Source: Pseudanabaena sp.
GTDB lineage: Bacteria; Cyanobacteriota; Cyanobacteriia; Pseudanabaenales; Pseudanabaenaceae
Direction of reading: 5' to 3'
Length of the DNA stretch: 64,000 nucleotides
Assembly: GCA_003249035.1 (NCBI GenBank)
Contig: QBMK01000009.1
Coordinates: 49,262 to 113,261, forward strand
In this document: in pieces, positions 1-64,000 of the stretch
Layout of the letters: each line of letters opens with the position of its first letter
Position numbering within the stretch: the first letter of the stretch is position 1
Made by a program: the position numbers and the translations under genes
Notes under the pieces: generated by a model
Told to the model about the DNA's origin: nothing
The model's database searches: none
What the model saw: the letters and a program-made list of their open reading frames with translations, nothing else

Positions 1-87
1 ATTAAACCCAAAATTGGTTCGGCGGGCTTCGCCCGCCGAACCAATTTTGGGTTTAATATGCACACGTTATTTGATTTTCATTCCTTA
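1..87 (-). mobile_element. MITE-like element, copy A (cut by window start)
   Basis: Positions 1-57 are a perfect palindrome with 27-bp arms and a TTC loop. It is followed by an AT-rich arm ending in CATTCC and then TTA at 85-87. Read in reverse complement it matches the copies at 42627-42730 and 54436-54539. By alignment about 13 bp of this copy lie before the window. No coding capacity. Confidence 0.75.
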
Positions 88-320
88 GAGAGTGTTTGAG
101 AAGTTAAGGCGTTTAAATGGCATTCGTTCTTTTAGGACTGACAGTTTCAACTAATGATATTGTTTACTGACTTAAAAAGATATACACTTCAGTTGCCAAT
201 AATTGTGATGATCGTGACGACTATGATAGTTTGAGGTGATGGCGGCAGTTGAGGTTTAGAGAATAATTAATTTATTTGTGTATGATTAAGTGAAGTGTTA
301 TCCATTTTAGTCCTTAGATC
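88..320. other. Intergenic region upstream of the phosphoesterase gene
   Basis: No gene, RNA or clear promoter is recognisable between the repeat and the ATG at 321. The stretch is AT-rich and presumably holds the promoter of the downstream gene. Confidence 0.4.
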
Positions 321-1235
321 ATGTTTAATTCATCAATTAAAATAGCTGTAGTTGGCGATATTCATGATTTGTGGCAACCCGTCGAAGATCGCTTAGCACT
401 TCAGGCTTTGGAAGTCGATTTAGTTCTATTTGTAGGTGATATTGGCAACGAGTCAGTGGAAGTTGTCCGAGAGATTGCTAATCTCGATATACCGAAAGCA
501 GTTATTTTGGGTAATCATGACGCTTGGTACAGCACCTCGGATAGTGACAAAAAGCCTAGTAAGAAGGAATGTCCCTACGATCGCACTAAAGAAGATCGCG
601 TTCAGCAGCAGTTGGATATATTAGGTAATCTCCATGTGGGTTACAGTTGGATTGACTTTCCTGAATTCAATCTCTCCATAGTTGGCTCGCGTCCTTTTAG
701 CTGGGGAAGCTCTAGATGGAAACAAGAAGCGTTTTATCGCGATCGCTTTAATGTTAAAAACTTTGCAGAATCAACGCGACGGATTACCGAAGCAGTTGCC
801 AATGCTGCCTATGACAACATAATTTTTTTGGGTCATAATGGGCCATTTGGACTAGGGAGTGAAGAATATTCCATTTGTGGCAAAGATTGGAAATCTGGCG
901 GTGGCGACTATGGCGATCCAGATTTTGCAGAAGCTATTTCTAAATCCTATCAAATGCTGAAAACTATTCCACTGGTTGCCTTTGGTCATATGCATCATCA
1001 TTTGCGCCTCAATTCCAAACGTACTCGTGATGCGATCGCAATTAACGATATGGAAACAGTCTTTCTTAATGCTGCTTGTACACCGAGAATTGTTAAAGAC
1101 AATAATCAAAGTTATCGCAACTTCTCCATTGTCACCTTAGAATCGGGACGTATTAACCAAATATCTCTTGTATGGCTAAATTCTCAATACCAAATAGTTA
1201 GCGAGAATATTCTGCTCCCGCGTAAAACTATGTAG
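321..1235 (+). CDS. Calcineurin-like metallophosphoesterase
   Basis: A 304-residue cytosolic protein with the full metallophosphoesterase signature: GDIHD at residues 12-16, GDIGNE near 39-44, GNHD near 64-67, GHNGP in the middle, and GHMHHH near the C-terminus. These residues bind the two metal ions in this superfamily. The sequence resembles the conserved cyanobacterial/plant phosphoesterase group whose substrate is not established. No signal peptide or membrane segment is seen. It starts with ATG and stands alone, convergent with the J-domain gene. Enzyme class is secure; substrate is unknown. Confidence 0.85.
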   Translation: MFNSSIKIAVVGDIHDLWQPVEDRLALQALEVDLVLFVGDIGNESVEVVREIANLDIPKAVILGNHDAWYSTSDSDKKPSKKECPYDRTKEDRVQQQLDILGNLHVGYSWIDFPEFNLSIVGSRPFSWGSSRWKQEAFYRDRFNVKNFAESTRRITEAVANAAYDNIIFLGHNGPFGLGSEEYSICGKDWKSGGGDYGDPDFAEAISKSYQMLKTIPLVAFGHMHHHLRLNSKRTRDAIAINDMETVFLNAACTPRIVKDNNQSYRNFSIVTLESGRINQISLVWLNSQYQIVSENILLPRKTM

Positions 1236-1297
1236 AAGAATCATCTCAGCCCAAATGATTTTAACGCCGCCAATAATCTTTTGATTCTGGCTATGCG

Positions 1298-2011
1298 TTA
1301 AACCGGTTGTAAATTTTCCATAGCTAGTTGAGCGCAGTAACGCATTTCGTCAGCTCTTCGCCAAAGCTCTTGTCCAGTGTGCAAGTGACGATCATCAAAA
1401 TTTAGAGTGAAGTAATTTAATTCTTCAATCCCATCACTTATCGCATTGAGACAGTGATAAAGATAGCTAGCAATCCCTGCGGCGGAAGGTGGATTGGGAA
1501 ACGCTCGGAAGAAAATCTGAGCCTTAGCATAGGAACCACGACATTCATCAATATAGTCTTCAAAGTCTTCCATCAGTCCATCATCGTAAGGATCTGCGGC
1601 GAGATCGTCGATCTGCTCATCTAGACTATCGAGAATAGCTTCGAGCATTTCGGTGATCGGTTCATAAACTTGTTTAAACCAGAGATCGAGCTTTTGATCT
1701 TCATTGAGATTGGTTTCACGCTTGGATGGAGATCGCTTAAACCCCTGATGAGATGATGAGCAATTGGGGGTATGTTTAATGCCAAGACTGCGATCGTAAT
1801 GGGCGCGAGATTGGGGATTGCTGAGAACTTCGTATGCAAGGTTGATTGAAGCAATATCATCGTGATTATCAAGATGATGATTACAATCTGGATGAAATTC
1901 TTTGACCAGTCCACGATATGCGCTTTTGACCTCGGTAGGAGCAGCGTTATAACTGATTCTCAGGGTTTTGTAGTGATTTACTTGTTGGGTGCGATCGCTT
2001 GTCCTAGCCAT
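1298..2011 (-). CDS. J-domain (DnaJ-like) co-chaperone
   Basis: A 237-residue protein with an N-terminal J domain (about residues 12-77). The diagnostic HPD tripeptide is at 40-42, followed by an AYEVLSNPQSRAHYD helix typical of DnaJ. There is no Gly/Phe region, zinc finger or substrate-binding domain, so it is a type III J protein. Such proteins recruit and stimulate an Hsp70 partner for a specific client. The acidic middle (about 95-160) and helical C-terminus have no recognised domain. ATG start. The client is unknown. Confidence 0.8.
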   Translation of the reverse strand: MARTSDRTQQVNHYKTLRISYNAAPTEVKSAYRGLVKEFHPDCNHHLDNHDDIASINLAYEVLSNPQSRAHYDRSLGIKHTPNCSSSHQGFKRSPSKRETNLNEDQKLDLWFKQVYEPITEMLEAILDSLDEQIDDLAADPYDDGLMEDFEDYIDECRGSYAKAQIFFRAFPNPPSAAGIASYLYHCLNAISDGIEELNYFTLNFDDRHLHTGQELWRRADEMRYCAQLAMENLQPV

Positions 2012-2232
2012 GTCCTTGTGATTAATCTACGTTTGCGATAATTTTGGGGTGTTTTTCATACTGAATTTTTGAAGATTCCGATAGTCTCGAAACATTATTT
2101 CTAAACAGAGCAAAACTTTTCTACTAAGTATTTTGTAGGGATATTCTTTGAACGTCAACCACTTGACAAGTAAGCAATTCTCGTTCTTAAAATTGGCTGT
2201 ACAATCAAAATCACAGATATTCAAGATAAATG

Positions 2233-2261
2233 TTGCTAAAGTGATCGTAATTCTGTTATCT
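2233..2261 (+). promoter_or_regulatory. Possible promoter of tRNA-Thr
   Basis: TTGCTA at 2233-2238 and TTATCT at 2256-2261 are separated by 17 bp and lie about 19 bp before the tRNA 5' end. The -10 box is a weak match, so this is tentative. Confidence 0.3.
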
Positions 2262-2279
2262 TGTCAAAGGATTAAATTT

Positions 2280-2352
2280 GCTGGTGTAGCTCAGTTGGTA
2301 GAGCAACTGATTTGTAATCAGTAGGTCACGAGTTCGAGTCTCGTCCCCAGCT
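2280..2352 (+). tRNA. trnT: tRNA-Thr (anticodon UGU)
   Basis: The cloverleaf is readable. Acceptor strand GCTGGTG; D arm GCTC/GAGC; anticodon stem ACTGA/TCAGT enclosing loop TTTGTAA, anticodon TGT; T arm ACGAG/CTCGT with TTCGAGT loop; acceptor strand CCCCAGC; discriminator T at 2352. No CCA is encoded. Position 6 of the acceptor stem pairs T with C (mismatch); related tRNAs usually have CACCAGC here. Confidence 0.93.
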
Positions 2353-2560
2353 TAGGTCATATATCTTAACTAAATAGGCATAAGGTCTTTTTTCAAGACT
2401 TCTTGTTTGTCTCCTGCTCTTCATCTTCGACCATTTGTTTATGACCATGGGAAAACGTGAGAGTAGGATAATACATTCATGCTAGAAAGTTACTCCCTTC
2501 CCAGTGTAAGAATAGGCATGGGAAAAAGGAAAAAAATGGATCGACTAGAAAGACTGAAAA

Positions 2561-2597
2561 ATAAATGAAGGCGGCGCTTCGCTCCGCCTTCATTTAT
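2561..2597. terminator. Hairpin in the tRNA-ribF gap
   Basis: A perfect 14-bp stem (ATAAATGAAGGCGG and its complement) with a 9-nt loop. It lies in a 354-bp gap (2353-2706) that otherwise holds nothing recognisable. It could terminate ribF, which reads leftward into it, or be one of the local hairpin repeats. Confidence 0.5.
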
Positions 2598-2706
2598 CTG
2601 GGTTTTGATTTGTCCTAGCTATCTCTTTTATTGCTATCAAAGCTTAAGTCTACTTCTGTGGACGACAGAATAATAGAAATTAACCCGTTGAAATAGGTTT
2701 GAGATT

Positions 2707-3717
2707 TTAGCCTAAACTTGAGTGCAGGGCTTTTGCCAATATCTGTTGTTTTGGCGCAAGATAGTTTCGTACTGTCTGGCAATCAGCCTGAATTTGAGCT
2801 TTGAGCGCATCAAGTGAATCAAATTTCCGTTCAGGACGGATAAATCTGATTAAGTCGGCACTTAGTTCTTGATCGTAGAGATCGCCTTGCCAGTCAAATA
2901 AATGTACTTCGACCGATCGCTGATTGCCATCCACAGTTGGACGTAATCCAATATTCATTACACCAAATATTTGCGATGGGGATTGTATTGCTGGGTCAGG
3001 ATTATTGATCATTGCTTGGACTGCGTAAACCCCATCACGCGGTAAACACTTTTGTGTAGGCATCTCTAAATTTGCAGTCGGGAACCCAATTGTGCGCCCT
3101 AATTGTTTGCCTTGCACTACCCTGCCTAGAAGGTTGTAAGGACGACCAAGCAGTGAGTTAGCTAAATCAATTTCGCCTTGGGCCAAGGCTGACCGAATAT
3201 TGGAGCTACTGATACGCACTGACGGCTGATCGAGATCGCCAAAACTCATCGTTTGTTCAGGAATGACCATGAGTCGATCACCCCAGATATTTTGCAAATC
3301 GCTAATATTGCCTTGTCGTTTCTGCCCAAAATGAAAATCAAAGCCAACGCTGATTAATTCGACTTGGAGCGATTCAATTAAAATCTTATGGATAAATTCG
3401 GCGGCAGTTAGCTTGGCAAGTTCAGCGTCAAAAGGTAACAAAACTAATTGCTCAACACCAAGAGATTCAAGCAAGGCTACTTTTTCATCAAATGGTGCAA
3501 GTAGCGATCGCGATTTTCGGCTAAAAAATTCTTGGGGATGCGGTGAAAAAGAAACGACCGTACTGGTTAAATGTGGATTGCGTTCGCGCAAAGGTATCGG
3601 CAAAATTGGCGCAATCACACTACGATGTCCCACATGTACGCCATCAAAATTACCAAGGGCGATCGCAGTGGGACGAGAAATTTGGGTTGGGTCAAAAATT
3701 ACTCTCACGCTTAACAT
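2707..3717 (-). CDS. ribF: Bifunctional riboflavin kinase / FAD synthetase
   Basis: Converts riboflavin to FMN and then FAD. The N-terminal FAD synthetase (nucleotidyltransferase) domain shows GNFDGVHVGH just after the start. The C-terminal flavokinase domain shows GRTIGFPTANLE and then GVYAV. The ATG at 3717 (MLSVRVIFDPTQ) gives 336 residues, normal for RibF. The reading frame stays open to 3795, but that extension runs into a repeat hairpin and is Cys/Phe-rich, unlike RibF, so the shorter start is preferred. Gene stands alone. Confidence 0.93.
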   Translation of the reverse strand: MLSVRVIFDPTQISRPTAIALGNFDGVHVGHRSVIAPILPIPLRERNPHLTSTVVSFSPHPQEFFSRKSRSLLAPFDEKVALLESLGVEQLVLLPFDAELAKLTAAEFIHKILIESLQVELISVGFDFHFGQKRQGNISDLQNIWGDRLMVIPEQTMSFGDLDQPSVRISSSNIRSALAQGEIDLANSLLGRPYNLLGRVVQGKQLGRTIGFPTANLEMPTQKCLPRDGVYAVQAMINNPDPAIQSPSQIFGVMNIGLRPTVDGNQRSVEVHLFDWQGDLYDQELSADLIRFIRPERKFDSLDALKAQIQADCQTVRNYLAPKQQILAKALHSSLG

Positions 3718-3785
3718 TTTGACACAATAGAAACCAAAAAATAGAAGACATGCAATGTAATTACAATTAAATTGTGCGGTAATAC

Positions 3786-3890
3786 AAAAACACAAAATGG
3801 CTACGCCATTTTGTGTTTTTAAAACCCTGACTGGGTTTGGTTTTTAATTCACAGAAGTAGCGTCACACTTTTGTAAATTGGTATAACAAG
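3786..3890. repeat. Dispersed repeat, uninterrupted copy (family 2)
   Basis: Begins with a perfect 16-bp hairpin (3786-3801 with 3805-3820, loop TAC). It continues through AAAACCCTGACTGGGTTTGG and ends with TTGTAAATTGGTATA. The same order of blocks occurs at 54395-54587, where the MITE-like element interrupts it. It lies between ribF and the TPR-CHAT gene. Confidence 0.65.
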
Positions 3891-3983
3891 GAAAAACGAT
3901 CTATATTAGTAATCTCTCCCAAGGGCGAGGAAAAGTAACAGCGGGGAAATGAGCTGCCCAAAATTGGACTTTCGACAAATTGT

Positions 3984-6587
3984 CTATAACCCATTGCCGA
4001 TCGCAAAGAATGCTGACCAAAAGTAGGGATGGTTATAATCTTTGGATTTGATTAACGCAATTTGAGATCGCCTTAATGACTCTGCGATCGCTACATTCTC
4101 TTTTTGCAGTTCACCGTAAAAAGCCGTCATCAGTAAACCGGTGCCTACGTCATTAACTGACCAGAGCGAGGTGATCGCATTTCTTGCTCCTGCTTTCTGT
4201 ACTTGATAACCAAAGCCTAAAATTTCTACACCGCTACCAAGTGAAACTAACCCTGTCTGACAGGCGCTCAATATAATCAAGTCTACATTTGGGATTTGCC
4301 AATCGGTAATTTCATTGAGACGGATTTTATCGCCACTGCCAAAAATGATGAAAGAGTTATCAGGTACGCCAATATTAAATTCAGCATGCGTGGCAAGGTG
4401 GAGAATGTTATGATTTTTTAGCCTTGACTCGATTGCTTGGCGGCTAAAGTTCGCTTCAGTCAATGTTACTGAGTTTTGGAATGTATTCGCGATCGCTTGG
4501 ACTTCTTTAATTGTGGCAGGTAAAGCAATTTGTCCAAATTTTTTCTCTCCTTCTTTGCCTCCAAAAGCTCCCGCTAAGATATTGGGTGATTTTTTTTGTT
4601 TCATTGAAAAATCAGAGAGGCTATAGGCAATTAGATTACTAATGCGATATTTCTCAACCAACCATTGTTTACCGTCATAGATCGCTGCAAGTGGAACATA
4701 GCGAAGTTGTCCATCAGGTGCATAGAGAATTGTTTGAGCCTTAGCTTGTTTGAGTTCGATCTCAATTGGTTTAATCAGCAAATCATATAGTTCAGCAGCA
4801 GGTACTTTGACATCTTCAGAGCTAAAATCGCGATGTCCAACCCTAAATTCAGAAATTAAGGTTTCTAGTTTTGCTTTAGAGATTTTAACAGTGCGGCTAA
4901 TGGGAAGAGTGTTGGGTGAGAAGAGGATGATTTCTAGGCGATCGTCTAAAATTAGGGGATAAAGTAGCACTGTTTTTAGTGGGATCTTTTGCAGATAGTC
5001 GGGCACTCTGTTGATCTCTGATTTGGGAAGCTGCTGAATTTGATTGGCAAGTTGGCGATTAATTTCAGCACTCTGCTCGAAGCTAATTGTTTTCAACTGG
5101 TCGCTAATGGCTCTCTCTGGCTCTAAAATTCTTACTCCCTGTGCAGTCCGATCGCTCCCCTTGATGTTTTTGAGATATTCTTCAAGCTCTTGGACTTTGA
5201 GCAGGTCAAGGATTTGCAAAGCTTCCATTACTCGACCTTGTTTGAGAAGTAGATCGGCGAGACGGCGATAGGAACCCTCAACAGAACCTATATAAGATTT
5301 TTGAATATCTTGATCGAGATTGCGAATATCTTTACGAATAGATTCACTGACGTTGACAGATTGTTTGTAGAAAACGATGGACAAATCAGATTGGTTTTGT
5401 TTCTCGAGAGTTAGACCAATATTGCTCAGGGCAACTCTCTCTCCATCGCGGTTTTTGATTTTTCGGGCAATTTCTAATCCTGACTTATGATAGTCAATCG
5501 CTTTAGCGTAGTCGCCCAACTCATAATATGCTGTTCCTAGAGAACCCAGAGTTTTTCCTTCCCCACGGCGATCATTGACTTCTTGTGCAATCTTGAGACT
5601 GGATTCGTAGTATGAGATCGCCTTGTCGAAATTACCCAGAGCCTCGTACGCATTACCCAGATATCCCAGCGATTTCCCCTCTCCACGGCGATCGCTAATT
5701 TCCTGAGCTGCCTCTAAGCTCGACTGGTGATACTTAATTGCCTCGTTATAGTTCCCCAGATCGTAATATGCATTACCTAAGTAACCTAGTGACTTTGCTC
5801 TACTCAGCCGATCGTTGATCTTGATGGCGATCGCTAAGCTCTGTTTGTAATAGTCAATCGATTTAGGATAGTCACCAAGCGCACGATAAACAAGTCCTAA
5901 AAAACCAAGGGCCTGTCCTTCTCCACGTATCTCTTTAATCTCACGAGTGATGGCTAAACGCTTCTCTTGAAATTCGATTGCTTTAGCATAATTACCCTGA
6001 GAGCGATAAGCATTTCCAAGATTACCCATCGCATTTCCTTCTCCTTGACGATCATTGATTTCACGGGCAATGACTAAACGTTGCTGGTGATAGTCGATGG
6101 CTTTAGGATAGTCGCCCTGAGCATAATAGTTCATTCCCAAATTACCCAAGGATGATCCTTCCCTGCGACGATCGCCAATCTCACGGGTAATCACTAAACT
6201 CCGTTCATGATATGCGATCGCTTTGGCATAGTTTCCTAGGGCACGGTAGACGACACCCAGATTGATCTGAGATTCCGCTTCCCCTCGGCGATCGCCAATC
6301 TCTTGAGCGATCTCTAAACTCTTGGTATGGGAAGCGATCGCCTCATCGTATTTCCCCAGTGATTCGTATGTTTTCCCCAGATTACCGAGCGTATTCCCTT
6401 CACTCAGGAGATCTTTGATTTCGCGATAGATATTGAGCGCTTGTTGCAATGACTGGATCGCTGCCTCGCACTGACCAGCTTGACATTGCTGCATACCTTG
6501 TTTATTTAGTAGATCTGCCTCAGCTTTTTGGTCTTGATTTATTTGTACTTGAGCTATAACAAAAGGCAAATCAGGAGACATCACCAT
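3984..6587 (-). CDS. TPR-CHAT protein (caspase-like peptidase family)
   Basis: About 867 residues. Residues about 25-425 are roughly ten 40-residue TPR units of the kinesin-light-chain type (GDYAKAIDYH-like helices, NLG-AY motifs), a protein-binding solenoid. The C-terminal third is a CHAT domain. The expected catalytic His lies in LHLATHAEF (near residue 731) and the Cys in LSACQTG (near 775), so an active cysteine protease is plausible. Codons at 6590-6579 are TTG, ATG, GTG, ATG; I take the ATG at 6587. PFVIAQ near the N-terminus looks like the tail of a signal peptide, so the true start or localisation is uncertain. No gene partner is adjacent. CHAT proteins act in proteolytic signalling and defence in other bacteria; the role here is not shown. 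Confidence 0.85.
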   Translation of the reverse strand: MVMSPDLPFVIAQVQINQDQKAEADLLNKQGMQQCQAGQCEAAIQSLQQALNIYREIKDLLSEGNTLGNLGKTYESLGKYDEAIASHTKSLEIAQEIGDRRGEAESQINLGVVYRALGNYAKAIAYHERSLVITREIGDRRREGSSLGNLGMNYYAQGDYPKAIDYHQQRLVIAREINDRQGEGNAMGNLGNAYRSQGNYAKAIEFQEKRLAITREIKEIRGEGQALGFLGLVYRALGDYPKSIDYYKQSLAIAIKINDRLSRAKSLGYLGNAYYDLGNYNEAIKYHQSSLEAAQEISDRRGEGKSLGYLGNAYEALGNFDKAISYYESSLKIAQEVNDRRGEGKTLGSLGTAYYELGDYAKAIDYHKSGLEIARKIKNRDGERVALSNIGLTLEKQNQSDLSIVFYKQSVNVSESIRKDIRNLDQDIQKSYIGSVEGSYRRLADLLLKQGRVMEALQILDLLKVQELEEYLKNIKGSDRTAQGVRILEPERAISDQLKTISFEQSAEINRQLANQIQQLPKSEINRVPDYLQKIPLKTVLLYPLILDDRLEIILFSPNTLPISRTVKISKAKLETLISEFRVGHRDFSSEDVKVPAAELYDLLIKPIEIELKQAKAQTILYAPDGQLRYVPLAAIYDGKQWLVEKYRISNLIAYSLSDFSMKQKKSPNILAGAFGGKEGEKKFGQIALPATIKEVQAIANTFQNSVTLTEANFSRQAIESRLKNHNILHLATHAEFNIGVPDNSFIIFGSGDKIRLNEITDWQIPNVDLIILSACQTGLVSLGSGVEILGFGYQVQKAGARNAITSLWSVNDVGTGLLMTAFYGELQKENVAIAESLRRSQIALIKSKDYNHPYFWSAFFAIGNGL

Positions 6588-6777
6588 CAAGTTCGTATCA
6601 CAATTGTATATTTTTTGTCGTGAACTACCAATCGTTCCCCATCTTCGAAGAGAGCCTAACTGAAATCACCCTTATCTATTATCAAGCTGGCGATCTATCT
6701 TACTTGTCACGTCATCTCTGAAATGCTTTCTAGGCAAGAGTTTCAGGATAAAGTTTATTTGCAATAAGTGTTGCTTA

Positions 6778-6903
6778 ATGACAAAATATAACGCTGGAAT
6801 AAAGCTTGTGGCGGTTGGAATATTGGCGGTTATGCTGAAACAGCAAGATAACGGGAAAAGTAAGCTTCAAACTCAGTCTTCAGCGAAAGAGCCTAAGGGT
6901 TAG
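6778..6903 (+). CDS. Possible 41-residue small protein
   Basis: An ATG-TAG frame in the 430-bp gap between the TPR-CHAT and transglycosylase genes. It encodes a short hydrophobic segment (KLVAVGILAVML) and a polar Lys/Gln-rich tail. There is no clear ribosome binding site and no family is recognised. It could be chance; reported because the rest of this gap is empty. Confidence 0.2.
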   Translation: MTKYNAGIKLVAVGILAVMLKQQDNGKSKLQTQSSAKEPKG

Positions 6904-6985
6904 CAATCAAAAGCTCAAATCCGCAGGATATCAGTTAACTCATCCTCAACTCATTTTCTCAAGAGTTTAGCAATTACAGATGTAG

Positions 6986-7028
6986 TTTTTAAAAAGAATC
7001 CTCGCAAAGCGAGGATTCTTTTTAAAAC
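6986..7028. terminator. Hairpin at the 3' end of the transglycosylase gene
   Basis: Stem of about 19 bp (TTTAAAAAGAATCCTCGC and complement) with an AAA loop. It overlaps the TAA stop (7024-7022) of the minus-strand transglycosylase gene and fits a terminator for it. Confidence 0.65.
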
Positions 7029-9184
7029 TTAGAGGCAACATTGAGATTATTAGATTGCTCAAAAGCTAAAACTTGTTGCTGCACTGAAGGAGAATACAAT
7101 CGCAGATAATTCCAATAGTTACCGAAAACCTTGGACACATAATCTCTGGTTTCGTCGTAGGGAATGTTATTTACAAACTCATCAGGGTCGCCAAGTCCCT
7201 TTGCTTCTACCCATCTACCGATCGCACCAGGGCCAGCGTTATAGCTAGCAACAGCAAGCATTGAGTTGTTGCCAAATCGGCTATGAGTATAGTCTAGATA
7301 CCAAGTTCCAAAATTGATATTATCCTCAGGTCTGTCAAGATTATAGCTATTCACTCCCTTTTTGCTAGCAATCCAAGAACCAGTATCAGGCATGATTTGC
7401 ATCAACCCGATCGCCCCAGAGCGAGAACGGATTTGGGGCTCAAATCGAGATTCTTGGCGCATCAAACCAATGACTAGAGATGGAGAGATGTTGCGATCAC
7501 GTGACCAGTTAGAGATGATATCCCAGTAATGAAAGGGATAGAGTGAACGGATATAAGCAGGATGCTGCTTGAGTTGGGCGATTTCGGCTCTTTGAGAATT
7601 AGGAACATCAATCCAATTTAAGCTTTCCAGAGTTTTGATCCCAATCAAGTTGTCTAGATTGGCAACACGCAAAACACCATCAGTAAAGATTTCCCTTGGC
7701 TCCAGATTCCGCTTGCCACGCAATTCTGTAACCCATAACGATCGCGCATCACGATCTAGACCAAGAATATAGAGCTCTTGCAGTTTTTCAGATCCAGCAG
7801 GTAAAGCCTGTCTAACGCTTGGAATAGTGATCGCTGGTGCAGTGAACCGCGCAGTTGTGAATGTTCCTACATTCCAGCCGAGGGAACTAGCCGATCGCCA
7901 TGCGTAATAGGAAGCAGGGTGCTGACGGATGGTAAATTCAAAAAACTTCTTGGCTTTAGTTTTATCTCCAATTTGATTAGCCCATTTACCTGCCCAGAAG
8001 CTGGCTTCGGCGGCGGAGTCACTTTCAGGACTATTAGCAATCAATGCATCAACCGTGGCGATCGCATTCTTGATTTGTCCGCCTTTCGCTTGACCTTTGG
8101 CAATGCGCCAACGCAATTCCCCAGCATCGTTGCTACTACCATAGCGACTTAACAATAAATTGCGAACTTCGCTGGCAGCTTTGGAGTTATCGAGTTTATC
8201 CTGCAAGATGGTAGCCTTAATTCCTAGGGCTTCACCTGCGGTGTCTGGATATGCTGCCAAAATGCGATCAGTAGCAGCGATCGCGGCTTGAGGCGAGTCA
8301 ATCTGCGTAATCCGAATCAGAGCGCGAGGAGCTTGGGGACTTTGCGGAAATTGCTTAACAACGCGATTGTAAGCCACGATCGCTGCATCGATTTGCTTGC
8401 CACGATGCAGACTGCGAGCGTAATTGTAAGCAGTAATTGGATTGACGGTGGCGCGAGCATAGGCATTTGCAGCTTTGCCAAATTCAAAATTATTGTAATA
8501 TCCATCTGCGATCGCCCACCATTGGTCGGATGTCAATGATGGTGAACTTGCCAATAGACGATTTAAGATCGGGACGATCTCTTTGTAATCACTAAAATAA
8601 GTCGCCAAATGAGTCATCAAATCAACTCGATTTGGACTTTGAGCCAGTAGGAGTAGTGCGACTTCTTGCGATCGGGGATGAGAAGGAAATTTTTGTAAAA
8701 GCTGTTGATTTTGTCCTAACGCAAACATTGCTTCAGCAGCTGCAGGACTGTCAGGAAACTTAGCTAAGAGTTGTTGCCAAGTTGATGTTGCAGATTGGAG
8801 ATCGCGCAGTTGGGTTTGTGCTTGAGCACGTTTGAGCAAAACATAGTCAGCTAAAATTGGATATTCTGTTTCCAATTTATCAAGAGCGGCGATCGCTTCA
8901 CGGGGCTTGCGGTTGTTGAGATGAATATCCGCAATTACCAAACGAGCGCGAACTGGATCAATATTGGTATTACTAGAACTTTGCTGTTTAGCTTGAGTTT
9001 CTAGTTTGGCAAGCCTTTGATCAACTGGGGTATAAGTTAATGGATCAAATGACTTGTTGTTATTGGCTAGGCTGGCATTCAGACTTAGGTTAGACTCAGT
9101 GGAAGCAGTAATTAGTGGTGCGCTAGCTCCTGCTAATGTAGCACTGAGCATAAGCACAATAGACCAACGCATTAATTTTCTCAT
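7022..9184 (-). CDS. Soluble-type lytic murein transglycosylase
   Basis: Cleaves the glycan strands of peptidoglycan to 1,6-anhydromuropeptides in the periplasm. 720 residues. A signal peptide (hydrophobic to about residue 25, ending ASAPLITA) is followed by a long alpha-superhelical region with TPR-like repeats (about 60-540). The C-terminal SLT domain (about 560-700) has the catalytic Glu in LMRQESRF, then GAIGLMQIMP and ASYNAGPGA. This matches the Slt70 architecture. ATG start at 9184. Monocistronic, with a hairpin at its stop codon. Confidence 0.9.
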   Translation of the reverse strand: MRKLMRWSIVLMLSATLAGASAPLITASTESNLSLNASLANNNKSFDPLTYTPVDQRLAKLETQAKQQSSSNTNIDPVRARLVIADIHLNNRKPREAIAALDKLETEYPILADYVLLKRAQAQTQLRDLQSATSTWQQLLAKFPDSPAAAEAMFALGQNQQLLQKFPSHPRSQEVALLLLAQSPNRVDLMTHLATYFSDYKEIVPILNRLLASSPSLTSDQWWAIADGYYNNFEFGKAANAYARATVNPITAYNYARSLHRGKQIDAAIVAYNRVVKQFPQSPQAPRALIRITQIDSPQAAIAATDRILAAYPDTAGEALGIKATILQDKLDNSKAASEVRNLLLSRYGSSNDAGELRWRIAKGQAKGGQIKNAIATVDALIANSPESDSAAEASFWAGKWANQIGDKTKAKKFFEFTIRQHPASYYAWRSASSLGWNVGTFTTARFTAPAITIPSVRQALPAGSEKLQELYILGLDRDARSLWVTELRGKRNLEPREIFTDGVLRVANLDNLIGIKTLESLNWIDVPNSQRAEIAQLKQHPAYIRSLYPFHYWDIISNWSRDRNISPSLVIGLMRQESRFEPQIRSRSGAIGLMQIMPDTGSWIASKKGVNSYNLDRPEDNINFGTWYLDYTHSRFGNNSMLAVASYNAGPGAIGRWVEAKGLGDPDEFVNNIPYDETRDYVSKVFGNYWNYLRLYSPSVQQQVLAFEQSNNLNVASKF

Positions 9185-9301
9185 CCGGATACATTCTTGC
9201 TGAATAGCATCCTAACATTTTATACAGGATGACTTACAGCACTTTTAGTGAAACACAACCGAAAATACGAGAAGTGGCGGATTGCACCGCTTCTCATATT
9301 T

Positions 9302-10687
9302 TTATGATTTGGTTTTTTCAAGAACGAAGTTACTTAGCGACCGCTGTACCGAAACAATCGGAATTTGGTTGATAGCCTCTGTTGCAAAAGCATAGGTGAG
9401 CAAGTTAGCGGCACTCTCAGCATCAATTGCCCGACTTTGGAGATAGAAGATTTCCTCAGCATCGAGTTGACTGACGGTTGCACCGTGAGCGCATTTGACA
9501 TTATCTGCAAAAATCTCTAATTGAGGTTTTGTGTCCACTCGCGCTTTAGGCGATAACAAAAGATTCCGGCTTAGCTGCGCGGAATCAGTCTGCTGCGCTA
9601 ACTTTGCAACTTGGATTTTGCCATTAAAGACTGCATGGGAGCGACCTGATGCAATGCATTTATGTAACTGCTTACTTGATCCATAGGGATAATTGTGAGC
9701 GATTACCGAATGCGTGTCAGCAAGTTGGTCGCCATCGACAAATGCTAACCCAGTCAGCGAAGTTTGGGTTTGTTCAGCCATTTGATGCACGATCAAATTC
9801 TGGCGAGATATCTTCGCGCCGATGCTAATCGATTGATTTTTATAGCTACTATTTCGAGCCTGAGCGATCGCAGTCGTATTAATATGCACCGCCTCATCAC
9901 CTTGCCACTGCACCTTGGTATGGTTGACCTCTGCACCTTCTGCTAGCCAAACTTCTGTTACCGTATTAGTAAAATAGGTTTGAGAATCAATTCCCACAAA
10001 AGTTTGAATAAAAGTCAAATTACTATGGCTTTCTGCAATCACCAAACAGCGCGGCTGAGTTATCAATCTTGCGCCAGCCTGTGGTGCAGATGCAAACAAA
10101 AGCTGGATCGGCTTTTCGACGACTAAATTTTTGGGGACGAGTACAATCGCTACATCATTCAGACAAGCTGTATTCAGGCTTGTAAAATAATCATTCGCAT
10201 CGGGATGCTGAGCGAGGTGCGATCGCAGTTTTGGCAGAATGCGATCGCCAAGAGTTGCCAATGTGCCAAGAACCAAGCCTTGCACTACGCCAGTTGTATC
10301 TGAAAACTTCTCACTATACTGCCCATTCACAAATACCATCAGATTACCTAATGCTTCGGGCGCTGAATGCTTAGCAATTAATGCTTCGACATCCTCTGAA
10401 TTCCCGATCTGATTAGCAAAAGTTAGATTTCCCAAAGACGAAACATCAGTATATTTCCATTCTTCATCTTTGGTGGTTGGGAAAGAAAGACTCGATAGGC
10501 GATCGCAAGCCAATTGACGGATTTCGCTCACAAACTGATCGCTATCTGGTGTGATCGCGATCGCAGAGTTTAAACCGATCACTTGGGAAGTAAACTTTTT
10601 GCTGTCAACAGCCAATTTACTGCGTGTGCTTAATGCGCCCTTCAACTCCTGTTTATCTTCCACTTGTTCAGAAACTTGAATAGCCAT
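9302..10687 (-). CDS. sufD: Fe-S cluster assembly protein SufD
   Basis: A 461-residue scaffold subunit of the SufBCD complex, which builds Fe-S clusters in the cytosol. The N-terminal helical part contains FPTTKDEEWKYTDVS, typical of SufD. The C-terminal beta-helix ends in the conserved VKCAHGATVSQLD stretch with its Cys-Ala-His, then FYLQSRAI. The ATG at 10687 overlaps the sufC stop by one base (TAATG), so translation is probably coupled. In many cyanobacteria sufS follows sufD; here the next gene is an unrelated transglycosylase. Confidence 0.95.
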   Translation of the reverse strand: MAIQVSEQVEDKQELKGALSTRSKLAVDSKKFTSQVIGLNSAIAITPDSDQFVSEIRQLACDRLSSLSFPTTKDEEWKYTDVSSLGNLTFANQIGNSEDVEALIAKHSAPEALGNLMVFVNGQYSEKFSDTTGVVQGLVLGTLATLGDRILPKLRSHLAQHPDANDYFTSLNTACLNDVAIVLVPKNLVVEKPIQLLFASAPQAGARLITQPRCLVIAESHSNLTFIQTFVGIDSQTYFTNTVTEVWLAEGAEVNHTKVQWQGDEAVHINTTAIAQARNSSYKNQSISIGAKISRQNLIVHQMAEQTQTSLTGLAFVDGDQLADTHSVIAHNYPYGSSKQLHKCIASGRSHAVFNGKIQVAKLAQQTDSAQLSRNLLLSPKARVDTKPQLEIFADNVKCAHGATVSQLDAEEIFYLQSRAIDAESAANLLTYAFATEAINQIPIVSVQRSLSNFVLEKTKS

Positions 10688-11469
10688 TATGCCAACACCG
10701 CCTCTTCTTCTTTGAGCCAGTCATAGCCCTTTTCTTCTAGTTCCAGAGCCAAGTCTTTGCCACCTGTGAGAATAATCTTGCCATTTTCCATCACATGAAT
10801 GAAGTCTGGAATAATGTAATTCAGCAAGCGCTGATAGTGTGTAATTACTAATGAAGAATTGAGAGGGGTTGAGAGCTTATTCACTCCACCTGCCACGATC
10901 CTCAATGCATCTATATCCAAGCCTGAATCTGTCTCGTCTAGAATTGCCAAAGTCGGATCGAGAATTGCCATTTGCAAAATCTCATTGCGTTTCTTCTCAC
11001 CACCCGAGAAACCTTCATTAACGCTACGGCTCAAGAAACTAGGATTCATTTCTACGATCTCTAGCTTTTCTTGGATAAAGTCATCAAAATCGATGATATC
11101 GAACTCTTCTAAACCTTTATGCTTTCTCAAGTTGTTATAGGACAATCGCAAGAAATCAGAATTAGTCACCCCAGGAATTTCTAATGGGTATTGAAAAGCT
11201 AAAAATATACCTTCTCTAGATCTAATTTCTGGTGCTAAATCTAATAAGTTTTCACCCTTATAAATAATCTCACCGCCTGTGACAGTATATGCAGGATGTC
11301 CCGCCAATACTTTCGAGAAAGTACTTTTCCCAGATCCATTTGGGCCCATAATCGCATGGACTTCACCTGCCTTAATCTCCAGATTTAGCCCTTTTAAAAT
11401 CTCGACTCCACCAACTTCCGCAGTCAAATTTTTGACTGATAAAATCGCTTCACTATTTTCAACAATCAT
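10687..11469 (-). CDS. sufC: Fe-S cluster assembly ATPase SufC
   Basis: A 260-residue ABC-type ATPase that drives conformational change of the SufB-SufD scaffold. Walker [11 protein letters not shown]-loop FLAFQYP, signature FSGGEKKR, Walker [13 protein letters not shown] and the switch His in [11 protein letters not shown] are all present. No membrane segments. It overlaps sufD by one base and lies 278 bp downstream of the HicB gene, which with the broken hicA separates it from sufB. Confidence 0.96.
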
Positions 11470-11536
11470 TTCTTTTTTCTTAACAGTTAGCTTTAATTGT
11501 AGTACTTTTTGTTCAAAATCTATATATCAGAACAGC

Positions 11537-11770
11537 TTAAATCAAGTCATTCCAATCATCAACAGTGATTTCTCGACCTAAAATATTTTCGATTTCTCAT
11601 ATCATCATTTTTAGCTGTGGAACAGAATATTCTGGGTTTGAAGGAATTGTAAGCCGACATTGTTTATAAATCATAAATTGATGTCTTGTTCTAGAAAACA
11701 CGCCTTCAAATTTAAGTTTTTGGAGCTTTCGGATAAACTCTTTACGTTTACATGGCGCTAATCGGCTCAC
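11537..11770 (-). pseudogene. HicA/YcfA-type toxin gene with premature stop
   Basis: From a GTG at 11770 the frame reads SRLAPCKRKEFIRKLQKL, then FEGVFSRTRHQFMIY and LTIPSNPEYSVPQLKMMI. It hits TGA at 11599-11597 and continues in the same frame with EIENILGREITVDDWNDLI to TAA at 11539-11537. Both parts match the YcfA/HicA mRNA-interferase family, including the active-site His in RHQF, so this is one gene broken by a nonsense codon that removes the last helix. It overlaps the hicB 3' end by 23 bp. Probably inactive, or active only as a shortened form. Confidence 0.75.
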
Positions 11771-12026
11771 TTTTTAGCTCCTGATTTAGATCGATCCCAC
11801 CAATGATTGGTAGGTGATGTCCTAGTCTTAATCCTAAAAGAACCCAGTCTTCAAAGACCGACTGCACCTCATATTCACATTCGCGTAGTGTTTCTCCAAA
11901 TGCGATTAACCCTTGACAACTTGGAATGCGTCCAACAAACGAATTATCGTCTAACTTGTCATAGGTTCCTTGTTTTAGAGCTTCCTCGACATAATCACTA
12001 AGAATGAATTTAACTGCCATATCCAT
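11748..12026 (-). CDS. HicB-family antitoxin
   Basis: About 92 residues. FVGRIPSCQGLIAFGET followed by LRECEYEVQSVFEDWVLLG is the typical HicB partial RNase-H fold that neutralises a HicA toxin. A GTG lies at 12029, ATG codons at 12026 and 12020; the ATG at 12026 is used here. There is no obvious C-terminal DNA-binding domain, so autoregulation may be weak. It overlaps the broken hicA gene and lies between sufB and sufC in the same direction. Confidence 0.75.
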   Translation of the reverse strand: MDMAVKFILSDYVEEALKQGTYDKLDDNSFVGRIPSCQGLIAFGETLRECEYEVQSVFEDWVLLGLRLGHHLPIIGGIDLNQELKSEPISAM

Positions 12027-12105
12027 CACCTACATAATCATCAAGAATCCCATAATAGTTACATGGTAATTCCAGTGAGCGCTTTGCCCTCAAAATACTT
12101 CAAAT

Positions 12106-13542
12106 CTAGCCAACGCTATTCTCTAGCTTCAAAGCCAAGAGCTTGTCAGCTTCAACAGCAAACTCCATCGGCAATGCATTAAATACTTCTTTGCAGAAGC
12201 CGCTAATGATCATCGAGACAGCGTCTTCCACTGCGATACCGCGTTGTTGAAAATAGAACAATTGCTCTTCGCCAATTTTGGAAGTAGAGGCTTCATGCTC
12301 GACTCGCGCGGTATTGTTTTGGACTTGGATATAGGGGAAAGTATTCGCTTGGGAGCAATCTCCAATTAGCATTGAGTCACATTGAGAATAGTTTCTTGCG
12401 CCTTCAGCTTTAGGAGAGATTTTCACCAAGCCGCGATAGCTATTTTGAGAGCCACCAGCGGAAATACCTTTGGAAACAATTTTACTGCGGGTATTTTTGC
12501 CGATATGCACCATTTTGGAGCCAGTATCAGCTTGTTGCTTGTTGTTGGTCAGAGCAACTGAATAGAACTCACCGACTGAATTCTCGCCGACAAGAACACA
12601 ACTAGGATATTTCCAAGTAATTGCGGAACCTGTTTCTACTTGCGTCCAAGAGATTTTCGAGTTTTTGCCTTGGCACAAACCACGCTTAGTCACAAAGTTA
12701 TAGATGCCGCCTTTGCCATTTTTATCGCCAGCAAACCAGTTCTGTACGGTTGAATATTTGATTTCAGCATCATCGAGAGCAACTAGCTCAACTACGGCTG
12801 CATGAAGTTGATTTGTGTCAAACATTGGCGCTGTGCAGCCTTCGAGATAGCTGACATATGCACCTTCTTCGGCAACAATCAGAGTGCGCTCGAATTGTCC
12901 AGAATCGCCATTGTTAATGCGGAAATAGGTAGACAGATCCATTGGGCACTTTACGCCTTTGGGAATGTACACAAAGGAGCCATCGGTAAATACAGCAGCA
13001 TTTAATGCTGAATAGTAGTTGTCAGCGATCGGGACAACGCTACCTAGATATTTTTTGATGAGTTCAGGATATTCATGCATCGCTTCCGTGATCGAGCAGA
13101 AGATCACACCAACTTTTGCTAAATCTTTTTTAAAAGTTGTGGCGATCGAAACGCTATCAAAAATGACATCAACGGCAACATTGGTCAGACGTTTTTGCTC
13201 GTTAATGGAAATCCCTAATTTCTCAAAAGTGTCCAGTAACTCTGGATCAACTTCATCAAGGCTTGCCTTCTTTTTCGATTGCTTGGGTGCAGAATAATAA
13301 ACGATATTTTGATAATCGATCGCAGGATATTCGACATGCGCCCATGTTGGTTCTTGCATCTTTAACCATTGACGATACGCCTTGAGACGAAATTCCAGCA
13401 TGTATTCTGGCTCATTTTTCTTAGCCGAAATCATGCGGACGACATCTTCGCTTAGACCGCGAGGAATCGTGTCCGACTCAATAGATGTAACAAATCCGTA
13501 TTTGTATGGTTGGTTGACAAGTGCTTGAACCGTTGCAGTCAT
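12106..13542 (-). CDS. sufB: Fe-S cluster assembly protein SufB
   Basis: A 478-residue scaffold protein of the SufBCD complex, full length for the family. It contains [19 protein letters not shown], the [11 protein letters not shown] segment, [35 protein letters not shown] and the C-terminal [19 protein letters not shown] characteristic of SufB. It is the first gene of the suf operon. ATG at 13542, with AGGAG about 12 bases upstream. Its promoter region carries two SufR-type operators. Confidence 0.97.
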
Positions 13543-13609
13543 GTCAGTCGAGGCTCCTGATAATTGATGTGCAAAGTTAGTGCTTAGCGCTACCTTTGTT
13601 TGAATAAAA

Positions 13610-13623
13610 CAACTTACTTGTTT
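13610..13623. promoter_or_regulatory. Second, imperfect SufR operator
   Basis: CAAC-TTACTT-GTTT, an imperfect version of the CAAC-N6-GTTG SufR site, centred 39 bp from the perfect site. A perfect plus an imperfect site between sufR and sufB is the arrangement known from Synechocystis. Confidence 0.6.
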
Positions 13624-13648
13624 CTTTACTAATTGTAGGTTACATTAA

Positions 13649-13662
13649 CAACATGTAAGTTG
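13649..13662. promoter_or_regulatory. SufR operator, perfect site
   Basis: CAAC-ATGTAA-GTTG is an exact match to the CAAC-N6-GTTG inverted repeat bound by SufR. The right half overlaps a TTGACA-like -35 box for sufB (minus strand, 13666-13661), so bound SufR would block sufB transcription. Confidence 0.8.
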
Positions 13663-13748
13663 TCAAAGTCAATTTTTTTGTAACTTTGTCACTTAAATTG
13701 AGTCTTGACTCTATGCAAGAGTCAGTTGCCATCAGGAGCTTAATACTT

Positions 13749-14453
13749 ATGAAAACTCCCATCGGTGTTGCTGAGATGATTTCAAGTGCGCCAGAACTGA
13801 AGCTAGATCATAAACATGACCACAAGCATGATGCTAAAAATGATACTAAGCAAGATATTTTGCAGCATTTGCTTAAGCGTGGTGAGGTGACAGCGCAAGA
13901 CTTAGCCGAGAAACTTGATATTAGTCCCCAAGCAATTCGTAAGCATTTAAAGGATCTTGAAACTGAGGGGCTGATCTATCACACTGCCGAGCAGTTGGGT
14001 ATGGGTAGACCTCAATTTATTTATGCTTTGACTACGGCAGGGCGCGATCGCTTTCCTGATAGTTATAACCAATTTGCCGTAAATTTTCTCGATACGCTAA
14101 TCGATACGTTAGGCAAAGAGCAAGTGTCAGAGGTATTACAAAAGCAGTGGCAGCGCAAAGCACAGAATTATAAATTGCAACTTGGAGGAGGTTCACTCAA
14201 GCAACGATTAGAAAAATTAGCTGAACTTCGCCGTAGTGAAGGTTATGTGACAGAGTGGTTTCCTGTGGAAGGCACTAAAGGTTTTGTTTTTACAGAATAC
14301 AACTGCGCGATCGCCCATGTGGCTGAGTCGTTTCCCAGTGTGTGTGGACATGAGTTGGAAATGTTTGCCACAGTGTTGGATTGTCCCGTAGAACGGACGC
14401 ATTGGATGGTTGACGGTGAGCATCGTTGTGGATACTTAATCCCAAACAATTAA
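13749..14453 (+). CDS. sufR: Fe-S-sensing transcriptional repressor SufR
   Basis: About 234 residues. An N-terminal DeoR/ArsR-like winged helix (ILQHLLKRGEVTAQDLAEKL, then ISPQAIRKHLKDLE) is followed by a cluster-binding C-terminal domain. Four cysteines in NC, VCGHE, DCPVE and HRCGY are spaced 12, 12 and 14 residues apart, as expected for a [4Fe-4S] ligand set. It represses the divergent sufBCD operon and itself when clusters are sufficient. The frame opens at a TTG at 13686; the ATG at 13749, preceded by AGGAG at 10 bases, is the better start. A His/Lys/Asp-rich linker precedes the DNA-binding domain. Confidence 0.93.
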   Translation: MKTPIGVAEMISSAPELKLDHKHDHKHDAKNDTKQDILQHLLKRGEVTAQDLAEKLDISPQAIRKHLKDLETEGLIYHTAEQLGMGRPQFIYALTTAGRDRFPDSYNQFAVNFLDTLIDTLGKEQVSEVLQKQWQRKAQNYKLQLGGGSLKQRLEKLAELRRSEGYVTEWFPVEGTKGFVFTEYNCAIAHVAESFPSVCGHELEMFATVLDCPVERTHWMVDGEHRCGYLIPNN

Positions 14454-14456
14454 AAC

Positions 14457-14511
14457 AAGGAACCAATTTTTTGTGGCGCGTCTTCGCCGCGCCACAAAAA
14501 ATTGGTTCCTT
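14457..14511. terminator. Strong hairpin after sufR
   Basis: Perfect 24-bp stem (left arm 14457-14480, right arm 14488-14511) with a 7-nt loop, four bases after the sufR stop. Likely terminator and member of the hairpin repeat set. Confidence 0.65.
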
Positions 14512-14577
14512 ATTAGATCGCACAACCATTAGCTCTCAATTATTCTGTTAGCATAGATATTAGTAGTTATGGTTGTG

Positions 14578-14608
14578 AGAGAGGGCAGCACTTTGCGCCG
14601 CCCTCTCT
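14578..14608. repeat. GC-rich hairpin upstream of nfu
   Basis: AGAGAGGGC and its complement enclose a GC-rich loop, 35 bases before the nfu ATG. It would lie in the nfu leader if transcription starts upstream of it. Confidence 0.45.
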
Positions 14609-14643
14609 GAGCCTATAGTTTTGAGATAAATACAGGAAAAAAA

Positions 14644-14880
14644 ATGAGTTTGACTCTAACAACAGAAAATGTCGAAAATGTTTTAGATGAGCTGCGTCCT
14701 TATCTAATGTCTGATGGTGGCAATGTGGAACTTGTCGAAATCGAGGGCCCAATTGTGAGATTGCGCTTACAAGGTGCTTGTGGCTCTTGTCCTAGCTCAG
14801 CGATGACGTTGAGAATGGGGATCGAGCGCAAGTTGAAGGAAGAGATTCCCGAAATTGATGAAATCGAACAAGTTTTTTAG
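14644..14880 (+). CDS. nfu: NifU-like (CnfU/Nfu) Fe-S scaffold or carrier
   Basis: A 78-residue single-domain NifU C-terminal protein. It carries [19 protein letters not shown] and the cluster-binding CGSC in [16 protein letters not shown]. In cyanobacteria and plastids such proteins bind a labile cluster in a dimer and pass it to apo-proteins such as ferredoxin and photosystem I. ATG start. It lies just downstream of sufR on the same strand, so the Fe-S genes are grouped, but two hairpins separate them. Confidence 0.93.
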
Positions 14881-14887
14881 ATAGCAA

Positions 14888-15005
14888 ATTCGTTAGTGTC
14901 ACGATTTTTTTTGTGATCGCCCAGGGCTAAAAATTGATCGCTTCTGTGTGTAGGTTTTAGAAAGCCAAAATCCTGAACACGAATAAGCTAAAGACACTAA
15001 CGAAT
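14888..15005. repeat. Long-spaced inverted repeat
   Basis: ATTCGTTAGTGTC at 14888-14900 and its exact complement GACACTAACGAAT at 14993-15005 enclose 92 bp containing a GTGATCGCC tract and no gene. It could be a small mobile remnant or a stable 3' structure of the nfu transcript. Confidence 0.45.
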
Positions 15006-15078
15006 AATTTGTGCGATCTTCTTCCTGAAAGTGCGATCGCCATTTTTATAGAGAGAGCTCATTCAAGTATGAAATCCT

Positions 15079-15954
15079 ATGGCTCACTCTTTTAATCTCG
15101 GCGGACAGAGAGCTTACTATCATGATGAAGGTGATGAGAGTGGCTACTTTCATACCTATGATGCTTTGCAATTAGATTGCTGCGATCAGCCTCGTAAAGT
15201 ACATATTTTTCTACCGCGTTCCTATGGAGATCAAAATCGCTATCCTGTAGTTTATATGAATGATGGTAATACTGCATTCTGGGCTGGGGGATTGAGTCCT
15301 TACTCATGGGAAGTACCAACTGTCATCAGAAATCTATACCGACAACAAGAAATACAACCTGTAATCATTGTTGCTATTCATCCACTAAATCGTTCCTACG
15401 AATACCTACATGTTGAAGAGTTCTCAACTCCATTCAAAAAGGAAGGTGGCGGACTGCAAGAATATTCTAATTATGTAGCTCGCTTGAAATCTTTTATCGA
15501 TCTTAATTACAGAACCATAAGCGATCGCAAGTCTACAACTATTCTTGGTTCATCTCATGGTGGATTAGCATCTTTTTATACAGGATGCTTGAATAGCAGT
15601 CTTTTTGGCAATGTTGGCGCTTTATCTCCATCATTTTGGGCGGGTGGGGTTTTTAACTTGTCTAGTTCTCCTTTAATGCAAGCTGTGGGCAAATATCTTC
15701 ATCAAGATAACCAATATCGTCCTAATTTATGGATTGACTGGGGATGCAAGCGTTCAGATGGGTTCCACAATTTTGTGATTGAGCAACAGGCGGCTAAATG
15801 GGGACGCAGGATGTCTGAGCTTTTAGAGAGACAGTATGGCTATGAACTTGGTAAAGATCTGTTTAAATATGAGGATAAGAAAGGCGGTCATGATGAAAGA
15901 GCATGGTCTTATCGTCTAGGATTAGTCCTCAAGCAGTTCTATAAAGCCATGTAG
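15079..15954 (+). CDS. Putative esterase (alpha/beta hydrolase, esterase-D/enterochelin esterase type)
   Basis: 291 residues. VHIFLPRSYGDQNRYPVVY and VVYMNDGNTAFW match the putative-esterase family. The nucleophile Ser lies in the elbow ILGSSHGGLAS, and GGHDERAWSYRL near the C-terminus supplies the catalytic His. No signal peptide, so cytosolic. The ATG at 15079 is used; an ATG at 15069 is out of frame. Substrate is not predictable; related enzymes act on acetylated sugars, S-formylglutathione or siderophore esters. Confidence 0.8.
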   Translation: MAHSFNLGGQRAYYHDEGDESGYFHTYDALQLDCCDQPRKVHIFLPRSYGDQNRYPVVYMNDGNTAFWAGGLSPYSWEVPTVIRNLYRQQEIQPVIIVAIHPLNRSYEYLHVEEFSTPFKKEGGGLQEYSNYVARLKSFIDLNYRTISDRKSTTILGSSHGGLASFYTGCLNSSLFGNVGALSPSFWAGGVFNLSSSPLMQAVGKYLHQDNQYRPNLWIDWGCKRSDGFHNFVIEQQAAKWGRRMSELLERQYGYELGKDLFKYEDKKGGHDERAWSYRLGLVLKQFYKAM

Positions 15955-16006
15955 AGAATCCAAGAAATGCTATAAATACTGATGAGAATTGAATGTCGAG
16001 ATTAAA

Positions 16007-19000
16007 ATGAGTGATAGTTCGCTAGAGGTGAGCCAAGATAGTAACAAATGGCAGTTCTGGATCGATCGCGGGGGCACATTTACCGATATTGTTGCGCAGA
16101 GTCCTGATGGGCAGATTGTCTTGCATAAGCTGCTTTCAGAAAATCCCGATCGCTATGTTGATGCGCCGATACAGGGGATTCGCGATATTCTTGGGCTGGC
16201 ACAGTCAGAGCCGATTCCTGTAGCTGAGATTGCAGCGATCAAAATGGGAACGACTGTGGCGACTAATGCCCTTTTAGAACGAAAAGGCGATCGCACAGTT
16301 TTATTAATTACGAAAGGATTTCGGGATGCTTTACGGATTGGTTATCAGAACCGCCCAAATATTTTTGCTAGGCATATTATTTTACCTGAGATGCTTTACG
16401 AGCAGGTGATTGAGATTGAGGAACGTTATAGTGCGCATGGGGAAGTTCTCATTGCGTTAGATGAGGAATTAGCTTTAAGAGAATTACAAAAAATCTATGA
16501 TTTGGGGATTAGGGCTTGTGCGATCGCATTAATGCATAGTTATCGATATCCAGACCATGAGCGACGCTTGGCTGAACTAGCAAAACAAGTTGGATTCACG
16601 CAAGTTTCGGTATCTCACGAAATTAGTTCCTTAATTAAATTTATAAGTCGAGGCGATACGACCGTGGTTGATGCGTATCTATCCCCAATTCTCAGACGCT
16701 ATGTAGATCGAGTTAGTGCTGAGCTTGGTAATCTCGATAGAAATTCCACAAAACTAATGTTTATGCAGTCTAACGGTGGACTCATCGAAGCAAACTCTTT
16801 TCAGGGTAAAAACAGCATTCTCTCTGGCCCCGCAGGTGGGATTGTTGGAGCAGTGCAAACCAGTTTAAAAGCAGGTTTTGATAAAATAATTAGCTTTGAT
16901 ATGGGCGGAACTTCTACGGATGTCGCACATTACGCAGGCAGCTATGAGCGATCGCTATCTACAGAAGTCGCTGGGGTGAGGCTTAGCACGCCAATGATGG
17001 CGATTCATACGGTAGCGGCAGGTGGTGGCTCGTTATTGTTTTTTGATGGCGCAAGATATCGTGTTGGCCCCGAATCCGCAGGAGCTTTTCCTGGTCCCGC
17101 TTGTTATCGCAATGGCGGTGCGTTGGCGGTGACTGATTGTAATGTGATGTTAGGGAAACTACAGCCCGATTTCTTCCCGAAAGTATTTGGGAAGAATGGA
17201 GATTTGCCTCTAGAGCGCGACATAGTAATTCAAAAGTTTACAGAGTTAGCGCAATCCATTGGTGAAGTCACGGGTCAACAAGTTTTACCTGAAGTCGTTG
17301 CTCAAGGTTTCTTGGAGATTGCTGTCGAAAAAATGGCGATGGCGATCAAAAAAATATCAGTGCAGCGTGGTTATGATGTAACCGAATATGTGTTGTGCTG
17401 CTTTGGTGGTGCGGGTGGACAACATGCCTGCGCGATCGCAGATGTCTTGGGAATGACACAAGTTTTTATTCATCCTTATGCGGGAGTATTGTCAGCCTAT
17501 GGGATTGGTTTGGCAGATGTTCGCACTATTCGCGATCGCTCGGTTGAGTCAGAGCTTAGTTTGGAGTTGCTTGCAGAATTAGAAATGATAGCTCTAGAGC
17601 TAAGCGAAGATGCGAAAAATGAGATTTTATATGGTGCTAGTGATGAGGGTTTGCAAATCGAGACAGCTTTACGTTTGCGCTACGCAGGTACTGATTCGTC
17701 ACTAACTATTGCGATCGCTGATCCTCTAAGTTTTCATTCTCAGGAGATATTAAATTTTTTGCAAACCAGCTTTGCTGCTTTACACAAAGAGCGGTATGGC
17801 TTTGTGTTTGCAGATAAAGCCTTGATGGTTGAGGCGATCTCGGTTGAGGCAATTCTTTCAAGGAAAAAGGAAAAAGGAAAAAGGAAAAAGGAAAAATCCA
17901 AGAGCCAAATGCTAAAAGCCAAAAGCCAAAAGGTGAATGTATATATGGGTGGTCAGTGGTTGGAAGCTCCAATATATCGGCGTGAGGATTTATATGTAGG
18001 CGATCGCATTGTTGGGGCGGCGTTGATTATTGATGCGACGGGAACTAATGCGATCGAGCCAAATTGGGAAGCGGAATTAACTGATGATGATTGTTTGATA
18101 TTGAGGCGTTCAATAGATAGATCCCCCCCAGCCCCCCTTGTAAAGGGGGGAGAAGAGGCTCTTCCTGATCCGATTAAGCTGGAGATCTTTAATAATCTCT
18201 TTCAGTCGATCGCAGAACAGATGGGTTTTACGCTGCAAAATACTAGCGCTAGCGTTAATATTCGCGAGCGATTGGATTTTTCTTGCGCGATTTTTGATCA
18301 CGAGGGAGAGCTAGTTGCCAATGCGCCGCATATTCCTGTGCATCTTGGCTCGATGGGTGAAAGCGTGAAAGCATTGATCCGAGATCGCGGCGATCGCATA
18401 TTTCTTGGTGATGTCTTTGCCACTAATAATCCTTATAACGGCGGCACGCATTTGCCTGACATCACGGTAATTACGCCAGTTTTTCTCGATTCTAATGAAA
18501 AGCCTACTTTCTATGTCGCATCACGAGGACATCATGCGGATATTGGTGGAATTACGCCTGGGTCGATGCCTTCAAATAGTACAAGTATTGAAGAAGAAGG
18601 GATTTTATTTGATAATTTTCAGCTTGTAGAAAGTGGACGTTTTTGTGAAGCTGAAACTCTGGCTCTACTGACTTCTAGTCAATATCCAGCTCGTAATCCT
18701 GCTCAAAATATTGCGGATTTACAAGCCCAAATTGCAGCAAATGCTTGTGGCGCAAACGAACTTCAGCGTATGGTTGCCCATTATGGTGTCGAAACTGTCC
18801 AATCTTATATGGGGCATGTGCGGAACAATGCCGAACTTGCCATTCGTAAAGCGATCGCGAATTTGGGGAAGTCAAAAGGAAAAAGTCAAAAGGAAAAAGA
18901 TGAGCGAAAGTTTATTTATCCTATTGATAATGGGAGTCAGATTGTGGTGTTGGTTAGTTTGAATGCTGAGGATAGAACCGCAAAGATTGACTTTACGGGT

Positions 19001-19720
19001 ACTTCAGCGCAACTTCTGAATAACTTTAATGCACCTCTAGCTGTATGTAAAGCAGTTGTGTTATATGTTTTTCGGACACTTGTTAATGATGAGATTCCGC
19101 TTAATGCTGGTTGCCTTGTCCCTCTGGAAATAATTGTGCCTGAAGGTTCGATGCTCAATCCTATTTATCCTGCGGCTGTGGTGGCGGGAAATGTCGAGAC
19201 TTCTCAGGCGATCGCAAATGCTCTATATGGAGCGCTTGGTGTGATGGCAGCATCACAAGGCACGATGAATAACTTTACTTTTGGTAGCGATCGCTATCAG
19301 TACTATGAAACGATTTGTGGTGGCTCTGGTGCAGGGAATGACTTTGACGGTACTGATGCCATTCAAACTCATATGACGAATTCGCGATTGACCGATCCCG
19401 AAATTCTGGAATGGCGATTTCCTGTACTTTTGGAAGAGTTTGCAATCAAAACGAACAGTGGTGGCAAAGGCAAACATCAAGGCGGCAATGGCGTAACTCG
19501 TCGGATTAAGTTTCTCGAACCAATGACAGCAGCGATTTTGTCTAGTAGTCGAGTTATTCCTCCCTTTGGTCTAAATGGTGGGGACTCAGGAGCAACTGGT
19601 CGGAATTATGTGATTAGGAATAATGGAGAAATTACCGATTTACAAAGTACTGCCACAGTGCAAATGGAAGTAGGTGATACCTTTGTGATTGAAACTCCTG
19701 GTGGTGGTGGTTATGGATAA
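16007..19720 (+). CDS. 5-oxoprolinase / hydantoinase A-B fusion
   Basis: About 1237 residues joining HyuA-type (N-terminal) and HyuB-type (C-terminal) halves, as in ATP-dependent 5-oxoprolinase, which opens 5-oxo-L-proline to glutamate. Visible motifs: FWIDRGGTFTDIVA at the start, MGTTVATNALLER, SFDMGGTSTDVAH with the ATP-binding fold, and CCFGGAGGQHACAIA. The B half begins ERLDFSCAIFDHEGELVANA with HIPVHLGSMGESV and ends in ETPGGGGYG. The frame opens at TTG 15989; ATG 16007 is preferred. Three low-complexity insertions (near residues 618-643, 703-719, 954-967) are encoded by repeat-like DNA yet keep the frame. Probably functional. Confidence 0.9.
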   Translation: MSDSSLEVSQDSNKWQFWIDRGGTFTDIVAQSPDGQIVLHKLLSENPDRYVDAPIQGIRDILGLAQSEPIPVAEIAAIKMGTTVATNALLERKGDRTVLLITKGFRDALRIGYQNRPNIFARHIILPEMLYEQVIEIEERYSAHGEVLIALDEELALRELQKIYDLGIRACAIALMHSYRYPDHERRLAELAKQVGFTQVSVSHEISSLIKFISRGDTTVVDAYLSPILRRYVDRVSAELGNLDRNSTKLMFMQSNGGLIEANSFQGKNSILSGPAGGIVGAVQTSLKAGFDKIISFDMGGTSTDVAHYAGSYERSLSTEVAGVRLSTPMMAIHTVAAGGGSLLFFDGARYRVGPESAGAFPGPACYRNGGALAVTDCNVMLGKLQPDFFPKVFGKNGDLPLERDIVIQKFTELAQSIGEVTGQQVLPEVVAQGFLEIAVEKMAMAIKKISVQRGYDVTEYVLCCFGGAGGQHACAIADVLGMTQVFIHPYAGVLSAYGIGLADVRTIRDRSVESELSLELLAELEMIALELSEDAKNEILYGASDEGLQIETALRLRYAGTDSSLTIAIADPLSFHSQEILNFLQTSFAALHKERYGFVFADKALMVEAISVEAILSRKKEKGKRKKEKSKSQMLKAKSQKVNVYMGGQWLEAPIYRREDLYVGDRIVGAALIIDATGTNAIEPNWEAELTDDDCLILRRSIDRSPPAPLVKGGEEALPDPIKLEIFNNLFQSIAEQMGFTLQNTSASVNIRERLDFSCAIFDHEGELVANAPHIPVHLGSMGESVKALIRDRGDRIFLGDVFATNNPYNGGTHLPDITVITPVFLDSNEKPTFYVASRGHHADIGGITPGSMPSNSTSIEEEGILFDNFQLVESGRFCEAETLALLTSSQYPARNPAQNIADLQAQIAANACGANELQRMVAHYGVETVQSYMGHVRNNAELAIRKAIANLGKSKGKSQKEKDERKFIYPIDNGSQIVVLVSLNAEDRTAKIDFTGTSAQLLNNFNAPLAVCKAVVLYVFRTLVNDEIPLNAGCLVPLEIIVPEGSMLNPIYPAAVVAGNVETSQAIANALYGALGVMAASQGTMNNFTFGSDRYQYYETICGGSGAGNDFDGTDAIQTHMTNSRLTDPEILEWRFPVLLEEFAIKTNSGGKGKHQGGNGVTRRIKFLEPMTAAILSSSRVIPPFGLNGGDSGATGRNYVIRNNGEITDLQSTATVQMEVGDTFVIETPGGGGYG
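17860..17937 (+). repeat. Simple-sequence insertion inside the oxoprolinase gene
   Basis: Tandem AAAGGA units followed by AAAGCCA-type units encode a Lys-rich stretch (EKGKRKKEKSKSQ) absent from usual 5-oxoprolinases. A related short tract occurs at 18868-18908. Both keep the reading frame. Confidence 0.6.
18118..18152. repeat. CCCCC-AGCCCCCC type repeat inside the oxoprolinase gene
   Basis: A copy of the C-rich/G-rich palindromic repeat also present as an inverted pair at 21969-22051. Here it is translated as SPPAPLVKGG at the junction of the A and B halves. Confidence 0.7.
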
Positions 19721-19732
19721 TCGCTAATTGTT

Positions 19733-20233
19733 CTAACTAGCGATTCCTGTCTGTAATGTTTTGAGAACTGCTGACATATCGTTTTGCAAAATTGCATTTA
19801 CATTTAGCCACAAACCCCCAAATTCTCTACTACGGATAATTCCTGAATCATCAGGTTCTAATTTCTGATATTCGCCATTCTCTAAAATGAACCAATCGAT
19901 CTGACAATCTAATGTCCACCAGACCATGTATTCTTTGACTCCATTGTGTTCGTAGACAAGTTTTTTGCTATGCAAGTCATAGGACACCGTACTGGCGGCA
20001 ATTTCGGCAATGAGTTCAGGCGCTCCAGTAATGTAGCCATCAGCATCGATTTGAGCATTGCCGCCAATACGAAATAGAAAAGCATCGGGTCGAGGTTCGT
20101 TATCATCACCGAGGCGAACTGTTGGCTCGACACCAACTTCTAGTCCTGCGATCGCGGCTTGATATGTGCCAAGCCAAGTGATGATATTACTGTGAGGTTT
20201 ACCATGCGTTGTAAAGCTTAGAGGGGATGCCAC
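19733..20233 (-). CDS. Uma2-family (DUF820) putative endonuclease, start damaged
   Basis: The readable frame from a GTG at 20233 gives 166 residues with Uma2 features: VEPTVRLGDDNEPRPDAF with the catalytic-type Asp, then ELIAEIAASTVSYDL and KEYMVWWTL. The family homology continues upstream to 20326: codons read TEGDRLNRDEFERRYTA, then AELIEGIVQV, the normal Uma2 N-terminus. A TGA at 20329-20327 precedes it and no ATG, GTG or TTG lies between. So either the GTG start yields a shortened protein or the gene has lost its start. Uma2 proteins have a PD-(D/E)XK fold; role unknown. Confidence 0.7.
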   Translation of the reverse strand: MASPLSFTTHGKPHSNIITWLGTYQAAIAGLEVGVEPTVRLGDDNEPRPDAFLFRIGGNAQIDADGYITGAPELIAEIAASTVSYDLHSKKLVYEHNGVKEYMVWWTLDCQIDWFILENGEYQKLEPDDSGIIRSREFGGLWLNVNAILQNDMSAVLKTLQTGIAS

Positions 20234-20307
20234 CTGTACAATGCCTTCGATTAGTTCTGCTTTTTTGATATTGGATGCAGTATAACGCCGCTCAAACTCA
20301 TCTCGAT

Positions 20308-20472
20308 TCAGCCGATCGCCTTCAGTTCACGATCCACCTGTTCTGATGACAAATCATTGCGAAAGTTAAACACCATCGAGTCAAATTTACCTTGATTCGC
20401 TAGCCCTTGATAGGTCGAGAGTGCCCAAAATAAACCCACAAAAAATAAGCATGAGAGCAGAAATTTTTTCAT
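20308..20472 (-). pseudogene. Secreted N-terminal fragment, possibly of an S8-type protease
   Basis: From the ATG at 20472: a signal peptide (MKKFLLSCLFFVGLFW...) and then FDSMVFNFRNDLSSEQVDRE, ending KAIG at a TGA. The mature part resembles the propeptide start of cyanobacterial S8 peptidases from memory; this needs a search. It ends exactly where Uma2 homology begins, in a different frame, which suggests a deletion joined two genes. An intact small secreted peptide is the alternative. Confidence 0.4.
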
Positions 20473-20588
20473 AACCCTAAGACATTGATCTCCAGTCCTC
20501 AATAGCTTCTCAGACAACAGGACAGTCGGCGCTTTGCTTAAGCTTAACCAGTCCTAAAATATTTAGTTTAGATCTTTAAATCGTTATT

Positions 20589-20738
20589 CTAACTATTCCC
20601 ATTTTGTTTGCGACAGCGATCGCTACAATATTTAACTTCATCCCAGCACTTTTCCCATTTTTTGCGCCATGTAAATGTTCTACCGCATATTTTGCAGTCT
20701 TTACTTGGCAAAAAAGATTTATTCCCTTTGTGAGCCAT
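20589..20738 (-). CDS. DUF2256 small zinc-ribbon-like protein
   Basis: A 49-residue protein: [20 protein letters not shown], then [20 protein letters not shown] and RCRKQNGNS. Four cysteines in CxxC and CxxxC pairs (CKIC, CSDRC) suggest a zinc-binding fold. [18 protein letters not shown] is the hallmark of the DUF2256 family, common in cyanobacteria and marine bacteria; function unknown. ATG start; no close operon partner. The gene is easily missed because of its length. Confidence 0.88.
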
Positions 20739-20969
20739 ACTTTCGAAGTTTATTGATACATATTGCAGTTTTCATTTTACCTAAGGCAGAGTGAAAATCA
20801 AAAAACGCTACTGGAGCTTATTGTTTGGTTTTTAAATTAGGACATGCTGATTTAAAAACTGAAATATAGCTACTAAGCTAAAAAGTTTCGATACAGCAAA
20901 TTAGTGATAGAGAAACTTAAAAGCTGATTGGCAAATAATTATGCAGCGTTCCACTTAAAAATGAGCAAT

Positions 20970-21935
20970 TCAATCCTGATCGAATACTTTTCCTAATGAT
21001 GCAGGTGGCGTAGTTCTGACTGTATTTAATATCCCTTGTTTAAGCGATCGCGGTAATGCCGATATTAAGCGATCGAGCCATTCTCCTGAAGTCAGCGCCA
21101 ACATCAAAATCATCAATACAAAAGGAGCCGTATTGAATACCTGTGTCGGCACTTCAGGAATTGCACTCTGAGCGACACTAGCTAAAGATTGCAAAATCCC
21201 AAATAGATAAGCTCCTAAGGCTACACGCAGAGGATTCCAACCGCCAAAAATGACGATCGCTAGGGCAATCCAGCCGTAACCTGCTGTGTGGCGATGGCTC
21301 CATCCCGCTTTAAAATCTAATGAGAAAGCTGCTCCTGCGATCCCCATTAATGCACCACCGAGGAGCGTGTAAATGTAACGCATTTTAATCACATTAGTGC
21401 CTCTGGCAAAGGCTGCGGAAGGTTGTTCGCCCACTGTCCGTAAGATTAATCCGCCTTGAGTGCGATAGAAATAGAACCATGAACCAAGAATTAAAATATA
21501 GCTGCTATAAACTAACAGATCGCTCTGAAATAGCAGTTTCCCTAAAATAGGAATGTTCTCTAAAATAGGGATTTTAAAACTCGGAACCGTAATTCCCTCA
21601 ACTCTGACAACGGGATTACCTAAAAAAGAAGATAAATCGCTACACATCAGCGCCAATACAAAGCCAATTGATACTTGAGATTGTTTGAGGGTGATCGCGC
21701 CAACTGCGACAACTAAAGCGATCGCCGCGCCAACAAGAGCCGCCGCCGCAAATCCTAATAGCAGGCTATTCGAGAACTTCGCTACCGCAAAGCCCGTCAT
21801 CGCTGACATTAAGATTGTTCCTTCGGCAGATAGGTTAATCACGCCAGCCCGTTCGGTAATAGTTTCGCCAATACTGGCAAAAATTAAAGGTGTGGAAGTT
21901 GCGATCGCTGTAGCCAGAATTGTGATGATGTCCAT
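20970..21935 (-). CDS. BMP-type (nucleoside-like) ABC transporter permease 2
   Basis: A 321-residue inner-membrane protein with about eight to ten hydrophobic segments. Signature stretches: TSTPLIFASIGETITERAGV, INLSAEGTILMSAM and GGLILRTVGEQPSAAFARG, as in YufQ/NupQ-type permeases of the BPD_transp_2 family. It pairs with the other permease and the double ATPase just upstream on the same strand. ATG start. Likely substrate class is purine nucleosides or related compounds, inferred from the family only. Confidence 0.9.
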   Translation of the reverse strand: MDIITILATAIATSTPLIFASIGETITERAGVINLSAEGTILMSAMTGFAVAKFSNSLLLGFAAAALVGAAIALVVAVGAITLKQSQVSIGFVLALMCSDLSSFLGNPVVRVEGITVPSFKIPILENIPILGKLLFQSDLLVYSSYILILGSWFYFYRTQGGLILRTVGEQPSAAFARGTNVIKMRYIYTLLGGALMGIAGAAFSLDFKAGWSHRHTAGYGWIALAIVIFGGWNPLRVALGAYLFGILQSLASVAQSAIPEVPTQVFNTAPFVLMILMLALTSGEWLDRLISALPRSLKQGILNTVRTTPPASLGKVFDQD

Positions 21936-21968
21936 GAATTTATTCCTGTTTGTCTACGTTTGAGGGTG

Positions 21969-22051
21969 TAGACCCCCCCCAGCCCCCCTTAAAAAGGGGA
22001 GAGAATTAAAATTATCTTCTTCCCCCTTTTTAAGGGGGATTGAGGGGGATC
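21969..22051. repeat. Inverted pair of C-rich/G-rich cyanobacterial repeats
   Basis: The left unit (ACCCCCCCCCAGCCCCCCTT then AAAAAGGGG) and right unit (CCCCCTTTTTAAGGGGGATT then GAGGGGGATCT) are imperfect inverted copies about 30 bp each. They fill the gap between the two permease genes. The same unit lies in the oxoprolinase gene at 18118-18152. Confidence 0.75.
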
Positions 22052-22065
22052 TCTTTATTAGAAGA

Positions 22066-23124
22066 TCAGGTTTCCTTAGATAACTTAGCTAAACCTTCGC
22101 CAAGAATGGCGAACAGCAGCAATGCGCCTTGAATAATCCCAGAAAGTGAAGAATCTAAACTTAGAGATAGTGGTAATTCCAAACTACCAACATTGAGCGA
22201 ACTAAATAGAAAAGCGATCGGCAAAACCAAAAAAGGATTGTAATTAATCAACATGACTACTAGCAACGCTAAAAATCCTAAATTGCTAGAAATATTGGGA
22301 ATGAGTCGATGGAATACAGCGACTACTTGCAATGATCCAGCGATACCTGCAAATGCTCCACAGATGACAAAGCTGCTAAGCATTTGCGCGATCGCAGGAA
22401 TTCCCAACACATAGGATGCCCGTAGATTATTACCCACTGCTTTTAGTTTCAAACCAAAGTAAGTGGCTCTAATCGCGATCGCCGTCACAATCAAGACGAA
22501 TATAGCGATCGCTAAAGCGATCGGGCTAAAGTCAGTATTACCTAAAGTTGGCAGCGATAAAACATCACTAAAGGGTTCCGTACCGCTCATTGAGGCAACT
22601 CCCGATCGCTTCCAGGGACCAAAGACGAGATAAAGCGCTAATCCCTGTACGGTGAAGTTCATTCCTAACCCAGCAAAAATTTCGCTGACTTTGCCATAGA
22701 TATTTAATAGTCCTGCTAGTAAGCCCCATAAGCCGCCGCCAACAATGCCAAATAATATGGCAAGCGTAATCGCGATCGCAGGGGGAAACCCTTCGGGAAT
22801 GAGTCTGAGCAATAATGTCGAGGCGATCGCTCCTGCCGTAATTTGACCTTCGATACCTAGGTTATATAAACCTGCGGTAAAGGTGAAAATCAATCCGCAG
22901 GAGGCAATTAATAAAGGACAAAGAGTAGAAATGACTCTCGCAAAGCGATCGCTACTACCAAAAGCTCCATTCCACATGCCGATTGCAACTTGAGGTGGTG
23001 AGCCACTAGATAGCAAGATCACCGTCGCAATGAATAACAGCGACACCACGAATGAACCAATCCGAAAGTAGGTGACTTTGGGTAATTTTTTGAGGATTTG
23101 GAAATTATCTAAAAAACTATGCAA
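22066..23124 (-). CDS. BMP-type (nucleoside-like) ABC transporter permease 1
   Basis: 352 residues with about eight membrane segments. It carries ATLCPLLIASCGLIFTFTAG-like and YNLGIEGQITAGAIAS sequences typical of YufP/NupP permeases. The start is TTG at 23124: GGAGG lies five bases before it, no ATG precedes the first membrane helix, and the start overlaps the ATPase 3' end by 8 bp, so translation is probably coupled. Partner permease is downstream across the repeat pair. Confidence 0.88.
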   Translation of the reverse strand: MHSFLDNFQILKKLPKVTYFRIGSFVVSLLFIATVILLSSGSPPQVAIGMWNGAFGSSDRFARVISTLCPLLIASCGLIFTFTAGLYNLGIEGQITAGAIASTLLLRLIPEGFPPAIAITLAILFGIVGGGLWGLLAGLLNIYGKVSEIFAGLGMNFTVQGLALYLVFGPWKRSGVASMSGTEPFSDVLSLPTLGNTDFSPIALAIAIFVLIVTAIAIRATYFGLKLKAVGNNLRASYVLGIPAIAQMLSSFVICGAFAGIAGSLQVVAVFHRLIPNISSNLGFLALLVVMLINYNPFLVLPIAFLFSSLNVGSLELPLSLSLDSSLSGIIQGALLLFAILGEGLAKLSKET

Positions 23125-24631
23125 ACTTTCCTCCGATCGCTTGACCGAGTTTATCGACTGTTAAAGTTTTCGCATCAATGAGTTGTGAGACTTTGCCGCC
23201 GCAAAATACGAGAATGCGATCGCTATATTGCAGAATCTCATCAAGATCGGAAGAAGTGAATAAAATCATCATCCCTTTTTCGCAACGTGCCATCATCTGT
23301 TTCCAAATCCATAGAGTTGATTCAATATCTAGCCCTCTGGTTGGTTGTTCCATTAATAGCAGATTTAAGCGATCTGGCAAAAGTGCTATTTGAGTACGTT
23401 GCTGATTACCTCCCGATAATCTCTCTACTTTAGTCGAGGGTTTACCCCGAATATTAAAAGTCTCGATCGCCTGATGTGCAAATTGGCGCGTATCCCGCCA
23501 ATTGATAAAAAAGCCTGAATGCGATTGGCGCAACATGAAATGCTCATGGATCGATAGACCTAGAATCAAACCATCCTGTAAGCGATCGGCTGGCAAATAA
23601 CCAATTCCTGCCTTCAAGAAATTACTATATGCGCGATTAGTCATATCCACATCACTAATGCGAATCTTGCCAGCATTTGGTTTCAGCAGCCCCGCACAGG
23701 CTAGCAGTAGCAATTGCTGTCCATTGCCTTCCAAACCTGCTAACCCGATTACCTCGCCCTCATTAACCGTTAATTTATCAAGCTGCAAACTTAAGCGATC
23801 GCCATCGATCTGCAGATCCTGAATCACTAAAGCGGGTTCCGTTTGCTGAATATTAATCTCATGCTTTGCGGGTATGGCTAGCTCACGACCAAACATCATA
23901 TCCACCAAAGACGCTGCTAACTCATTTGATTCTCGACCTTTGACCTCTGCTTCACCAATTACTTTGCCCTGACGCATCACCATTAGGCGATCGCATAGTT
24001 CTTCTACATCTTCTAATTTATGCGACACAAAAATGATTGATTTCCCATCCGCAGCCAACTGCTTAACTGCTATAAATAGAGCCGTTTTTTGGGATGCAGA
24101 AATACCTGTAGTTGGCTCATCAAGGATTAAGGTCTTAACCCCAAGTGACAAAAGCCGCAATATTTCTAACTGCTGACGCTCTCCTACAGTCAGATTACTT
24201 AGGCGATCATTAGGAGGTAAGTCAAAGCCAAAAGTTGCAGATAACTGCCGAAGTTCTCTAATTAAATCAGCACGATTGCTGCTAGTTTCAGCTCTTTTTT
24301 TACCTCTTTTTTTACCTAAAGCACTTCTCCCTGCCATGAAATTATCAAGTACCGACAGAGAAGGAAAGTCTAAAGGATCTTGATGCAGCATCCCAATTCC
24401 TGCGCAGATGGCATCCGCAGGAGTTTTAATATCAACTTCCATTCCATCTAATACGATCTTGCCAGAGTCTTTAGTAATAAATCCACTCAGGACTTTGGAT
24501 AAAGTGCTTTTCCCTGCACCATTTTCACCCAAGATGCCATACACAGTTCCAGCTTCGACCGTCATAGAAATATCGTAGTTTGCCTTGACATTTCCAAAGG
24601 ATTTATAAATATGGCTTAGTTCAACTTTCAT
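23117..24631 (-). CDS. BMP-type ABC transporter, double ATPase
   Basis: 504 residues with two ABC cassettes, as in YufO/NupO and RbsA-like ATPases. Cassette 1 has Walker A GILGENGAGKSTL, signature LTVGERQQ, and Walker B TLILDEPTTGI. Cassette 2 has a degenerate Walker A (LAGLEGNGQQLLL), signature LSGGNQQR and LLMEQPTRGLD, normal for this family. It powers import through the two permeases. ATG at 24631. A compact hairpin separates it from the upstream binding-protein gene. Confidence 0.92.
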   Translation of the reverse strand: MKVELSHIYKSFGNVKANYDISMTVEAGTVYGILGENGAGKSTLSKVLSGFITKDSGKIVLDGMEVDIKTPADAICAGIGMLHQDPLDFPSLSVLDNFMAGRSALGKKRGKKRAETSSNRADLIRELRQLSATFGFDLPPNDRLSNLTVGERQQLEILRLLSLGVKTLILDEPTTGISASQKTALFIAVKQLAADGKSIIFVSHKLEDVEELCDRLMVMRQGKVIGEAEVKGRESNELAASLVDMMFGRELAIPAKHEINIQQTEPALVIQDLQIDGDRLSLQLDKLTVNEGEVIGLAGLEGNGQQLLLLACAGLLKPNAGKIRISDVDMTNRAYSNFLKAGIGYLPADRLQDGLILGLSIHEHFMLRQSHSGFFINWRDTRQFAHQAIETFNIRGKPSTKVERLSGGNQQRTQIALLPDRLNLLLMEQPTRGLDIESTLWIWKQMMARCEKGMMILFTSSDLDEILQYSDRILVFCGGKVSQLIDAKTLTVDKLGQAIGGKFA

Positions 24632-24646
24632 TTTTATACCTTAACG

Positions 24647-24673
24647 TCAAGGTCGCGCTCAGCGCGACCTTGA
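24647..24673. repeat. Hairpin between binding-protein and ATPase genes
   Basis: TCAAGGTCGCGCT and its exact complement with a single-base loop; 13-bp stem. Placed after the binding-protein stop it may stabilise or attenuate the operon mRNA, keeping the binding protein in excess. Confidence 0.6.
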
Positions 24674-24678
24674 GATAC

Positions 24679-25953
24679 TTATTTACTAGCGCCCTCAATA
24701 CCTTGTAGCAAGCTGGTAAAGTACCAAATCTGTTGCGGAGTTGCAGTTTCACCTTCCTTCAGAAAAGGAGTACCATCTTGATAGTTAAGAGGTCCCTTAA
24801 AAAGACTGATCTTGCCATCACCCAAGCCAGTAATAAATTCCGTCAAGAACTTATCGCTTTCAGGAGTCAGTGCCTTGCCTTTCCTAAACCCCACTCCTGA
24901 GGAGTCAGGATTATTCAAGTCTTTCCAATTAGGTGCTGAGGAAATAAATTCTCCCGTAAATTTCCCATCCTTTGCCTTTTTAGTTTGATCTAGATATGAA
25001 GGTCCCCAGTTGTAATAGGGAACGCCGACACAAATTTCTGGAGCAGCATTACATCCAGTTTTGAGACCATAGTGTAGATATTTGACCTTCTTGCCAGCTT
25101 CAGCAGCTTTCTTGCCTTGTACCGCCACTTCTGGGGTGTCAATACCACTCATTACCACGTCATAGCCACTGTTGTAAAAATCATCAGAGACCTTAGTCGG
25201 GTCAAGCGTCTGTCCGGGAATATTGAACCAGAAACCAATCCATACCACCTTAAACTTCAGATCTTCAGGGTTCTTTTTGCGGTAATTTTGCCAACAATAC
25301 TTAGCTCCCAAATAAGTTGCCGATACTAATCTGCGAGTTTCGTCATTGATTAATGGTCCCACAAAGCCGATTTTACCAGTCTCTGAATTAAGAGCCGCTG
25401 CACATCCAGAAATCATTCTGCCATACTCAATTTGAGGCATGACATTGCTAAGGTTCTTCTGGTTTTTGTAATTTTTGCCTTCTTTCCAAGCATAGTCTCC
25501 AGTAGCATGAATTACGGAGACATCAGGATGTTTTTTCGCAGTTTCAAGAGCATCATCTTTAAAATCATCAGAATTAAAAAATACTAGCTTTGCACCTTTA
25601 GCAATGAGGTCGTCAGCCAATTGAGAAGCTTTGACATTTGGGCGATCGCCTGGATTAACTTTATCTACGTAGTCAAACTGGACGCCAGATTGCTTCTCCA
25701 TTATATATTTCGAGGCTTCGTAATGACCTTGGTTCCAACCAGAATCATTTCTTGGACCAACTAAAATCATCGCTGCTTTAAATCCTTTCGCATCGGTCGC
25801 AGCAGTAGTTGCCGCTGTGGTTGCCGTAGTAGGTGAAGCCGTCGGAGTTGTTGGAGTGCTGTTACAAGCTCCAGCGAGCATTCCCACTAGAGTTGCCGCC
25901 CATATGTGCTTGATAGAAACTATAGAAGCAGCTCTATTAGTGATTATTCCCAT
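24679..25953 (-). CDS. BMP-family substrate-binding lipoprotein
   Basis: 424 residues. The N-terminus has a hydrophobic signal ending AGACNST, where Cys is the likely lipidation site, followed by a Thr/Ala-rich linker. The mature part is a BMP (PnrA/Med-like) domain: AMILVGPRNDSGWNQGHYEA, then KGAKLVFFNSDDF and GKIGFVGPLINDE. It captures the substrate, probably a nucleoside or related ligand, outside the inner membrane for the ABC importer. First gene of the four-gene importer unit; ATG start. Confidence 0.9.
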   Translation of the reverse strand: MGIITNRAASIVSIKHIWAATLVGMLAGACNSTPTTPTASPTTATTAATTAATDAKGFKAAMILVGPRNDSGWNQGHYEASKYIMEKQSGVQFDYVDKVNPGDRPNVKASQLADDLIAKGAKLVFFNSDDFKDDALETAKKHPDVSVIHATGDYAWKEGKNYKNQKNLSNVMPQIEYGRMISGCAAALNSETGKIGFVGPLINDETRRLVSATYLGAKYCWQNYRKKNPEDLKFKVVWIGFWFNIPGQTLDPTKVSDDFYNSGYDVVMSGIDTPEVAVQGKKAAEAGKKVKYLHYGLKTGCNAAPEICVGVPYYNWGPSYLDQTKKAKDGKFTGEFISSAPNWKDLNNPDSSGVGFRKGKALTPESDKFLTEFITGLGDGKISLFKGPLNYQDGTPFLKEGETATPQQIWYFTSLLQGIEGASK

Positions 25954-26130
25954 GAATTACAGTTATATTTGAATGTCTTATAGCTTTTGACTATCTTACT
26001 TTAAGGCGATCGCCTATTAGACAAAGGTATTGCAGATTACAGAAATTAATAAGGCGAGTACCTAGTTCATACCATCTGCTTGGTAAGTTATTCTGAAGAA
26101 ATCACCTAGTCTTCTATATTATTTAAGTAT

Positions 26131-26823
26131 ATGCGTCTTCCAATTCTCTATTCTTTCAGGCGTTGTCCCTATGCAATTCGCGCAAGAATGGCTCTTGCTT
26201 ATGCTGGGATTAGCTTTGAACTTAGAGAAGTTTCTTTAAAAAATAAACCGAAAGAAATGCTCGATATTTCGCCAAAGGGAACAACGCCAGTGATGCAGAT
26301 ATTTACTGGACAAGATCTTACAAAGCAAGATTTTATTGTTTTAGAAGAAAGTCTCGATATTATGAATTGGGCGCTAGAGCAGCACGATCCACTCAATTGG
26401 AAAGATTTGCCAGAACAGTCTGTAGCGATCGCACAAAAGCTTATCGATACAAATGATCGCCAGTTTAAACTTGCTCTTGATCGCTATAAATACCCAAACC
26501 GATACCCCGAAAAATCGCAGGAAGATTATCGCCAACAAGCAGAAGAATTTCTCCAAGTTTTAGAACTTCAACTTCAGACGCGATCGCAAACTGATGAAGC
26601 GCAGACTTTTTTAATTAGCGATCGGCAAACTCTTGCTGATATTGCGATTTTTCCTTTTGTAAGACAGCTTGCCTATGTGGATATAGATTGGTTCCTATCG
26701 AGTTCTTATGAGCATTTGCAACAATGGTTGAAGTGGCATGAAACTAACTCAATGTTTGAACTTGTGATGCAAAAGTTTCCTGTATGGACATCAGAGCAAG
26801 AAGCGATCGTGATTACTCCTTAA
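26131..26823 (+). CDS. Glutathione S-transferase family protein
   Basis: 230 residues. The N-terminal thioredoxin-like domain has LYSFRRCPYAIRARMALAYA, with a CPYA motif like the glutaredoxin-2/omega GST active-site Cys. KGTTPVM marks the cis-Pro glutathione site. The C-terminal helical domain follows (about 90-220). It likely handles thiol transfer or reduction rather than classical detoxification; the substrate is unknown. ATG start. The TAA stop lies inside a perfect hairpin arm. Confidence 0.85.
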   Translation: MRLPILYSFRRCPYAIRARMALAYAGISFELREVSLKNKPKEMLDISPKGTTPVMQIFTGQDLTKQDFIVLEESLDIMNWALEQHDPLNWKDLPEQSVAIAQKLIDTNDRQFKLALDRYKYPNRYPEKSQEDYRQQAEEFLQVLELQLQTRSQTDEAQTFLISDRQTLADIAIFPFVRQLAYVDIDWFLSSSYEHLQQWLKWHETNSMFELVMQKFPVWTSEQEAIVITP

Positions 26824-26876
26824 AACCAAAAAATGTTTGCTCGGGCGAAGCCCGAGCAAACATTTTTTGGTTTTAA
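26820..26876. terminator. Perfect 27-bp hairpin at the GST stop codon
   Basis: Arms 26820-26846 and 26850-26876 with a GAA loop; the outer part is TTAAAACCAAAAAATG. It contains the GST stop codon and belongs to the local perfect-hairpin set. Confidence 0.7.
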
Positions 26877-26951
26877 TAATGCGATAAAATAGTATAGGAG
26901 TTCGGCAACGCAAAGTGTTGCCAAACCTCTATAACGAATATGGAGCTTTTT

Positions 26952-28511
26952 ATGAAACCCCTTGCGCTTTTGAGTGTTTCTGACAAAACAGGACTATTAG
27001 ACCTTGCCCGCGAACTATCGACTACCTATAACTTTCAACTAATTAGTAGTGGTGGAACTGCCAAGGCACTCAAAGCGGCTGAGCTTGAAGTTATCAAGGT
27101 TTCCGACTATACAGGCGCACCTGAGATTTTAGGTGGACGAGTGAAAACCCTGCATCCACGCATCCATGGCGGTATTCTCGCAAGACTCGAACTACCTGAA
27201 CACCAGCAAGACTTAGCTGATAATGAGATTCAACCAATTCGGATTGTGGTGGTTAACCTCTATCCATTTACGGAAACGATCGCAAAGCCCAATGTCACCC
27301 TCGAAGATGCGATCGAGAATATTGATATTGGTGGGCCAACACTAATTCGCGCCTCGGCTAAGAATTATAATCATGTCGCTGTATTGTCTAGCCCTAGCCA
27401 ATATCCAGAATTTCTGGATGAGCTAAAAGCAAATAATGGAGAAACAACCTTAGAGTTTCGCAAAAAACTAGCGATCGCAGCTTTTCAACATACACAGTCC
27501 TACGACAAAGCGATCGCCGATTATTTGGAAAAAGAACAGAAGGCAGCACTGGGGTTACCCAATACGCTCTCTTCTTCCTATACTTTGCTATGTAATAATC
27601 CTAAACCTTTACGTTATGGCGAAAATCCTCATCAACCCGCCACATGGTATCAAGTTGGCGCAACACCCAAAGGTTGGTCAGCCGCGCAACAACTACAAGG
27701 GAAAGAACTCAGTTTCAATAACTTACTCGATCTCGAAGCCGCACGAAGTATCATCGCTGAATTTAGTGACGATCTCCCCTGTGCGGTAATCATTAAGCAC
27801 AACAATCCTTGCGGAGTTGCGATCGCACCTACTATTGCCGAAGCTTATCAAAAAGCTTTTGAAGCAGATTCTACTTCTGCTTTTGGTGGTATAGTCGCTC
27901 TCAATCGTCCAATTGACGAAGAGACTGCGCTGCTCTTAAATAAAACGTTTTTAGAATGTGTAGTTGCGACCGCCTGTGTACCCAGTGTGGCGATAATTCT
28001 AGGGAAAAAGCAAAACTTGCGAGTGCTAGTTCTATCCGATCTTAAGCATGGTTCACATGAAACGGTGAAAACAATTTCTGGAGGGATGTTAGTCCAAAAG
28101 TCTGATGATGAAGCAGTTAATCCTGATGCATGGAAAGTTGTGACCGAAAAGCAGCCAACTCCAGAACAGTTGCAGGAGTTAATTTTTGCTTGGAAAATTA
28201 GTCGCCATGTCAAATCCAATGCGATCGCTATTACAAAAGACTGCACCACGATTGGCATTGGTGCTGGTCAAATGAATCGTGTTGGCTCAATCAAAATTGC
28301 GCTAGATCAAGCAGGTCAGAAGGTGAAAGGAGCTTTCCTTGCTAGTGATGGCTTTTTCCCGTTTGATGACTCTGTGCGAACAGCGGCTGCCGCAGGAATT
28401 ATTGCGATCGCACAGCCCGGTGGAAGTATGCGCGATGCCGATTCGATCAAAGCTGCTGACGAGCTTGGCTTGATTATGGTATTTACTGGCGTTCGCCACT
28501 TCTTACATTAA
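26952..28511 (+). CDS. purH: AICAR transformylase / IMP cyclohydrolase
   Basis: Catalyses the last two steps of IMP synthesis. The N-terminal cyclohydrolase domain has LLSVSDKTGLLDLAREL, GRVKTLHPRIHGGIL and DIGGPTLIRASAKN. The C-terminal transformylase has LRYGENPHQPA, KHNNPCGVAIA, AFGGIVALNR and KSNAIAI. About 519 residues from ATG 26952. An in-frame ATG lies at 26940, but GGAG at 26942-26945 sits six bases before 26952, so the second ATG is preferred. Monocistronic. Confidence 0.95.
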   Translation: MKPLALLSVSDKTGLLDLARELSTTYNFQLISSGGTAKALKAAELEVIKVSDYTGAPEILGGRVKTLHPRIHGGILARLELPEHQQDLADNEIQPIRIVVVNLYPFTETIAKPNVTLEDAIENIDIGGPTLIRASAKNYNHVAVLSSPSQYPEFLDELKANNGETTLEFRKKLAIAAFQHTQSYDKAIADYLEKEQKAALGLPNTLSSSYTLLCNNPKPLRYGENPHQPATWYQVGATPKGWSAAQQLQGKELSFNNLLDLEAARSIIAEFSDDLPCAVIIKHNNPCGVAIAPTIAEAYQKAFEADSTSAFGGIVALNRPIDEETALLLNKTFLECVVATACVPSVAIILGKKQNLRVLVLSDLKHGSHETVKTISGGMLVQKSDDEAVNPDAWKVVTEKQPTPEQLQELIFAWKISRHVKSNAIAITKDCTTIGIGAGQMNRVGSIKIALDQAGQKVKGAFLASDGFFPFDDSVRTAAAAGIIAIAQPGGSMRDADSIKAADELGLIMVFTGVRHFLH

Positions 28512-28514
28512 ACA

Positions 28515-28552
28515 AAAAAGTAGGGGCAATTCATGAATTGCCCCTACTTTTT
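28515..28552. terminator. Bidirectional terminator between purH and the sensor kinase
   Basis: AAAAAGTAGGGGCAATTC and its exact complement with a 2-nt loop, followed by T-runs on both strands. It lies between convergent genes and fits a shared terminator. Confidence 0.8.
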
Positions 28553-28573
28553 GAACGACAGAGAAGCTTCTTT

Positions 28574-31500
28574 CTATTGGTCGGCAATTAACAAAAAGCG
28601 AATATGTTCCATGCCTTGCTCAGCACGTAGAGATTGCACTTGATCAGCTAATTTTGTACTAGCGATGATCACATCTGGCTGAGAAGCGATCGCATTAGCT
28701 CGCAAATCATCTTGAGGATTAATTTTAGAAGGTAAAAAGCCTTGATTCTGCAACATTTCCATCAGTAGATCGATAGAACCAAAATTGTCATCCACTACCA
28801 AAATCTTTTTGCCGGTAGATGCCTTGCTAGATAGAAGAATATCCACTTCTCTCAACAATAGCACCATATCTAGGGGCTTAGTCACATAACTATCAATACC
28901 TAAATGGAGACCTTTAGCTTTGTCATCTAATACTGAGACAATAATAATGGGAATATCCAAAGTCGCAGGATCGGATTTGAGAATCGCCGCCACATCATAA
29001 CCACTAATACCATCCATAACAATATCAAGGGTAATCAGATCAGGACGACTTTCACGCACTTGGGTAATTGCCTCTTGTCCATTTCCTGCCTCTCGCACAG
29101 TATATCCTTTAGCTTCCAACTCCTGTCTGAGTAGGTTGCGAATACTTGCATCATCATCAATGACTAAAATGTTTTTGGGGGAATCTATCAAACTCTGACC
29201 ATTAGATTGGGCTTGGCTTTCTGCCCCCCCTCTTTTTTTGAGTTGCTCAATCAAAATTTCAAAATTAATTAACGGAATTTCATTTTCAGTATTGATTGGA
29301 AGGGTAAAGGAGAATGTACTACCCTTACCAACTTCACTCTCCACCCAGATCTTCCCACCGTGATGAGCAATGATTTCCTTGGAAATTGGTAGCCCAAGCC
29401 CTGTTCCTTGTGGCTTATCGGTCAGAGTATCGCCAACTTGCTTAAACTTTTCAAATACCTTGGGCTGATCTGACTCAGAAATACCAACACCTTGATCGAC
29501 AACACTAACAAGAATGAATTGATTATCTTGCCTAACGCGACAGGTTATGCTTCCTTGATCTGTAAACTTTACCGCATTAGAAATAAGATTAATCACAACT
29601 TGGATCAGTCGATCTTTATCTCCAAAAACATCTGGCAAATCGGCTTCAATCTCTCGCACTGGCAATAATCCTTTCTGTTCAAAGAGAGCCGAAGTTGCTG
29701 AAAAAGCACGATCAATTACTTCGTTAATTGCCAAGGGTTTCATATCCCATTGCATTTTACCAGCTTCAATTTTGGCGACATCTAGAACTTCGTTAATCAA
29801 CTTGGTAAGGCGAGTTCCCTCAGATACGATGATTTCAAGATTTTCGCTTACTTGCCGCACACTACGATTCACTTTCTTATCTTCAGTTTGAATCATCGGA
29901 AAGATCGACTCTTCTAGCTTTTTCTGAATTAATTTCGCAAAGCCAAGTACTGAAGTAAGTGGTGTGCGCAATTCATGGGATACGGTTGAGATGAAATCTG
30001 TTTTCATCCGGTCTACTTCTTTTTCGGCAGTAATATCACGAATTAGAATTACAGTACCTAAATAATGCGTTTCTAAATCCGATGTATTCATTTCACTAAC
30101 TTCCTTAATGACGAAGGTCTCATCGACACCTCCGCCTCGGACTACATCACCAAACCAAGCCGATCCCTCAACTTCTCTGTAGATTGAAGTTGCAACTGCC
30201 TTTCCAATCCGGCGATCAGGTAGAGGAAACTCTTCGCTAAAGACATGTTTAGGATTCTCTCTAGTACTCGTAACTAGATGTGCGATCGCCTCATCTTTAA
30301 ATATTTCTTGATAACTCTTAGCCATAGAGATAGCTTTACTACTTACGCCAATCATGCCGGCTAGAGCTGGATTAAACTGGGTGATCTCATCATCACTATT
30401 AACGACCACTAATCCATCTACCATGTTGTCAATGATTGCTTTAATTTCGCTGGTGCGCTGTTCGACTTTCTGTTCCAAAGTACGACTGTAATCAGCTAAC
30501 TGTTCACCTGAAGTTTTCAATTGAGATGTCATTTGATTAAAAGCGACAGCCAAAATCCCAATTTCATCTTCAGTTAATACGGGAGCTTGTGAATCGAGGT
30601 TACCACTAGAAACTTGGTTTGCTGCATCAGCGATCGCTAAAATTGGCTGAGAAATCCGCCTAGCGATCAAATACACTGCTGTTAATAGGATTCCTGCGGA
30701 GCTTAATCCAATCAGCAAAATATCTCGAGTAAGGCGCTCAGAAGGTTCAAAAGCTTCAGACTGCGCTATTTCTGCAATTAAAGCCAGATTTAGATTGTCA
30801 ATCCAAATATAACTTCCTAAAACAGGCGTATTTTTGTAGTTTTTGTACAGTCCTTCACCATCCTTGCCTAGAGCGGCTGCGGCAATACCATCACTTTTAA
30901 TATCTTTCGCAAGTTCCTGTTTATCTGCTCCTGCCCCTGAAATCAGAACATTTCTAGCAGCTAATCTTCCTACCAAATACGTTTCGCCGCTAGTACCTAG
31001 TCCCGTCCTTTCACGAATGATATCATCTACTCCTTGTAGATCTAGATCGACCGCTATCACGCCAATTCGATCGCCAGATCTATTGGTTAGAGGAGCGGCA
31101 AAAGTCATTGCTGCCTTACCAGTGATAGGTGAGATATAGAAATTTGGAACAATGATCCGAGATTGGTCGCGAGTGAAGTAAGTAGTGGTATTACCGAGTG
31201 GTTGATATTTTCCTTCTTTCTGTTTATCCGTCGAAACAATTGTAATCCCGTTATTTGTCAGAATTGAAATTTGACGAATATTTGGTTTTACTGAAGATAT
31301 ATCCGTCATAAATCTCTGTAGCGCTTCGACGGCAGCTTTAAATTCTGGGGATTCTCGATCTTTTGTAAAAGCTACTTCAGAATTTAAGATAAAATCTGGC
31401 AACTGAGTCATCAATATCACATCACGACGTTGATTATCAACCCATTGATTAACCTGTGCTTCCTTTAGTGATGTCGCGACAGCTAAGCGATCAATTACCG

Positions 31501-31627
31501 ATTTTTTAAGGGCATCACGACTGCGCGTATTGGCACTCAAAGCGACTACTAAAACTGTAACAATCGACAGAACCGAAAAATATGCCACAAGTTGCAGCAG
31601 CAGACGTTTCTTAAATATGTTGATCAT
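28574..31627 (-). CDS. Hybrid sensor histidine kinase (Cache-HAMP-PAS-HisKA-HATPase-REC)
   Basis: 1017 residues. TM1 at about 10-30; an extracytoplasmic Cache-type sensor (about 35-285) with TFAAPLTNRSGDRIGVIAVD; TM2 near 300-322; HAMP about 325-378; PAS about 390-540. HisKA has the phospho-His in STVSHELRTPLT (near 556). The ATPase domain has NLISNAVKFTD, DQGVGI and GTGLGLPI. A receiver domain (about 805-915) carries DDD and the Asp in LITLDIVMDG. A second receiver-like domain (about 930-1017) begins KKILVVDDN but reads DVIIASTK where the phosphoacceptor Asp should be. Likely senses a small extracellular ligand. Last gene of a same-strand run that begins at 37384. Confidence 0.92.
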   Translation of the reverse strand: MINIFKKRLLLQLVAYFSVLSIVTVLVVALSANTRSRDALKKSVIDRLAVATSLKEAQVNQWVDNQRRDVILMTQLPDFILNSEVAFTKDRESPEFKAAVEALQRFMTDISSVKPNIRQISILTNNGITIVSTDKQKEGKYQPLGNTTTYFTRDQSRIIVPNFYISPITGKAAMTFAAPLTNRSGDRIGVIAVDLDLQGVDDIIRERTGLGTSGETYLVGRLAARNVLISGAGADKQELAKDIKSDGIAAAALGKDGEGLYKNYKNTPVLGSYIWIDNLNLALIAEIAQSEAFEPSERLTRDILLIGLSSAGILLTAVYLIARRISQPILAIADAANQVSSGNLDSQAPVLTEDEIGILAVAFNQMTSQLKTSGEQLADYSRTLEQKVEQRTSEIKAIIDNMVDGLVVVNSDDEITQFNPALAGMIGVSSKAISMAKSYQEIFKDEAIAHLVTSTRENPKHVFSEEFPLPDRRIGKAVATSIYREVEGSAWFGDVVRGGGVDETFVIKEVSEMNTSDLETHYLGTVILIRDITAEKEVDRMKTDFISTVSHELRTPLTSVLGFAKLIQKKLEESIFPMIQTEDKKVNRSVRQVSENLEIIVSEGTRLTKLINEVLDVAKIEAGKMQWDMKPLAINEVIDRAFSATSALFEQKGLLPVREIEADLPDVFGDKDRLIQVVINLISNAVKFTDQGSITCRVRQDNQFILVSVVDQGVGISESDQPKVFEKFKQVGDTLTDKPQGTGLGLPISKEIIAHHGGKIWVESEVGKGSTFSFTLPINTENEIPLINFEILIEQLKKRGGAESQAQSNGQSLIDSPKNILVIDDDASIRNLLRQELEAKGYTVREAGNGQEAITQVRESRPDLITLDIVMDGISGYDVAAILKSDPATLDIPIIIVSVLDDKAKGLHLGIDSYVTKPLDMVLLLREVDILLSSKASTGKKILVVDDNFGSIDLLMEMLQNQGFLPSKINPQDDLRANAIASQPDVIIASTKLADQVQSLRAEQGMEHIRFLLIADQ

Positions 31628-31697
31628 CTTCTATACTCACTTTACTAACTTCGATGTGGAGATTTCTCTATGAGAATTTCATTGTTTATCACTCCAA

Positions 31698-33107
31698 TTA
31701 TTTCCACTGAGTGAAAATAGTCTTGATTTGGGCGATCGCAGCGTCGGCAGCTTGTTCAGGCGAATTTTTGCCAGAAGCAACTGACTTGATCGCTTGTCCC
31801 CATATTCTTTGAGAACCTACTTCTGAATAAGCGGGATTCAGAGCTGTATAAAAAGAACTAGTATTTTGGAATTGCTTGGTTGTTACCAAAATATGTGGAT
31901 CTTTGGAATCCCTAAAGAAAGGATCTTCTAATAATTTTGGCATAGTCGGGAAATACCTTCCCCCTGCGCCTTTTAAATAGGTGAGTAAATTATTAGGTTG
32001 GATAATATATGACATCAAACTTTTTGCAAGCGCTTGCCTTTCTTTTTCCTTAGCAATATCTTCTTTAGTTTCTTGAACATTAGGGGCAGCAAATATAACC
32101 GCCTGTTTTACCGCTACTAAATGACTAAGTGGCTTGCCATCAGCTGCGAGCGGCCATTCTGTAGTCACTAATTTTTTGTTGTAGACCTCTTGATCGAACT
32201 GCTGGGAAGCTGGAATTGACAATCCTGGGTTTGCAGTCATGAATGAGTTGCGGCTAAGAAACACCTGATTGTTGTCAGCATCTGTCCATTGCAAAGCATT
32301 AGGAGGCACATGTTTACTCAGATAGAATCCAGTATATTTTGTCAATGCTGCGATAATTCCTTCGCGGTTTTTAGGATCCTCAGATCTTAGTTGCCCATTA
32401 TCATCTAATAACTTTACTCCATAAGCTGTGAGAAATTGCTCAAACATAAAAATCACATCTGTCGCCTCTGTAGACATTGGTAACGCAATACCATAGATGT
32501 CTTTTTTTCCTCTATTATTGGCTCGGTCTTGAGCTTTTTCCCAAAATGTCCAAAAACCATCCCAATCTTTAGGAATATTTGTATCACTCAACCCCACATC
32601 AACAAGCAAATCTCGCCAATAATGCATACCGGCAGATAGTTGGGCGATCGGTACGGCATAGTAAGCAGGATTAGGATTTTGACTGTTTTTATAAGCAACA
32701 GCTTTAAGAGCGATCGGGCTAAATAAATTTTTGACAGGTTCTATAACATCAGAAACATCTACTAACTTATTCTGCCAAGCTAATTTTGGGTAAAGAAAAA
32801 ACTCAGCGGTATTACTAAACAAAATGTCGGGAGGATTACCGTTATTAAGAGCATTTTCAGCATCTCGGTTGATCGCTCCATCATTATAAAATGTGATTTC
32901 CACCTTAACATTATTCTTCTTTTCCCATTCCGCCACAATTTGTGAAAGTGCTTCCGTTTCGGCAGGATAAAAGCTTTGAATCCACCAAACCCGAAACTTG
33001 GAACTTTTTTCGAGCGGTCGATAATTTAAAACGGTGGAATCACTACAGGCAGCCAAACCCAACCCGGCCAAAGATAGAGATAACTGATTAAACTGACGAC
33101 GGCGCAT
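31698..33107 (-). CDS. Sugar-type ABC transporter solute-binding lipoprotein
   Basis: 469 residues. The N-terminus MRRRQFNQLSLSLAGLG with LAACSD is a lipoprotein signal with an RRR-type (possibly Tat) start. The mature part is a family-1 (MalE-like) binding protein: VEITFYNDG, NGNPPDILFSNTAEF and AVKQAVIFAAPNVQ. It would capture a carbohydrate or polyol for an ABC importer, but no permease or ATPase is adjacent. A MalF-type permease gene lies at the right window edge. ATG start, 85 bp after the HAD gene and 70 bp before the sensor kinase. Confidence 0.85.
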   Translation of the reverse strand: MRRRQFNQLSLSLAGLGLAACSDSTVLNYRPLEKSSKFRVWWIQSFYPAETEALSQIVAEWEKKNNVKVEITFYNDGAINRDAENALNNGNPPDILFSNTAEFFLYPKLAWQNKLVDVSDVIEPVKNLFSPIALKAVAYKNSQNPNPAYYAVPIAQLSAGMHYWRDLLVDVGLSDTNIPKDWDGFWTFWEKAQDRANNRGKKDIYGIALPMSTEATDVIFMFEQFLTAYGVKLLDDNGQLRSEDPKNREGIIAALTKYTGFYLSKHVPPNALQWTDADNNQVFLSRNSFMTANPGLSIPASQQFDQEVYNKKLVTTEWPLAADGKPLSHLVAVKQAVIFAAPNVQETKEDIAKEKERQALAKSLMSYIIQPNNLLTYLKGAGGRYFPTMPKLLEDPFFRDSKDPHILVTTKQFQNTSSFYTALNPAYSEVGSQRIWGQAIKSVASGKNSPEQAADAAIAQIKTIFTQWK

Positions 33108-33157
33108 AGATTTTTAAGATTAAAACGATAAAGCAAAACTAGAAATTTTAGGGCTCC

Positions 33158-33182
33158 GTGCACGACACAAAAGGTCGCGCAC
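33158..33182. repeat. Small imperfect hairpin between HAD and binding-protein genes
   Basis: GTGCACGAC pairs with GTCGCGCAC with one mismatch around a 7-nt loop. May attenuate or process the mRNA between the two genes; weak evidence. Confidence 0.3.
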
Positions 33183-33192
33183 ACCTTGTATT

Positions 33193-33870
33193 CTATATGA
33201 CGAGTTCAACTAAGTCTGGCAAAACGACTGTCCATACTGGGAAAGGATAAGTTTCAGGATATTGCAACACTCTGCCTATAAATTTTACACCCGCAGCGAT
33301 CGCACCTTCGTAATCAGCGATCGCATCGCCAACCATCAATACAAGATCTGGATCAAAATCGTGCTTCGACAAAATACATTGAATAATATCTCCTTTTTTA
33401 GCTGGAGAACCATGCAGAGAAACAAAATAGTGTGCCATATTTCGTCTTGAAACAATGCGCTTCAACTCTTGATCTGGAGTTCCTGAAGCCACAAATAGGG
33501 GGATAGACTGATAATTGCTTTCTAAAAACTCATAGGCTCCTGACACGTAGACCGCATCAACTACCGCATCTTCGACATATTGCGAAAAGCGATCGCCTAG
33601 TCGGATCTCCTCCTCTTTAGTTAAGTCTTTGCCAAGCAAAACCTCATGGTAATAACGAAACTTGTCAAATCGCGATACTCCTCCATGAAGCAGATGATAG
33701 GCTTTCACCTGCTCCACAATGCGATCGCCATATTCGGCATACAAAGCCCCAAAAGCTTGGGTTTTGACATCCACAGACTCAACTAGGACTCCATCAAAAT
33801 CAAACACGATCGCATCATATCTCTTAGGGATATTTTTAGCTATAATTTCGGTCATTGTATTTTGGCTCAC
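33193..33870 (-). CDS. HAD-superfamily phosphatase/phosphomutase-like hydrolase
   Basis: 225 residues. Motif I DFDGVLVES, motif II FVASGTPDQE, motif III Lys in SPAKKGD, and motif IV GDAIADYEGA define a HAD subfamily IA enzyme with a helical cap (LLHGGVSRFDKFRYYHEVLL). It removes phosphate from a small metabolite; the substrate is not predictable. The GTG start at 33870 overlaps the dehydrogenase stop (GTGA), pointing to coupled translation. An internal ATG at 33855 is an alternative. Confidence 0.85.
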   Translation of the reverse strand: MSQNTMTEIIAKNIPKRYDAIVFDFDGVLVESVDVKTQAFGALYAEYGDRIVEQVKAYHLLHGGVSRFDKFRYYHEVLLGKDLTKEEEIRLGDRFSQYVEDAVVDAVYVSGAYEFLESNYQSIPLFVASGTPDQELKRIVSRRNMAHYFVSLHGSPAKKGDIIQCILSKHDFDPDLVLMVGDAIADYEGAIAAGVKFIGRVLQYPETYPFPVWTVVLPDLVELVI

Positions 33871-34805
33871 TTTGCTAAACCAAGATTTACGAGACTGTCA
33901 AATAGATTTTGAGCGGCTTCCTGTTCCATTTGACCTCTGGCTTCCTTAGCATAGGAACCCATGTGTGGTGTCAAAATGACCTGAGGCAAAGTCCGGAGTT
34001 GACCAGAATATGGTTCTTCTTCAAACACATCAAGGGCCGCACCTGCCAAATGTCCTGAAACTATTGCCTCATACAAAGCTTGTTCGTCAACTAGCCCACC
34101 CCTAGAAGTATTGATTAAAACGCTCCCTGGCTGCATCTTATTGATAAAATCACGATTAACTATATGATGATTGTCTTTGTTGTAGGGAATATGGAGTGTG
34201 ATTACATTTGAACGTGCGATAAATTCATCTAAAGAAGAGATACAAACTGTATCCGCGAATAGCGAATCATCACGAAAAATGTCATAGGCAATTCTTTTTG
34301 CCCCAAAAGCTTTCAAAATCTGTCCGACTCGATTACCAACTCTTCCATACCCCAACAGTCCAACTACTTGAGAGGCAAGTAATTTCCCCATCAAAGGACT
34401 CCATGTTCCTTCACGCAAGATGCGATCGGCTTCAGCAGTGCGCCTCAACAGGGAAAGGATCAGGCTCACAGCCAACTCTGCCACAGCAATTACAGGGGCT
34501 GTAGGGGTAATATGTACTGGTATCCCCAACTCTTCTGCTGCTACTAAATCAACGCTATCGGTTCCAATTCCACATCGAGAAATTACCTTGAGGGATTTAG
34601 TAGATGTTAAAACATTCCGAGTTAGCGGCTCAACTCCAGCAATCATCCCAACGACATCACCAGTCAGAAGCTCTAAAACCTCTGACTCTTTTAGCTTTCT
34701 CCCATAGGGATTTAAAACAATTTCAAAGCCTTGAGATTGGAGGCTCTGCAATACCTGATTGCTTTTTACATCAAAAGACGAAGTACTAATAAGTAGTTTA
34801 GGCAT
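33867..34805 (-). CDS. D-isomer-specific 2-hydroxyacid dehydrogenase (phosphoglycerate dehydrogenase-like)
   Basis: 312 residues, NAD-dependent. The Rossmann motif is GLLGYGRVGNRVG. Catalytic Arg lies in INTSRGGLVDE, Glu in LDVFEEEPY, His in LTPHMGSYA. It lacks the C-terminal regulatory domains of true SerA, so it likely acts on a specialised 2-hydroxy or 2-keto acid. ATG start. Stop overlaps the HAD gene start by four bases, suggesting consecutive steps in one pathway. Confidence 0.88.
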   Translation of the reverse strand: MPKLLISTSSFDVKSNQVLQSLQSQGFEIVLNPYGRKLKESEVLELLTGDVVGMIAGVEPLTRNVLTSTKSLKVISRCGIGTDSVDLVAAEELGIPVHITPTAPVIAVAELAVSLILSLLRRTAEADRILREGTWSPLMGKLLASQVVGLLGYGRVGNRVGQILKAFGAKRIAYDIFRDDSLFADTVCISSLDEFIARSNVITLHIPYNKDNHHIVNRDFINKMQPGSVLINTSRGGLVDEQALYEAIVSGHLAGAALDVFEEEPYSGQLRTLPQVILTPHMGSYAKEARGQMEQEAAQNLFDSLVNLGLAK

Positions 34806-34973
34806 ATTTTTATTGGTTCCTAGGTTGACTTTATCAATTCTGCCAAGAATTTCTCAGCAAGTCTATATAACATTTCAGATGTACTCAACTATTTCTTATG
34901 CAGAGCTTAGTGAAAATTAAAGTATTTTGTTACAGCTTATAAAAAACCACTTAAACTAGGCTGGACATAGTTC

Positions 34974-35999
34974 CTAAGAAAATAGCCATAACCAAATAGG
35001 AATAGTAAACAGTAAAAGAACTACACCAAAAGCTAGGGTAGTAACAGTTAAATCGCGATCCAGATTGTAAGCTTGAGCAATTACAAGAGTCGAAAAAGCT
35101 GGGGGCATGCCCATCTGTAAAACCATCGCCATCCGAGGTTCTCCTGTCACGCCAAAAAACATCAGCCCTGTTCCTACTACCAGTGGGGTAAGCAGCATCT
35201 TGATTGATAGACAAGTAAGAGCTTTCTTAACATTACGTAGGGTTTTTAACTGGCTTAGCTGCATCCCAATCATTACCAATGACAGAGTTACAGTTGTCCA
35301 TGCGATCGTGTTCATCCCATCCGAAATTGCTGAAGGCAGAGGAACAAATCTCATTCCTACTCCAATCGGCAAGCTCCATAATGCAGGAGTCTTTGCCATT
35401 GATACAAATGGATTCGGCTTCTTTTGATTACTAGAAGTGCTGCCATAACGACTAGCTAGAGCAATTCCGACAGAATATGCGGCGATCGTGGAGCCGATCA
35501 GATCGTAAAACAGCGACCAAGCAAAATACTGTGGTCCCACTAGAGCAAGACTAACGGGATATCCCATAAAAGCAGTATTCCCCAATGTCATAGCAAGCAA
35601 GAAACTACCTTGAGTTGGCCCTGACCAAGCACTTTCTTTGTCTTCTATAGTTGTCCCCATACTTGGAGAGGTTTCAAGTTTTTTTTCTTTAGAAGTAATT
35701 CCTCTTGATAACTTACTAAATCTTTCGTCACTCACCCCAAGATCGATCCAAATCCATGCTAATCCTGCACCCACTAAAATCGCAACCCAAGCAGTAGCTG
35801 GGGCTATAACGATCCATCCCGACAGATTTGCTTGACGCAGGAAAGAGACAATACTGATGGGAACTCCCACAAACAGTAGAGCTTTACCAAGGTATGTAGT
35901 GAATATCTTTGGGAGAAGCTTGCCTAAGACATACCCCAAAAGCGTCCATCCAATTAACCTCACGTAGAGCATGACGAGAGGGTTTTCTAGCGTGAACAT
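34974..35999 (-). CDS. AEC-family (auxin efflux carrier-like) transporter
   Basis: 341 residues with about ten membrane segments in two bundles. GNTAFMGYPVSLALVGPQY and the C-terminal TGEPRMAMVLQMGMPPAFST match bacterial AEC carriers, which move organic acids or similar anions. ATG start. It sits between the SDR and dehydrogenase genes, so it may transport a substrate or product of that pathway. A frame at 34951-35214 on the same strand is a shadow. Confidence 0.85.
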   Translation of the reverse strand: MFTLENPLVMLYVRLIGWTLLGYVLGKLLPKIFTTYLGKALLFVGVPISIVSFLRQANLSGWIVIAPATAWVAILVGAGLAWIWIDLGVSDERFSKLSRGITSKEKKLETSPSMGTTIEDKESAWSGPTQGSFLLAMTLGNTAFMGYPVSLALVGPQYFAWSLFYDLIGSTIAAYSVGIALASRYGSTSSNQKKPNPFVSMAKTPALWSLPIGVGMRFVPLPSAISDGMNTIAWTTVTLSLVMIGMQLSQLKTLRNVKKALTCLSIKMLLTPLVVGTGLMFFGVTGEPRMAMVLQMGMPPAFSTLVIAQAYNLDRDLTVTTLAFGVVLLLFTIPIWLWLFS

Positions 36000-36047
36000 A
36001 AAATTTCAACCATAAGAAATAAATTAAAGCGACATTTTAGATTTTAG

Positions 36048-36084
36048 AGAATTGGTGGAGAGTCTTTGCTAATCCAACAATTCT
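36048..36084. repeat. Decayed hairpin repeat between SDR and AEC genes
   Basis: AGAATTGGTGGA pairs with TCCAACAATTCT (11 of 12). The flanks ATTTTAG and CTGGGTTTAT match those of the hairpin at 46733-46765, so it is a member of the same repeat set. Confidence 0.5.
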
Positions 36085-36097
36085 GGGTTTATGAATT

Positions 36098-36859
36098 TTA
36101 TAACTGTCCCCCATTTACATCAACGATCGCACCCGTCATATAGCTAGATAGTTGCGATGCTAGGAATAAAATTACATTTACTTGTTCTTCCATTGAGGCA
36201 ATTCTACCTAAAGGAATTGAATCAATTAACTTTTGTTCTGCTTCTGGTGGCAAAGTCGCCGCTAGCATCGGCGTGTAGGTTTGGCTGGGACAAATAGCAT
36301 TGACATTGATTTGAAAAGGGGCTAGCTCGTATGCAAGTTGCCTCGTAAAACCAATCGACCCTGCTTTAGATGCCACGTAATGAATGCCTGATAATTTACT
36401 CCGAAAATGTCCTGCGATCGAAGAGACATTGACGATTTTGCCACTTCGTTGTTGCTTCATAATTGGGACTACATGCTTGCAGCAAAGAAACTGACTGGTG
36501 AGATTTGTTGCCATGACTTTGTTCCAATCCTCAAGGGAAATATCCTCTATCTTGGCAATTTGATTAATCGATGCGTTATTGATCAGAATGTCAATTTGCC
36601 CATGTTTTTGGAAAACTGTGGCGATCGCAGTTTTAACTTGAGCTTCATCAGAAACATCACAGGAAAGTGACAATGCTGAATGACCCGTTGCATTTAATTC
36701 TGAAGCGATCGTCTCTGCGCCACTGCGGGAAAGGAACACAGTATGAGATCCGTAACTAGCGATCGCCTCAGCAACTGCCTGGCCGATGCCACTACTTGCC
36801 CCAGTAACAATTGCAACTTTTCCCTTAAAATCATGTGGGAATTCATGGGGCTTGGTCAT
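36098..36859 (-). CDS. Short-chain dehydrogenase/reductase (SDR)
   Basis: About 253 residues. The cofactor motif is VTGASSGIGQAVAEAIA; NNAS, the Ser in NVSSIAGH, and YVASK form the catalytic set; MTGAIVDVNGG ends the protein. Classical SDR, FabG-like in sequence but placed in the metabolic cluster, so probably a sugar or hydroxy-compound oxidoreductase. The frame opens at TTG 36871; ATG at 36859 (MTKPHEFPHDF) is preferred. Confidence 0.88.
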   Translation of the reverse strand: MTKPHEFPHDFKGKVAIVTGASSGIGQAVAEAIASYGSHTVFLSRSGAETIASELNATGHSALSLSCDVSDEAQVKTAIATVFQKHGQIDILINNASINQIAKIEDISLEDWNKVMATNLTSQFLCCKHVVPIMKQQRSGKIVNVSSIAGHFRSKLSGIHYVASKAGSIGFTRQLAYELAPFQINVNAICPSQTYTPMLAATLPPEAEQKLIDSIPLGRIASMEEQVNVILFLASQLSSYMTGAIVDVNGGQL

Positions 36860-36934
36860 AGGCTGAAACAACTAATTTAAATGATTTATGCGTAATGGAA
36901 GTGCCACGCTATGTGGGGGACGTCCATTACTTAT

Positions 36935-37384
36935 TTAAGTGTTAACAAAAACGTGATCTTCCACAAAGATATGATTTACATCAGGTTTGCCGATCGCCAA
37001 ACGGATCGAAGGTTTATCCCCAACAACACGAATATTATGGATTACCTTGCGCGGCACAAAAATGATGTCATCCTTAGTTGCACGGTATGCACCATGTCCA
37101 TCAACATCCCACTCCAGTTCTCCTTCCATTACCACCCACCACTCATCTTCATTGGCATGATAGTGAGTGCGATTACTTTCTCCGGGTTTCTGACAAATCA
37201 TCACGGCACTCATCATGTCCGTATAAATTAGCCGTACCGACCAAGATGGTTCGCCCATCTCTTTTTTGATATCTTCTAATCGATTAAAAATACGGTTGAT
37301 GCTGTCGTGGGTATTTGCTTTGGCTACACCATCATCTTTCATTACCGTGGCAAGGTCTCGGTCTTGTTTTGCGATCGTGTTCAT
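36935..37384 (-). CDS. Single-domain cupin protein
   Basis: 149 residues. The cupin core is GESNRTHYHANEDEWWVVMEG, with metal-type ligands His, His and Glu, followed by DIIFVPRKVIHNIRVVG supplying the second-motif His. Such proteins are dioxygenases, isomerases or ligand sensors. First gene in a same-strand run leading to SDR, AEC carrier, dehydrogenase and phosphatase. ATG start. Confidence 0.8.
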   Translation of the reverse strand: MNTIAKQDRDLATVMKDDGVAKANTHDSINRIFNRLEDIKKEMGEPSWSVRLIYTDMMSAVMICQKPGESNRTHYHANEDEWWVVMEGELEWDVDGHGAYRATKDDIIFVPRKVIHNIRVVGDKPSIRLAIGKPDVNHIFVEDHVFVNT

Positions 37385-37421
37385 AGCTGAATTACTCCAT
37401 CAAATTTTTAATGTAAGTTAG

Positions 37422-37504
37422 AGAATGAATTATTAAACATACTTTGCATGTTTAATAATTCATTCTAATAAAAAGGCACGCTAAGCGTGCCTTTTTATTA
37501 GAAT
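37422..37504. terminator. Twin hairpins sharing an arm between porin and cupin genes
   Basis: Hairpin 1 pairs 37422-37440 with 37448-37466. Hairpin 2 pairs 37462-37482 with 37484-37504 and contains the porin stop. The two share ATTCT at 37462-37466, so their bases compete. Probably terminates the porin transcript. Confidence 0.65.
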
Positions 37505-39126
37505 GTAAAAGTTGTTCGGATCACACCGACAGTTACTGTTGCATTAGTACTCACTCCTTCAGGATTGAAAACCCAAAACACACCAGGGGTGATGCTGATA
37601 TTCTTGCTGAGGCGATAGCGATAGAAAAGCTCTAAATGATAGGGAGTTGTATTAACTGCTCCCAAGGTGGCTAAGCCTCCGGCGGAAGTACGATTAATTG
37701 GTTGTCCAAATAGAACACTTGCGGCACTGCCATCACTAAACAAGTCATTGAAGGTCAAACCTGTGATCCAACTTGTGAAGGTAGTAGAAGCTGAGTTGTT
37801 GACCGAATCAGCAAAAATTACTGTTCCCCAAGTGTGGAAAGTGATTTTTGGAGTAACTTTCCAAGCCAAATTACCACTAATGGAGTTAGCTCTGATTGAA
37901 GTAACACCAGCAGCGCTAATAGACTCAGTAGCAGGATTCACCAAACCCGTGCCCAAAGTGTTCGACTGACTATAAGTATTCGTATAGGTCACAGAAGTAT
38001 CTAGATTGTCAGCAGGCTTAAATAAAAGCTGAACTAACGCAATAGTTGAGCCACCAAACAAGCCACCTTGTCCGCCTGGCGAAGGTGCTGCAGGTGCAGA
38101 TGAACCATAACCTGCTTGAATTCTAAATTGATCGGAAGCCTTCCAATCAAAAGCAAATAGAGATGATGTACCAGCGATCCGCATCAATGGATCAAATCGT
38201 CCGAATCGTGAAATCGATCCTTGCCCGTTGCTTGCCACGGGTGAGAGCACAGTAAAGAATTCATCAGGGAAGCTCACAGGAGCGACATAAAGGGTTACCT
38301 TGTTGTCAAAAACTGGGAACTTATAGTCAAGAAGGCTCAAAGCAAATGTATTGTCTATGAAAGAAGAGGCTGGACTCGGTCCAATTCTGGCAGTATTTGT
38401 TCCTAATGCAAATGCAAGGCTGTTCGTGTTGCCAATACTCGCAGCGGCAAGGTTATTGCTTGCTTCCAGTCGAGTTCTCAATAAGTCTTTGCCTGTGAAA
38501 CTTGTATTGAGAACAAGTCGGGTACGGTAGCCTAACACAAGGTTTGAGCTGACATTCCTAGGACCACCACTACCTGCTGTTGTAGAGACAATGACTTCTC
38601 CAGTGAGTTTTGTAGTAGTTGAAAATTGCTGGGCTTCTAACATGGCAGTTTTAGCTTCAAGAGCATCAACACGACCACGTAACATCGCTAGTTCCGCTGC
38701 AAATTCTTCTTGAAGCTTTTGTAAAGTGGCAAAATCTTCTTTACTTACTTTGTCAGCTAATCCTGCTGAGATGATTTCATTAATTTTGTCGAGGCAAGCA
38801 TTTAAACCTGCGGCAAATTCATAGCGGGTAGTAGCTTGTTTACCGCGAAATGTACTATCTGGATATCCTGCAATACACCCGTAGCGCTCAACAAGAGATT
38901 GCAAAGCTGTGAAAGCCCAGTCAGTTGGTTTTACATCACTAAGTTGAGATACAGATGTAACATTTTGAGCTTGTGTGGTTACAGGATCTAGTCTTATAGC
39001 CTCATATTTGTCAACACTTGTAGAAGATGTTGATGTTTCTGCAAGTGCTAAACCTGCTGAAACAGACAATGCTGCTAAAAACGACAGACACCCTATATTG
39101 ACAGTAGCAATTTTTACCTTAAACAT
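37498..39126 (-). CDS. SLH-domain outer-membrane porin (iron-uptake porin type)
   Basis: 542 residues. Signal peptide to about residue 29 (ALAETS); an SLH domain (about 60-115) with PTDWAFTALQSLVERYGCIA and YPDSTFRG that anchors to peptidoglycan-linked polymer; a coiled coil (about 120-165); then an OprB-like beta-barrel ending in a terminal Phe (VIRTTFTF). Cyanobacterial proteins of this build carry inorganic ions, including iron, across the outer membrane. ATG start; a hairpin overlaps the stop. Confidence 0.9.
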   Translation of the reverse strand: MFKVKIATVNIGCLSFLAALSVSAGLALAETSTSSTSVDKYEAIRLDPVTTQAQNVTSVSQLSDVKPTDWAFTALQSLVERYGCIAGYPDSTFRGKQATTRYEFAAGLNACLDKINEIISAGLADKVSKEDFATLQKLQEEFAAELAMLRGRVDALEAKTAMLEAQQFSTTTKLTGEVIVSTTAGSGGPRNVSSNLVLGYRTRLVLNTSFTGKDLLRTRLEASNNLAAASIGNTNSLAFALGTNTARIGPSPASSFIDNTFALSLLDYKFPVFDNKVTLYVAPVSFPDEFFTVLSPVASNGQGSISRFGRFDPLMRIAGTSSLFAFDWKASDQFRIQAGYGSSAPAAPSPGGQGGLFGGSTIALVQLLFKPADNLDTSVTYTNTYSQSNTLGTGLVNPATESISAAGVTSIRANSISGNLAWKVTPKITFHTWGTVIFADSVNNSASTTFTSWITGLTFNDLFSDGSAASVLFGQPINRTSAGGLATLGAVNTTPYHLELFYRYRLSKNISITPGVFWVFNPEGVSTNATVTVGVIRTTFTF

Positions 39127-39319
39127 TCTTAAACACTATCCTCCTCTTCACCTTATTACTAAAAGGTTAAGCTTGTTAGTCTTGGATGTCAAAGGAATAT
39201 TTGGCTTAATTTTTTTAAAAAGCAGAAACAAAGAAGACTAAATATCCTCTTTGTTTTTTTAATTCAAGCTATCTTTTGTAGTCTAAGAAACTTAGCAAGA
39301 CAAAATTAAATTCATAATC

Positions 39320-39363
39320 AAAACCCAAAAGTAGAGTTGCGGCGCAGCTCTCTTTTGGGTTTT
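39320..39363. repeat. Imperfect hairpin upstream of the glutaminase gene
   Basis: AAAACCCAAAAG and its complement CTTTTGGGTTTT form the outer 12-bp stem. The interior (TAGAGTTGCGGCGCAGCTCT) resembles a deleted form of the hairpin at 56770-56822. It lies in the porin-glutaminase intergenic region, where the AACAAAGA/TCTTTGTT pair near 39228-39260 is a second small hairpin. Confidence 0.55.
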
Positions 39364-39395
39364 GTGTCTCCACCAAAGTAGCAATAGCTATACTT

Positions 39396-40271
39396 ATGGG
39401 AAAATATTCTATGCAGGAAAACAATCTTCAACAATGGCTAAAATCAGCGTGTCAGGAAGTAGGTAAGGGTAAATTACCAAGCTATATTCCTTTACTAGCT
39501 AAAGCCGATCCACAGGCGATCGCGATCGCCATCCAAAAAGTTAATGGCGAGCACCTAATGGCTGGTGACACAGCGCTAACTTTTCCGTTAATGAGCGTAA
39601 TCAAGCCATTTCTGTTGTTTTATTTGCTAGAGACCAAAGGTGTTGATCAGGTTTTTCAGTTAGTAGACCGCGAGGCATCATCGGAGCCATTTAATACTAT
39701 TCCAGAGGGAAAACCCAAAAATCCGATGATTAATAGCGGCGCGATCGCACTGTCATCACTATTAGATTCTTGTGAAATATTACAAAATTGGCTAAATCAG
39801 CGATCGGGTACAAATTTGATACTCGACCTAGAAATTTTAGCTTCAGTGCGATCGGTTGCTAATCGTCGTAATTTAGCGATCGCCGAACAGCTAAAAACTT
39901 TGGGTATAATTGCTAATCCTAGTCAAGCCCTTGCAGTTTATGAAGAAATTTGTTGTTTGCGGGGCAATGTTCAAGATCTCGCGAAAATTGGGACTTTATT
40001 AGTTGATACTCAGCAATCGCCTAATATTCCAATCGTGCTGGAGATTATGACTCAATGCGGCATGTATGAATCGTCATCAGAATTTGCTCAGAATATTGGG
40101 GTTCCGTCAAAGTCCAGTATTAGCGGCGCTTTGCTATCGATTATTCCGGATCAAGCATCGATCTCTTGTTATAGCCCTGCTCTTGATGAAATCGGGAATT
40201 CTGTCTCAGGATTATTTTTAATCCGACAAATTAAAAATTATGTTTTAGGCTTAGGGCGTGAAGCGCATTAA
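39396..40271 (+). CDS. glsA: Glutaminase (beta-lactamase-fold family)
   Basis: 291 residues. It hydrolyses glutamine to glutamate and ammonia in the cytosol. The Ser/Lys pair lies in FPLMSVIKPF, followed by NPMINSGAI, the Tyr in AVYEEIC and the Tyr in TQCGMYESS, then SPALDEIGNSVSG. Near residue 250 the usual KSGV-GG motif reads KSSISGA, a deviation next to the active site, and the protein is slightly short. ATG 39396; ATG 39411 is possible. Function likely but activity may differ. Confidence 0.85.
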   Translation: MGKYSMQENNLQQWLKSACQEVGKGKLPSYIPLLAKADPQAIAIAIQKVNGEHLMAGDTALTFPLMSVIKPFLLFYLLETKGVDQVFQLVDREASSEPFNTIPEGKPKNPMINSGAIALSSLLDSCEILQNWLNQRSGTNLILDLEILASVRSVANRRNLAIAEQLKTLGIIANPSQALAVYEEICCLRGNVQDLAKIGTLLVDTQQSPNIPIVLEIMTQCGMYESSSEFAQNIGVPSKSSISGALLSIIPDQASISCYSPALDEIGNSVSGLFLIRQIKNYVLGLGREAH

Positions 40272-40408
40272 ATGAAAATCAGCCTAAATCTTCGATCAAA
40301 GATTGAATTTTTCGATAGTTATTTGCGATCGTGTATATACAGCTACCTTTATCCGATAAAATTAAAAACGCTAAAAAGTTTTATTGGTTGTAAGCAGAGA
40401 ATAAGTAA

Positions 40409-40645
40409 ATGAGTACCTTTGAGCAAGTTCAAGACATCGTTGCATCACAATTAGGCGTTGATAAAGCCGAAGTTAAGCCTGAGGCTAGCTTTGCGAACGA
40501 CCTTGGCGCTGACTCTCTCGATACCGTCGAATTAGTTATGGCATTGGAAGAAAAATTCGGCGTTGAAATCCCCGACGAAGACGCAGAAAAAATTGCCACC
40601 GTGCAAAATGCCGTTGATTACATTGACAGCAAACAAGCTGCCTAG
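40409..40645 (+). CDS. acpP: Acyl carrier protein
   Basis: A 78-residue acidic protein carrying growing acyl chains in fatty acid synthesis. The phosphopantetheine attachment Ser is in [16 protein letters not shown]. Full length; ATG start. Followed by fabF on the same strand with a hairpin between. Confidence 0.97.
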
Positions 40646-40646
40646 T

Positions 40647-40681
40647 GAAATATGAGGGTTGCTTTGCAACCTTCATATTTC
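40647..40681. repeat. Hairpin between acpP and fabF
   Basis: GAAATATGAGGGTTGC pairs with GCAACCTTCATATTTC (one G-T) around TTT. It may act as a partial terminator or stabiliser that keeps acpP mRNA in excess of fabF. Confidence 0.6.
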
Positions 40682-40707
40682 GTAAACTCTATCCCAATCA
40701 TTACGAA

Positions 40708-41961
40708 ATGCAAAACCCTCAGCCCCTCTCTCGCGTCGTTGTCACTGGACTAGGTGCAATCACACCGATCGGTAACACGGTCGAAGAATACTGGCAAGGT
40801 CTAGTCGATGGCAAAAACGGAATTACGGAAATTACTCGCTTCGATACAACCGATCATGAATGTCGAGTTGGTGGCGAAGTAAAAGATTTTGATCCTCTTG
40901 CCTATGTCCCAGCCAAAGAAGCGCGCCGTATGGATCGCTTCGCTCAATTTGGTGTGAGTGCAAGTATCCAAGCATTACGCGATGCTAATCTGGAAATAAC
41001 GCCACTTAATGCGCCTCAGATTGGGGTTTTGCTAGGTACTGGAATTGGTGGCTTACAAGTTCTTGAAGATCAGCATGAAATTATTCGCACCAAGGGTCCT
41101 AGCCGTTGCAGCCCATTTATGATTCCGATGATGATCGGCAATATGGCAGCTGGTTTGACAGCAATTCATACGGGTGCTCAGGGACCAAACTCCTGCACAG
41201 TGACTGCTTGTGCTGCTGGCTCTAATGCGATCGGTGATGCATTTCGTCTAGTGCAAAGTGGTTTTGCTCAAGCGATGATCTGTGGTGGGACTGAAGCTGC
41301 AATTACTCCCCTTGGCTATGCAGGATTTGCATCAGCAAGAGCCATGTCTCGCCGTAATGACGATCCTGCTCATGCTTCTCGTCCGTTTGACAAAGATCGT
41401 GATGGCTTTGTGATGGGTGAAGGCGCAGGTATCTTGATCATTGAGAATCTGGAACATGCTCTAGCGCGTGGAGCAAAAATCTATGCAGAGATCGTGGGCT
41501 ATGGATGCACCTGTGATGCTTACCATATGACCTCGCCTTCTCCCAATGGTGAAGGTGCAGTCAGAGCAATGACTCTTGCCCTTAAGGATGGCGATGTCAC
41601 TCCTGAGATGGTGGACTACATTAACGCTCATGGTACAAGTACTTCAGCAAATGATAGTACCGAGACGAAGGCTATTAAAAAAGTTTTAGGTGATCATGCC
41701 TACAAAGTCGCAGTTAGCTCTACTAAGTCGATGACAGGACATTTGCTTGGTGGATCGGGTGGCATTGAGGCAGTGGCGACAGTTTTGGCAGTAAAAAATG
41801 ATATTGCGCCGCCAACGATGAACCTAGAAAATCCTGATCCTGAATGCGATCTCGACTATGTACCTAACAAATCCCGTCCGATTACGATTAATGTAGCGAC
41901 TTCTAACTCATTTGGTTTTGGCGGTCACAATGTGACTTTAGTATTCAAAAAATACCAATAG
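40708..41961 (+). CDS. fabF: Beta-ketoacyl-ACP synthase II
   Basis: Elongates acyl-ACP with malonyl-ACP. About 417 residues. Starts RVVVTGLGAITPIGN; active-site Cys in VTACAAGSNAIGD; the two His in INAHGTSTSANDSTE and SMTGHLLGGSGG; C-terminal NSFGFGGHN. The frame opens at a GTG overlapping the acpP stop, but that extension crosses a hairpin and is unlike FabF, so ATG 40708 is chosen. Confidence 0.96.
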   Translation: MQNPQPLSRVVVTGLGAITPIGNTVEEYWQGLVDGKNGITEITRFDTTDHECRVGGEVKDFDPLAYVPAKEARRMDRFAQFGVSASIQALRDANLEITPLNAPQIGVLLGTGIGGLQVLEDQHEIIRTKGPSRCSPFMIPMMIGNMAAGLTAIHTGAQGPNSCTVTACAAGSNAIGDAFRLVQSGFAQAMICGGTEAAITPLGYAGFASARAMSRRNDDPAHASRPFDKDRDGFVMGEGAGILIIENLEHALARGAKIYAEIVGYGCTCDAYHMTSPSPNGEGAVRAMTLALKDGDVTPEMVDYINAHGTSTSANDSTETKAIKKVLGDHAYKVAVSSTKSMTGHLLGGSGGIEAVATVLAVKNDIAPPTMNLENPDPECDLDYVPNKSRPITINVATSNSFGFGGHNVTLVFKKYQ

Positions 41962-41979
41962 TTTTATCGCGATCGCCCC

Positions 41980-42012
41980 AAAAAGCTGCCGCGCGAAGCG
42001 CGGCAGCTTTTT
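41980..42012. terminator. Terminator after fabF
   Basis: AAAAAGCTGCCGCGC and its exact complement, GAA loop, then a T-run on the plus strand. It lies between convergent fabF and the Rieske gene. Confidence 0.85.
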
Positions 42013-42018
42013 GTTTTT

Positions 42019-42384
42019 TTATGCATCAATAAATAGGTCTGAACCTTCTTGAGTGACCGCGAAACTTTTCACGTCAGTAGAAGTTTTGCCCATGGCAATC
42101 ATTTTTTTTGCAACACCAGGTAAAGGAATACCAACAAAGGATTCTACCCACTCAGTATTCTTGCCAGTACAAATTTCAAACTTGGAACCGTGAAAGGGAC
42201 AAGTAATTACACCATTTTCAAATTTGCCTTTAGCTAAAGGCAGTCCAAAGTGAGGACATTTATTTGCGATCGCGCAATATTTATCTCCAACTTTTGCGAC
42301 GATAACAGATTGTCCATTAGCGCTAGTTTTCAGGACTTTATCAGAAATGACATCGGTAGTGGCAGCAATTTTGACTTTAGTCAT
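42019..42384 (-). CDS. Rieske-type [2Fe-2S] ferredoxin-like protein
   Basis: 121 residues, soluble. Rieske motifs CPHFGLPL and CPFHGSKFEI supply two Cys and two His ligands for the cluster. It resembles small Rieske proteins such as NirD-like or arene-dioxygenase ferredoxins rather than the membrane-bound cytochrome b6f subunit. No partner oxygenase is adjacent; the electron acceptor is unknown. ATG start. Confidence 0.85.
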   Translation of the reverse strand: MTKVKIAATTDVISDKVLKTSANGQSVIVAKVGDKYCAIANKCPHFGLPLAKGKFENGVITCPFHGSKFEICTGKNTEWVESFVGIPLPGVAKKMIAMGKTSTDVKSFAVTQEGSDLFIDA

Positions 42385-42626
42385 TTGTTTTGTGGGGTGA
42401 TGGTTAAGACAAAAAAACTATATCACAAGCCTTGTTTGTCATTGCATCATGACTTTTAGCCCTGGTCAACTCATTAGCGATATGCGGCAGAAACCTTTGA
42501 TTAGCAAGCTTTTATAAGTAAATCGAAACTAAAAGCTGAAATCTTTGCAAGATTTAGATTGTCATTTAACATAACTAATTTGTGCGAAAGTGCCGAATAT
42601 TGCACGGGCGCCATCTTGGGAAATAC

Positions 42627-42730
42627 TTAGGAATGGAAATTAAATAACATGTGCACATAAAACTCAAAACTGGTTCGGCGGGCTTCGCCCGCCGAACCAG
42701 TTTTGAGTTTTATTAAATTATCATTCCTTA
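42627..42730 (+). mobile_element. MITE-like element, copy B (complete)
   Basis: TTA, 98 bp, TTA. The ends GGAATGGAAATTAAATAA and the complement of TTATTAAATTATCATTCC agree at 15 of 18 positions. The centre (42659-42711) is a perfect 25-bp hairpin with a TTC loop. The right TTA is also the stop codon of glbN on the minus strand. No coding capacity. Confidence 0.8.
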
Positions 42731-43102
42731 TCCGTTCAAGACATCTTTCTTGTGTTGAGGAGCAGCAGCCACCGCCGCTACTTCTGCCAAGAGCTCATCG
42801 TTCACTCCCATCTCTTTGAGAGTAATCATCAAATCCTCAGCGACTGCATCAAAGTGATCGCTATTCAAACCCTGCTTTTCTACCAACTCCTTGTGAGCTT
42901 GGCGCATAAAGCGACCATCATATTTATCAGTACCACCAAAGGCATATGTGAGAAATGCTTTTTGATGTTGCCTTTGCCTAACCATATCTGTGCCAGCAAA
43001 AAAGTGCTTGATGCGATCGTCCTGCAATACTCTCTCGTAGAAGCGATCAACAGCTTCGTCAATTGCTGCTTCACCGCCTAGCTTGTCAAATAAGGTTGTC
43101 AT
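42728..43102 (-). CDS. glbN: Cyanoglobin (group I truncated haemoglobin)
   Basis: 124 residues. Begins TTLFDKLGGEAAIDEAVDRF; the distal helix contains RQRQHQKAFLTYAFGG; the proximal haem His is in MRQAHKELVE. Such globins bind O2/NO and protect against reactive nitrogen species in Synechocystis. ATG start. Its TAA stop coincides with the end of a mobile element. Confidence 0.95.
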   Translation of the reverse strand: MTTLFDKLGGEAAIDEAVDRFYERVLQDDRIKHFFAGTDMVRQRQHQKAFLTYAFGGTDKYDGRFMRQAHKELVEKQGLNSDHFDAVAEDLMITLKEMGVNDELLAEVAAVAAAPQHKKDVLNG

Positions 43103-43328
43103 GTAATTCTCTTTTAGTTTGTTTTTGTCAACGTTAAATAAATTTACCTGAATAATCCTTTGGCTTTGGATTAGCTTACAGGATTACTTTTTGGACTAAC
43201 CTTTGAAGGGATCTCTTCTCCCGCTTTTGTGCACTCAACAGAATACACAAAGTTAAACTTCTCTCCTTAGCTTCAATTTCTGGATGTACTCACCAAACAT
43301 CCTAAAATATTAATCAATATTCTGTAAT

Positions 43329-44237
43329 TTAAGCGTCAAAAATAGATCTAACTAAGCTCTTCACTACCCACACATCTATATTGTCAGTTCTTACAGCTTC
43401 AGCAATTTGGTAAGCACGATCTAAATCTGGCGCGATCGCAAATACAGTCGAACCAGAACCAGACATCATCGCGCCCAAACATTCTTGCTCCAGCAGTTTG
43501 CCTTTTAGCTGAGAAATTGCTGGATATTCTGGTAACACTACCCTTTCCAAATCGTTATACAGCAAGCGACCAATTCTATTTGGCGCAGATTCTCCGCCAG
43601 AAGCGATCGCTGCAACGATCTGGCTTGATAAATTATGATCTTTGACCTTAATAGTGGCTAGCAAACCCTGCGATCGAAAAGTTTGATAAGCCCATACGGT
43701 AGAAATCGCAATCTGGCGTGGCTTGCAAATTACTAGTACCAGATCAGTAAGATCAGGTAATGGTGAAAGCACTTCACCACGACCTGTGGCTAGGGCAGTA
43801 CCCCCAGAAACACAAAAAGGAATATCCGAACCTAACTGCGCGGCAAAATCACAAAGTTGTGACTGCGTAAGCCCAAGATCCCAAAGACGATCTATCCCCA
43901 CAAGAACTGCGGCGGCATTTGCAGAACCACCAGCTAAACCAGCACCCATCGGAATTTGCTTGTCGAGCGAAATTTCCATCCCCCCTATTTCTGGATAGCT
44001 GCTTTTCATCAAAGCAGCTGCTTTGTATGCAAGATTAGTATGATCGCAGGGCACTTCAGGATTAGTACAGAGAACTTGAATCTCATCAGTCCCAATTTTA
44101 CGAATATCGACGCGATCGCAAAGATCAATACTTTGCAAAATCATCACTAAATCGTGATAACCATCAGCACGATTTCCCTTAATCTCCAAATAGAGATTTA
44201 TTTTTGCAGCAGCTTTGAGAGAAATCCGCGAAGTCAT
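43329..44237 (-). CDS. ispE: 4-diphosphocytidyl-2-C-methyl-D-erythritol kinase
   Basis: 302 residues; a GHMP kinase of the MEP isoprenoid pathway. AAAKINLYLEIKGNRADGYH at the N-terminus, ATP-binding PMGAGLAGGSANAAAVL, and MMSGSGSTVFAIA near the C-terminus. ATG 44237 overlaps the pipX stop (ATGA), so the two are translationally coupled. Confidence 0.95.
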   Translation of the reverse strand: MTSRISLKAAAKINLYLEIKGNRADGYHDLVMILQSIDLCDRVDIRKIGTDEIQVLCTNPEVPCDHTNLAYKAAALMKSSYPEIGGMEISLDKQIPMGAGLAGGSANAAAVLVGIDRLWDLGLTQSQLCDFAAQLGSDIPFCVSGGTALATGRGEVLSPLPDLTDLVLVICKPRQIAISTVWAYQTFRSQGLLATIKVKDHNLSSQIVAAIASGGESAPNRIGRLLYNDLERVVLPEYPAISQLKGKLLEQECLGAMMSGSGSTVFAIAPDLDRAYQIAEAVRTDNIDVWVVKSLVRSIFDA

Positions 44238-44503
44238 TGGGAAAAAGTACGCTTATATATGAGCTGTAAATTTTTTTGATCGGTATCAGAACCATCACGA
44301 CGAGTTGATCGCATTTGATTTTCGAGCATGAGCTTAGCATCTGCTCGAGAGACAGGTTCAAACTGAACACCGTCGGGACTATTAGTAATTAGGAAAAACA
44401 ACCTTTGTGCGTAGAGTGTTGTAAACAAACTACGAAACTCATCTACTCTACATAAGCGAGATAGCAAGCCAAAAGTAGGATGATTTAGATAGTGTTCGGA
44501 CAT
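44234..44503 (-). CDS. pipX: NtcA co-activator PipX
   Basis: 89 residues. YLNHPTFGLLSRLC at the N-terminus and TTLYAQRLFFLITN are the PipX tudor-like signature, followed by two C-terminal helices. PipX binds either PII or the global nitrogen regulator NtcA and so links 2-oxoglutarate status to transcription. ATG start. The overlap with ispE makes an operon, whereas in Synechococcus pipX is reported with pipY. Confidence 0.93.
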   Translation of the reverse strand: MSEHYLNHPTFGLLSRLCRVDEFRSLFTTLYAQRLFFLITNSPDGVQFEPVSRADAKLMLENQMRSTRRDGSDTDQKNLQLIYKRTFSQ

Positions 44504-44752
44504 TTGGCGGGCTAGGAAATTTAATGAATTTGATGAATTACCAGAAAAATGAATTTTTTCTGTATCGTAAATGACATGCTTTTAACGAAACTATCGGGAT
44601 CAAGGATTTATAAAGAAGCTTAAAACCCCCTAGACCTTAGACAATACAACCTATTCGATAATATTACGCTTATTATTTTGATATGTTTAGTGCGATTAAT
44701 CAGGAAATGTTATCAAACCTTAACGTCTTTTTACCTAGACTTGGACTAAATT

Positions 44753-45160
44753 ATGAATCGAATTTTTAATTTTCATATTCTTGCAAGACTAGTTTTAGTT
44801 ATTGCGATGATTTTCACTTTCTTCATCGCACCGCATCAGGCGATCGCATCTGAACGTCGCCCTGTAATTCCTGCAAATGGTCAGCCGATTCTCAGCGGCA
44901 ATATGCATGGAACCGATTGGATTGCAGCCTCTAAAGATTCAAAGCAAGCCTATTGCGAAGAAGCCTTTGCCGGCTTTCGTGGCTCGGCAGCTCAAAGCTA
45001 TATCATCAGCCACAATATCCAAAGTATGAGTGCCTCTGGACTATGCGATCGCATGGATCAGTATTTCAGTCTCGAAGACTACATAGATGAGCGCCTTGGC
45101 TCTGCAGCTGCGATCGCCCCTATTTTGTTTGCTGATACCCCTCTTGGCACTAAATACTAA
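44753..45160 (+). CDS. Secreted protein of unknown function
   Basis: 135 residues. Clear signal peptide (about 1-32, ending HQAIASE), then a small soluble domain with two cysteines (KQAYCEEAF and SGLCDRMD) that could form a disulfide; repeated Ala/Ser content. No family recognised. ATG start; upstream 249 bp hold only a possible promoter. Not in an obvious operon. Confidence 0.7.
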   Translation: MNRIFNFHILARLVLVIAMIFTFFIAPHQAIASERRPVIPANGQPILSGNMHGTDWIAASKDSKQAYCEEAFAGFRGSAAQSYIISHNIQSMSASGLCDRMDQYFSLEDYIDERLGSAAAIAPILFADTPLGTKY

Positions 45161-45352
45161 AACTTGAAATCACCGTGTAAATTTTCATAAACTTAAACTC
45201 CAGAAGCTTTCACAATAGTTCTAAGTGAAATTTTTGACGCAATTTGCCTTGGGAACAAGCATGGCAGTCCCTATCGTCTTGCGTATTGTCTAACAATTAA
45301 TTCATAGCTAAACGATCTAAATCCGTATAATTACGCATCAGATATATTTATA

Positions 45353-45370
45353 TGTATACAAATGTACACA
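45353..45370. promoter_or_regulatory. Palindromic TGTATACA/TGTACA tract upstream of the coiled-coil-desA pair
   Basis: TGTATACA followed three bases later by TGTACACA, 65 bases before the next ATG. A possible regulator-binding site; no known factor can be assigned. Confidence 0.25.
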
Positions 45371-45434
45371 TGACTTAAGCTAAAATCTGATTCATAAATA
45401 TTTGTGGTGTGATCGAAGCGTTTTAAAAGGAAGT

Positions 45435-45617
45435 ATGAGCAAACAAACTGAAGCATTGACAAAAGAGATTTCTACATTGAAAGTGACCGCTAAAAAGTTA
45501 TATTCCGAAGAAGTTCAAGCCGAACTCGCAGAATTACAATCTGATATTGATGTTCTTTTCCAACAATTGCAAAGCTTGAGCCGTCAAAGCCCATCCACAT
45601 TAGGGAGTGCTCAGTAG
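45435..45617 (+). CDS. 60-residue coiled-coil protein upstream of desA
   Basis: Starts [20 protein letters not shown] with a heptad-like pattern of Leu/Ile/Val through residue 50 and a Ser/Gln-rich tail. The frame opens at TTG 45402, but ATG 45435 has AAGGA six bases before it. Its TAG overlaps the GTG of desA (TAGTG), so translation of desA is likely coupled to it. No family recognised; it may be a small partner or only a leader cistron. Confidence 0.7.
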
Positions 45618-46651
45618 TGGTTGCCATACAAAACTCCTCACACACTCTTACCTCTGAGACGACCCTCCGCGACATCATTAAAACTATCCCTTCCGAATAC
45701 TTTGAGAAAAAGCCTCTCAGAGCTTGGTTGAATGTTTTATTCTCATTAACTACTGCCGCGCTTGGTTATGCCAGCATCGCCTTCTCGCCTTGGTACTTAC
45801 TGCCCTTTGCTTGGATTTTTACAGGCACTGCCCTAACTGGATGGTTCGTGATTGGTCATGACTGCGGACATCGTTCATTCTCCAATAAAATTTGGGTTAA
45901 CGATCTTGTCGGTCATATTGCATTCTTGCCATTGCTTTTCCCTTTCCATGGTTGGCGCTTTAAGCACGATCACCATCATTTACATACAAATAAGATGGGT
46001 GAAGATAATGCTTGGTATCCATTTACCGTCGATGAATATGAGGAAGGAAAAGGGCTTATTTCCAATGTTTATCGATTGATTCGCACTCGTTTTTGGTGGA
46101 CTGGATCGATTATTCATTGGGCAAACTTACACTTTAATGCCAGCCTCTATCCTGAACGCCAGCAGTCTCAAGTCAAGTTTTCCTATCAATTGGTAATTGC
46201 ACTTGCTGCAATCGTAATCCCTACTTTGATCGCCATCACCGGTTTCTTTGGATTTATCAGCTTTTTTGTAATGCCTTGGTTGGTCTATCACTTTTGGATG
46301 AGCACTTTCACGATTGTTCACCACACCATGCCAGATATTCAATTCAAAGATAAGGATAAATGGCACGCTGCATCCGATCAACTCACAGGCACTGTCCATT
46401 GCGACTATCCAGCTTGGGTTGAGTGGCTATGTCACGATATTAACGTGCATGTTCCTCATCACGTTTCGACTGGCATCCCCTCATATAATTTGCGTTTAGC
46501 ACATAAGTCTCTTACTGAAAATTGGGGACAATATATGTACAAGACGAAGTTCTCTTGGGCTTTGATGAAAGATATTGGCGATCGCTGTCATATTTACGAT
46601 TCAGAGAAATGCTACAAAAGTTTTGATGAAGTTGACGCTAAATCAGTCTAG
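45617..46651 (+). CDS. desA: Acyl-lipid delta-12 desaturase
   Basis: 344 residues, integral membrane, ferredoxin-dependent di-iron enzyme that introduces the second double bond into C18 lipids. Histidine boxes HDCGH, HDHHH and HVPHH are present between membrane segments ([18 protein letters not shown] and others). Length fits DesA (about 350). GTG start at 45617 overlapping the previous stop. Followed by a strong hairpin terminator. Confidence 0.93.
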
Positions 46652-46660
46652 CTAAATCAA

Positions 46661-46703
46661 CAAAAAAAGAGATGCGGCGCTTTGCGCCGCATCTCTTTTT
46701 TTG
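46661..46703. terminator. Terminator hairpin after desA
   Basis: CAAAAAAAGAGATGCGGCGC and its exact complement, TTT loop; 20-bp perfect stem ending in a T-run, nine bases after the desA stop. Confidence 0.8.
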
Positions 46704-46732
46704 ATCTACAAGTAGCTTTCTAGATTTTAGAG

Positions 46733-46765
46733 AATTGATGGGGCGGCAAAGCCGCCCCATCGATT
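46733..46765. repeat. GC-rich hairpin, member of the repeat set
   Basis: AATTGATGGGGCGGC pairs with GCCGCCCCATCGATT (one mismatch), AAA loop. Flanks match the copy at 36048-36084. A further 11-bp hairpin lies at 46811-46836. Confidence 0.6.
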
Positions 46766-46873
46766 CTGGTTTTATATTTGTTAAATCGCACAGACCTAAG
46801 CATAAAATGCTTAAAGCGCAATGCTTTGCGCTTTAACCTGTGACTAACACTTTTAAGCTGGAGATGCAAAAAT

Positions 46874-47275
46874 ATGCGTGTCATACGAAAATTGCCAATC
46901 CTTTCTATTGCTCTAGTTTTAGTTGGCTATATTGCCTATGGATGGCTGCTTTCTATACATAAAGCTGATTGGCGGATCTGGATTCCCATTGGAGCGATCG
47001 CCTTTGGTGTGGACTGGCTATTCTCCGTAGGATGGGCGATCGCAGCAGTAATATTTGTGTTTTATCAAAAGTCGCAGTTCGTATTGTCGCTGGGGATTAG
47101 CGTAGTTTGGGTACTACTGATGTATGTTGCGAGAAATGAACTTCGCGCGTTCATGAACAATCGTGGCTGGAATTTCTTTGTTCTTGCTTTAATTGCAGGG
47201 GCTGGGCTGGGACTGGGCTGGTTTACTGATACCTTGCCCACAATTCGTACTTTTGGCGAATCGTTAGTTAAATGA
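46874..47275 (+). CDS. Four-helix membrane protein of unknown function
   Basis: 133 residues with about four membrane segments (SIALVLVGYIAYGWLLS, IWIPIGAIAFGVDWLFSV, FVLSLGISVVWVLLMYV, FFVLALIAGAGLGLGWF). No catalytic motif or family recognised. ATG start at 46874. Stands alone between desA and a LysR regulator. Confidence 0.65.
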   Translation: MRVIRKLPILSIALVLVGYIAYGWLLSIHKADWRIWIPIGAIAFGVDWLFSVGWAIAAVIFVFYQKSQFVLSLGISVVWVLLMYVARNELRAFMNNRGWNFFVLALIAGAGLGLGWFTDTLPTIRTFGESLVK

Positions 47276-47383
47276 CGTACAAAATGCGTTGTCTTAAATC
47301 TACTTGTTACTAGCGCTACTTTTCCAAAATTCTAGAAGTTGCTTAATGATGACAGCCATAACTAGATCTATCGTTAATTTTTC

Positions 47384-48307
47384 ATGCGTTTGGAACAGTT
47401 ACAAGCATTTTTGGCAGTTGCTGAAACAGGAAACTTTCAGCAAGCAGCCCAAAAATGTGGAGTTAGCCAGTCAACCATCAGCCGACAGGTGCAGTCTTTA
47501 GAGGCAACTGTCGGTATCTCGCTGTTTCATCGTCAGGGGAACGCGAAGCTAACAGTAGGGGGCGATCGCCTGTTAATCCATGCTAGGAAAATTTGTCAAA
47601 TTTGGTCAACTGCCGAACAAGAATTACTCGATTTGCAGGCAGGAAAACAAACAGAGCTATGTGTGGCAGGGATTCCTTCAGCCTGTGCTTATCAACTACC
47701 ACCAATATTACAAAAGTTTTCTAGGGCTTATCCGAATGTCCAGCTAAGAGTGACAACCTTGGGAAGCGATCGCGCTCTTAAAGTTCTTAAAGATGGCTTG
47801 ATAGATATTGCGATCGTCATGAATAATCCATTTTTAACCGCAAGTTCCGAAATGGTAGTTGAGAAACTCTATGAAGAAAAAATTCAACTTTTGCTGACGG
47901 TTAATCATCCCCTTTGTCGAAAAGAGTCACTTACATGGAAAGACTTACATAATGTCCCTCAAGCTGTATTTAAAGATGGCTATGGATTACAGCGTCTTGT
48001 CCAAGATCAGTTCAATCGCCAAGAGCTGCGTTTAAATGCAGCTCTAGAGCTTAATTCCCTTGAAGCTTTTCGCGGTGTAGTTAAGCAAGGTAGTTTGATC
48101 GCTTTGCTTCCAGAAACCTTTTTAGTGGAATTAGCTCCCGATCCAGACTTAATTGTCCGATCGCTCAATGAACCATGCCTAACTCGCGAAATTGTTCTAG
48201 TCACTACTAGCGATCGCATTCAAATTCCACCAATTCAATATTTTTGTAAGCTTGCTGCCCAGATGATTCAGCAGGAAATTCCCGGGGCTTTAAAAAGCGC
48301 ACTATAA
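47384..48307 (+). CDS. LysR-family transcriptional regulator
   Basis: 307 residues. N-terminal winged helix: MRLEQLQAFLAVAETGNFQQ, then AAQKCGVSQSTISRQVQSLE. The C-terminal periplasmic-binding-like effector domain runs from about 90. Target and effector unknown; it is on the same strand as the TrpD2-like gene downstream but separated by a terminator-like hairpin. ATG start. Confidence 0.9.
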   Translation: MRLEQLQAFLAVAETGNFQQAAQKCGVSQSTISRQVQSLEATVGISLFHRQGNAKLTVGGDRLLIHARKICQIWSTAEQELLDLQAGKQTELCVAGIPSACAYQLPPILQKFSRAYPNVQLRVTTLGSDRALKVLKDGLIDIAIVMNNPFLTASSEMVVEKLYEEKIQLLLTVNHPLCRKESLTWKDLHNVPQAVFKDGYGLQRLVQDQFNRQELRLNAALELNSLEAFRGVVKQGSLIALLPETFLVELAPDPDLIVRSLNEPCLTREIVLVTTSDRIQIPPIQYFCKLAAQMIQQEIPGALKSAL

Positions 48308-48341
48308 GCCTAGAAAGTAGAGAGTACCTGCTTTCTAGGCT
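48307..48341. terminator. Hairpin after the LysR gene
   Basis: AGCCTAGAAAG and its exact complement CTTTCTAGGCT with a 13-nt loop, beginning at the last base of the stop codon. Confidence 0.6.
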
Positions 48342-48389
48342 ATAATTCAACATCTAACCGACTTTTGCATTAAATTCACCCGTAGAGTA

Positions 48390-49418
48390 ATGAGTAAAGA
48401 ATTTCGCGAATTTTTGCGTAAAGTTGGGAGCGGTACACATACCAGCAAAAGCTTGACGCGCCAGGAGGCTGAAGCTGCCACGATCATGATGTTGCAGGGA
48501 GTTGCGACTCCTGCTCAGATTGGTGCATTCATGATCGCCCATCGGATTAAACGCCCAACCAGTGAAGAATTAGCAGGGATGCTCGATGCTTATAAGCTTC
48601 TGGGTGCAAAGGTTTCGCCAATCACATCTGACAAACAGGTTTTGGTACTGGGATCGCCCTACGACGGCAGATCGAAGACTGCACCAGTCAGTCCTGTGAC
48701 GGCGATCGTCTTAGCTGCGGCTGGTATTCCTGTCTTGATGCATGGAGGCGATCGGATGCCTACTAAAGAAGGGTTGCCTTTTATCGAGATATTGCAAGCT
48801 TTGGGCTTAAATTGGCAAGACCTTACAATTGAGCAAGTCCAACACAACCTCGAAACTCAAAATTTTGGGTTTGTCTACTTACCCAAGCATTTTCCGCTTG
48901 CACAAGGGCTAGTCGCCTATCGTGAGCAAATCGGTAAGCGCCCACCATTTGCTACCCTTGAGCTAATGTGGTCGCCATATCAAGGCAAACAATTTATAGT
49001 GTCAGGTTTTGTTCATCCGCCTACCGAAACCAATATTCGTGCAGCCTTTGCTCAGCATGGCATTAGCGAATTTGCTACTGTTAAAGGCTGGGAGGGGAGT
49101 GTGGACTTGCCGCGATCGCGTTCAGCAATCATCGGCATAAATAATGGCGATCGCTTTGAGCGCGTGACCCTATCCGCAAGGGACTATGGATTTAGCTCCG
49201 AAGACCCTGCGATCGTCGATGCATCAGAAATGGCAACGAAAATTATCTCTGCCCTCAAAGCGGAACCTTCTGAATATCTGAATTCCGTATTATGGAACTG
49301 TGGATTCTATCTCTGGCTTTACGGAATGCATCACGAAATAGCCGATGCGATCGTTCATGCTCTAGAAATCATCACCAGTGGTAAAGCTTTACAGAAATTA
49401 GAGTCATTACGGGCTTAG
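48390..49418 (+). CDS. TrpD2-like (anthranilate phosphoribosyltransferase family) protein
   Basis: 342 residues. The N-terminal helical domain has LTRQEAEAATIMMLQGVATP and QIGAFMIAHRIKRPT. In place of the TrpD glycine-rich PRPP loop it has LGSPYDGRSKTAPVSPVTA, then VLMHGGDRMPTKEG, as in the TrpD2/YbiB branch. That branch is not the tryptophan-pathway enzyme; E. coli YbiB binds nucleic acid. Cytosolic; ATG start. Confidence 0.8.
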   Translation: MSKEFREFLRKVGSGTHTSKSLTRQEAEAATIMMLQGVATPAQIGAFMIAHRIKRPTSEELAGMLDAYKLLGAKVSPITSDKQVLVLGSPYDGRSKTAPVSPVTAIVLAAAGIPVLMHGGDRMPTKEGLPFIEILQALGLNWQDLTIEQVQHNLETQNFGFVYLPKHFPLAQGLVAYREQIGKRPPFATLELMWSPYQGKQFIVSGFVHPPTETNIRAAFAQHGISEFATVKGWEGSVDLPRSRSAIIGINNGDRFERVTLSARDYGFSSEDPAIVDASEMATKIISALKAEPSEYLNSVLWNCGFYLWLYGMHHEIADAIVHALEIITSGKALQKLESLRA

Positions 49419-49494
49419 CTCAAACTAACCTTAACCCCTTTTGTAAACAGAACAATAAAGATATTTTGGAAGTCCTGCAAAGGAAAGGATTTGT

Positions 49495-49538
49495 ATGGGC
49501 AAGGATAGGCTGCGCTTTGCGCATCCTATCCTTGCCAT
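49495..49538. terminator. Hairpin after the TrpD2-like gene
   Basis: ATGGGCAAGGATAGG against CCTATCCTTGCCAT, with an inner TGCGC/GCGCA stem and TTT loop. One of two structures in the 308-bp gap 49419-49726. Confidence 0.6.
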
Positions 49539-49605
49539 TTTAGGGCTATCGATATTTTTCAGCAAAGATTCTGCGCACTATTTTAACGATTAATAAATTT
49601 CATTG

Positions 49606-49655
49606 ATTTCAAATAAAAAAGAGCAAACCTTGGTTTGCTCTTTTTTATTTGAAAT
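49606..49655. terminator. Perfect 24-bp hairpin in the TrpD2/small-gene gap
   Basis: Arms 49606-49629 and 49632-49655 with a 2-nt loop; T-runs on both strands. It serves either of the convergent neighbours. Confidence 0.65.
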
Positions 49656-49726
49656 TTGATTTATCTAAATTAACAGTTGATTGATTTTCAATCTCAAGCA
49701 TATAGAAAACCTCAACAAGGCAATCG

Positions 49727-49939
49727 CTAAGCGTGCACAAATTCGTTACTAGTTGTTTTTTTCCAACCCCTTGGCAACTTCAAATCATCAGGATCGACAT
49801 AATGACAAGCATAGTCATCCAAACAGATCAAAGCCCAACCATTGCCATCGATATTAACCAGTTTATAAGAAGCCTCTAGCACAAAGAAGCCTTTGTGATT
49901 GCGTGTGTCGGGCTTTACTCTGATATTTTCTAAGATCAT
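49727..49939 (-). CDS. Small conserved-looking hypothetical protein
   Basis: 70 residues with normal amino acid composition: MILENIRVKPDTRNHKGFFV, then ALICLDDYACHYVDPDDL. No signal peptide or membrane segment. No family recognised. ATG start; alone between hairpins and a TPR gene. Coding is supported by length, composition and absence of an overlapping gene. Confidence 0.55.
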   Translation of the reverse strand: MILENIRVKPDTRNHKGFFVLEASYKLVNIDGNGWALICLDDYACHYVDPDDLKLPRGWKKTTSNEFVHA

Positions 49940-50187
49940 TTTATTAACTTCCTTTAAAATAAGAAATTGGCACTTGGCTGAAACCCAAGAAGTTATTCAG
50001 CTTCAGTTGTTTATTATTTATGTAGCCTAACATCCTTGACAAAAATCCCATGTTAAGTTTTTCTGACAAAAGAGCTATGATTATGAAGTTATATGATGTT
50101 AAACAAAGTTATTCTTTAAATTCAACTAATTATCGTTAACAAATGTTGACAGCTGACTGAAATTAGCAAGAATGCATTAACTGAATT

Positions 50188-50610
50188 TTAGCTAAGCACC
50201 CAATCTCTAACCTTTTCAAGGGCTTTCCAGTCTGGACGACGACGCAAACCTTCTTCAAAATTCTCAACAATTTCTGGCTTAATATCTTTCAAAATCATGA
50301 GCCAGTTCTGAGCCGCTTCAACTTGCTCTCTGACGCCTTTTTGAGATAGCTCTAACATTGCGATCGCTAGATTAATATGACCTTGGGGATCCTCGGGAGC
50401 GATTTTGACTGCTTTCTGTGCAGCTTTAAGAGAGAGCTTGGCGTTGTTGTCTAGCAGATATAACCAAGATAGACAAATCCAACCACTTGCAACTTTTGGC
50501 TGGCGTTCGCATACTTTTTCAAACACAGGAATTAATTCTGCCGCAGATTCACCTTGTTTGTAGCGTTCTAAACCTTGAGTGAATAAATCTTCTGCTATTT
50601 CTGTATTCAT
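50188..50610 (-). CDS. TPR-containing protein
   Basis: About 140 residues from ATG 50610 (MNTEIAEDLFTQGLERYKQG). Helix pairs with WICLSWLYLLDNNAKLSLKA and AVKIAPEDPQGHINLAIAML form about two TPR units, a protein-binding scaffold. An in-frame ATG at 50661 would add MLISQRQKYGFGVLIPS, which does not resemble the start of such proteins. Function unknown. Confidence 0.7.
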   Translation of the reverse strand: MNTEIAEDLFTQGLERYKQGESAAELIPVFEKVCERQPKVASGWICLSWLYLLDNNAKLSLKAAQKAVKIAPEDPQGHINLAIAMLELSQKGVREQVEAAQNWLMILKDIKPEIVENFEEGLRRRPDWKALEKVRDWVLS

Positions 50611-50696
50611 CGAGGGAATCAAAACTCCAAAGCCGTATTTTTGCCTTTGCGATATTAGCATAAAGCTAGCGCAAAACCCACGAAGTAAAAACAGTA

Positions 50697-50818
50697 ATTC
50701 TCATTATGAAACTGATTTTGGTGTTTCCATCGCCGAAGGCGATGGAAACACCAAAATCAGTTTTTTGAAAGCCCGCCCAAGGCGGGCTTTCAAAAAACTG
50801 ATTTTTATAATGAGAATT
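50697..50818. repeat. Composite palindrome with alternative hairpins
   Basis: AATTCTCATTAT at 50697-50708 pairs with ATAATGAGAATT at 50807-50818. Inside, 50711-50734 pairs with 50738-50761 (perfect, GAA loop), while 50753-50777 pairs with 50781-50805 (perfect 25 bp). The two inner stems share 50753-50761, so only one can form fully. No coding capacity; a MITE-like or RNA element. Confidence 0.7.
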
Positions 50819-50946
50819 GCTGAAGTAAAAAGTTAAATCACATTCAATCTTGCTTCTCCTCACATTACAGTTCACTTTATGCTGACTAACCTAAAGTTTC
50901 TTGTATTATGACCTTGCTAGTTTGATTCACAAAATGACAGCAACAA

Positions 50947-51678
50947 ATGCAGATCAGAATCCCTGTAAAATCAACGATCTCCAATATCATCAACGTTGCA
51001 ACGCAAGGCATAGCGGTTTCGGCTATTAGTGGCTATCAAAAATTTATTTCACCTCATAAAGGTTTTTCTTGCGCTCATCGCGTGTTGTATGGCTGCGATT
51101 CCTGTTCGCAATATTTTAAGCAGGTGATTGCGGAAGATGGGATCTTGACGGCGATCGCAAATGCGAAGGGGCGATTTCAGGAATGTCGAGAAGCTAATGA
51201 AATTTTAAAAAAACGTAGAGAAAAATCTAAGGCGCGTCGCCAATATTATGCCAGTCGGATACTCATCACAACCGCAGCCATTGAATCAAACGACCCAGAA
51301 AATCCTGATGTGCCTGATGTGCCTGAAGATACTGGTGAATCAAGTAAACTGAAACTTGGCGGCTCGCAATGGGGACGTAATCAACAAAGAAAAGTTAACA
51401 ATAACAACAGTAATAGTGGCGGAAATAATAACTGCGATTATATTGATTGTTCTGATTGTGCCTATGGACTGGATGCATTCCCCAACAATTGTGGAAGCGA
51501 TCGCGATTGTGAAAATCCCTGCAAGGCAATTGAGTGTCCCAATTTAAGTTGTCCCGATCTAAGCTGCCCTGATTTAAACTGTGGGAATGCAGATTGTTTG
51601 TCAGGAATGGATTGCAGTGGGCTAGACTGTGGCAGTCTAGATTGTGGTAGTTGTGGAGACTGTGGTAGTTGTGGTTAA
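50947..51678 (+). CDS. YidD-domain protein with cysteine-rich repeat tail
   Basis: 243 residues. Residues about 20-85 match YidD (membrane protein insertion efficiency factor): AISGYQKFISPHKGFSCAHR and CDSCSQYFKQVIAEDGI. A basic linker and an Asn/Gly-rich stretch follow. The last 80 residues are Cys-rich with a five-residue beat (LSCPD, LNCGN, LDCGS, then CGSCGDCGSCG). About 20 tail cysteines could bind metal or form disulfides. No signal peptide. ATG start. Lies 33 bp before sdhA on the same strand. Confidence 0.75.
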   Translation: MQIRIPVKSTISNIINVATQGIAVSAISGYQKFISPHKGFSCAHRVLYGCDSCSQYFKQVIAEDGILTAIANAKGRFQECREANEILKKRREKSKARRQYYASRILITTAAIESNDPENPDVPDVPEDTGESSKLKLGGSQWGRNQQRKVNNNNSNSGGNNNCDYIDCSDCAYGLDAFPNNCGSDRDCENPCKAIECPNLSCPDLSCPDLNCGNADCLSGMDCSGLDCGSLDCGSCGDCGSCG

Positions 51679-51711
51679 GCGTATATTTAAAAAAAATCTT
51701 CAAAAAATTCT

Positions 51712-53463
51712 ATGATCGAACATGATGTATTAATTATCGGTGGTGGCTTATCTGGCTCTAGGGCTGCGCTAGCGATCGCCCAAAATTACCCCAATCATAG
51801 TGTAGGACTAATTTCTAAAGTACATCCAATCCGATCGCATTCCGTCGCTGCACAGGGAGGAATCGCGGCTTCACTCAAAAATGTAGGTGATGATGACTGG
51901 CTCACCCATGCCTTTGATACAGTCAAAGGCTCCGATTATCTTGCCGATCAGAATGCCGTCCAAGTTTTGACAGAATCTGCGCCCGAAGTAATTATTGATT
52001 TAGAACATTTAGGAGTTCTCTTCTCACGAGCTGAAAATGGCAAGATTTCGCAAAGAGCATTTGGAGGGCATACAAATAGTCGTGCTTGCTATGCGGCGGA
52101 CAAAACAGGGCACGCAATTTTGCACGAATTAGTAATGAATTTGCGGCGATTGGGCGGCAAGATTTATGAAGAATGGTATGTGATGCAGTTGATCTACGAA
52201 GATGGTCTAAATGGAGCAGAAGTAAAGGGAGTTGTGGCTTATTGTTTGGAAACTTCGCAGATAGAAGTATTTCGAGCGAAGGCAGTATTGATGGCTACGG
52301 GCGGATATGGCAGAGTCTTTAATACGACTTCCAATGATTTTGCCTCAACAGGCGATGGTTTATGTCTGACCGCAAATATTGGATTGCCACTGCAAGATAT
52401 GGAATTTGTGCAATTCCATCCTACAGGTTTATATCCTGCTGGAGTATTGATCTCTGAAGCAGTACGCGGTGAAGGAGCCTATTTGATTAATGATTTAGGA
52501 GATCGCTTTATGGCAAATTATCCAATCAGCAAAAATCGGATGGAACTCTCACCCCGTGATATCACCTCACGGAATATTGCTTGTGAAATCATGGCAGGGC
52601 GAGGTATTAATGGCGGTAACTATGTGCATTTAGATGTGCGCCATTTGGGGCGAGAGAAAATCTTAAGTCGGATTCCCTTTGCTCGTGAAGAGGGTTTGCG
52701 TCTTGCAGGGGTGGACTGCATCGATCATCCTTTGCCCGTGCGTCCGACTGCGCATTATTCCATGGGTGGTATTCCCACAAATATCGATTGTCAAGTAATT
52801 GGCGTTGATAGCAAGGCGATCGCAGGCTTTTTTGCGGCAGGTGAATGTGCTTGCCTTTCGGTACATGGTGCAAATCGTTTGGGCGCAAATTCATTACTAG
52901 AATGTGTGGTTTTTGGTAAACGTGCTGGCGAAAAACTGGGTGCTTATGTTAGCGATCGCACCACGCCCAAAATCGATCCTCGTCCATATCTTGCTGACGC
53001 CGAAGCTAAGCTCAAAGGCATGTTGTCAAAGCAAGGTAATTCGCGTATTGCCGATATTCGTCAACAGCTACAAGATACGATGACCGAGCATTGTGGCATT
53101 TTCCGCGATGATCAACGCTTGAGAGACGGTTTAGAGAAATTGCAAACTATTCGAGATCGCTACGATCATGATTTACTCGTAGACGACCAGAGTTCTATAT
53201 TTAATATGGAATTAATGCAAGCGATCGAATTAAAAAGTTTGCTTACAGTAGGCGAGATCATTATGTCTAGTGCCTTATCACGCCAGGAAAGTCGCGGCGC
53301 TCATTCTCGAGAAGATTACCCCCAACGGGATGATGCGAATTATCTCAAACATACTCTCGGATATCTCGAAAGTGGTAAGGTAAAGACTAGCGATCGTTCA
53401 GTTGATATGAGCTTGCAATTGCTTGATCGTGATCGTTTTACACCTCAAGAACGAAAATATTAA
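51712..53463 (+). CDS. sdhA: Succinate dehydrogenase/fumarate reductase flavoprotein subunit
   Basis: 583 residues. FAD-binding HDVLIIGGGLSGSRAALA, the flavinylation region IRSHSVAAQGGIAASL with the conserved His, active-site EFVQFHPTGLYPAGVLISEA, REDYPQRDD near the C-terminus, and ANRLGANSLLECVVFG. Oxidises succinate for the thylakoid/respiratory chain together with SdhB, which is not in the window. ATG start. Confidence 0.93.
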   Translation: MIEHDVLIIGGGLSGSRAALAIAQNYPNHSVGLISKVHPIRSHSVAAQGGIAASLKNVGDDDWLTHAFDTVKGSDYLADQNAVQVLTESAPEVIIDLEHLGVLFSRAENGKISQRAFGGHTNSRACYAADKTGHAILHELVMNLRRLGGKIYEEWYVMQLIYEDGLNGAEVKGVVAYCLETSQIEVFRAKAVLMATGGYGRVFNTTSNDFASTGDGLCLTANIGLPLQDMEFVQFHPTGLYPAGVLISEAVRGEGAYLINDLGDRFMANYPISKNRMELSPRDITSRNIACEIMAGRGINGGNYVHLDVRHLGREKILSRIPFAREEGLRLAGVDCIDHPLPVRPTAHYSMGGIPTNIDCQVIGVDSKAIAGFFAAGECACLSVHGANRLGANSLLECVVFGKRAGEKLGAYVSDRTTPKIDPRPYLADAEAKLKGMLSKQGNSRIADIRQQLQDTMTEHCGIFRDDQRLRDGLEKLQTIRDRYDHDLLVDDQSSIFNMELMQAIELKSLLTVGEIIMSSALSRQESRGAHSREDYPQRDDANYLKHTLGYLESGKVKTSDRSVDMSLQLLDRDRFTPQERKY

Positions 53464-53502
53464 AATTCAAAAAGTTTAGCTTAGCTTTTTGAACCTGAAA
53501 CT

Positions 53503-54390
53503 GTGCTAGCTGTGCGAGTAAAAGTAACTGTGGCGAAAGAAGAATTTATAAAACTGCTTAATCAAGGCGTAAATAGTTGGAACAGTTGGAGAGCGTCCGA
53601 TCCTGATATGCGTGGCATTGATCTTAGCGAAATTCAACTAGAGGGACTCGATCTGACTGGCATCGACTTGAGTATGGTCAACTTGCGTGGGGCAAAGTTT
53701 CATGACGTGAATCTGTCGTCTGCAAACTTGCGTGGTGCGGACTTAAGTAAGGCAGATCTAAAAGGTATAGATTTGAAAAGTTCAAACCTAGGGACAGCAC
53801 ACCTTAGTATGGTTTGTCTGAGCGAAGCTGATCTTAGCCAAGCAAATTTAAGTGGGGCGGATCTGCGTGGATCAAATCTACGTTTAGCTAAACTCGATCT
53901 CGCTGACTTATCAACAACTAAGCTTAATATGTCTAGCTTGAATGGAGCTAGTATGATTGGGACAATTCTCATTGGCGCAAATTTAAGTCGTGCCGAATTA
54001 AGGGAAGCTAATCTTGCTGGCACTGATTTTAGTCGCGCTAATTTGAGCGAAGCTGATTTGTCTCACTGCAATCTCAATGTCTCAACTTTGGTAGGTACGG
54101 ATTTGATCGGTGCAACTCTGGTAGATATCGATCTGAGCGAGTCCAATTTGACTCGAGCAAATTTAATTGGGGCAAATCTCTATCGCGGAAATCTCTGTGG
54201 CTGCGATCTGATTGGGGCAGATCTTCGCGGAGCAAATTGTAGTGAAGCCTATTTTATTGGAGCCGATTTAAGTCGAGCCGATTTGAGTCGGGCTGAGTTT
54301 ACGAGTGCCAATCTCAGCAAAGCTAATTTTAGTGGTGCAAATACTGAAACCACTGATTTTCAAGGTGCAATTATGCCCGATGTTTGGTAA
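53503..54390 (+). CDS. Pentapeptide-repeat protein
   Basis: 295 residues, of which about 45-290 are A(D/N)Lxx repeats (ANLRGADLSKADLKG and many more). They fold into a right-handed four-sided beta-helix. Function unknown; such proteins act as scaffolds or DNA mimics in other systems. No ATG occurs before residue 36; GTG at 53503 is taken as start, with GTG codons at 53512 and 53530 as alternatives. Confidence 0.88.
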   Translation: MLAVRVKVTVAKEEFIKLLNQGVNSWNSWRASDPDMRGIDLSEIQLEGLDLTGIDLSMVNLRGAKFHDVNLSSANLRGADLSKADLKGIDLKSSNLGTAHLSMVCLSEADLSQANLSGADLRGSNLRLAKLDLADLSTTKLNMSSLNGASMIGTILIGANLSRAELREANLAGTDFSRANLSEADLSHCNLNVSTLVGTDLIGATLVDIDLSESNLTRANLIGANLYRGNLCGCDLIGADLRGANCSEAYFIGADLSRADLSRAEFTSANLSKANFSGANTETTDFQGAIMPDVW

Positions 54391-54394
54391 TTCC

Positions 54395-54587
54395 AAAACA
54401 CAAAATGGCTACACTATTTTGTGTCTTTAAAACCATTAGGAATGAAAATTAAATAACCTGTGCATATAAAACCCAAAATTGGTTCGGCGGGCTTCGCCCA
54501 CCGAACCAATTTTGGGTTTTATTAAATTATCTTTCCTTACTGAGTTTGTTTTTTACACGCAAAAGTGTGACAACACTCTTGTGAATT
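54395..54587. repeat. Family-2 repeat interrupted by MITE copy C
   Basis: AAAACACAAAATGGCTACA and its matching arm (54395-54427) plus AAAACC match the left part of 3786-3890. After the inserted element the match resumes with CTGAGTTTG and ends in TTGTGAATTGGTATA. Interpreted as a nested insertion. Confidence 0.6.
54436..54539 (+). mobile_element. MITE-like element, copy C (complete)
   Basis: TTA, 98 bp, TTA, the same size as copy B and differing at about nine positions. The ends GGAATGAAAATTAAATAA and the complement of TTATTAAATTATCTTTCC agree at 15 of 18. The central 25-bp hairpin (54468-54520) has one mismatch. Confidence 0.8.
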
Positions 54588-54632
54588 GGTATAGGAGTAA
54601 CGAAGTGACAGTTCATGAATTGTCGCTATATT

Positions 54633-55817
54633 CTAGAGATAAGCGGCGGGATCGATCGGCTCTCCATTAGCGCGCAACTCAAAATGCAAGTGTGGGCCAG
54701 TAGAAAAGCCTGTAGAACCAACAGCCGCGATTGGTTGACCTTTAACCACAACATCACCATCTTTGACATATAGGTCACTACAATGTCCATAGAGCGTGGT
54801 CATACCATTGCCATGATCGATAATCACAGCATTACCATAGCCCCCATACCAATCCGCATAAATCACTCGGCCTTTCTCACTGGCATAGATAAGACTGCCG
54901 TAATCTGCGCCAAAATCGATGCCTGAATGGAATCGCTCAGTTCCCAGAATTGGATGTGTACGCCAGCCAAAGTTGCTAGTAACTGGCCCAATCGTGGGAT
55001 ACATTAGTTGTCCAGTCCCAGGCGGCAGAATTAGCCCATCATAGGGCTGAACTTTTGCCAAAATAATTTGCGAGAGACGACGCGAATCTTCTGCAAGCCG
55101 ATCTTCAGCTTGAGTCAAGGCTTGGCGATCGCTTTTAAGTCGTTCGATCGTATTCTGCTGAACAACCACCTCGGCTTCAATATTAGATTTTTGGTATTTC
55201 AGCTTTTGAGTTAGAAGTTCGAGCTCATTTCTTTGAGCGATTACCTGATTGCCTTGTTTTTCGACCTGATTAGATCTTTGAGTCAAGTCAGCAAGTAAGT
55301 TTCGATCTCTATCATAAATCCTCTCAATTTGGCGGCGGCGATCGGCAAATTGATTAAGATCTTGGCTGCTGAGCAGGGTTACCCACCAACGTTGAAGTTG
55401 CTGCCTTTGCAAATAGCGCAATCGAGCAGTAGTTGCCTCACGTCTTTTATTGAGGTCATACTCTAGTTCTTGCAGCTTTGTACTAAGTTTTTGGAGCTGC
55501 TCTCTTGCTAAACGAATTTTTTTCTCGTTATCCTTAATCTGAGTATCAGTGACCCGCACATTACGCTTTAAGGCATCTAGACGAGACTGAGCTGGCTTAG
55601 TAAGCGCATTAATTTGTTCTTGTTGTTTCTGGATGATTTGACGTTGCTGATCGACAAAGTTTTGATAATTTTTTAGCTCATCTACAGACTGAGCTTGGAC
55701 TGGTTGAATCTGCCCCAGAAGCAAGCAGTATCCGATCGCGAATAAGACAATTGTCCTGCTCAGCCTATTTAACCAAAGCTTACTAGTTATTTCCTGCCAG
55801 TATTGGCGATCGCACAT
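54633..55817 (-). CDS. M23 peptidoglycan peptidase / murein hydrolase activator (EnvC/NlpD-like)
   Basis: 394 residues. N-terminal signal sequence (TIVLFAIGYCLLLGQ, cleavage near VQAQS), long coiled coils (about 45-255), then a LytM/M23 domain (about 275-394). The Zn ligands appear as HSGIDFGADYG, GHGN/LYGHCSDLY and HLHFEL; all family histidines and the Asp seem present, so the domain may be catalytic rather than only an activator. Acts on septal peptidoglycan. ATG start. Confidence 0.88.
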   Translation of the reverse strand: MCDRQYWQEITSKLWLNRLSRTIVLFAIGYCLLLGQIQPVQAQSVDELKNYQNFVDQQRQIIQKQQEQINALTKPAQSRLDALKRNVRVTDTQIKDNEKKIRLAREQLQKLSTKLQELEYDLNKRREATTARLRYLQRQQLQRWWVTLLSSQDLNQFADRRRQIERIYDRDRNLLADLTQRSNQVEKQGNQVIAQRNELELLTQKLKYQKSNIEAEVVVQQNTIERLKSDRQALTQAEDRLAEDSRRLSQIILAKVQPYDGLILPPGTGQLMYPTIGPVTSNFGWRTHPILGTERFHSGIDFGADYGSLIYASEKGRVIYADWYGGYGNAVIIDHGNGMTTLYGHCSDLYVKDGDVVVKGQPIAAVGSTGFSTGPHLHFELRANGEPIDPAAYL

Positions 55818-55889
55818 TCAGTTCACCAGATATCCACAAACTAGGGCAAGATTTTAACCGTATTTTGCCACTAATGAAACTCAATTTTG

Positions 55890-55929
55890 ATCAAAAAGGC
55901 TTTAGCCAGAATTCTAAAGCCTTTTTGAT
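55890..55929. terminator. Hairpin terminator between cbiT and the M23 gene
   Basis: ATCAAAAAGGCTTTAG and its exact complement with an 8-nt loop; a T-run follows on either strand. It terminates cbiT (minus strand) before the M23 gene. Confidence 0.75.
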
Positions 55930-56042
55930 TAGCGATCTTTACTCAAAAATCTACTACAGAAGCTGTCTCAAAGCTTCAAAAACAACTCCGAAGCGATCGA
56001 ACTGATTAGAGCGTTATCCTCCGTGATTAAAACATCGGATTA

Positions 56043-56642
56043 CTATATCTTTTCACCACTGATGATAAACATAGGACTAACGGCAGCAAAAACTTGACGA
56101 TTACCGCGAGTTTCTAAACGGTTAACTGAAGACTGCACAACTTCTACATTTCGAGCTTGTAGTTTGGCAAAACTTTCTGAAATCGCATACAAACCCTCAA
56201 GACTATTGGTAGTGGCGATTGCTCTGCCTTCATTTTGCAAACGTTCCCAACAATATTCTAGAATTTCCGATACTGAGCGCCCACCTTCAATACAAATGCG
56301 ATCGGGGTCAGTTGTGAGACTCGTTAGGCATTCTGGTGCACTTCCAATTTTAATTTCGACATTATTTACACCAAATTTTTGGCAATTTTTGGCAATCAAT
56401 CCCGCCACGTCTTCATCACGCTCGATCGCTACAATTTTTCCCTTAGGACATAGCAAACTTGTCTCGATGGGGATTGTCCCAGTACCTGCACCAATATCCC
56501 ACAGCACCGAGTCTCCCTTGAGCCGCAGCTGACCGACAATTAATAATCTCGTTTCACATTTGCTCATCGGTATTCCTGGTAAGCGTTCAAATAATTCGTC
56601 GGGTATACCGGGAGTGACATAAGACCAAATAGGTTCAGACAT
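56043..56642 (-). CDS. cbiT: Precorrin-6Y C5,15-methyltransferase (decarboxylating), CbiT subunit
   Basis: 199 residues. SAM-binding VLWDIGAGTGTIPIE, then KIVAIERDED, and the N-terminal PGIPDELFERLPGIPMSKCE typical of CbiT. Methylates C15 and decarboxylates the corrin precursor in cobalamin synthesis, usually with CbiE, which is not in the window. The frame opens at TTG 56708; ATG 56642 (MSEPIWSYVTPG) is the family-like start. Confidence 0.9.
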   Translation of the reverse strand: MSEPIWSYVTPGIPDELFERLPGIPMSKCETRLLIVGQLRLKGDSVLWDIGAGTGTIPIETSLLCPKGKIVAIERDEDVAGLIAKNCQKFGVNNVEIKIGSAPECLTSLTTDPDRICIEGGRSVSEILEYCWERLQNEGRAIATTNSLEGLYAISESFAKLQARNVEVVQSSVNRLETRGNRQVFAAVSPMFIISGEKI

Positions 56643-56769
56643 GAGCTTCGCGCACGAGATGATTAGACTTGATAAATATAGCGCAAATCGCAAAATAGAG
56701 ACTTGCAATCAATCGCAGACAGATCTGGCGAATCTCAGAAAATACGCACAACAATTTAGTTATAGCTAT

Positions 56770-56822
56770 AAAACCCAAAATAGAGTTGCGGCGCTTCGCG
56801 CCGCAACTCTATTTTGGGTTTT
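56770..56822. repeat. Perfect 25-bp hairpin with TTC loop
   Basis: Left arm AAAACCCAAAATAGAGTTGC continuing GGCGC, exact complement on the right. Same outer sequence, arm length and loop as the MITE centre, but a different inner stem and no flanking terminal repeats. Confidence 0.75.
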
Positions 56823-56890
56823 GGCATAAGTGGACTAACCAAAAGAAACAGCTTCGCGCACCAGTGCTAAAGGCAGCATAACCAATTTGC

Positions 56891-57784
56891 TCAGTATGAT
56901 TTTGTGGCTTGACTTATAGCTTTTTTCATTCCAGCAGAATCCACCCAGCCAACGAATCCAGCATATTCACATTCGCCATTACCATTAGTGATAAAAACAT
57001 GATCGACACCGAAAATATTTTTCCAGGTGCAGATGCTAGTCCCATCGGCAAAAGAAAATACAGTCTTGGCATGGCAAAAATCTTGAGAATTCGCATCAGT
57101 AATACCTGGTACGGATCGAAAATGCTCTATTAACTCTAGAGTTAGAGTAGCTTTTGGCGGAGGGAGAGGCTTTCTCGTCTTTGACCAAAATTCTTGAATT
57201 GCTCCAACCACCTTAGGATCAAATCTCAGATCGGGATGACTCACTCCGTCTAAGCACACAAAATGAGCGTGCTTAAGTTTTGTTGACTCAGTAGTGACAA
57301 GACCATCGCTACCTATATTGCCAGCCACTACCAAGGTTGGAACTACCGCAGTAATTTGCTCTGCGAGGGGTCGTCGATTTTTGCCAAGATGTTTAGCTAT
57401 ACCAATACCCCATCCAAAAGGATCGATAATTCGAGCAAGATCTGCGCCACCAATGGGCGAACCTAGCAGTACCAAAGATTCGATTTTAGACCACCATTCT
57501 TGATGGCGAGATAATACCTCGACCCAAATCACCCCTCCTAGAGAAGTCGCAATAATCCGAGCTGGTATATCTGAGTAAAGTTCAAAAGCCTGTGCAGCAG
57601 AACGCTCAACTTTTAAAATCAACGACTCAATCTCAAAATGTGTTTGGATAAACCCTAGATTTGGCGCAACGATATGGGAATGAAGCGGTGCAACTTGATG
57701 GGCTAAATAGTTCATTGTACGGTTGGTATCGCTCATTCCATGCTGAGAAAATATTATGAGCTTTGGTTGATTACCGTCTGGCAT
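56891..57784 (-). CDS. Alpha/beta-hydrolase-fold protein (lipase-like)
   Basis: 297 residues. LIIFSQHGMSDTNRTMNYLA near the N-terminus, nucleophile elbow IATSLGGVIW, then LVLLGSPIGGADLARI, and HPDLRFDP supplying a likely catalytic His. A C-terminal extension (about 225-297) lacks a known domain. No signal peptide. The frame opens at TTG 57826 in a hairpin; ATG 57784 with GGGAG upstream is preferred. Substrate unknown. Confidence 0.75.
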   Translation of the reverse strand: MPDGNQPKLIIFSQHGMSDTNRTMNYLAHQVAPLHSHIVAPNLGFIQTHFEIESLILKVERSAAQAFELYSDIPARIIATSLGGVIWVEVLSRHQEWWSKIESLVLLGSPIGGADLARIIDPFGWGIGIAKHLGKNRRPLAEQITAVVPTLVVAGNIGSDGLVTTESTKLKHAHFVCLDGVSHPDLRFDPKVVGAIQEFWSKTRKPLPPPKATLTLELIEHFRSVPGITDANSQDFCHAKTVFSFADGTSICTWKNIFGVDHVFITNGNGECEYAGFVGWVDSAGMKKAISQATKSY

Positions 57785-57798
57785 ACTTACTCCCTTCA

Positions 57799-57848
57799 AA
57801 AGCCAAGAATTTATGATGCGAGGCAAAGCACCATAAATTCTTGGCTTT
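57799..57848. terminator. Hairpin between dut and the hydrolase gene
   Basis: AAAGCCAAGAATTTATG and its exact complement with a 16-nt loop; the right arm is partly repeated directly after it (ATAATTCTTGGCTTTATAA). It terminates the dut operon. Confidence 0.65.
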
Positions 57849-57894
57849 ATAATTCTTGGCTTTATAACGTCTATAGACTTAGATATTTAGTTAT

Positions 57895-58332
57895 CTAAGT
57901 TAACCCAGTACTACCAAACCCGCCAGTACCGCGATCGCTAGTTCCTAATTCTCCTTCAATATATTGAGCTTGAATGACTGGCTTTAATACTAACTGAGCA
58001 ATTTTTTGCCCTTTAGTGAAAGTATAAGCTTCTGTTCCCAGATTAATCACAATCACTTGAATCTCGCCACGATAACCAGCATCAACAGTCCCAGGAGAAT
58101 TGAGAACCGTAATACCATGTTTGAGAGCCAATCCACTTTTGGAACGCACTTGAATTTCGTAACCGATAGGAATATCGACTGCTAATCCAGTAGGAATGGC
58201 AGCGCGATGCTGGGGCTGAAGCGTAATTTCGACAACTGAATAAACATCTGCACCAGCATCGCCAGTATGGGCATAACTAGGAACTTGCGCATCTGGATGT
58301 AGCTTTTGGAACTTGATATCTACGGTTTGCAT
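57895..58332 (-). CDS. dut: dUTP diphosphatase
   Basis: 145 residues; hydrolyses dUTP to dUMP, limiting uracil in DNA and feeding dTMP synthesis. Motifs: GDAGADVYS, RSKSGLALKHG, NSPGTVDAGYRGEI, KGQKIAQLVL, and the C-terminal P-loop-like DRGTGGFGSTG. Starts three bases after the kinase stop, so it ends a three-gene operon with DUF4330 and the kinase. Confidence 0.95.
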   Translation of the reverse strand: MQTVDIKFQKLHPDAQVPSYAHTGDAGADVYSVVEITLQPQHRAAIPTGLAVDIPIGYEIQVRSKSGLALKHGITVLNSPGTVDAGYRGEIQVIVINLGTEAYTFTKGQKIAQLVLKPVIQAQYIEGELGTSDRGTGGFGSTGLT

Positions 58333-58335
58333 TAA

Positions 58336-60057
58336 TTAGAAAGTAAGATTTGGTTTTGATGGCTCTGGCGCAGGCTCAGTGGGATTAGGCACTGGCGATG
58401 GCGATCGCGGCGGTTCGGTAGGAATAGCCGTTGGTGAAGGATCAGGCGATCTCGTCGGATTAGGCTGTCCAGAAGTAGGAGAAGGACTAGGCGTTGGCGT
58501 AGTTGTCGATTTATCTGTAGGTGTAGCTGTTGGACTAGGTGTTGGCGTTCGAGTTGGGGTCGGTTGAGGTTTCACTGGAGATTCTAATTGAACATCGAGC
58601 TTATAACTAGTTTCATTAGTACCAGTGGTTTTGATTTTGATATAGTACACACCATCTTTTTTCAGACGACCTTGCCAATATCCCGTGGCATTGTCAATTG
58701 CTTTACGATCTAGGCTAACTTGGTCTTCACTCTGGATGGTCATTTGCAAATCAGCACCAGTTAGAGATACAGTGACCAACTCATCTTTTGAGCCATTAAA
58801 ACGGACATTGACAACTTGCCCTGCCGCAATCCTATCGCTACTGAATCCGCGATTTAAGCCTTCATTTACTGGTCTGAGATCGAGACTGGTATTGATATTG
58901 GTTACATTTGCCGCACTTGGTGTTGCAGTTGGTGAAGCGATCGCTGTTTCCGTCGGGTTGGTAGTAGTAGCTCGATTACGGCTAAAAAAGAAAGACGTGA
59001 TTGCCCAAGAGCCAACTCCCGCAACCAAAATGATTAAAATACCTAAGAACCAGTTGACACCACCGCCATTGTTTGGATTGCTAGGCATACTTTGATTTCG
59101 ATAATTTGCAGGGTTACGATTGCTAGCGCCAGCTACCACCGTTCTTTGGGGAATGTTTGCTGCCACATTAGATGGCACTTGTCTTCCTACCGCATAGGTT
59201 TTTGCACCCGAAAAAGAGGCTTGGGCAACTTGCATTGCCTGCGTCACTTCATCAGCAGAACGATAGCGGTTAGTGGGTTTATAGCTCAACATTTGGTTGA
59301 TTACCCTTGCAAACGCAGGATTGACATTCGCAAACTGTTGCCAATTCCAAGCCAAATTGATGCTATCAAAGAGTTCCGATGGCTCACGACCAGTCAGTAA
59401 AACAATCGAAGTGACCGCAAGAGCATACAGATCGCTGTTGGCATAGGCATTGCCCGACTGAAGTTGTTCCGGCGGGGCGTATCCTGCTTTGCCTGCAACA
59501 GTTGAAGCAGGAATACCCATTTGGCTGCTTAGTTTGGCGTTAGTTTCTTGGACAACACCAAAATCGATAAGCACAGGTAAGTTATCCTGCGATCGCAACA
59601 TTAGATTTTCAGGCGAGATATCGCGGTGAATAATATTGTGACTATGCAGATAGCTGAGCACTGGCAAAAGCTGCTGCATCAGTGCAAAAATTTCATTCTC
59701 TGAGAATGTTTGGCCAACTTTGAGGCGATCGAGTAATAGGTTACGGTAGTTTTTACCTTCAACATAGTCTTGGACTAAGAGCAATCTGCCCTCTGATTCG
59801 AAGGTAGCGCGAAATTCTGGCACTTGCGGATGGCGGATTTGATATAGTACCGAGGCTTCACGACGGAAAAGTTCCTTTGCTTTTTCCGTAACCTCTTGAG
59901 AATCTTGAGGCGGGATAAACTCTTTGAGTACGCAGGTTTCGTTAAAGCGCTCTAGATCTTGAGCTAGATAAGTGCGCCCCATGCCGCCCTGTCCAATCGT
60001 TGCTCTGATTGCATAGCGCCCTTTAAGTACAAATCCTTGAGGAAATGGAGGTTGCAT
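58336..60057 (-). CDS. Membrane-anchored Ser/Thr protein kinase
   Basis: 573 residues. Kinase domain about 12-275: GQGGMGRTYLA, VAIK-equivalent CVLKEFIPP, catalytic HRDISPENLML, IDFGVVQE, GYAPPEQL. One membrane helix near 335-360, then a PPC-like beta domain (about 395-500) and a Pro/Thr/Ser-rich tail. Hanks-type kinase of the cyanobacterial SpkB/C-like kind; targets unknown. ATG start two bases after DUF4330. Confidence 0.9.
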   Translation of the reverse strand: MQPPFPQGFVLKGRYAIRATIGQGGMGRTYLAQDLERFNETCVLKEFIPPQDSQEVTEKAKELFRREASVLYQIRHPQVPEFRATFESEGRLLLVQDYVEGKNYRNLLLDRLKVGQTFSENEIFALMQQLLPVLSYLHSHNIIHRDISPENLMLRSQDNLPVLIDFGVVQETNAKLSSQMGIPASTVAGKAGYAPPEQLQSGNAYANSDLYALAVTSIVLLTGREPSELFDSINLAWNWQQFANVNPAFARVINQMLSYKPTNRYRSADEVTQAMQVAQASFSGAKTYAVGRQVPSNVAANIPQRTVVAGASNRNPANYRNQSMPSNPNNGGGVNWFLGILIILVAGVGSWAITSFFFSRNRATTTNPTETAIASPTATPSAANVTNINTSLDLRPVNEGLNRGFSSDRIAAGQVVNVRFNGSKDELVTVSLTGADLQMTIQSEDQVSLDRKAIDNATGYWQGRLKKDGVYYIKIKTTGTNETSYKLDVQLESPVKPQPTPTRTPTPSPTATPTDKSTTTPTPSPSPTSGQPNPTRSPDPSPTAIPTEPPRSPSPVPNPTEPAPEPSKPNLTF

Positions 60058-60059
60058 AG

Positions 60060-60581
60060 TTAATACCTCACAGCCATTGCACTACCCCGAACAATATATT
60101 TGGGTCCTTCAATGTCAATTGATGTTCCGACTTTGACCTTTTCACTTGCAAATACAGCCCCGTCATTAGTGATTTGAGCAGTTGCTTCAAGGGTGATCGC
60201 AAGGTCTGATTGAGAGGTGGAGACTGCACGGGGGTCTTCAAAATAGACTGGGCTGCCATCAGCTTTGGCGGCGACAATTTTTGGGGTTGAGATTTCCACT
60301 TTTTTGATGGTGACTTCGCCGCGAGGTTGATTGCGAATAATGATCTTCACCTTGTCACCCACTTTGATGAGATTTTGGGGATCGGTAGCACTTAACCCAC
60401 GTACATTCATATCAACTTGGACTGTCTTATTTTCGGCAGATAACATCTGGGCGATCGAACTACCGCCATTGCCAGGGACGATAAGTAAGCCAATCAAGAC
60501 AATCAGGATCGTGGCGATCGCACCGATGTCTAGAATGCTAAATTTGCCAAATAAACGACCTTGTCGATCTAGAAGTGCCAT
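60060..60581 (-). CDS. DUF4330 membrane-anchored protein
   Basis: 173 residues. DRQGRLFGKFSILDIGAIAT leads into one N-terminal membrane helix (ATILIVLIGLLIVPG); the rest is a beta-rich periplasmic domain (KVGDKVKIIIRNQPRGEVTI). This is the DUF4330 layout; function unknown. First gene of the DUF4330-kinase-dut operon, so it may act with the kinase. ATG start. Confidence 0.8.
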   Translation of the reverse strand: MALLDRQGRLFGKFSILDIGAIATILIVLIGLLIVPGNGGSSIAQMLSAENKTVQVDMNVRGLSATDPQNLIKVGDKVKIIIRNQPRGEVTIKKVEISTPKIVAAKADGSPVYFEDPRAVSTSQSDLAITLEATAQITNDGAVFASEKVKVGTSIDIEGPKYIVRGSAMAVRY

Positions 60582-60708
60582 GCGTCTCTTAGTAGAAAGT
60601 AATTTAGGGTGTAACCGTTGAAATGTGTAAAGGGTTGCTGATGCGACAAAGCCTCTTACAGCATTACATTATAGCAATCGCTTAGGCGGTTACATTGATT
60701 TGCACTGA

Positions 60709-61329
60709 TTATTTACGTGGCTGCGCATTTAATCGCTCTTCAGCAATGATTTCATCCATGATGCTGGACATTTTGGGTAACAGAATGTCATTGGTGCTTT
60801 TCATTGAGTCGCCCACAATTTGAGGCAGAACAGCGATCGCCTTTTTGCCAGTTGGCGACTTATAAAATTCGACGATGTTACGCAATTCGGCGGTCGTAAA
60901 ATATTTGTCATAAATCGGATAGGACACCTGCTCGATCAATTGGTTGACATCAATTTTTTTGATTACGCGATCGCGATATTTGATCGCCATCCGTGACACG
61001 ATCTCGCTAAATTGCTTCTGAGCTTCAGGGCGATCGCTGTCTAGAGAAGGATCTTTTTGAAGAATCGCTGATGCTAACTTCGGCAATTCTGCCCTCACCA
61101 TCGCATCCATTATTTGTTCAGCATTTTTACTTGTTTCCGTAATTTCGAGCAACTCTTTAATCAAAGCCCGTTTTTCTTGAGAAATGATTGGCGCTGTTGG
61201 CTTTGCCGACTTAGCTGAATCACTGCTCTTCTGAAAAGTTTCCGCGATCGCTTGATTAAATGACGGCAAGACTAAGGTAGTAGTAAGCAATGAAGTTAGA
61301 GTAACAGTTGTAAAAATGCGGTTTAGCAT
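60709..61329 (-). CDS. DUF2059 secreted protein
   Basis: About 206 residues from ATG 61329. Signal peptide LTSLLTTTLVLPSFNQAIAE, then a helical DUF2059 domain: ALIKELLEITETSKNAEQIM and YFTTAELRNIVEFYKSPTGK. Function unknown; related proteins are periplasmic. An earlier in-frame ATG at 61398 overlaps the upstream gene and would bury the signal peptide, so it is rejected. Five bases separate it from the CCB gene stop. Confidence 0.82.
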   Translation of the reverse strand: MLNRIFTTVTLTSLLTTTLVLPSFNQAIAETFQKSSDSAKSAKPTAPIISQEKRALIKELLEITETSKNAEQIMDAMVRAELPKLASAILQKDPSLDSDRPEAQKQFSEIVSRMAIKYRDRVIKKIDVNQLIEQVSYPIYDKYFTTAELRNIVEFYKSPTGKKAIAVLPQIVGDSMKSTNDILLPKMSSIMDEIIAEERLNAQPRK

Positions 61330-61333
61330 AATT

Positions 61334-61957
61334 TTATAAGGATGTTTTTTCGAGATTATAGGTGAGTTTGTCAGCGATCGCCGTAACCCAATTTTCATCT
61401 TGCTTAGTATAGCTTCGTGGAATATTTGCTCCTAAAACCATGACTCCTTTTTCGCCTAGAGGTTGCACAATTACACCTTGAGTATTTTCGGGTAGGTAGT
61501 CAAACTCCACTCGCCCTGGATAAAGCTCTAACTTCACCAGATAAATCGGCTTTTGAGTTTTCATTACCCTTGCCGCGATCGTGCCAATATTTACCTGATT
61601 GCTTTTGCCCAAAATCCCGCGCCGCAAAATTGTTTTGCGATCGTAATAAACTGCCACCACCTTAGTCACGGTATTAGTCAACAAAATATGTGTTGCCCAA
61701 GCCAATTCAGTTTTGATCTCATCGGGGAGCGCTTCATCAATTTCTAAACCTTCTTCGCCAATTAAATTCACTGCATCAGGAGGTTTCGGCTGCGCTTGTT
61801 GCCACAGTAGCCCCACCAAAATCAAAACCGCGCTCAACAAAACCCCCAACGCATCAGCTCGAGACTGGCTGTTTGTGAGATTTGCCGTCACCATGCGATT
61901 AGCTAGTAGGGCAAAGCCACCCAATGTACCCACCACAAGGGGCAAATATCGAATCAT
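61334..61957 (-). CDS. CCB2/CCB4-type cofactor assembly of complex C protein
   Basis: 207 residues from ATG 61957 (MIRYLPLVVGTLGGFALLAN). Two N-terminal membrane helices flank TNSQSRADALGVLLSAVLIL and LLWQQAQPKPP; a soluble C-terminal part follows. This matches the CCB2/CCB4 (formerly DUF2930) family that attaches haem ci to cytochrome b6 in plastids and is conserved in cyanobacteria. The frame opens at TTG 61990; ATG 61984 is also possible. Confidence 0.78.
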   Translation of the reverse strand: MIRYLPLVVGTLGGFALLANRMVTANLTNSQSRADALGVLLSAVLILVGLLWQQAQPKPPDAVNLIGEEGLEIDEALPDEIKTELAWATHILLTNTVTKVVAVYYDRKTILRRGILGKSNQVNIGTIAARVMKTQKPIYLVKLELYPGRVEFDYLPENTQGVIVQPLGEKGVMVLGANIPRSYTKQDENWVTAIADKLTYNLEKTSL

Positions 61958-62272
61958 ATTTATTCCTACGCTATAGCAATTCATCCACAAATGAGGTGCG
62001 GTTTTCCATTCTCACAAAAAATAGATGTTGCTGCAACATTTCACGGAATAGGTCAATATCTTTCAGAAGGGGTTTGTTAAAGCTGTGCTCAAAATATCAG
62101 ACATAGTAAACATAACCCCAAGGAATATTTGGGTTCATTATCATTCCTATGCAATGAATTTTGGAAAGAAGCGATTACAGGAAAATTGTGGAGATAAATG
62201 CAAGCAAGAAATCACAAGATTTAGCAATGCATTTACCATAGTTATATTCCCTAAAAATAGTTGAATTTCCTA

Positions 62273-63110
62273 ATGGTTTTGATTAAAATTCTGTCAGACT
62301 GGTTTCTCCCTGAAAGTCAAACAAAATCAGAATCCGACTATCTAAATCGGCGGAGATTTATTGAAAAAGTGGGATTAGGGAGCCTCAGCATCATGGGACT
62401 ATTGGCTGGCTGCCAAACTCTCGAAGAGAAAAAAAGCATAGTCAAACAAAAATTACTTGATGAACGATTAAAAGCAATTACAACTTCACGCAATCACGCA
62501 TTTACACTCGATCGCCCAATTACAGATCGATACAGCGCCGCCGTCTACACTAACTTTTATGAATTTAGCGGTGATAAGGATGTATGGGAGAAGGTTGGCA
62601 AATTTCAGCCTCATCCTTAGACATTGGATTGGGTTTCCTCTGAAATGACAAATTGAATTAGTCGAACCAAAAGCGAATGCCGCTCACGTCAAATTTACAA
62701 CTTTCTTTCGACCAGTACAGGCAAGAAGACAGATTTTACAGAGCGAGCCTTGGACATATATCGAAGGATTGACTATTAAAGAAGCAATGAATGAACTTGC
62801 TTTTATGGCTGTGGGCATCTATGGACATGAGTTGCCAAAACAACATGGCGCTCCCATCAGGTTAGTTTTACCTTGGAAATATGGCTATAAAAGCATTAAA
62901 TCAATTATCAATATTGAATTTAGCGATCGCCAACCTGCCACATTCTGGAATACACGCATTCCGCAAGAATATGATTTTAACGCCAACGTCAATCCAAATA
63001 TTCCTCATCCGCGTTGGTCTCAAGCCAGTGAAAAAATGTTAGGAACAGGCGATCGCTATGCCACCCAAATGTATAACGGCTATGCCTCTTATGTCGCTGA
63101 TTTATACTAA
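62273..63110 (+). pseudogene. msrP: Deleted msrP (YedY) molybdoenzyme gene
   Basis: An N-terminal part (62273-62620) has the Tat-type signal LNRRRFIEKVGLGSLSIMG and a YedY start through EKVGKFQPHP, then TAG where the family has Trp (WT...). A C-terminal part is readable from about 62650: ELVEPKANAAHVKFTTFFRP, GVY/GIYGHELPKQHGAPIRLV and ANVNPNIPHPRWSQASEKML. About 80 residues between them, including the molybdenum-ligand Cys, are missing. The methionine-sulfoxide reductase cannot be functional. The C-terminal ATG frame at 62769-63110 is a remnant. Confidence 0.85.
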
Positions 63111-63194
63111 GAGACTTGCCTATGGGAATCCACAAGGACAGTTTAACGCTCAAAAATCTAGAATGAAATAGCCAAGAAACTCTAGTTGGATATT

Positions 63195-64000
63195 CTAAGA
63201 AATTGCTTTTGCAGGATTAATAAATTTGAAAGTTAGAATTGAAATAACAAAAATAATTAGAAACAAAAATACTCCAATTGCAGAAGCATATCCCATTTCT
63301 AAACTTGTAAAACCCTTGTCATACAAATAATAAACAACAGTTTTTGTACTATTCGCGGGTCCACCCTGAGACATGATATAAACTTCTTCAAATACTTTCA
63401 TTGCCCCAATTGAAGAAATTACTGCCACAAGAATAATATAGGGTCGCATCAAGGGAATCGTAATATCCCAATGCTTTTGCCATCCATCAGAACCATCTAT
63501 CGCCGCAGCCTCATATAAATCTGCAGGAATCGCCTGTAAACCTGCCAGATAAATCACCATATAGTAGCCAACACCACGCCAAATTACCACAGCAATAATT
63601 GCAAAGATGGCAGTTTTAGGATCGGTTAACCAAGGGATTTTGACTGATTGCCAAGAGATGGTGGAGAGAAAATAATTTAAGATGCCATTCTCTGCGTAGA
63701 ACCATTTCCAAGCAATTCCTGCAACCACAACCGAGACAATGACTGGGAAATAATAAACAGCTCGGAAAAATTTAATGCTGCGTAATTTTTGATTCACTAA
63801 TATCGCTAAAGCAAGCGGCAAAATGACAAGACTAGGAACAGCAAAGACGAGATAGGTTAAAGTATTACCTAATGTCTTCCAAAAAGTTTGATCTTTCCAG
63901 AGATTTAGATAATTCTTCCATCCAATAAACTCAGGACTACCAACAAAATCGTAATTTGTAAAACTTAGATATATGGCTTGAAATACTGGCAAAAAAGAAG
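63195..64000 (-). CDS. Sugar ABC transporter permease (MalF/UgpA type), partial
   Basis: C-terminal 266 residues or so; the frame runs off the right window edge, and the first membrane helix (ending LPVFQAIYLSFTNYD) is cut. About five membrane segments remain, with the EAA loop DLYEAAAIDGSDGWQKHWDITIP and YIMSQGGPANST. Imports a carbohydrate or glycerol-phosphate-like solute with a second permease presumably downstream. Confidence 0.9.
   Translation of the reverse strand, partial: SFLPVFQAIYLSFTNYDFVGSPEFIGWKNYLNLWKDQTFWKTLGNTLTYLVFAVPSLVILPLALAILVNQKLRSIKFFRAVYYFPVIVSVVVAGIAWKWFYAENGILNYFLSTISWQSVKIPWLTDPKTAIFAIIAVVIWRGVGYYMVIYLAGLQAIPADLYEAAAIDGSDGWQKHWDITIPLMRPYIILVAVISSIGAMKVFEEVYIMSQGGPANSTKTVVYYLYDKGFTSLEMGYASAIGVFLFLIIFVISILTFKFINPAKAIS

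Follow-up and report, generated by a model that had tools for sequence, protein, structure and literature searches.

Bacterial MITEs, among them the cyanobacterial Nezha, are short non-coding elements with terminal inverted repeats, a target duplication and many intergenic copies. The element described here resembles them in all these respects, although for Nezha the comparison follows the description given in part of a review and not the sequence (PMC10969869). The available part of that review of prokaryotic MITEs makes no mention of ISAzo13 and names no ISAzo13-derived MITE (PMC10969869). Nor was such a MITE found in the literature searched, whose scope left subscription journals and ISfinder outside: the papers on ISAzo13 mention MITEs only in a general remark and a reference, and those retrieved for Pseudanabaena together with MITEs were, by their listing, unrelated. 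Insertion sequences (IS) of the ISAzo13 family (PF07592, NF033519) share with our element nearly the same terminal sequence and possibly the TWA target with 3-bp flanks, whereas the element is only 98 nt long, has no transposase gene and carries a hairpin that is absent from the IS stretches read. The SPRITE, BOX and RUP repeats of pneumococcus are also small, contain terminator-like hairpins and are sometimes nested, as the same part of the review describes them (PMC10969869), but they have another host and other ends, and they are set beside the MITE by description only. Template switching between short inverted repeats is, in the part of the study available (PMC8604942), associated with homogenization of the arms, inversion of the spacer and TTC/GAA spacers in yeast genes. 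Here, in contrast to that earlier work, one mobile element of a bacterium is present in many copies, which makes the outcomes countable. The kind of element is known, and the new points are its ISAzo13 parent family and a hairpin turnover that can be counted.

The window analysed is a stretch of 64,000 nt from Pseudanabaena sp. (contig QBMK01000009.1). Our best explanation, to which we give a probability of roughly 0.85, is a non-autonomous Pseudanabaena MITE consisting of two ISAzo13-family IS ends around a long perfect hairpin, with mobilisation in trans, template switching and a terminator role as its putative biology.

Structure and copies of the element

An earlier note on this DNA had reported three copies of a 98-bp MITE-like element flanked by TTA. 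Re-reading the sequence reproduced the positions of two of them, copies B and C, their equal length of 98 nt and the TTA on both sides. The 98-nt core of copy B (42630-42727, plus strand) lies between target duplications TTA at 42627-42629 and 42728-42730 and consists of a left end homologous to an ISAzo13-family IS terminus (42630-42656), a left hairpin arm (42657-42683), a 3-nt loop TTC (42684-42686; GAA in 7 of 25 copies of the same genome), a right arm (42687-42713) and a right end with the terminal inverted repeat (42714-42727). The terminal inverted repeats, a feature expected of a MITE, match at 15 of 18 positions, the figure given before. The central hairpin had also been recognised, but its size of 25 bp needs correction, since copy B has a perfect 27-bp stem and a 3-nt loop. 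Copy C occupies 54439-54536 on the plus strand, with TTA at 54436-54438 and 54537-54539, a stem at 54466-54492 and 54496-54522 that contains one mismatch, and a loop at 54493-54495; it is identical to copy B at 95 of 104 positions. Copy A is indeed the same element inverted (1-84, minus strand), with its target duplication at 85-87 reading TTA on the plus strand and TAA on the element strand. Its remainder lies before the window, across a scaffold N, and in the contig the copy is complete, flanked by TAA/TAA on the element strand and broken by the scaffold gap; it measures 139 nt because this one N lies inside its hairpin, just before the window start. A search of the whole window against Rfam returned one tRNA and no match at the MITE, and the statement that the element lacks a transposase of its own holds.

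Three is the count within the window, and the genome holds far more. In its own assembly (G000, 4.55 Mb in 60 contigs) the MITE has 77 BLAST matches, which include many of the hairpin to itself, and its 19-nt left end, with up to three mismatches, has 90 matches vs 4 for a reversed control, numbers far above those expected by chance. Among the loci fetched there, 25 copies are intact, 98 nt long and free of N, the rest being truncated, gapped, cut off or left with one end. Of 26 pairs of MITE ends in named congeners, 20 lie 98 nt apart, giving the short, non-coding, multicopy element of constant size that defines a MITE. Matches were obtained in 16 of 58 genomes, namely the own genome, 15 of 25 congeners and none of the 32 genomes outside the genus. 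The plasmid search gave a single match, in Pseudanabaena galeata CCNP1313, and the phage and viral-contig searches gave none. A first, stricter pattern scan of named genomes returned nothing; a looser scan returned 66 stretches, with most records from Pseudanabaena, and also matched Phormidium tenue FACHB-1050. In a contig labelled as a Gammaproteobacteria MAG (L289, JAADHS010000201.1), which is possibly a misbinned cyanobacterial contig, we saw a 178-bp element with MITE ends and TTA/TTA flanks.

Variant forms also occur. In P. galeata (G022, L146 221-254) a 28-bp palindrome with flanks TAA/TTA consists of two MITE ends without the hairpin and looks like a copy whose hairpin went by internal deletion. 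Four loci of the own genome (L055, L054, L064 and L078) carry single MITE-type ends or diverged copies beside different hairpins, suggesting sister subfamilies in which the hairpin was exchanged. Finally, 19 contig ends of the own assembly fall inside the MITE (L007, L034, L039, L056, L058, L062, L063, L065-L067 and L069-L077), which suggests that the hairpin stops assembly.

Target duplication and MITE-free sites

The suggested duplication of TTA stands as a 3-bp duplication but not as one of TTA only, the target being TWA (TTA or TAA). The flanks of the 25 intact own copies are TTA/TTA in 13, TAA/TAA in 8 and unequal in 4, i.e. equal in 21 of 25, and among the 24 congener elements that are shorter than 130 nt and retain both flanks, 20 show equal TTA or TAA, the other 4 being unequal; both counts were made without requiring TWA. 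One of the unequal cases, L025 (GTA/TTA), adjoins another repeat ending in GGGAGTA, and a second insertion into its target would be a possible cause of the mismatch. A repeat with ends TACTCCCTTCCCA...TGGGAAGGGAGTA directly adjoins MITE copies at L059, L057 and L025, as if nested at TA.

Sites free of the MITE came from copy C, which splits a dispersed host repeat of about 110 bp (54388-54593 on the plus strand, as 54388-54438 and 54540-54593). The repeat is common in the genus, serves the MITE as a landing site, has inverted ends ATACCAA...TTGGTAT and may itself be a mobile hairpin element. Twenty congener stretches of it were compared. Nineteen (L244-L262) have no MITE and an uninterrupted joint, where the triplet is TTA in 18 and CTA in one (L246); these 18 are the sites with a single TTA that the earlier note had proposed to look for. 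In the twentieth (L263) a MITE of the family is inserted at the triplet used by copy C, but in reverse orientation, and L080 and L145 have MITEs at other triplets of the same repeat. At the locus orthologous to copy C, G008 has neither repeat nor MITE and G016 has a repeat variant without the MITE. Copy B gave no orthologous MITE-free site because the two genes beside it had their congener matches at different places, and comparison of the L016 site with G018, and of the L064 site with G021 and G003, gave no match across the MITE. These loci record insertion with a 3-bp TWA duplication and show that one triplet of a single host repeat has been hit in both orientations.

A dispersed repeat or terminator that is no transposon and spreads in the manner of REP-like hairpins would agree with the copies that retain the hairpin and one end only (among them L334, L335, L345 and L348), but not with a length fixed at 98 nt, TTA or TAA flanks that are equal within each copy and one host repeat hit in both orientations; the MITE-free sites with their single triplet contradict it, and we regard it as extremely improbable. 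The element is a real MITE, with a target site duplication found in both flank counts and at the MITE-free sites, and the proposal of a mobile MITE-like element is supported by its fixed length, shared ends, TWA duplication and MITE-free sites.

A probable ISAzo13-family parent element

Congener loci with the same ends as the MITE contain pieces of a transposase. Two such pieces score 248.9 and 38.5 bits against PF07592, both passing the cut-off of 26.9 bits, and against NF033519, the model of the ISAzo13 family (cut-off 200), one passes with 270.6 bits and the second stays below with 79.2; the parent transposase accordingly belongs to ISAzo13 by the better piece (PF07592 248.9, NF033519 270.6 bits). 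The 5-prime IS terminus GGAATGAAAAATAAATAACTTGTGCAAAT agrees with the left end of the MITE at 28 of 29 positions in P. biceps O153 and at 26 of 29 in the own consensus. The right end agrees less well with the IS ends (15/20 in the own genome, and 16/20), so that ends shared with an autonomous element of the lineage are found on the left and more weakly on the right. Two internally deleted IS copies in one congener are flanked by TAA/TAA and TTA/TTA, respectively. What is observed in congeners is a larger element whose ends are nearly those of the MITE and which holds ISAzo13 transposase pieces. The earlier note had recognised no named family; the element can now be tied to ISAzo13, and the note's idea of a full IS with GGAAWGA termini led to this larger IS with GGAATGA termini, of which an intact copy was not seen.

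Within the genus 17 of 26 genomes contain PF07592, as do none of 14 control genomes, and relatives of the transposase piece turned up across the class in 54 of 388 genomes and 31 of 160 genera. Automatic detection of inverted repeats bordered by equal 3-bp sequences worked at only 2 of 30 ISAzo13 loci, and for this reason an end pattern requiring TWA was adopted. With it, 9 of 13 ISAzo13 loci of other cyanobacteria with both ends visible have equal triplets, a proportion that is not significant alone.

In the own genome, none of the 90 left-end matches is an IS-type end, apart from one diverged single end at L078, and the transposase piece, searched across the class, had no hit in this genome at 1e-30. 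The helper was thus not seen where the MITE is most abundant. The six own PF07592 matches are remnants, and the two examined (L172 and L187) have no such ends; neither these two remnants nor the left-end matches revealed a cognate IS in the same genome. Across the genus no intact cognate IS was seen, as the transposase pieces end at contig ends or are broken. The helper IS in the own genome is therefore missing, unassembled or lost.

The own genome, with no visible cognate IS end, does have DDE_Tnp_1 and DDE_Tnp_4 genes, and one could imagine the MITE being mobilised by a transposase from a different family with 3-bp duplications, e.g. of IS5 type. We searched for a parent among these transposases, but at none of the 11 loci fetched does a MITE end pair surround the transposase, and the congener ISAzo13 pieces, which share the MITE ends, are the only such carriers seen, making this alternative highly unlikely. 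We favour an ISAzo13 transposase, which would recognise the GGAATGA ends and move the MITE in trans. One IS of this DDE_Tnp group, which encodes a PF13359 transposase and has the ends AGACTTCATCGGAAATAA (L052 2590-3640, G000:C58), truncates a MITE copy (L022/L052).

Insertion context and turnover of the hairpin

Of the 25 intact own copies, 23 lie between predicted ORFs, one lies inside an ORF and one is unclassified; at L014, measured by open frames, the copy sits within a long frame, 20 codons from its end. Convergent gene pairs show no clear signal of preference (5 of 23 classified copies vs 6 of 44 gaps in the window). The right TTA of copy B is the stop codon of the minus-strand ORF 42728-43102, and because this triplet is duplicated the ORF survives the insertion; congener matches to its gene start at the same place. 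Insertion exactly in the TAA stop codon of a frame of more than 100 codons was seen in two of the 25 copies (L001, which is copy B, and L025). A search for a promoter-like site in the MITE found none, while the hairpin gave six terminator-like hits, overlapping registers of one hairpin with three per strand, vs 0.3 in shuffles. At its landing sites, mostly between genes, the hairpin may act as a bidirectional transcription terminator.

The arms of the hairpin change together. Pairing extends to 98.1% of the stem cells in the 25 own copies, and 11 pairs, with 23 cells, have changed on both sides, vs shuffled means of 2.6 and 3.0; neither value is reached in any of 500 shuffles. The 20 congener copies (14 distinct) have 8 pairs and 11 cells changed on both sides vs 1.3 and 1.4 in shuffles. 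G000 and G016 have one insertion in common, and between them its arms show two compensatory pair changes as well as two single changes close to the loop. Selected RNA structures are classically recognised by compensatory change, and the hairpin does resemble a strong bidirectional terminator, so the covariation could come from selection on a terminator or small RNA and not from template switching. However, 15 of the 23 own double changes cannot pass via a G-U pair, as they are of transversion type, and single changes led to mismatches in 13 cells and to G-U in 5; the congener set differs here (transversions 7/12, mismatches 3, G-U 4). Furthermore, stem selection leaves loop inversion unexplained. 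We consider selection as the source of the covariation rather unlikely, and RNA-level selection on the hairpin may act as well as template switching.

The 45 loops read TTC (22), GAA (14), AAA (4), TTT (4) and TAA (1), i.e. 44 of 45 belong to TTC, GAA, TTT or AAA. In 38 pairs of copies identical elsewhere, the loops are reverse-complementary in 10, the same in 8 and otherwise different in 20. On a poorly resolved tree built from the rest of the element, loop orientation changes 11 times, at least four of these changes being forced by supported branches; as the shuffled mean is 11.8, orientation is not clustered.

Such flips might, at least in part, be produced by assemblers walking a palindrome the wrong way. 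The 27-bp arms are palindromic, the 19 own contig ends named above fall inside the MITE, and copy A and L040 each have a gap within the hairpin; but flipping would require words no longer than the arm, and it leaves the compensatory arm changes unexplained. Both orientations also occur with the same arms in P. biceps O153, which has a main scaffold of 4 Mb (identical arms, GAA at L339 and TTC at L344), and in P. galeata, assembled in 6 contigs (TTC at L330-L332, GAA on the element strand of the one-ended L333). Artefact is thus a very improbable source of the flips.

Homogenization of arms and inversion of the spacer are described as an outcome of template switching in the available parts of two studies (PMC8604942, PMC8794818), and both loop orientations (TTC/GAA and TTT/AAA) are as switching during replication predicts. 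We propose that one arm would template the other during replication, by which the arms would stay alike and the loop would flip. A more specific version, in which a fold-back or cruciform step in transposition or replication repairs the arms and randomises loop orientation, with re-copying tied to amplification, we hold to be doubtful and quite unlikely; if true, the MITE family would keep a natural count of template switching, and the hairpin would have a working role in the life cycle of the MITE and not be a passenger.

On the practical side, the MITE would account for break positions of this assembly. ISAzo13 is added to the transposase families with a MITE, and the Pseudanabaena copies offer a natural multi-copy bacterial system where the marks of template switching, homogenized arms and inverted loops, are countable and testable.
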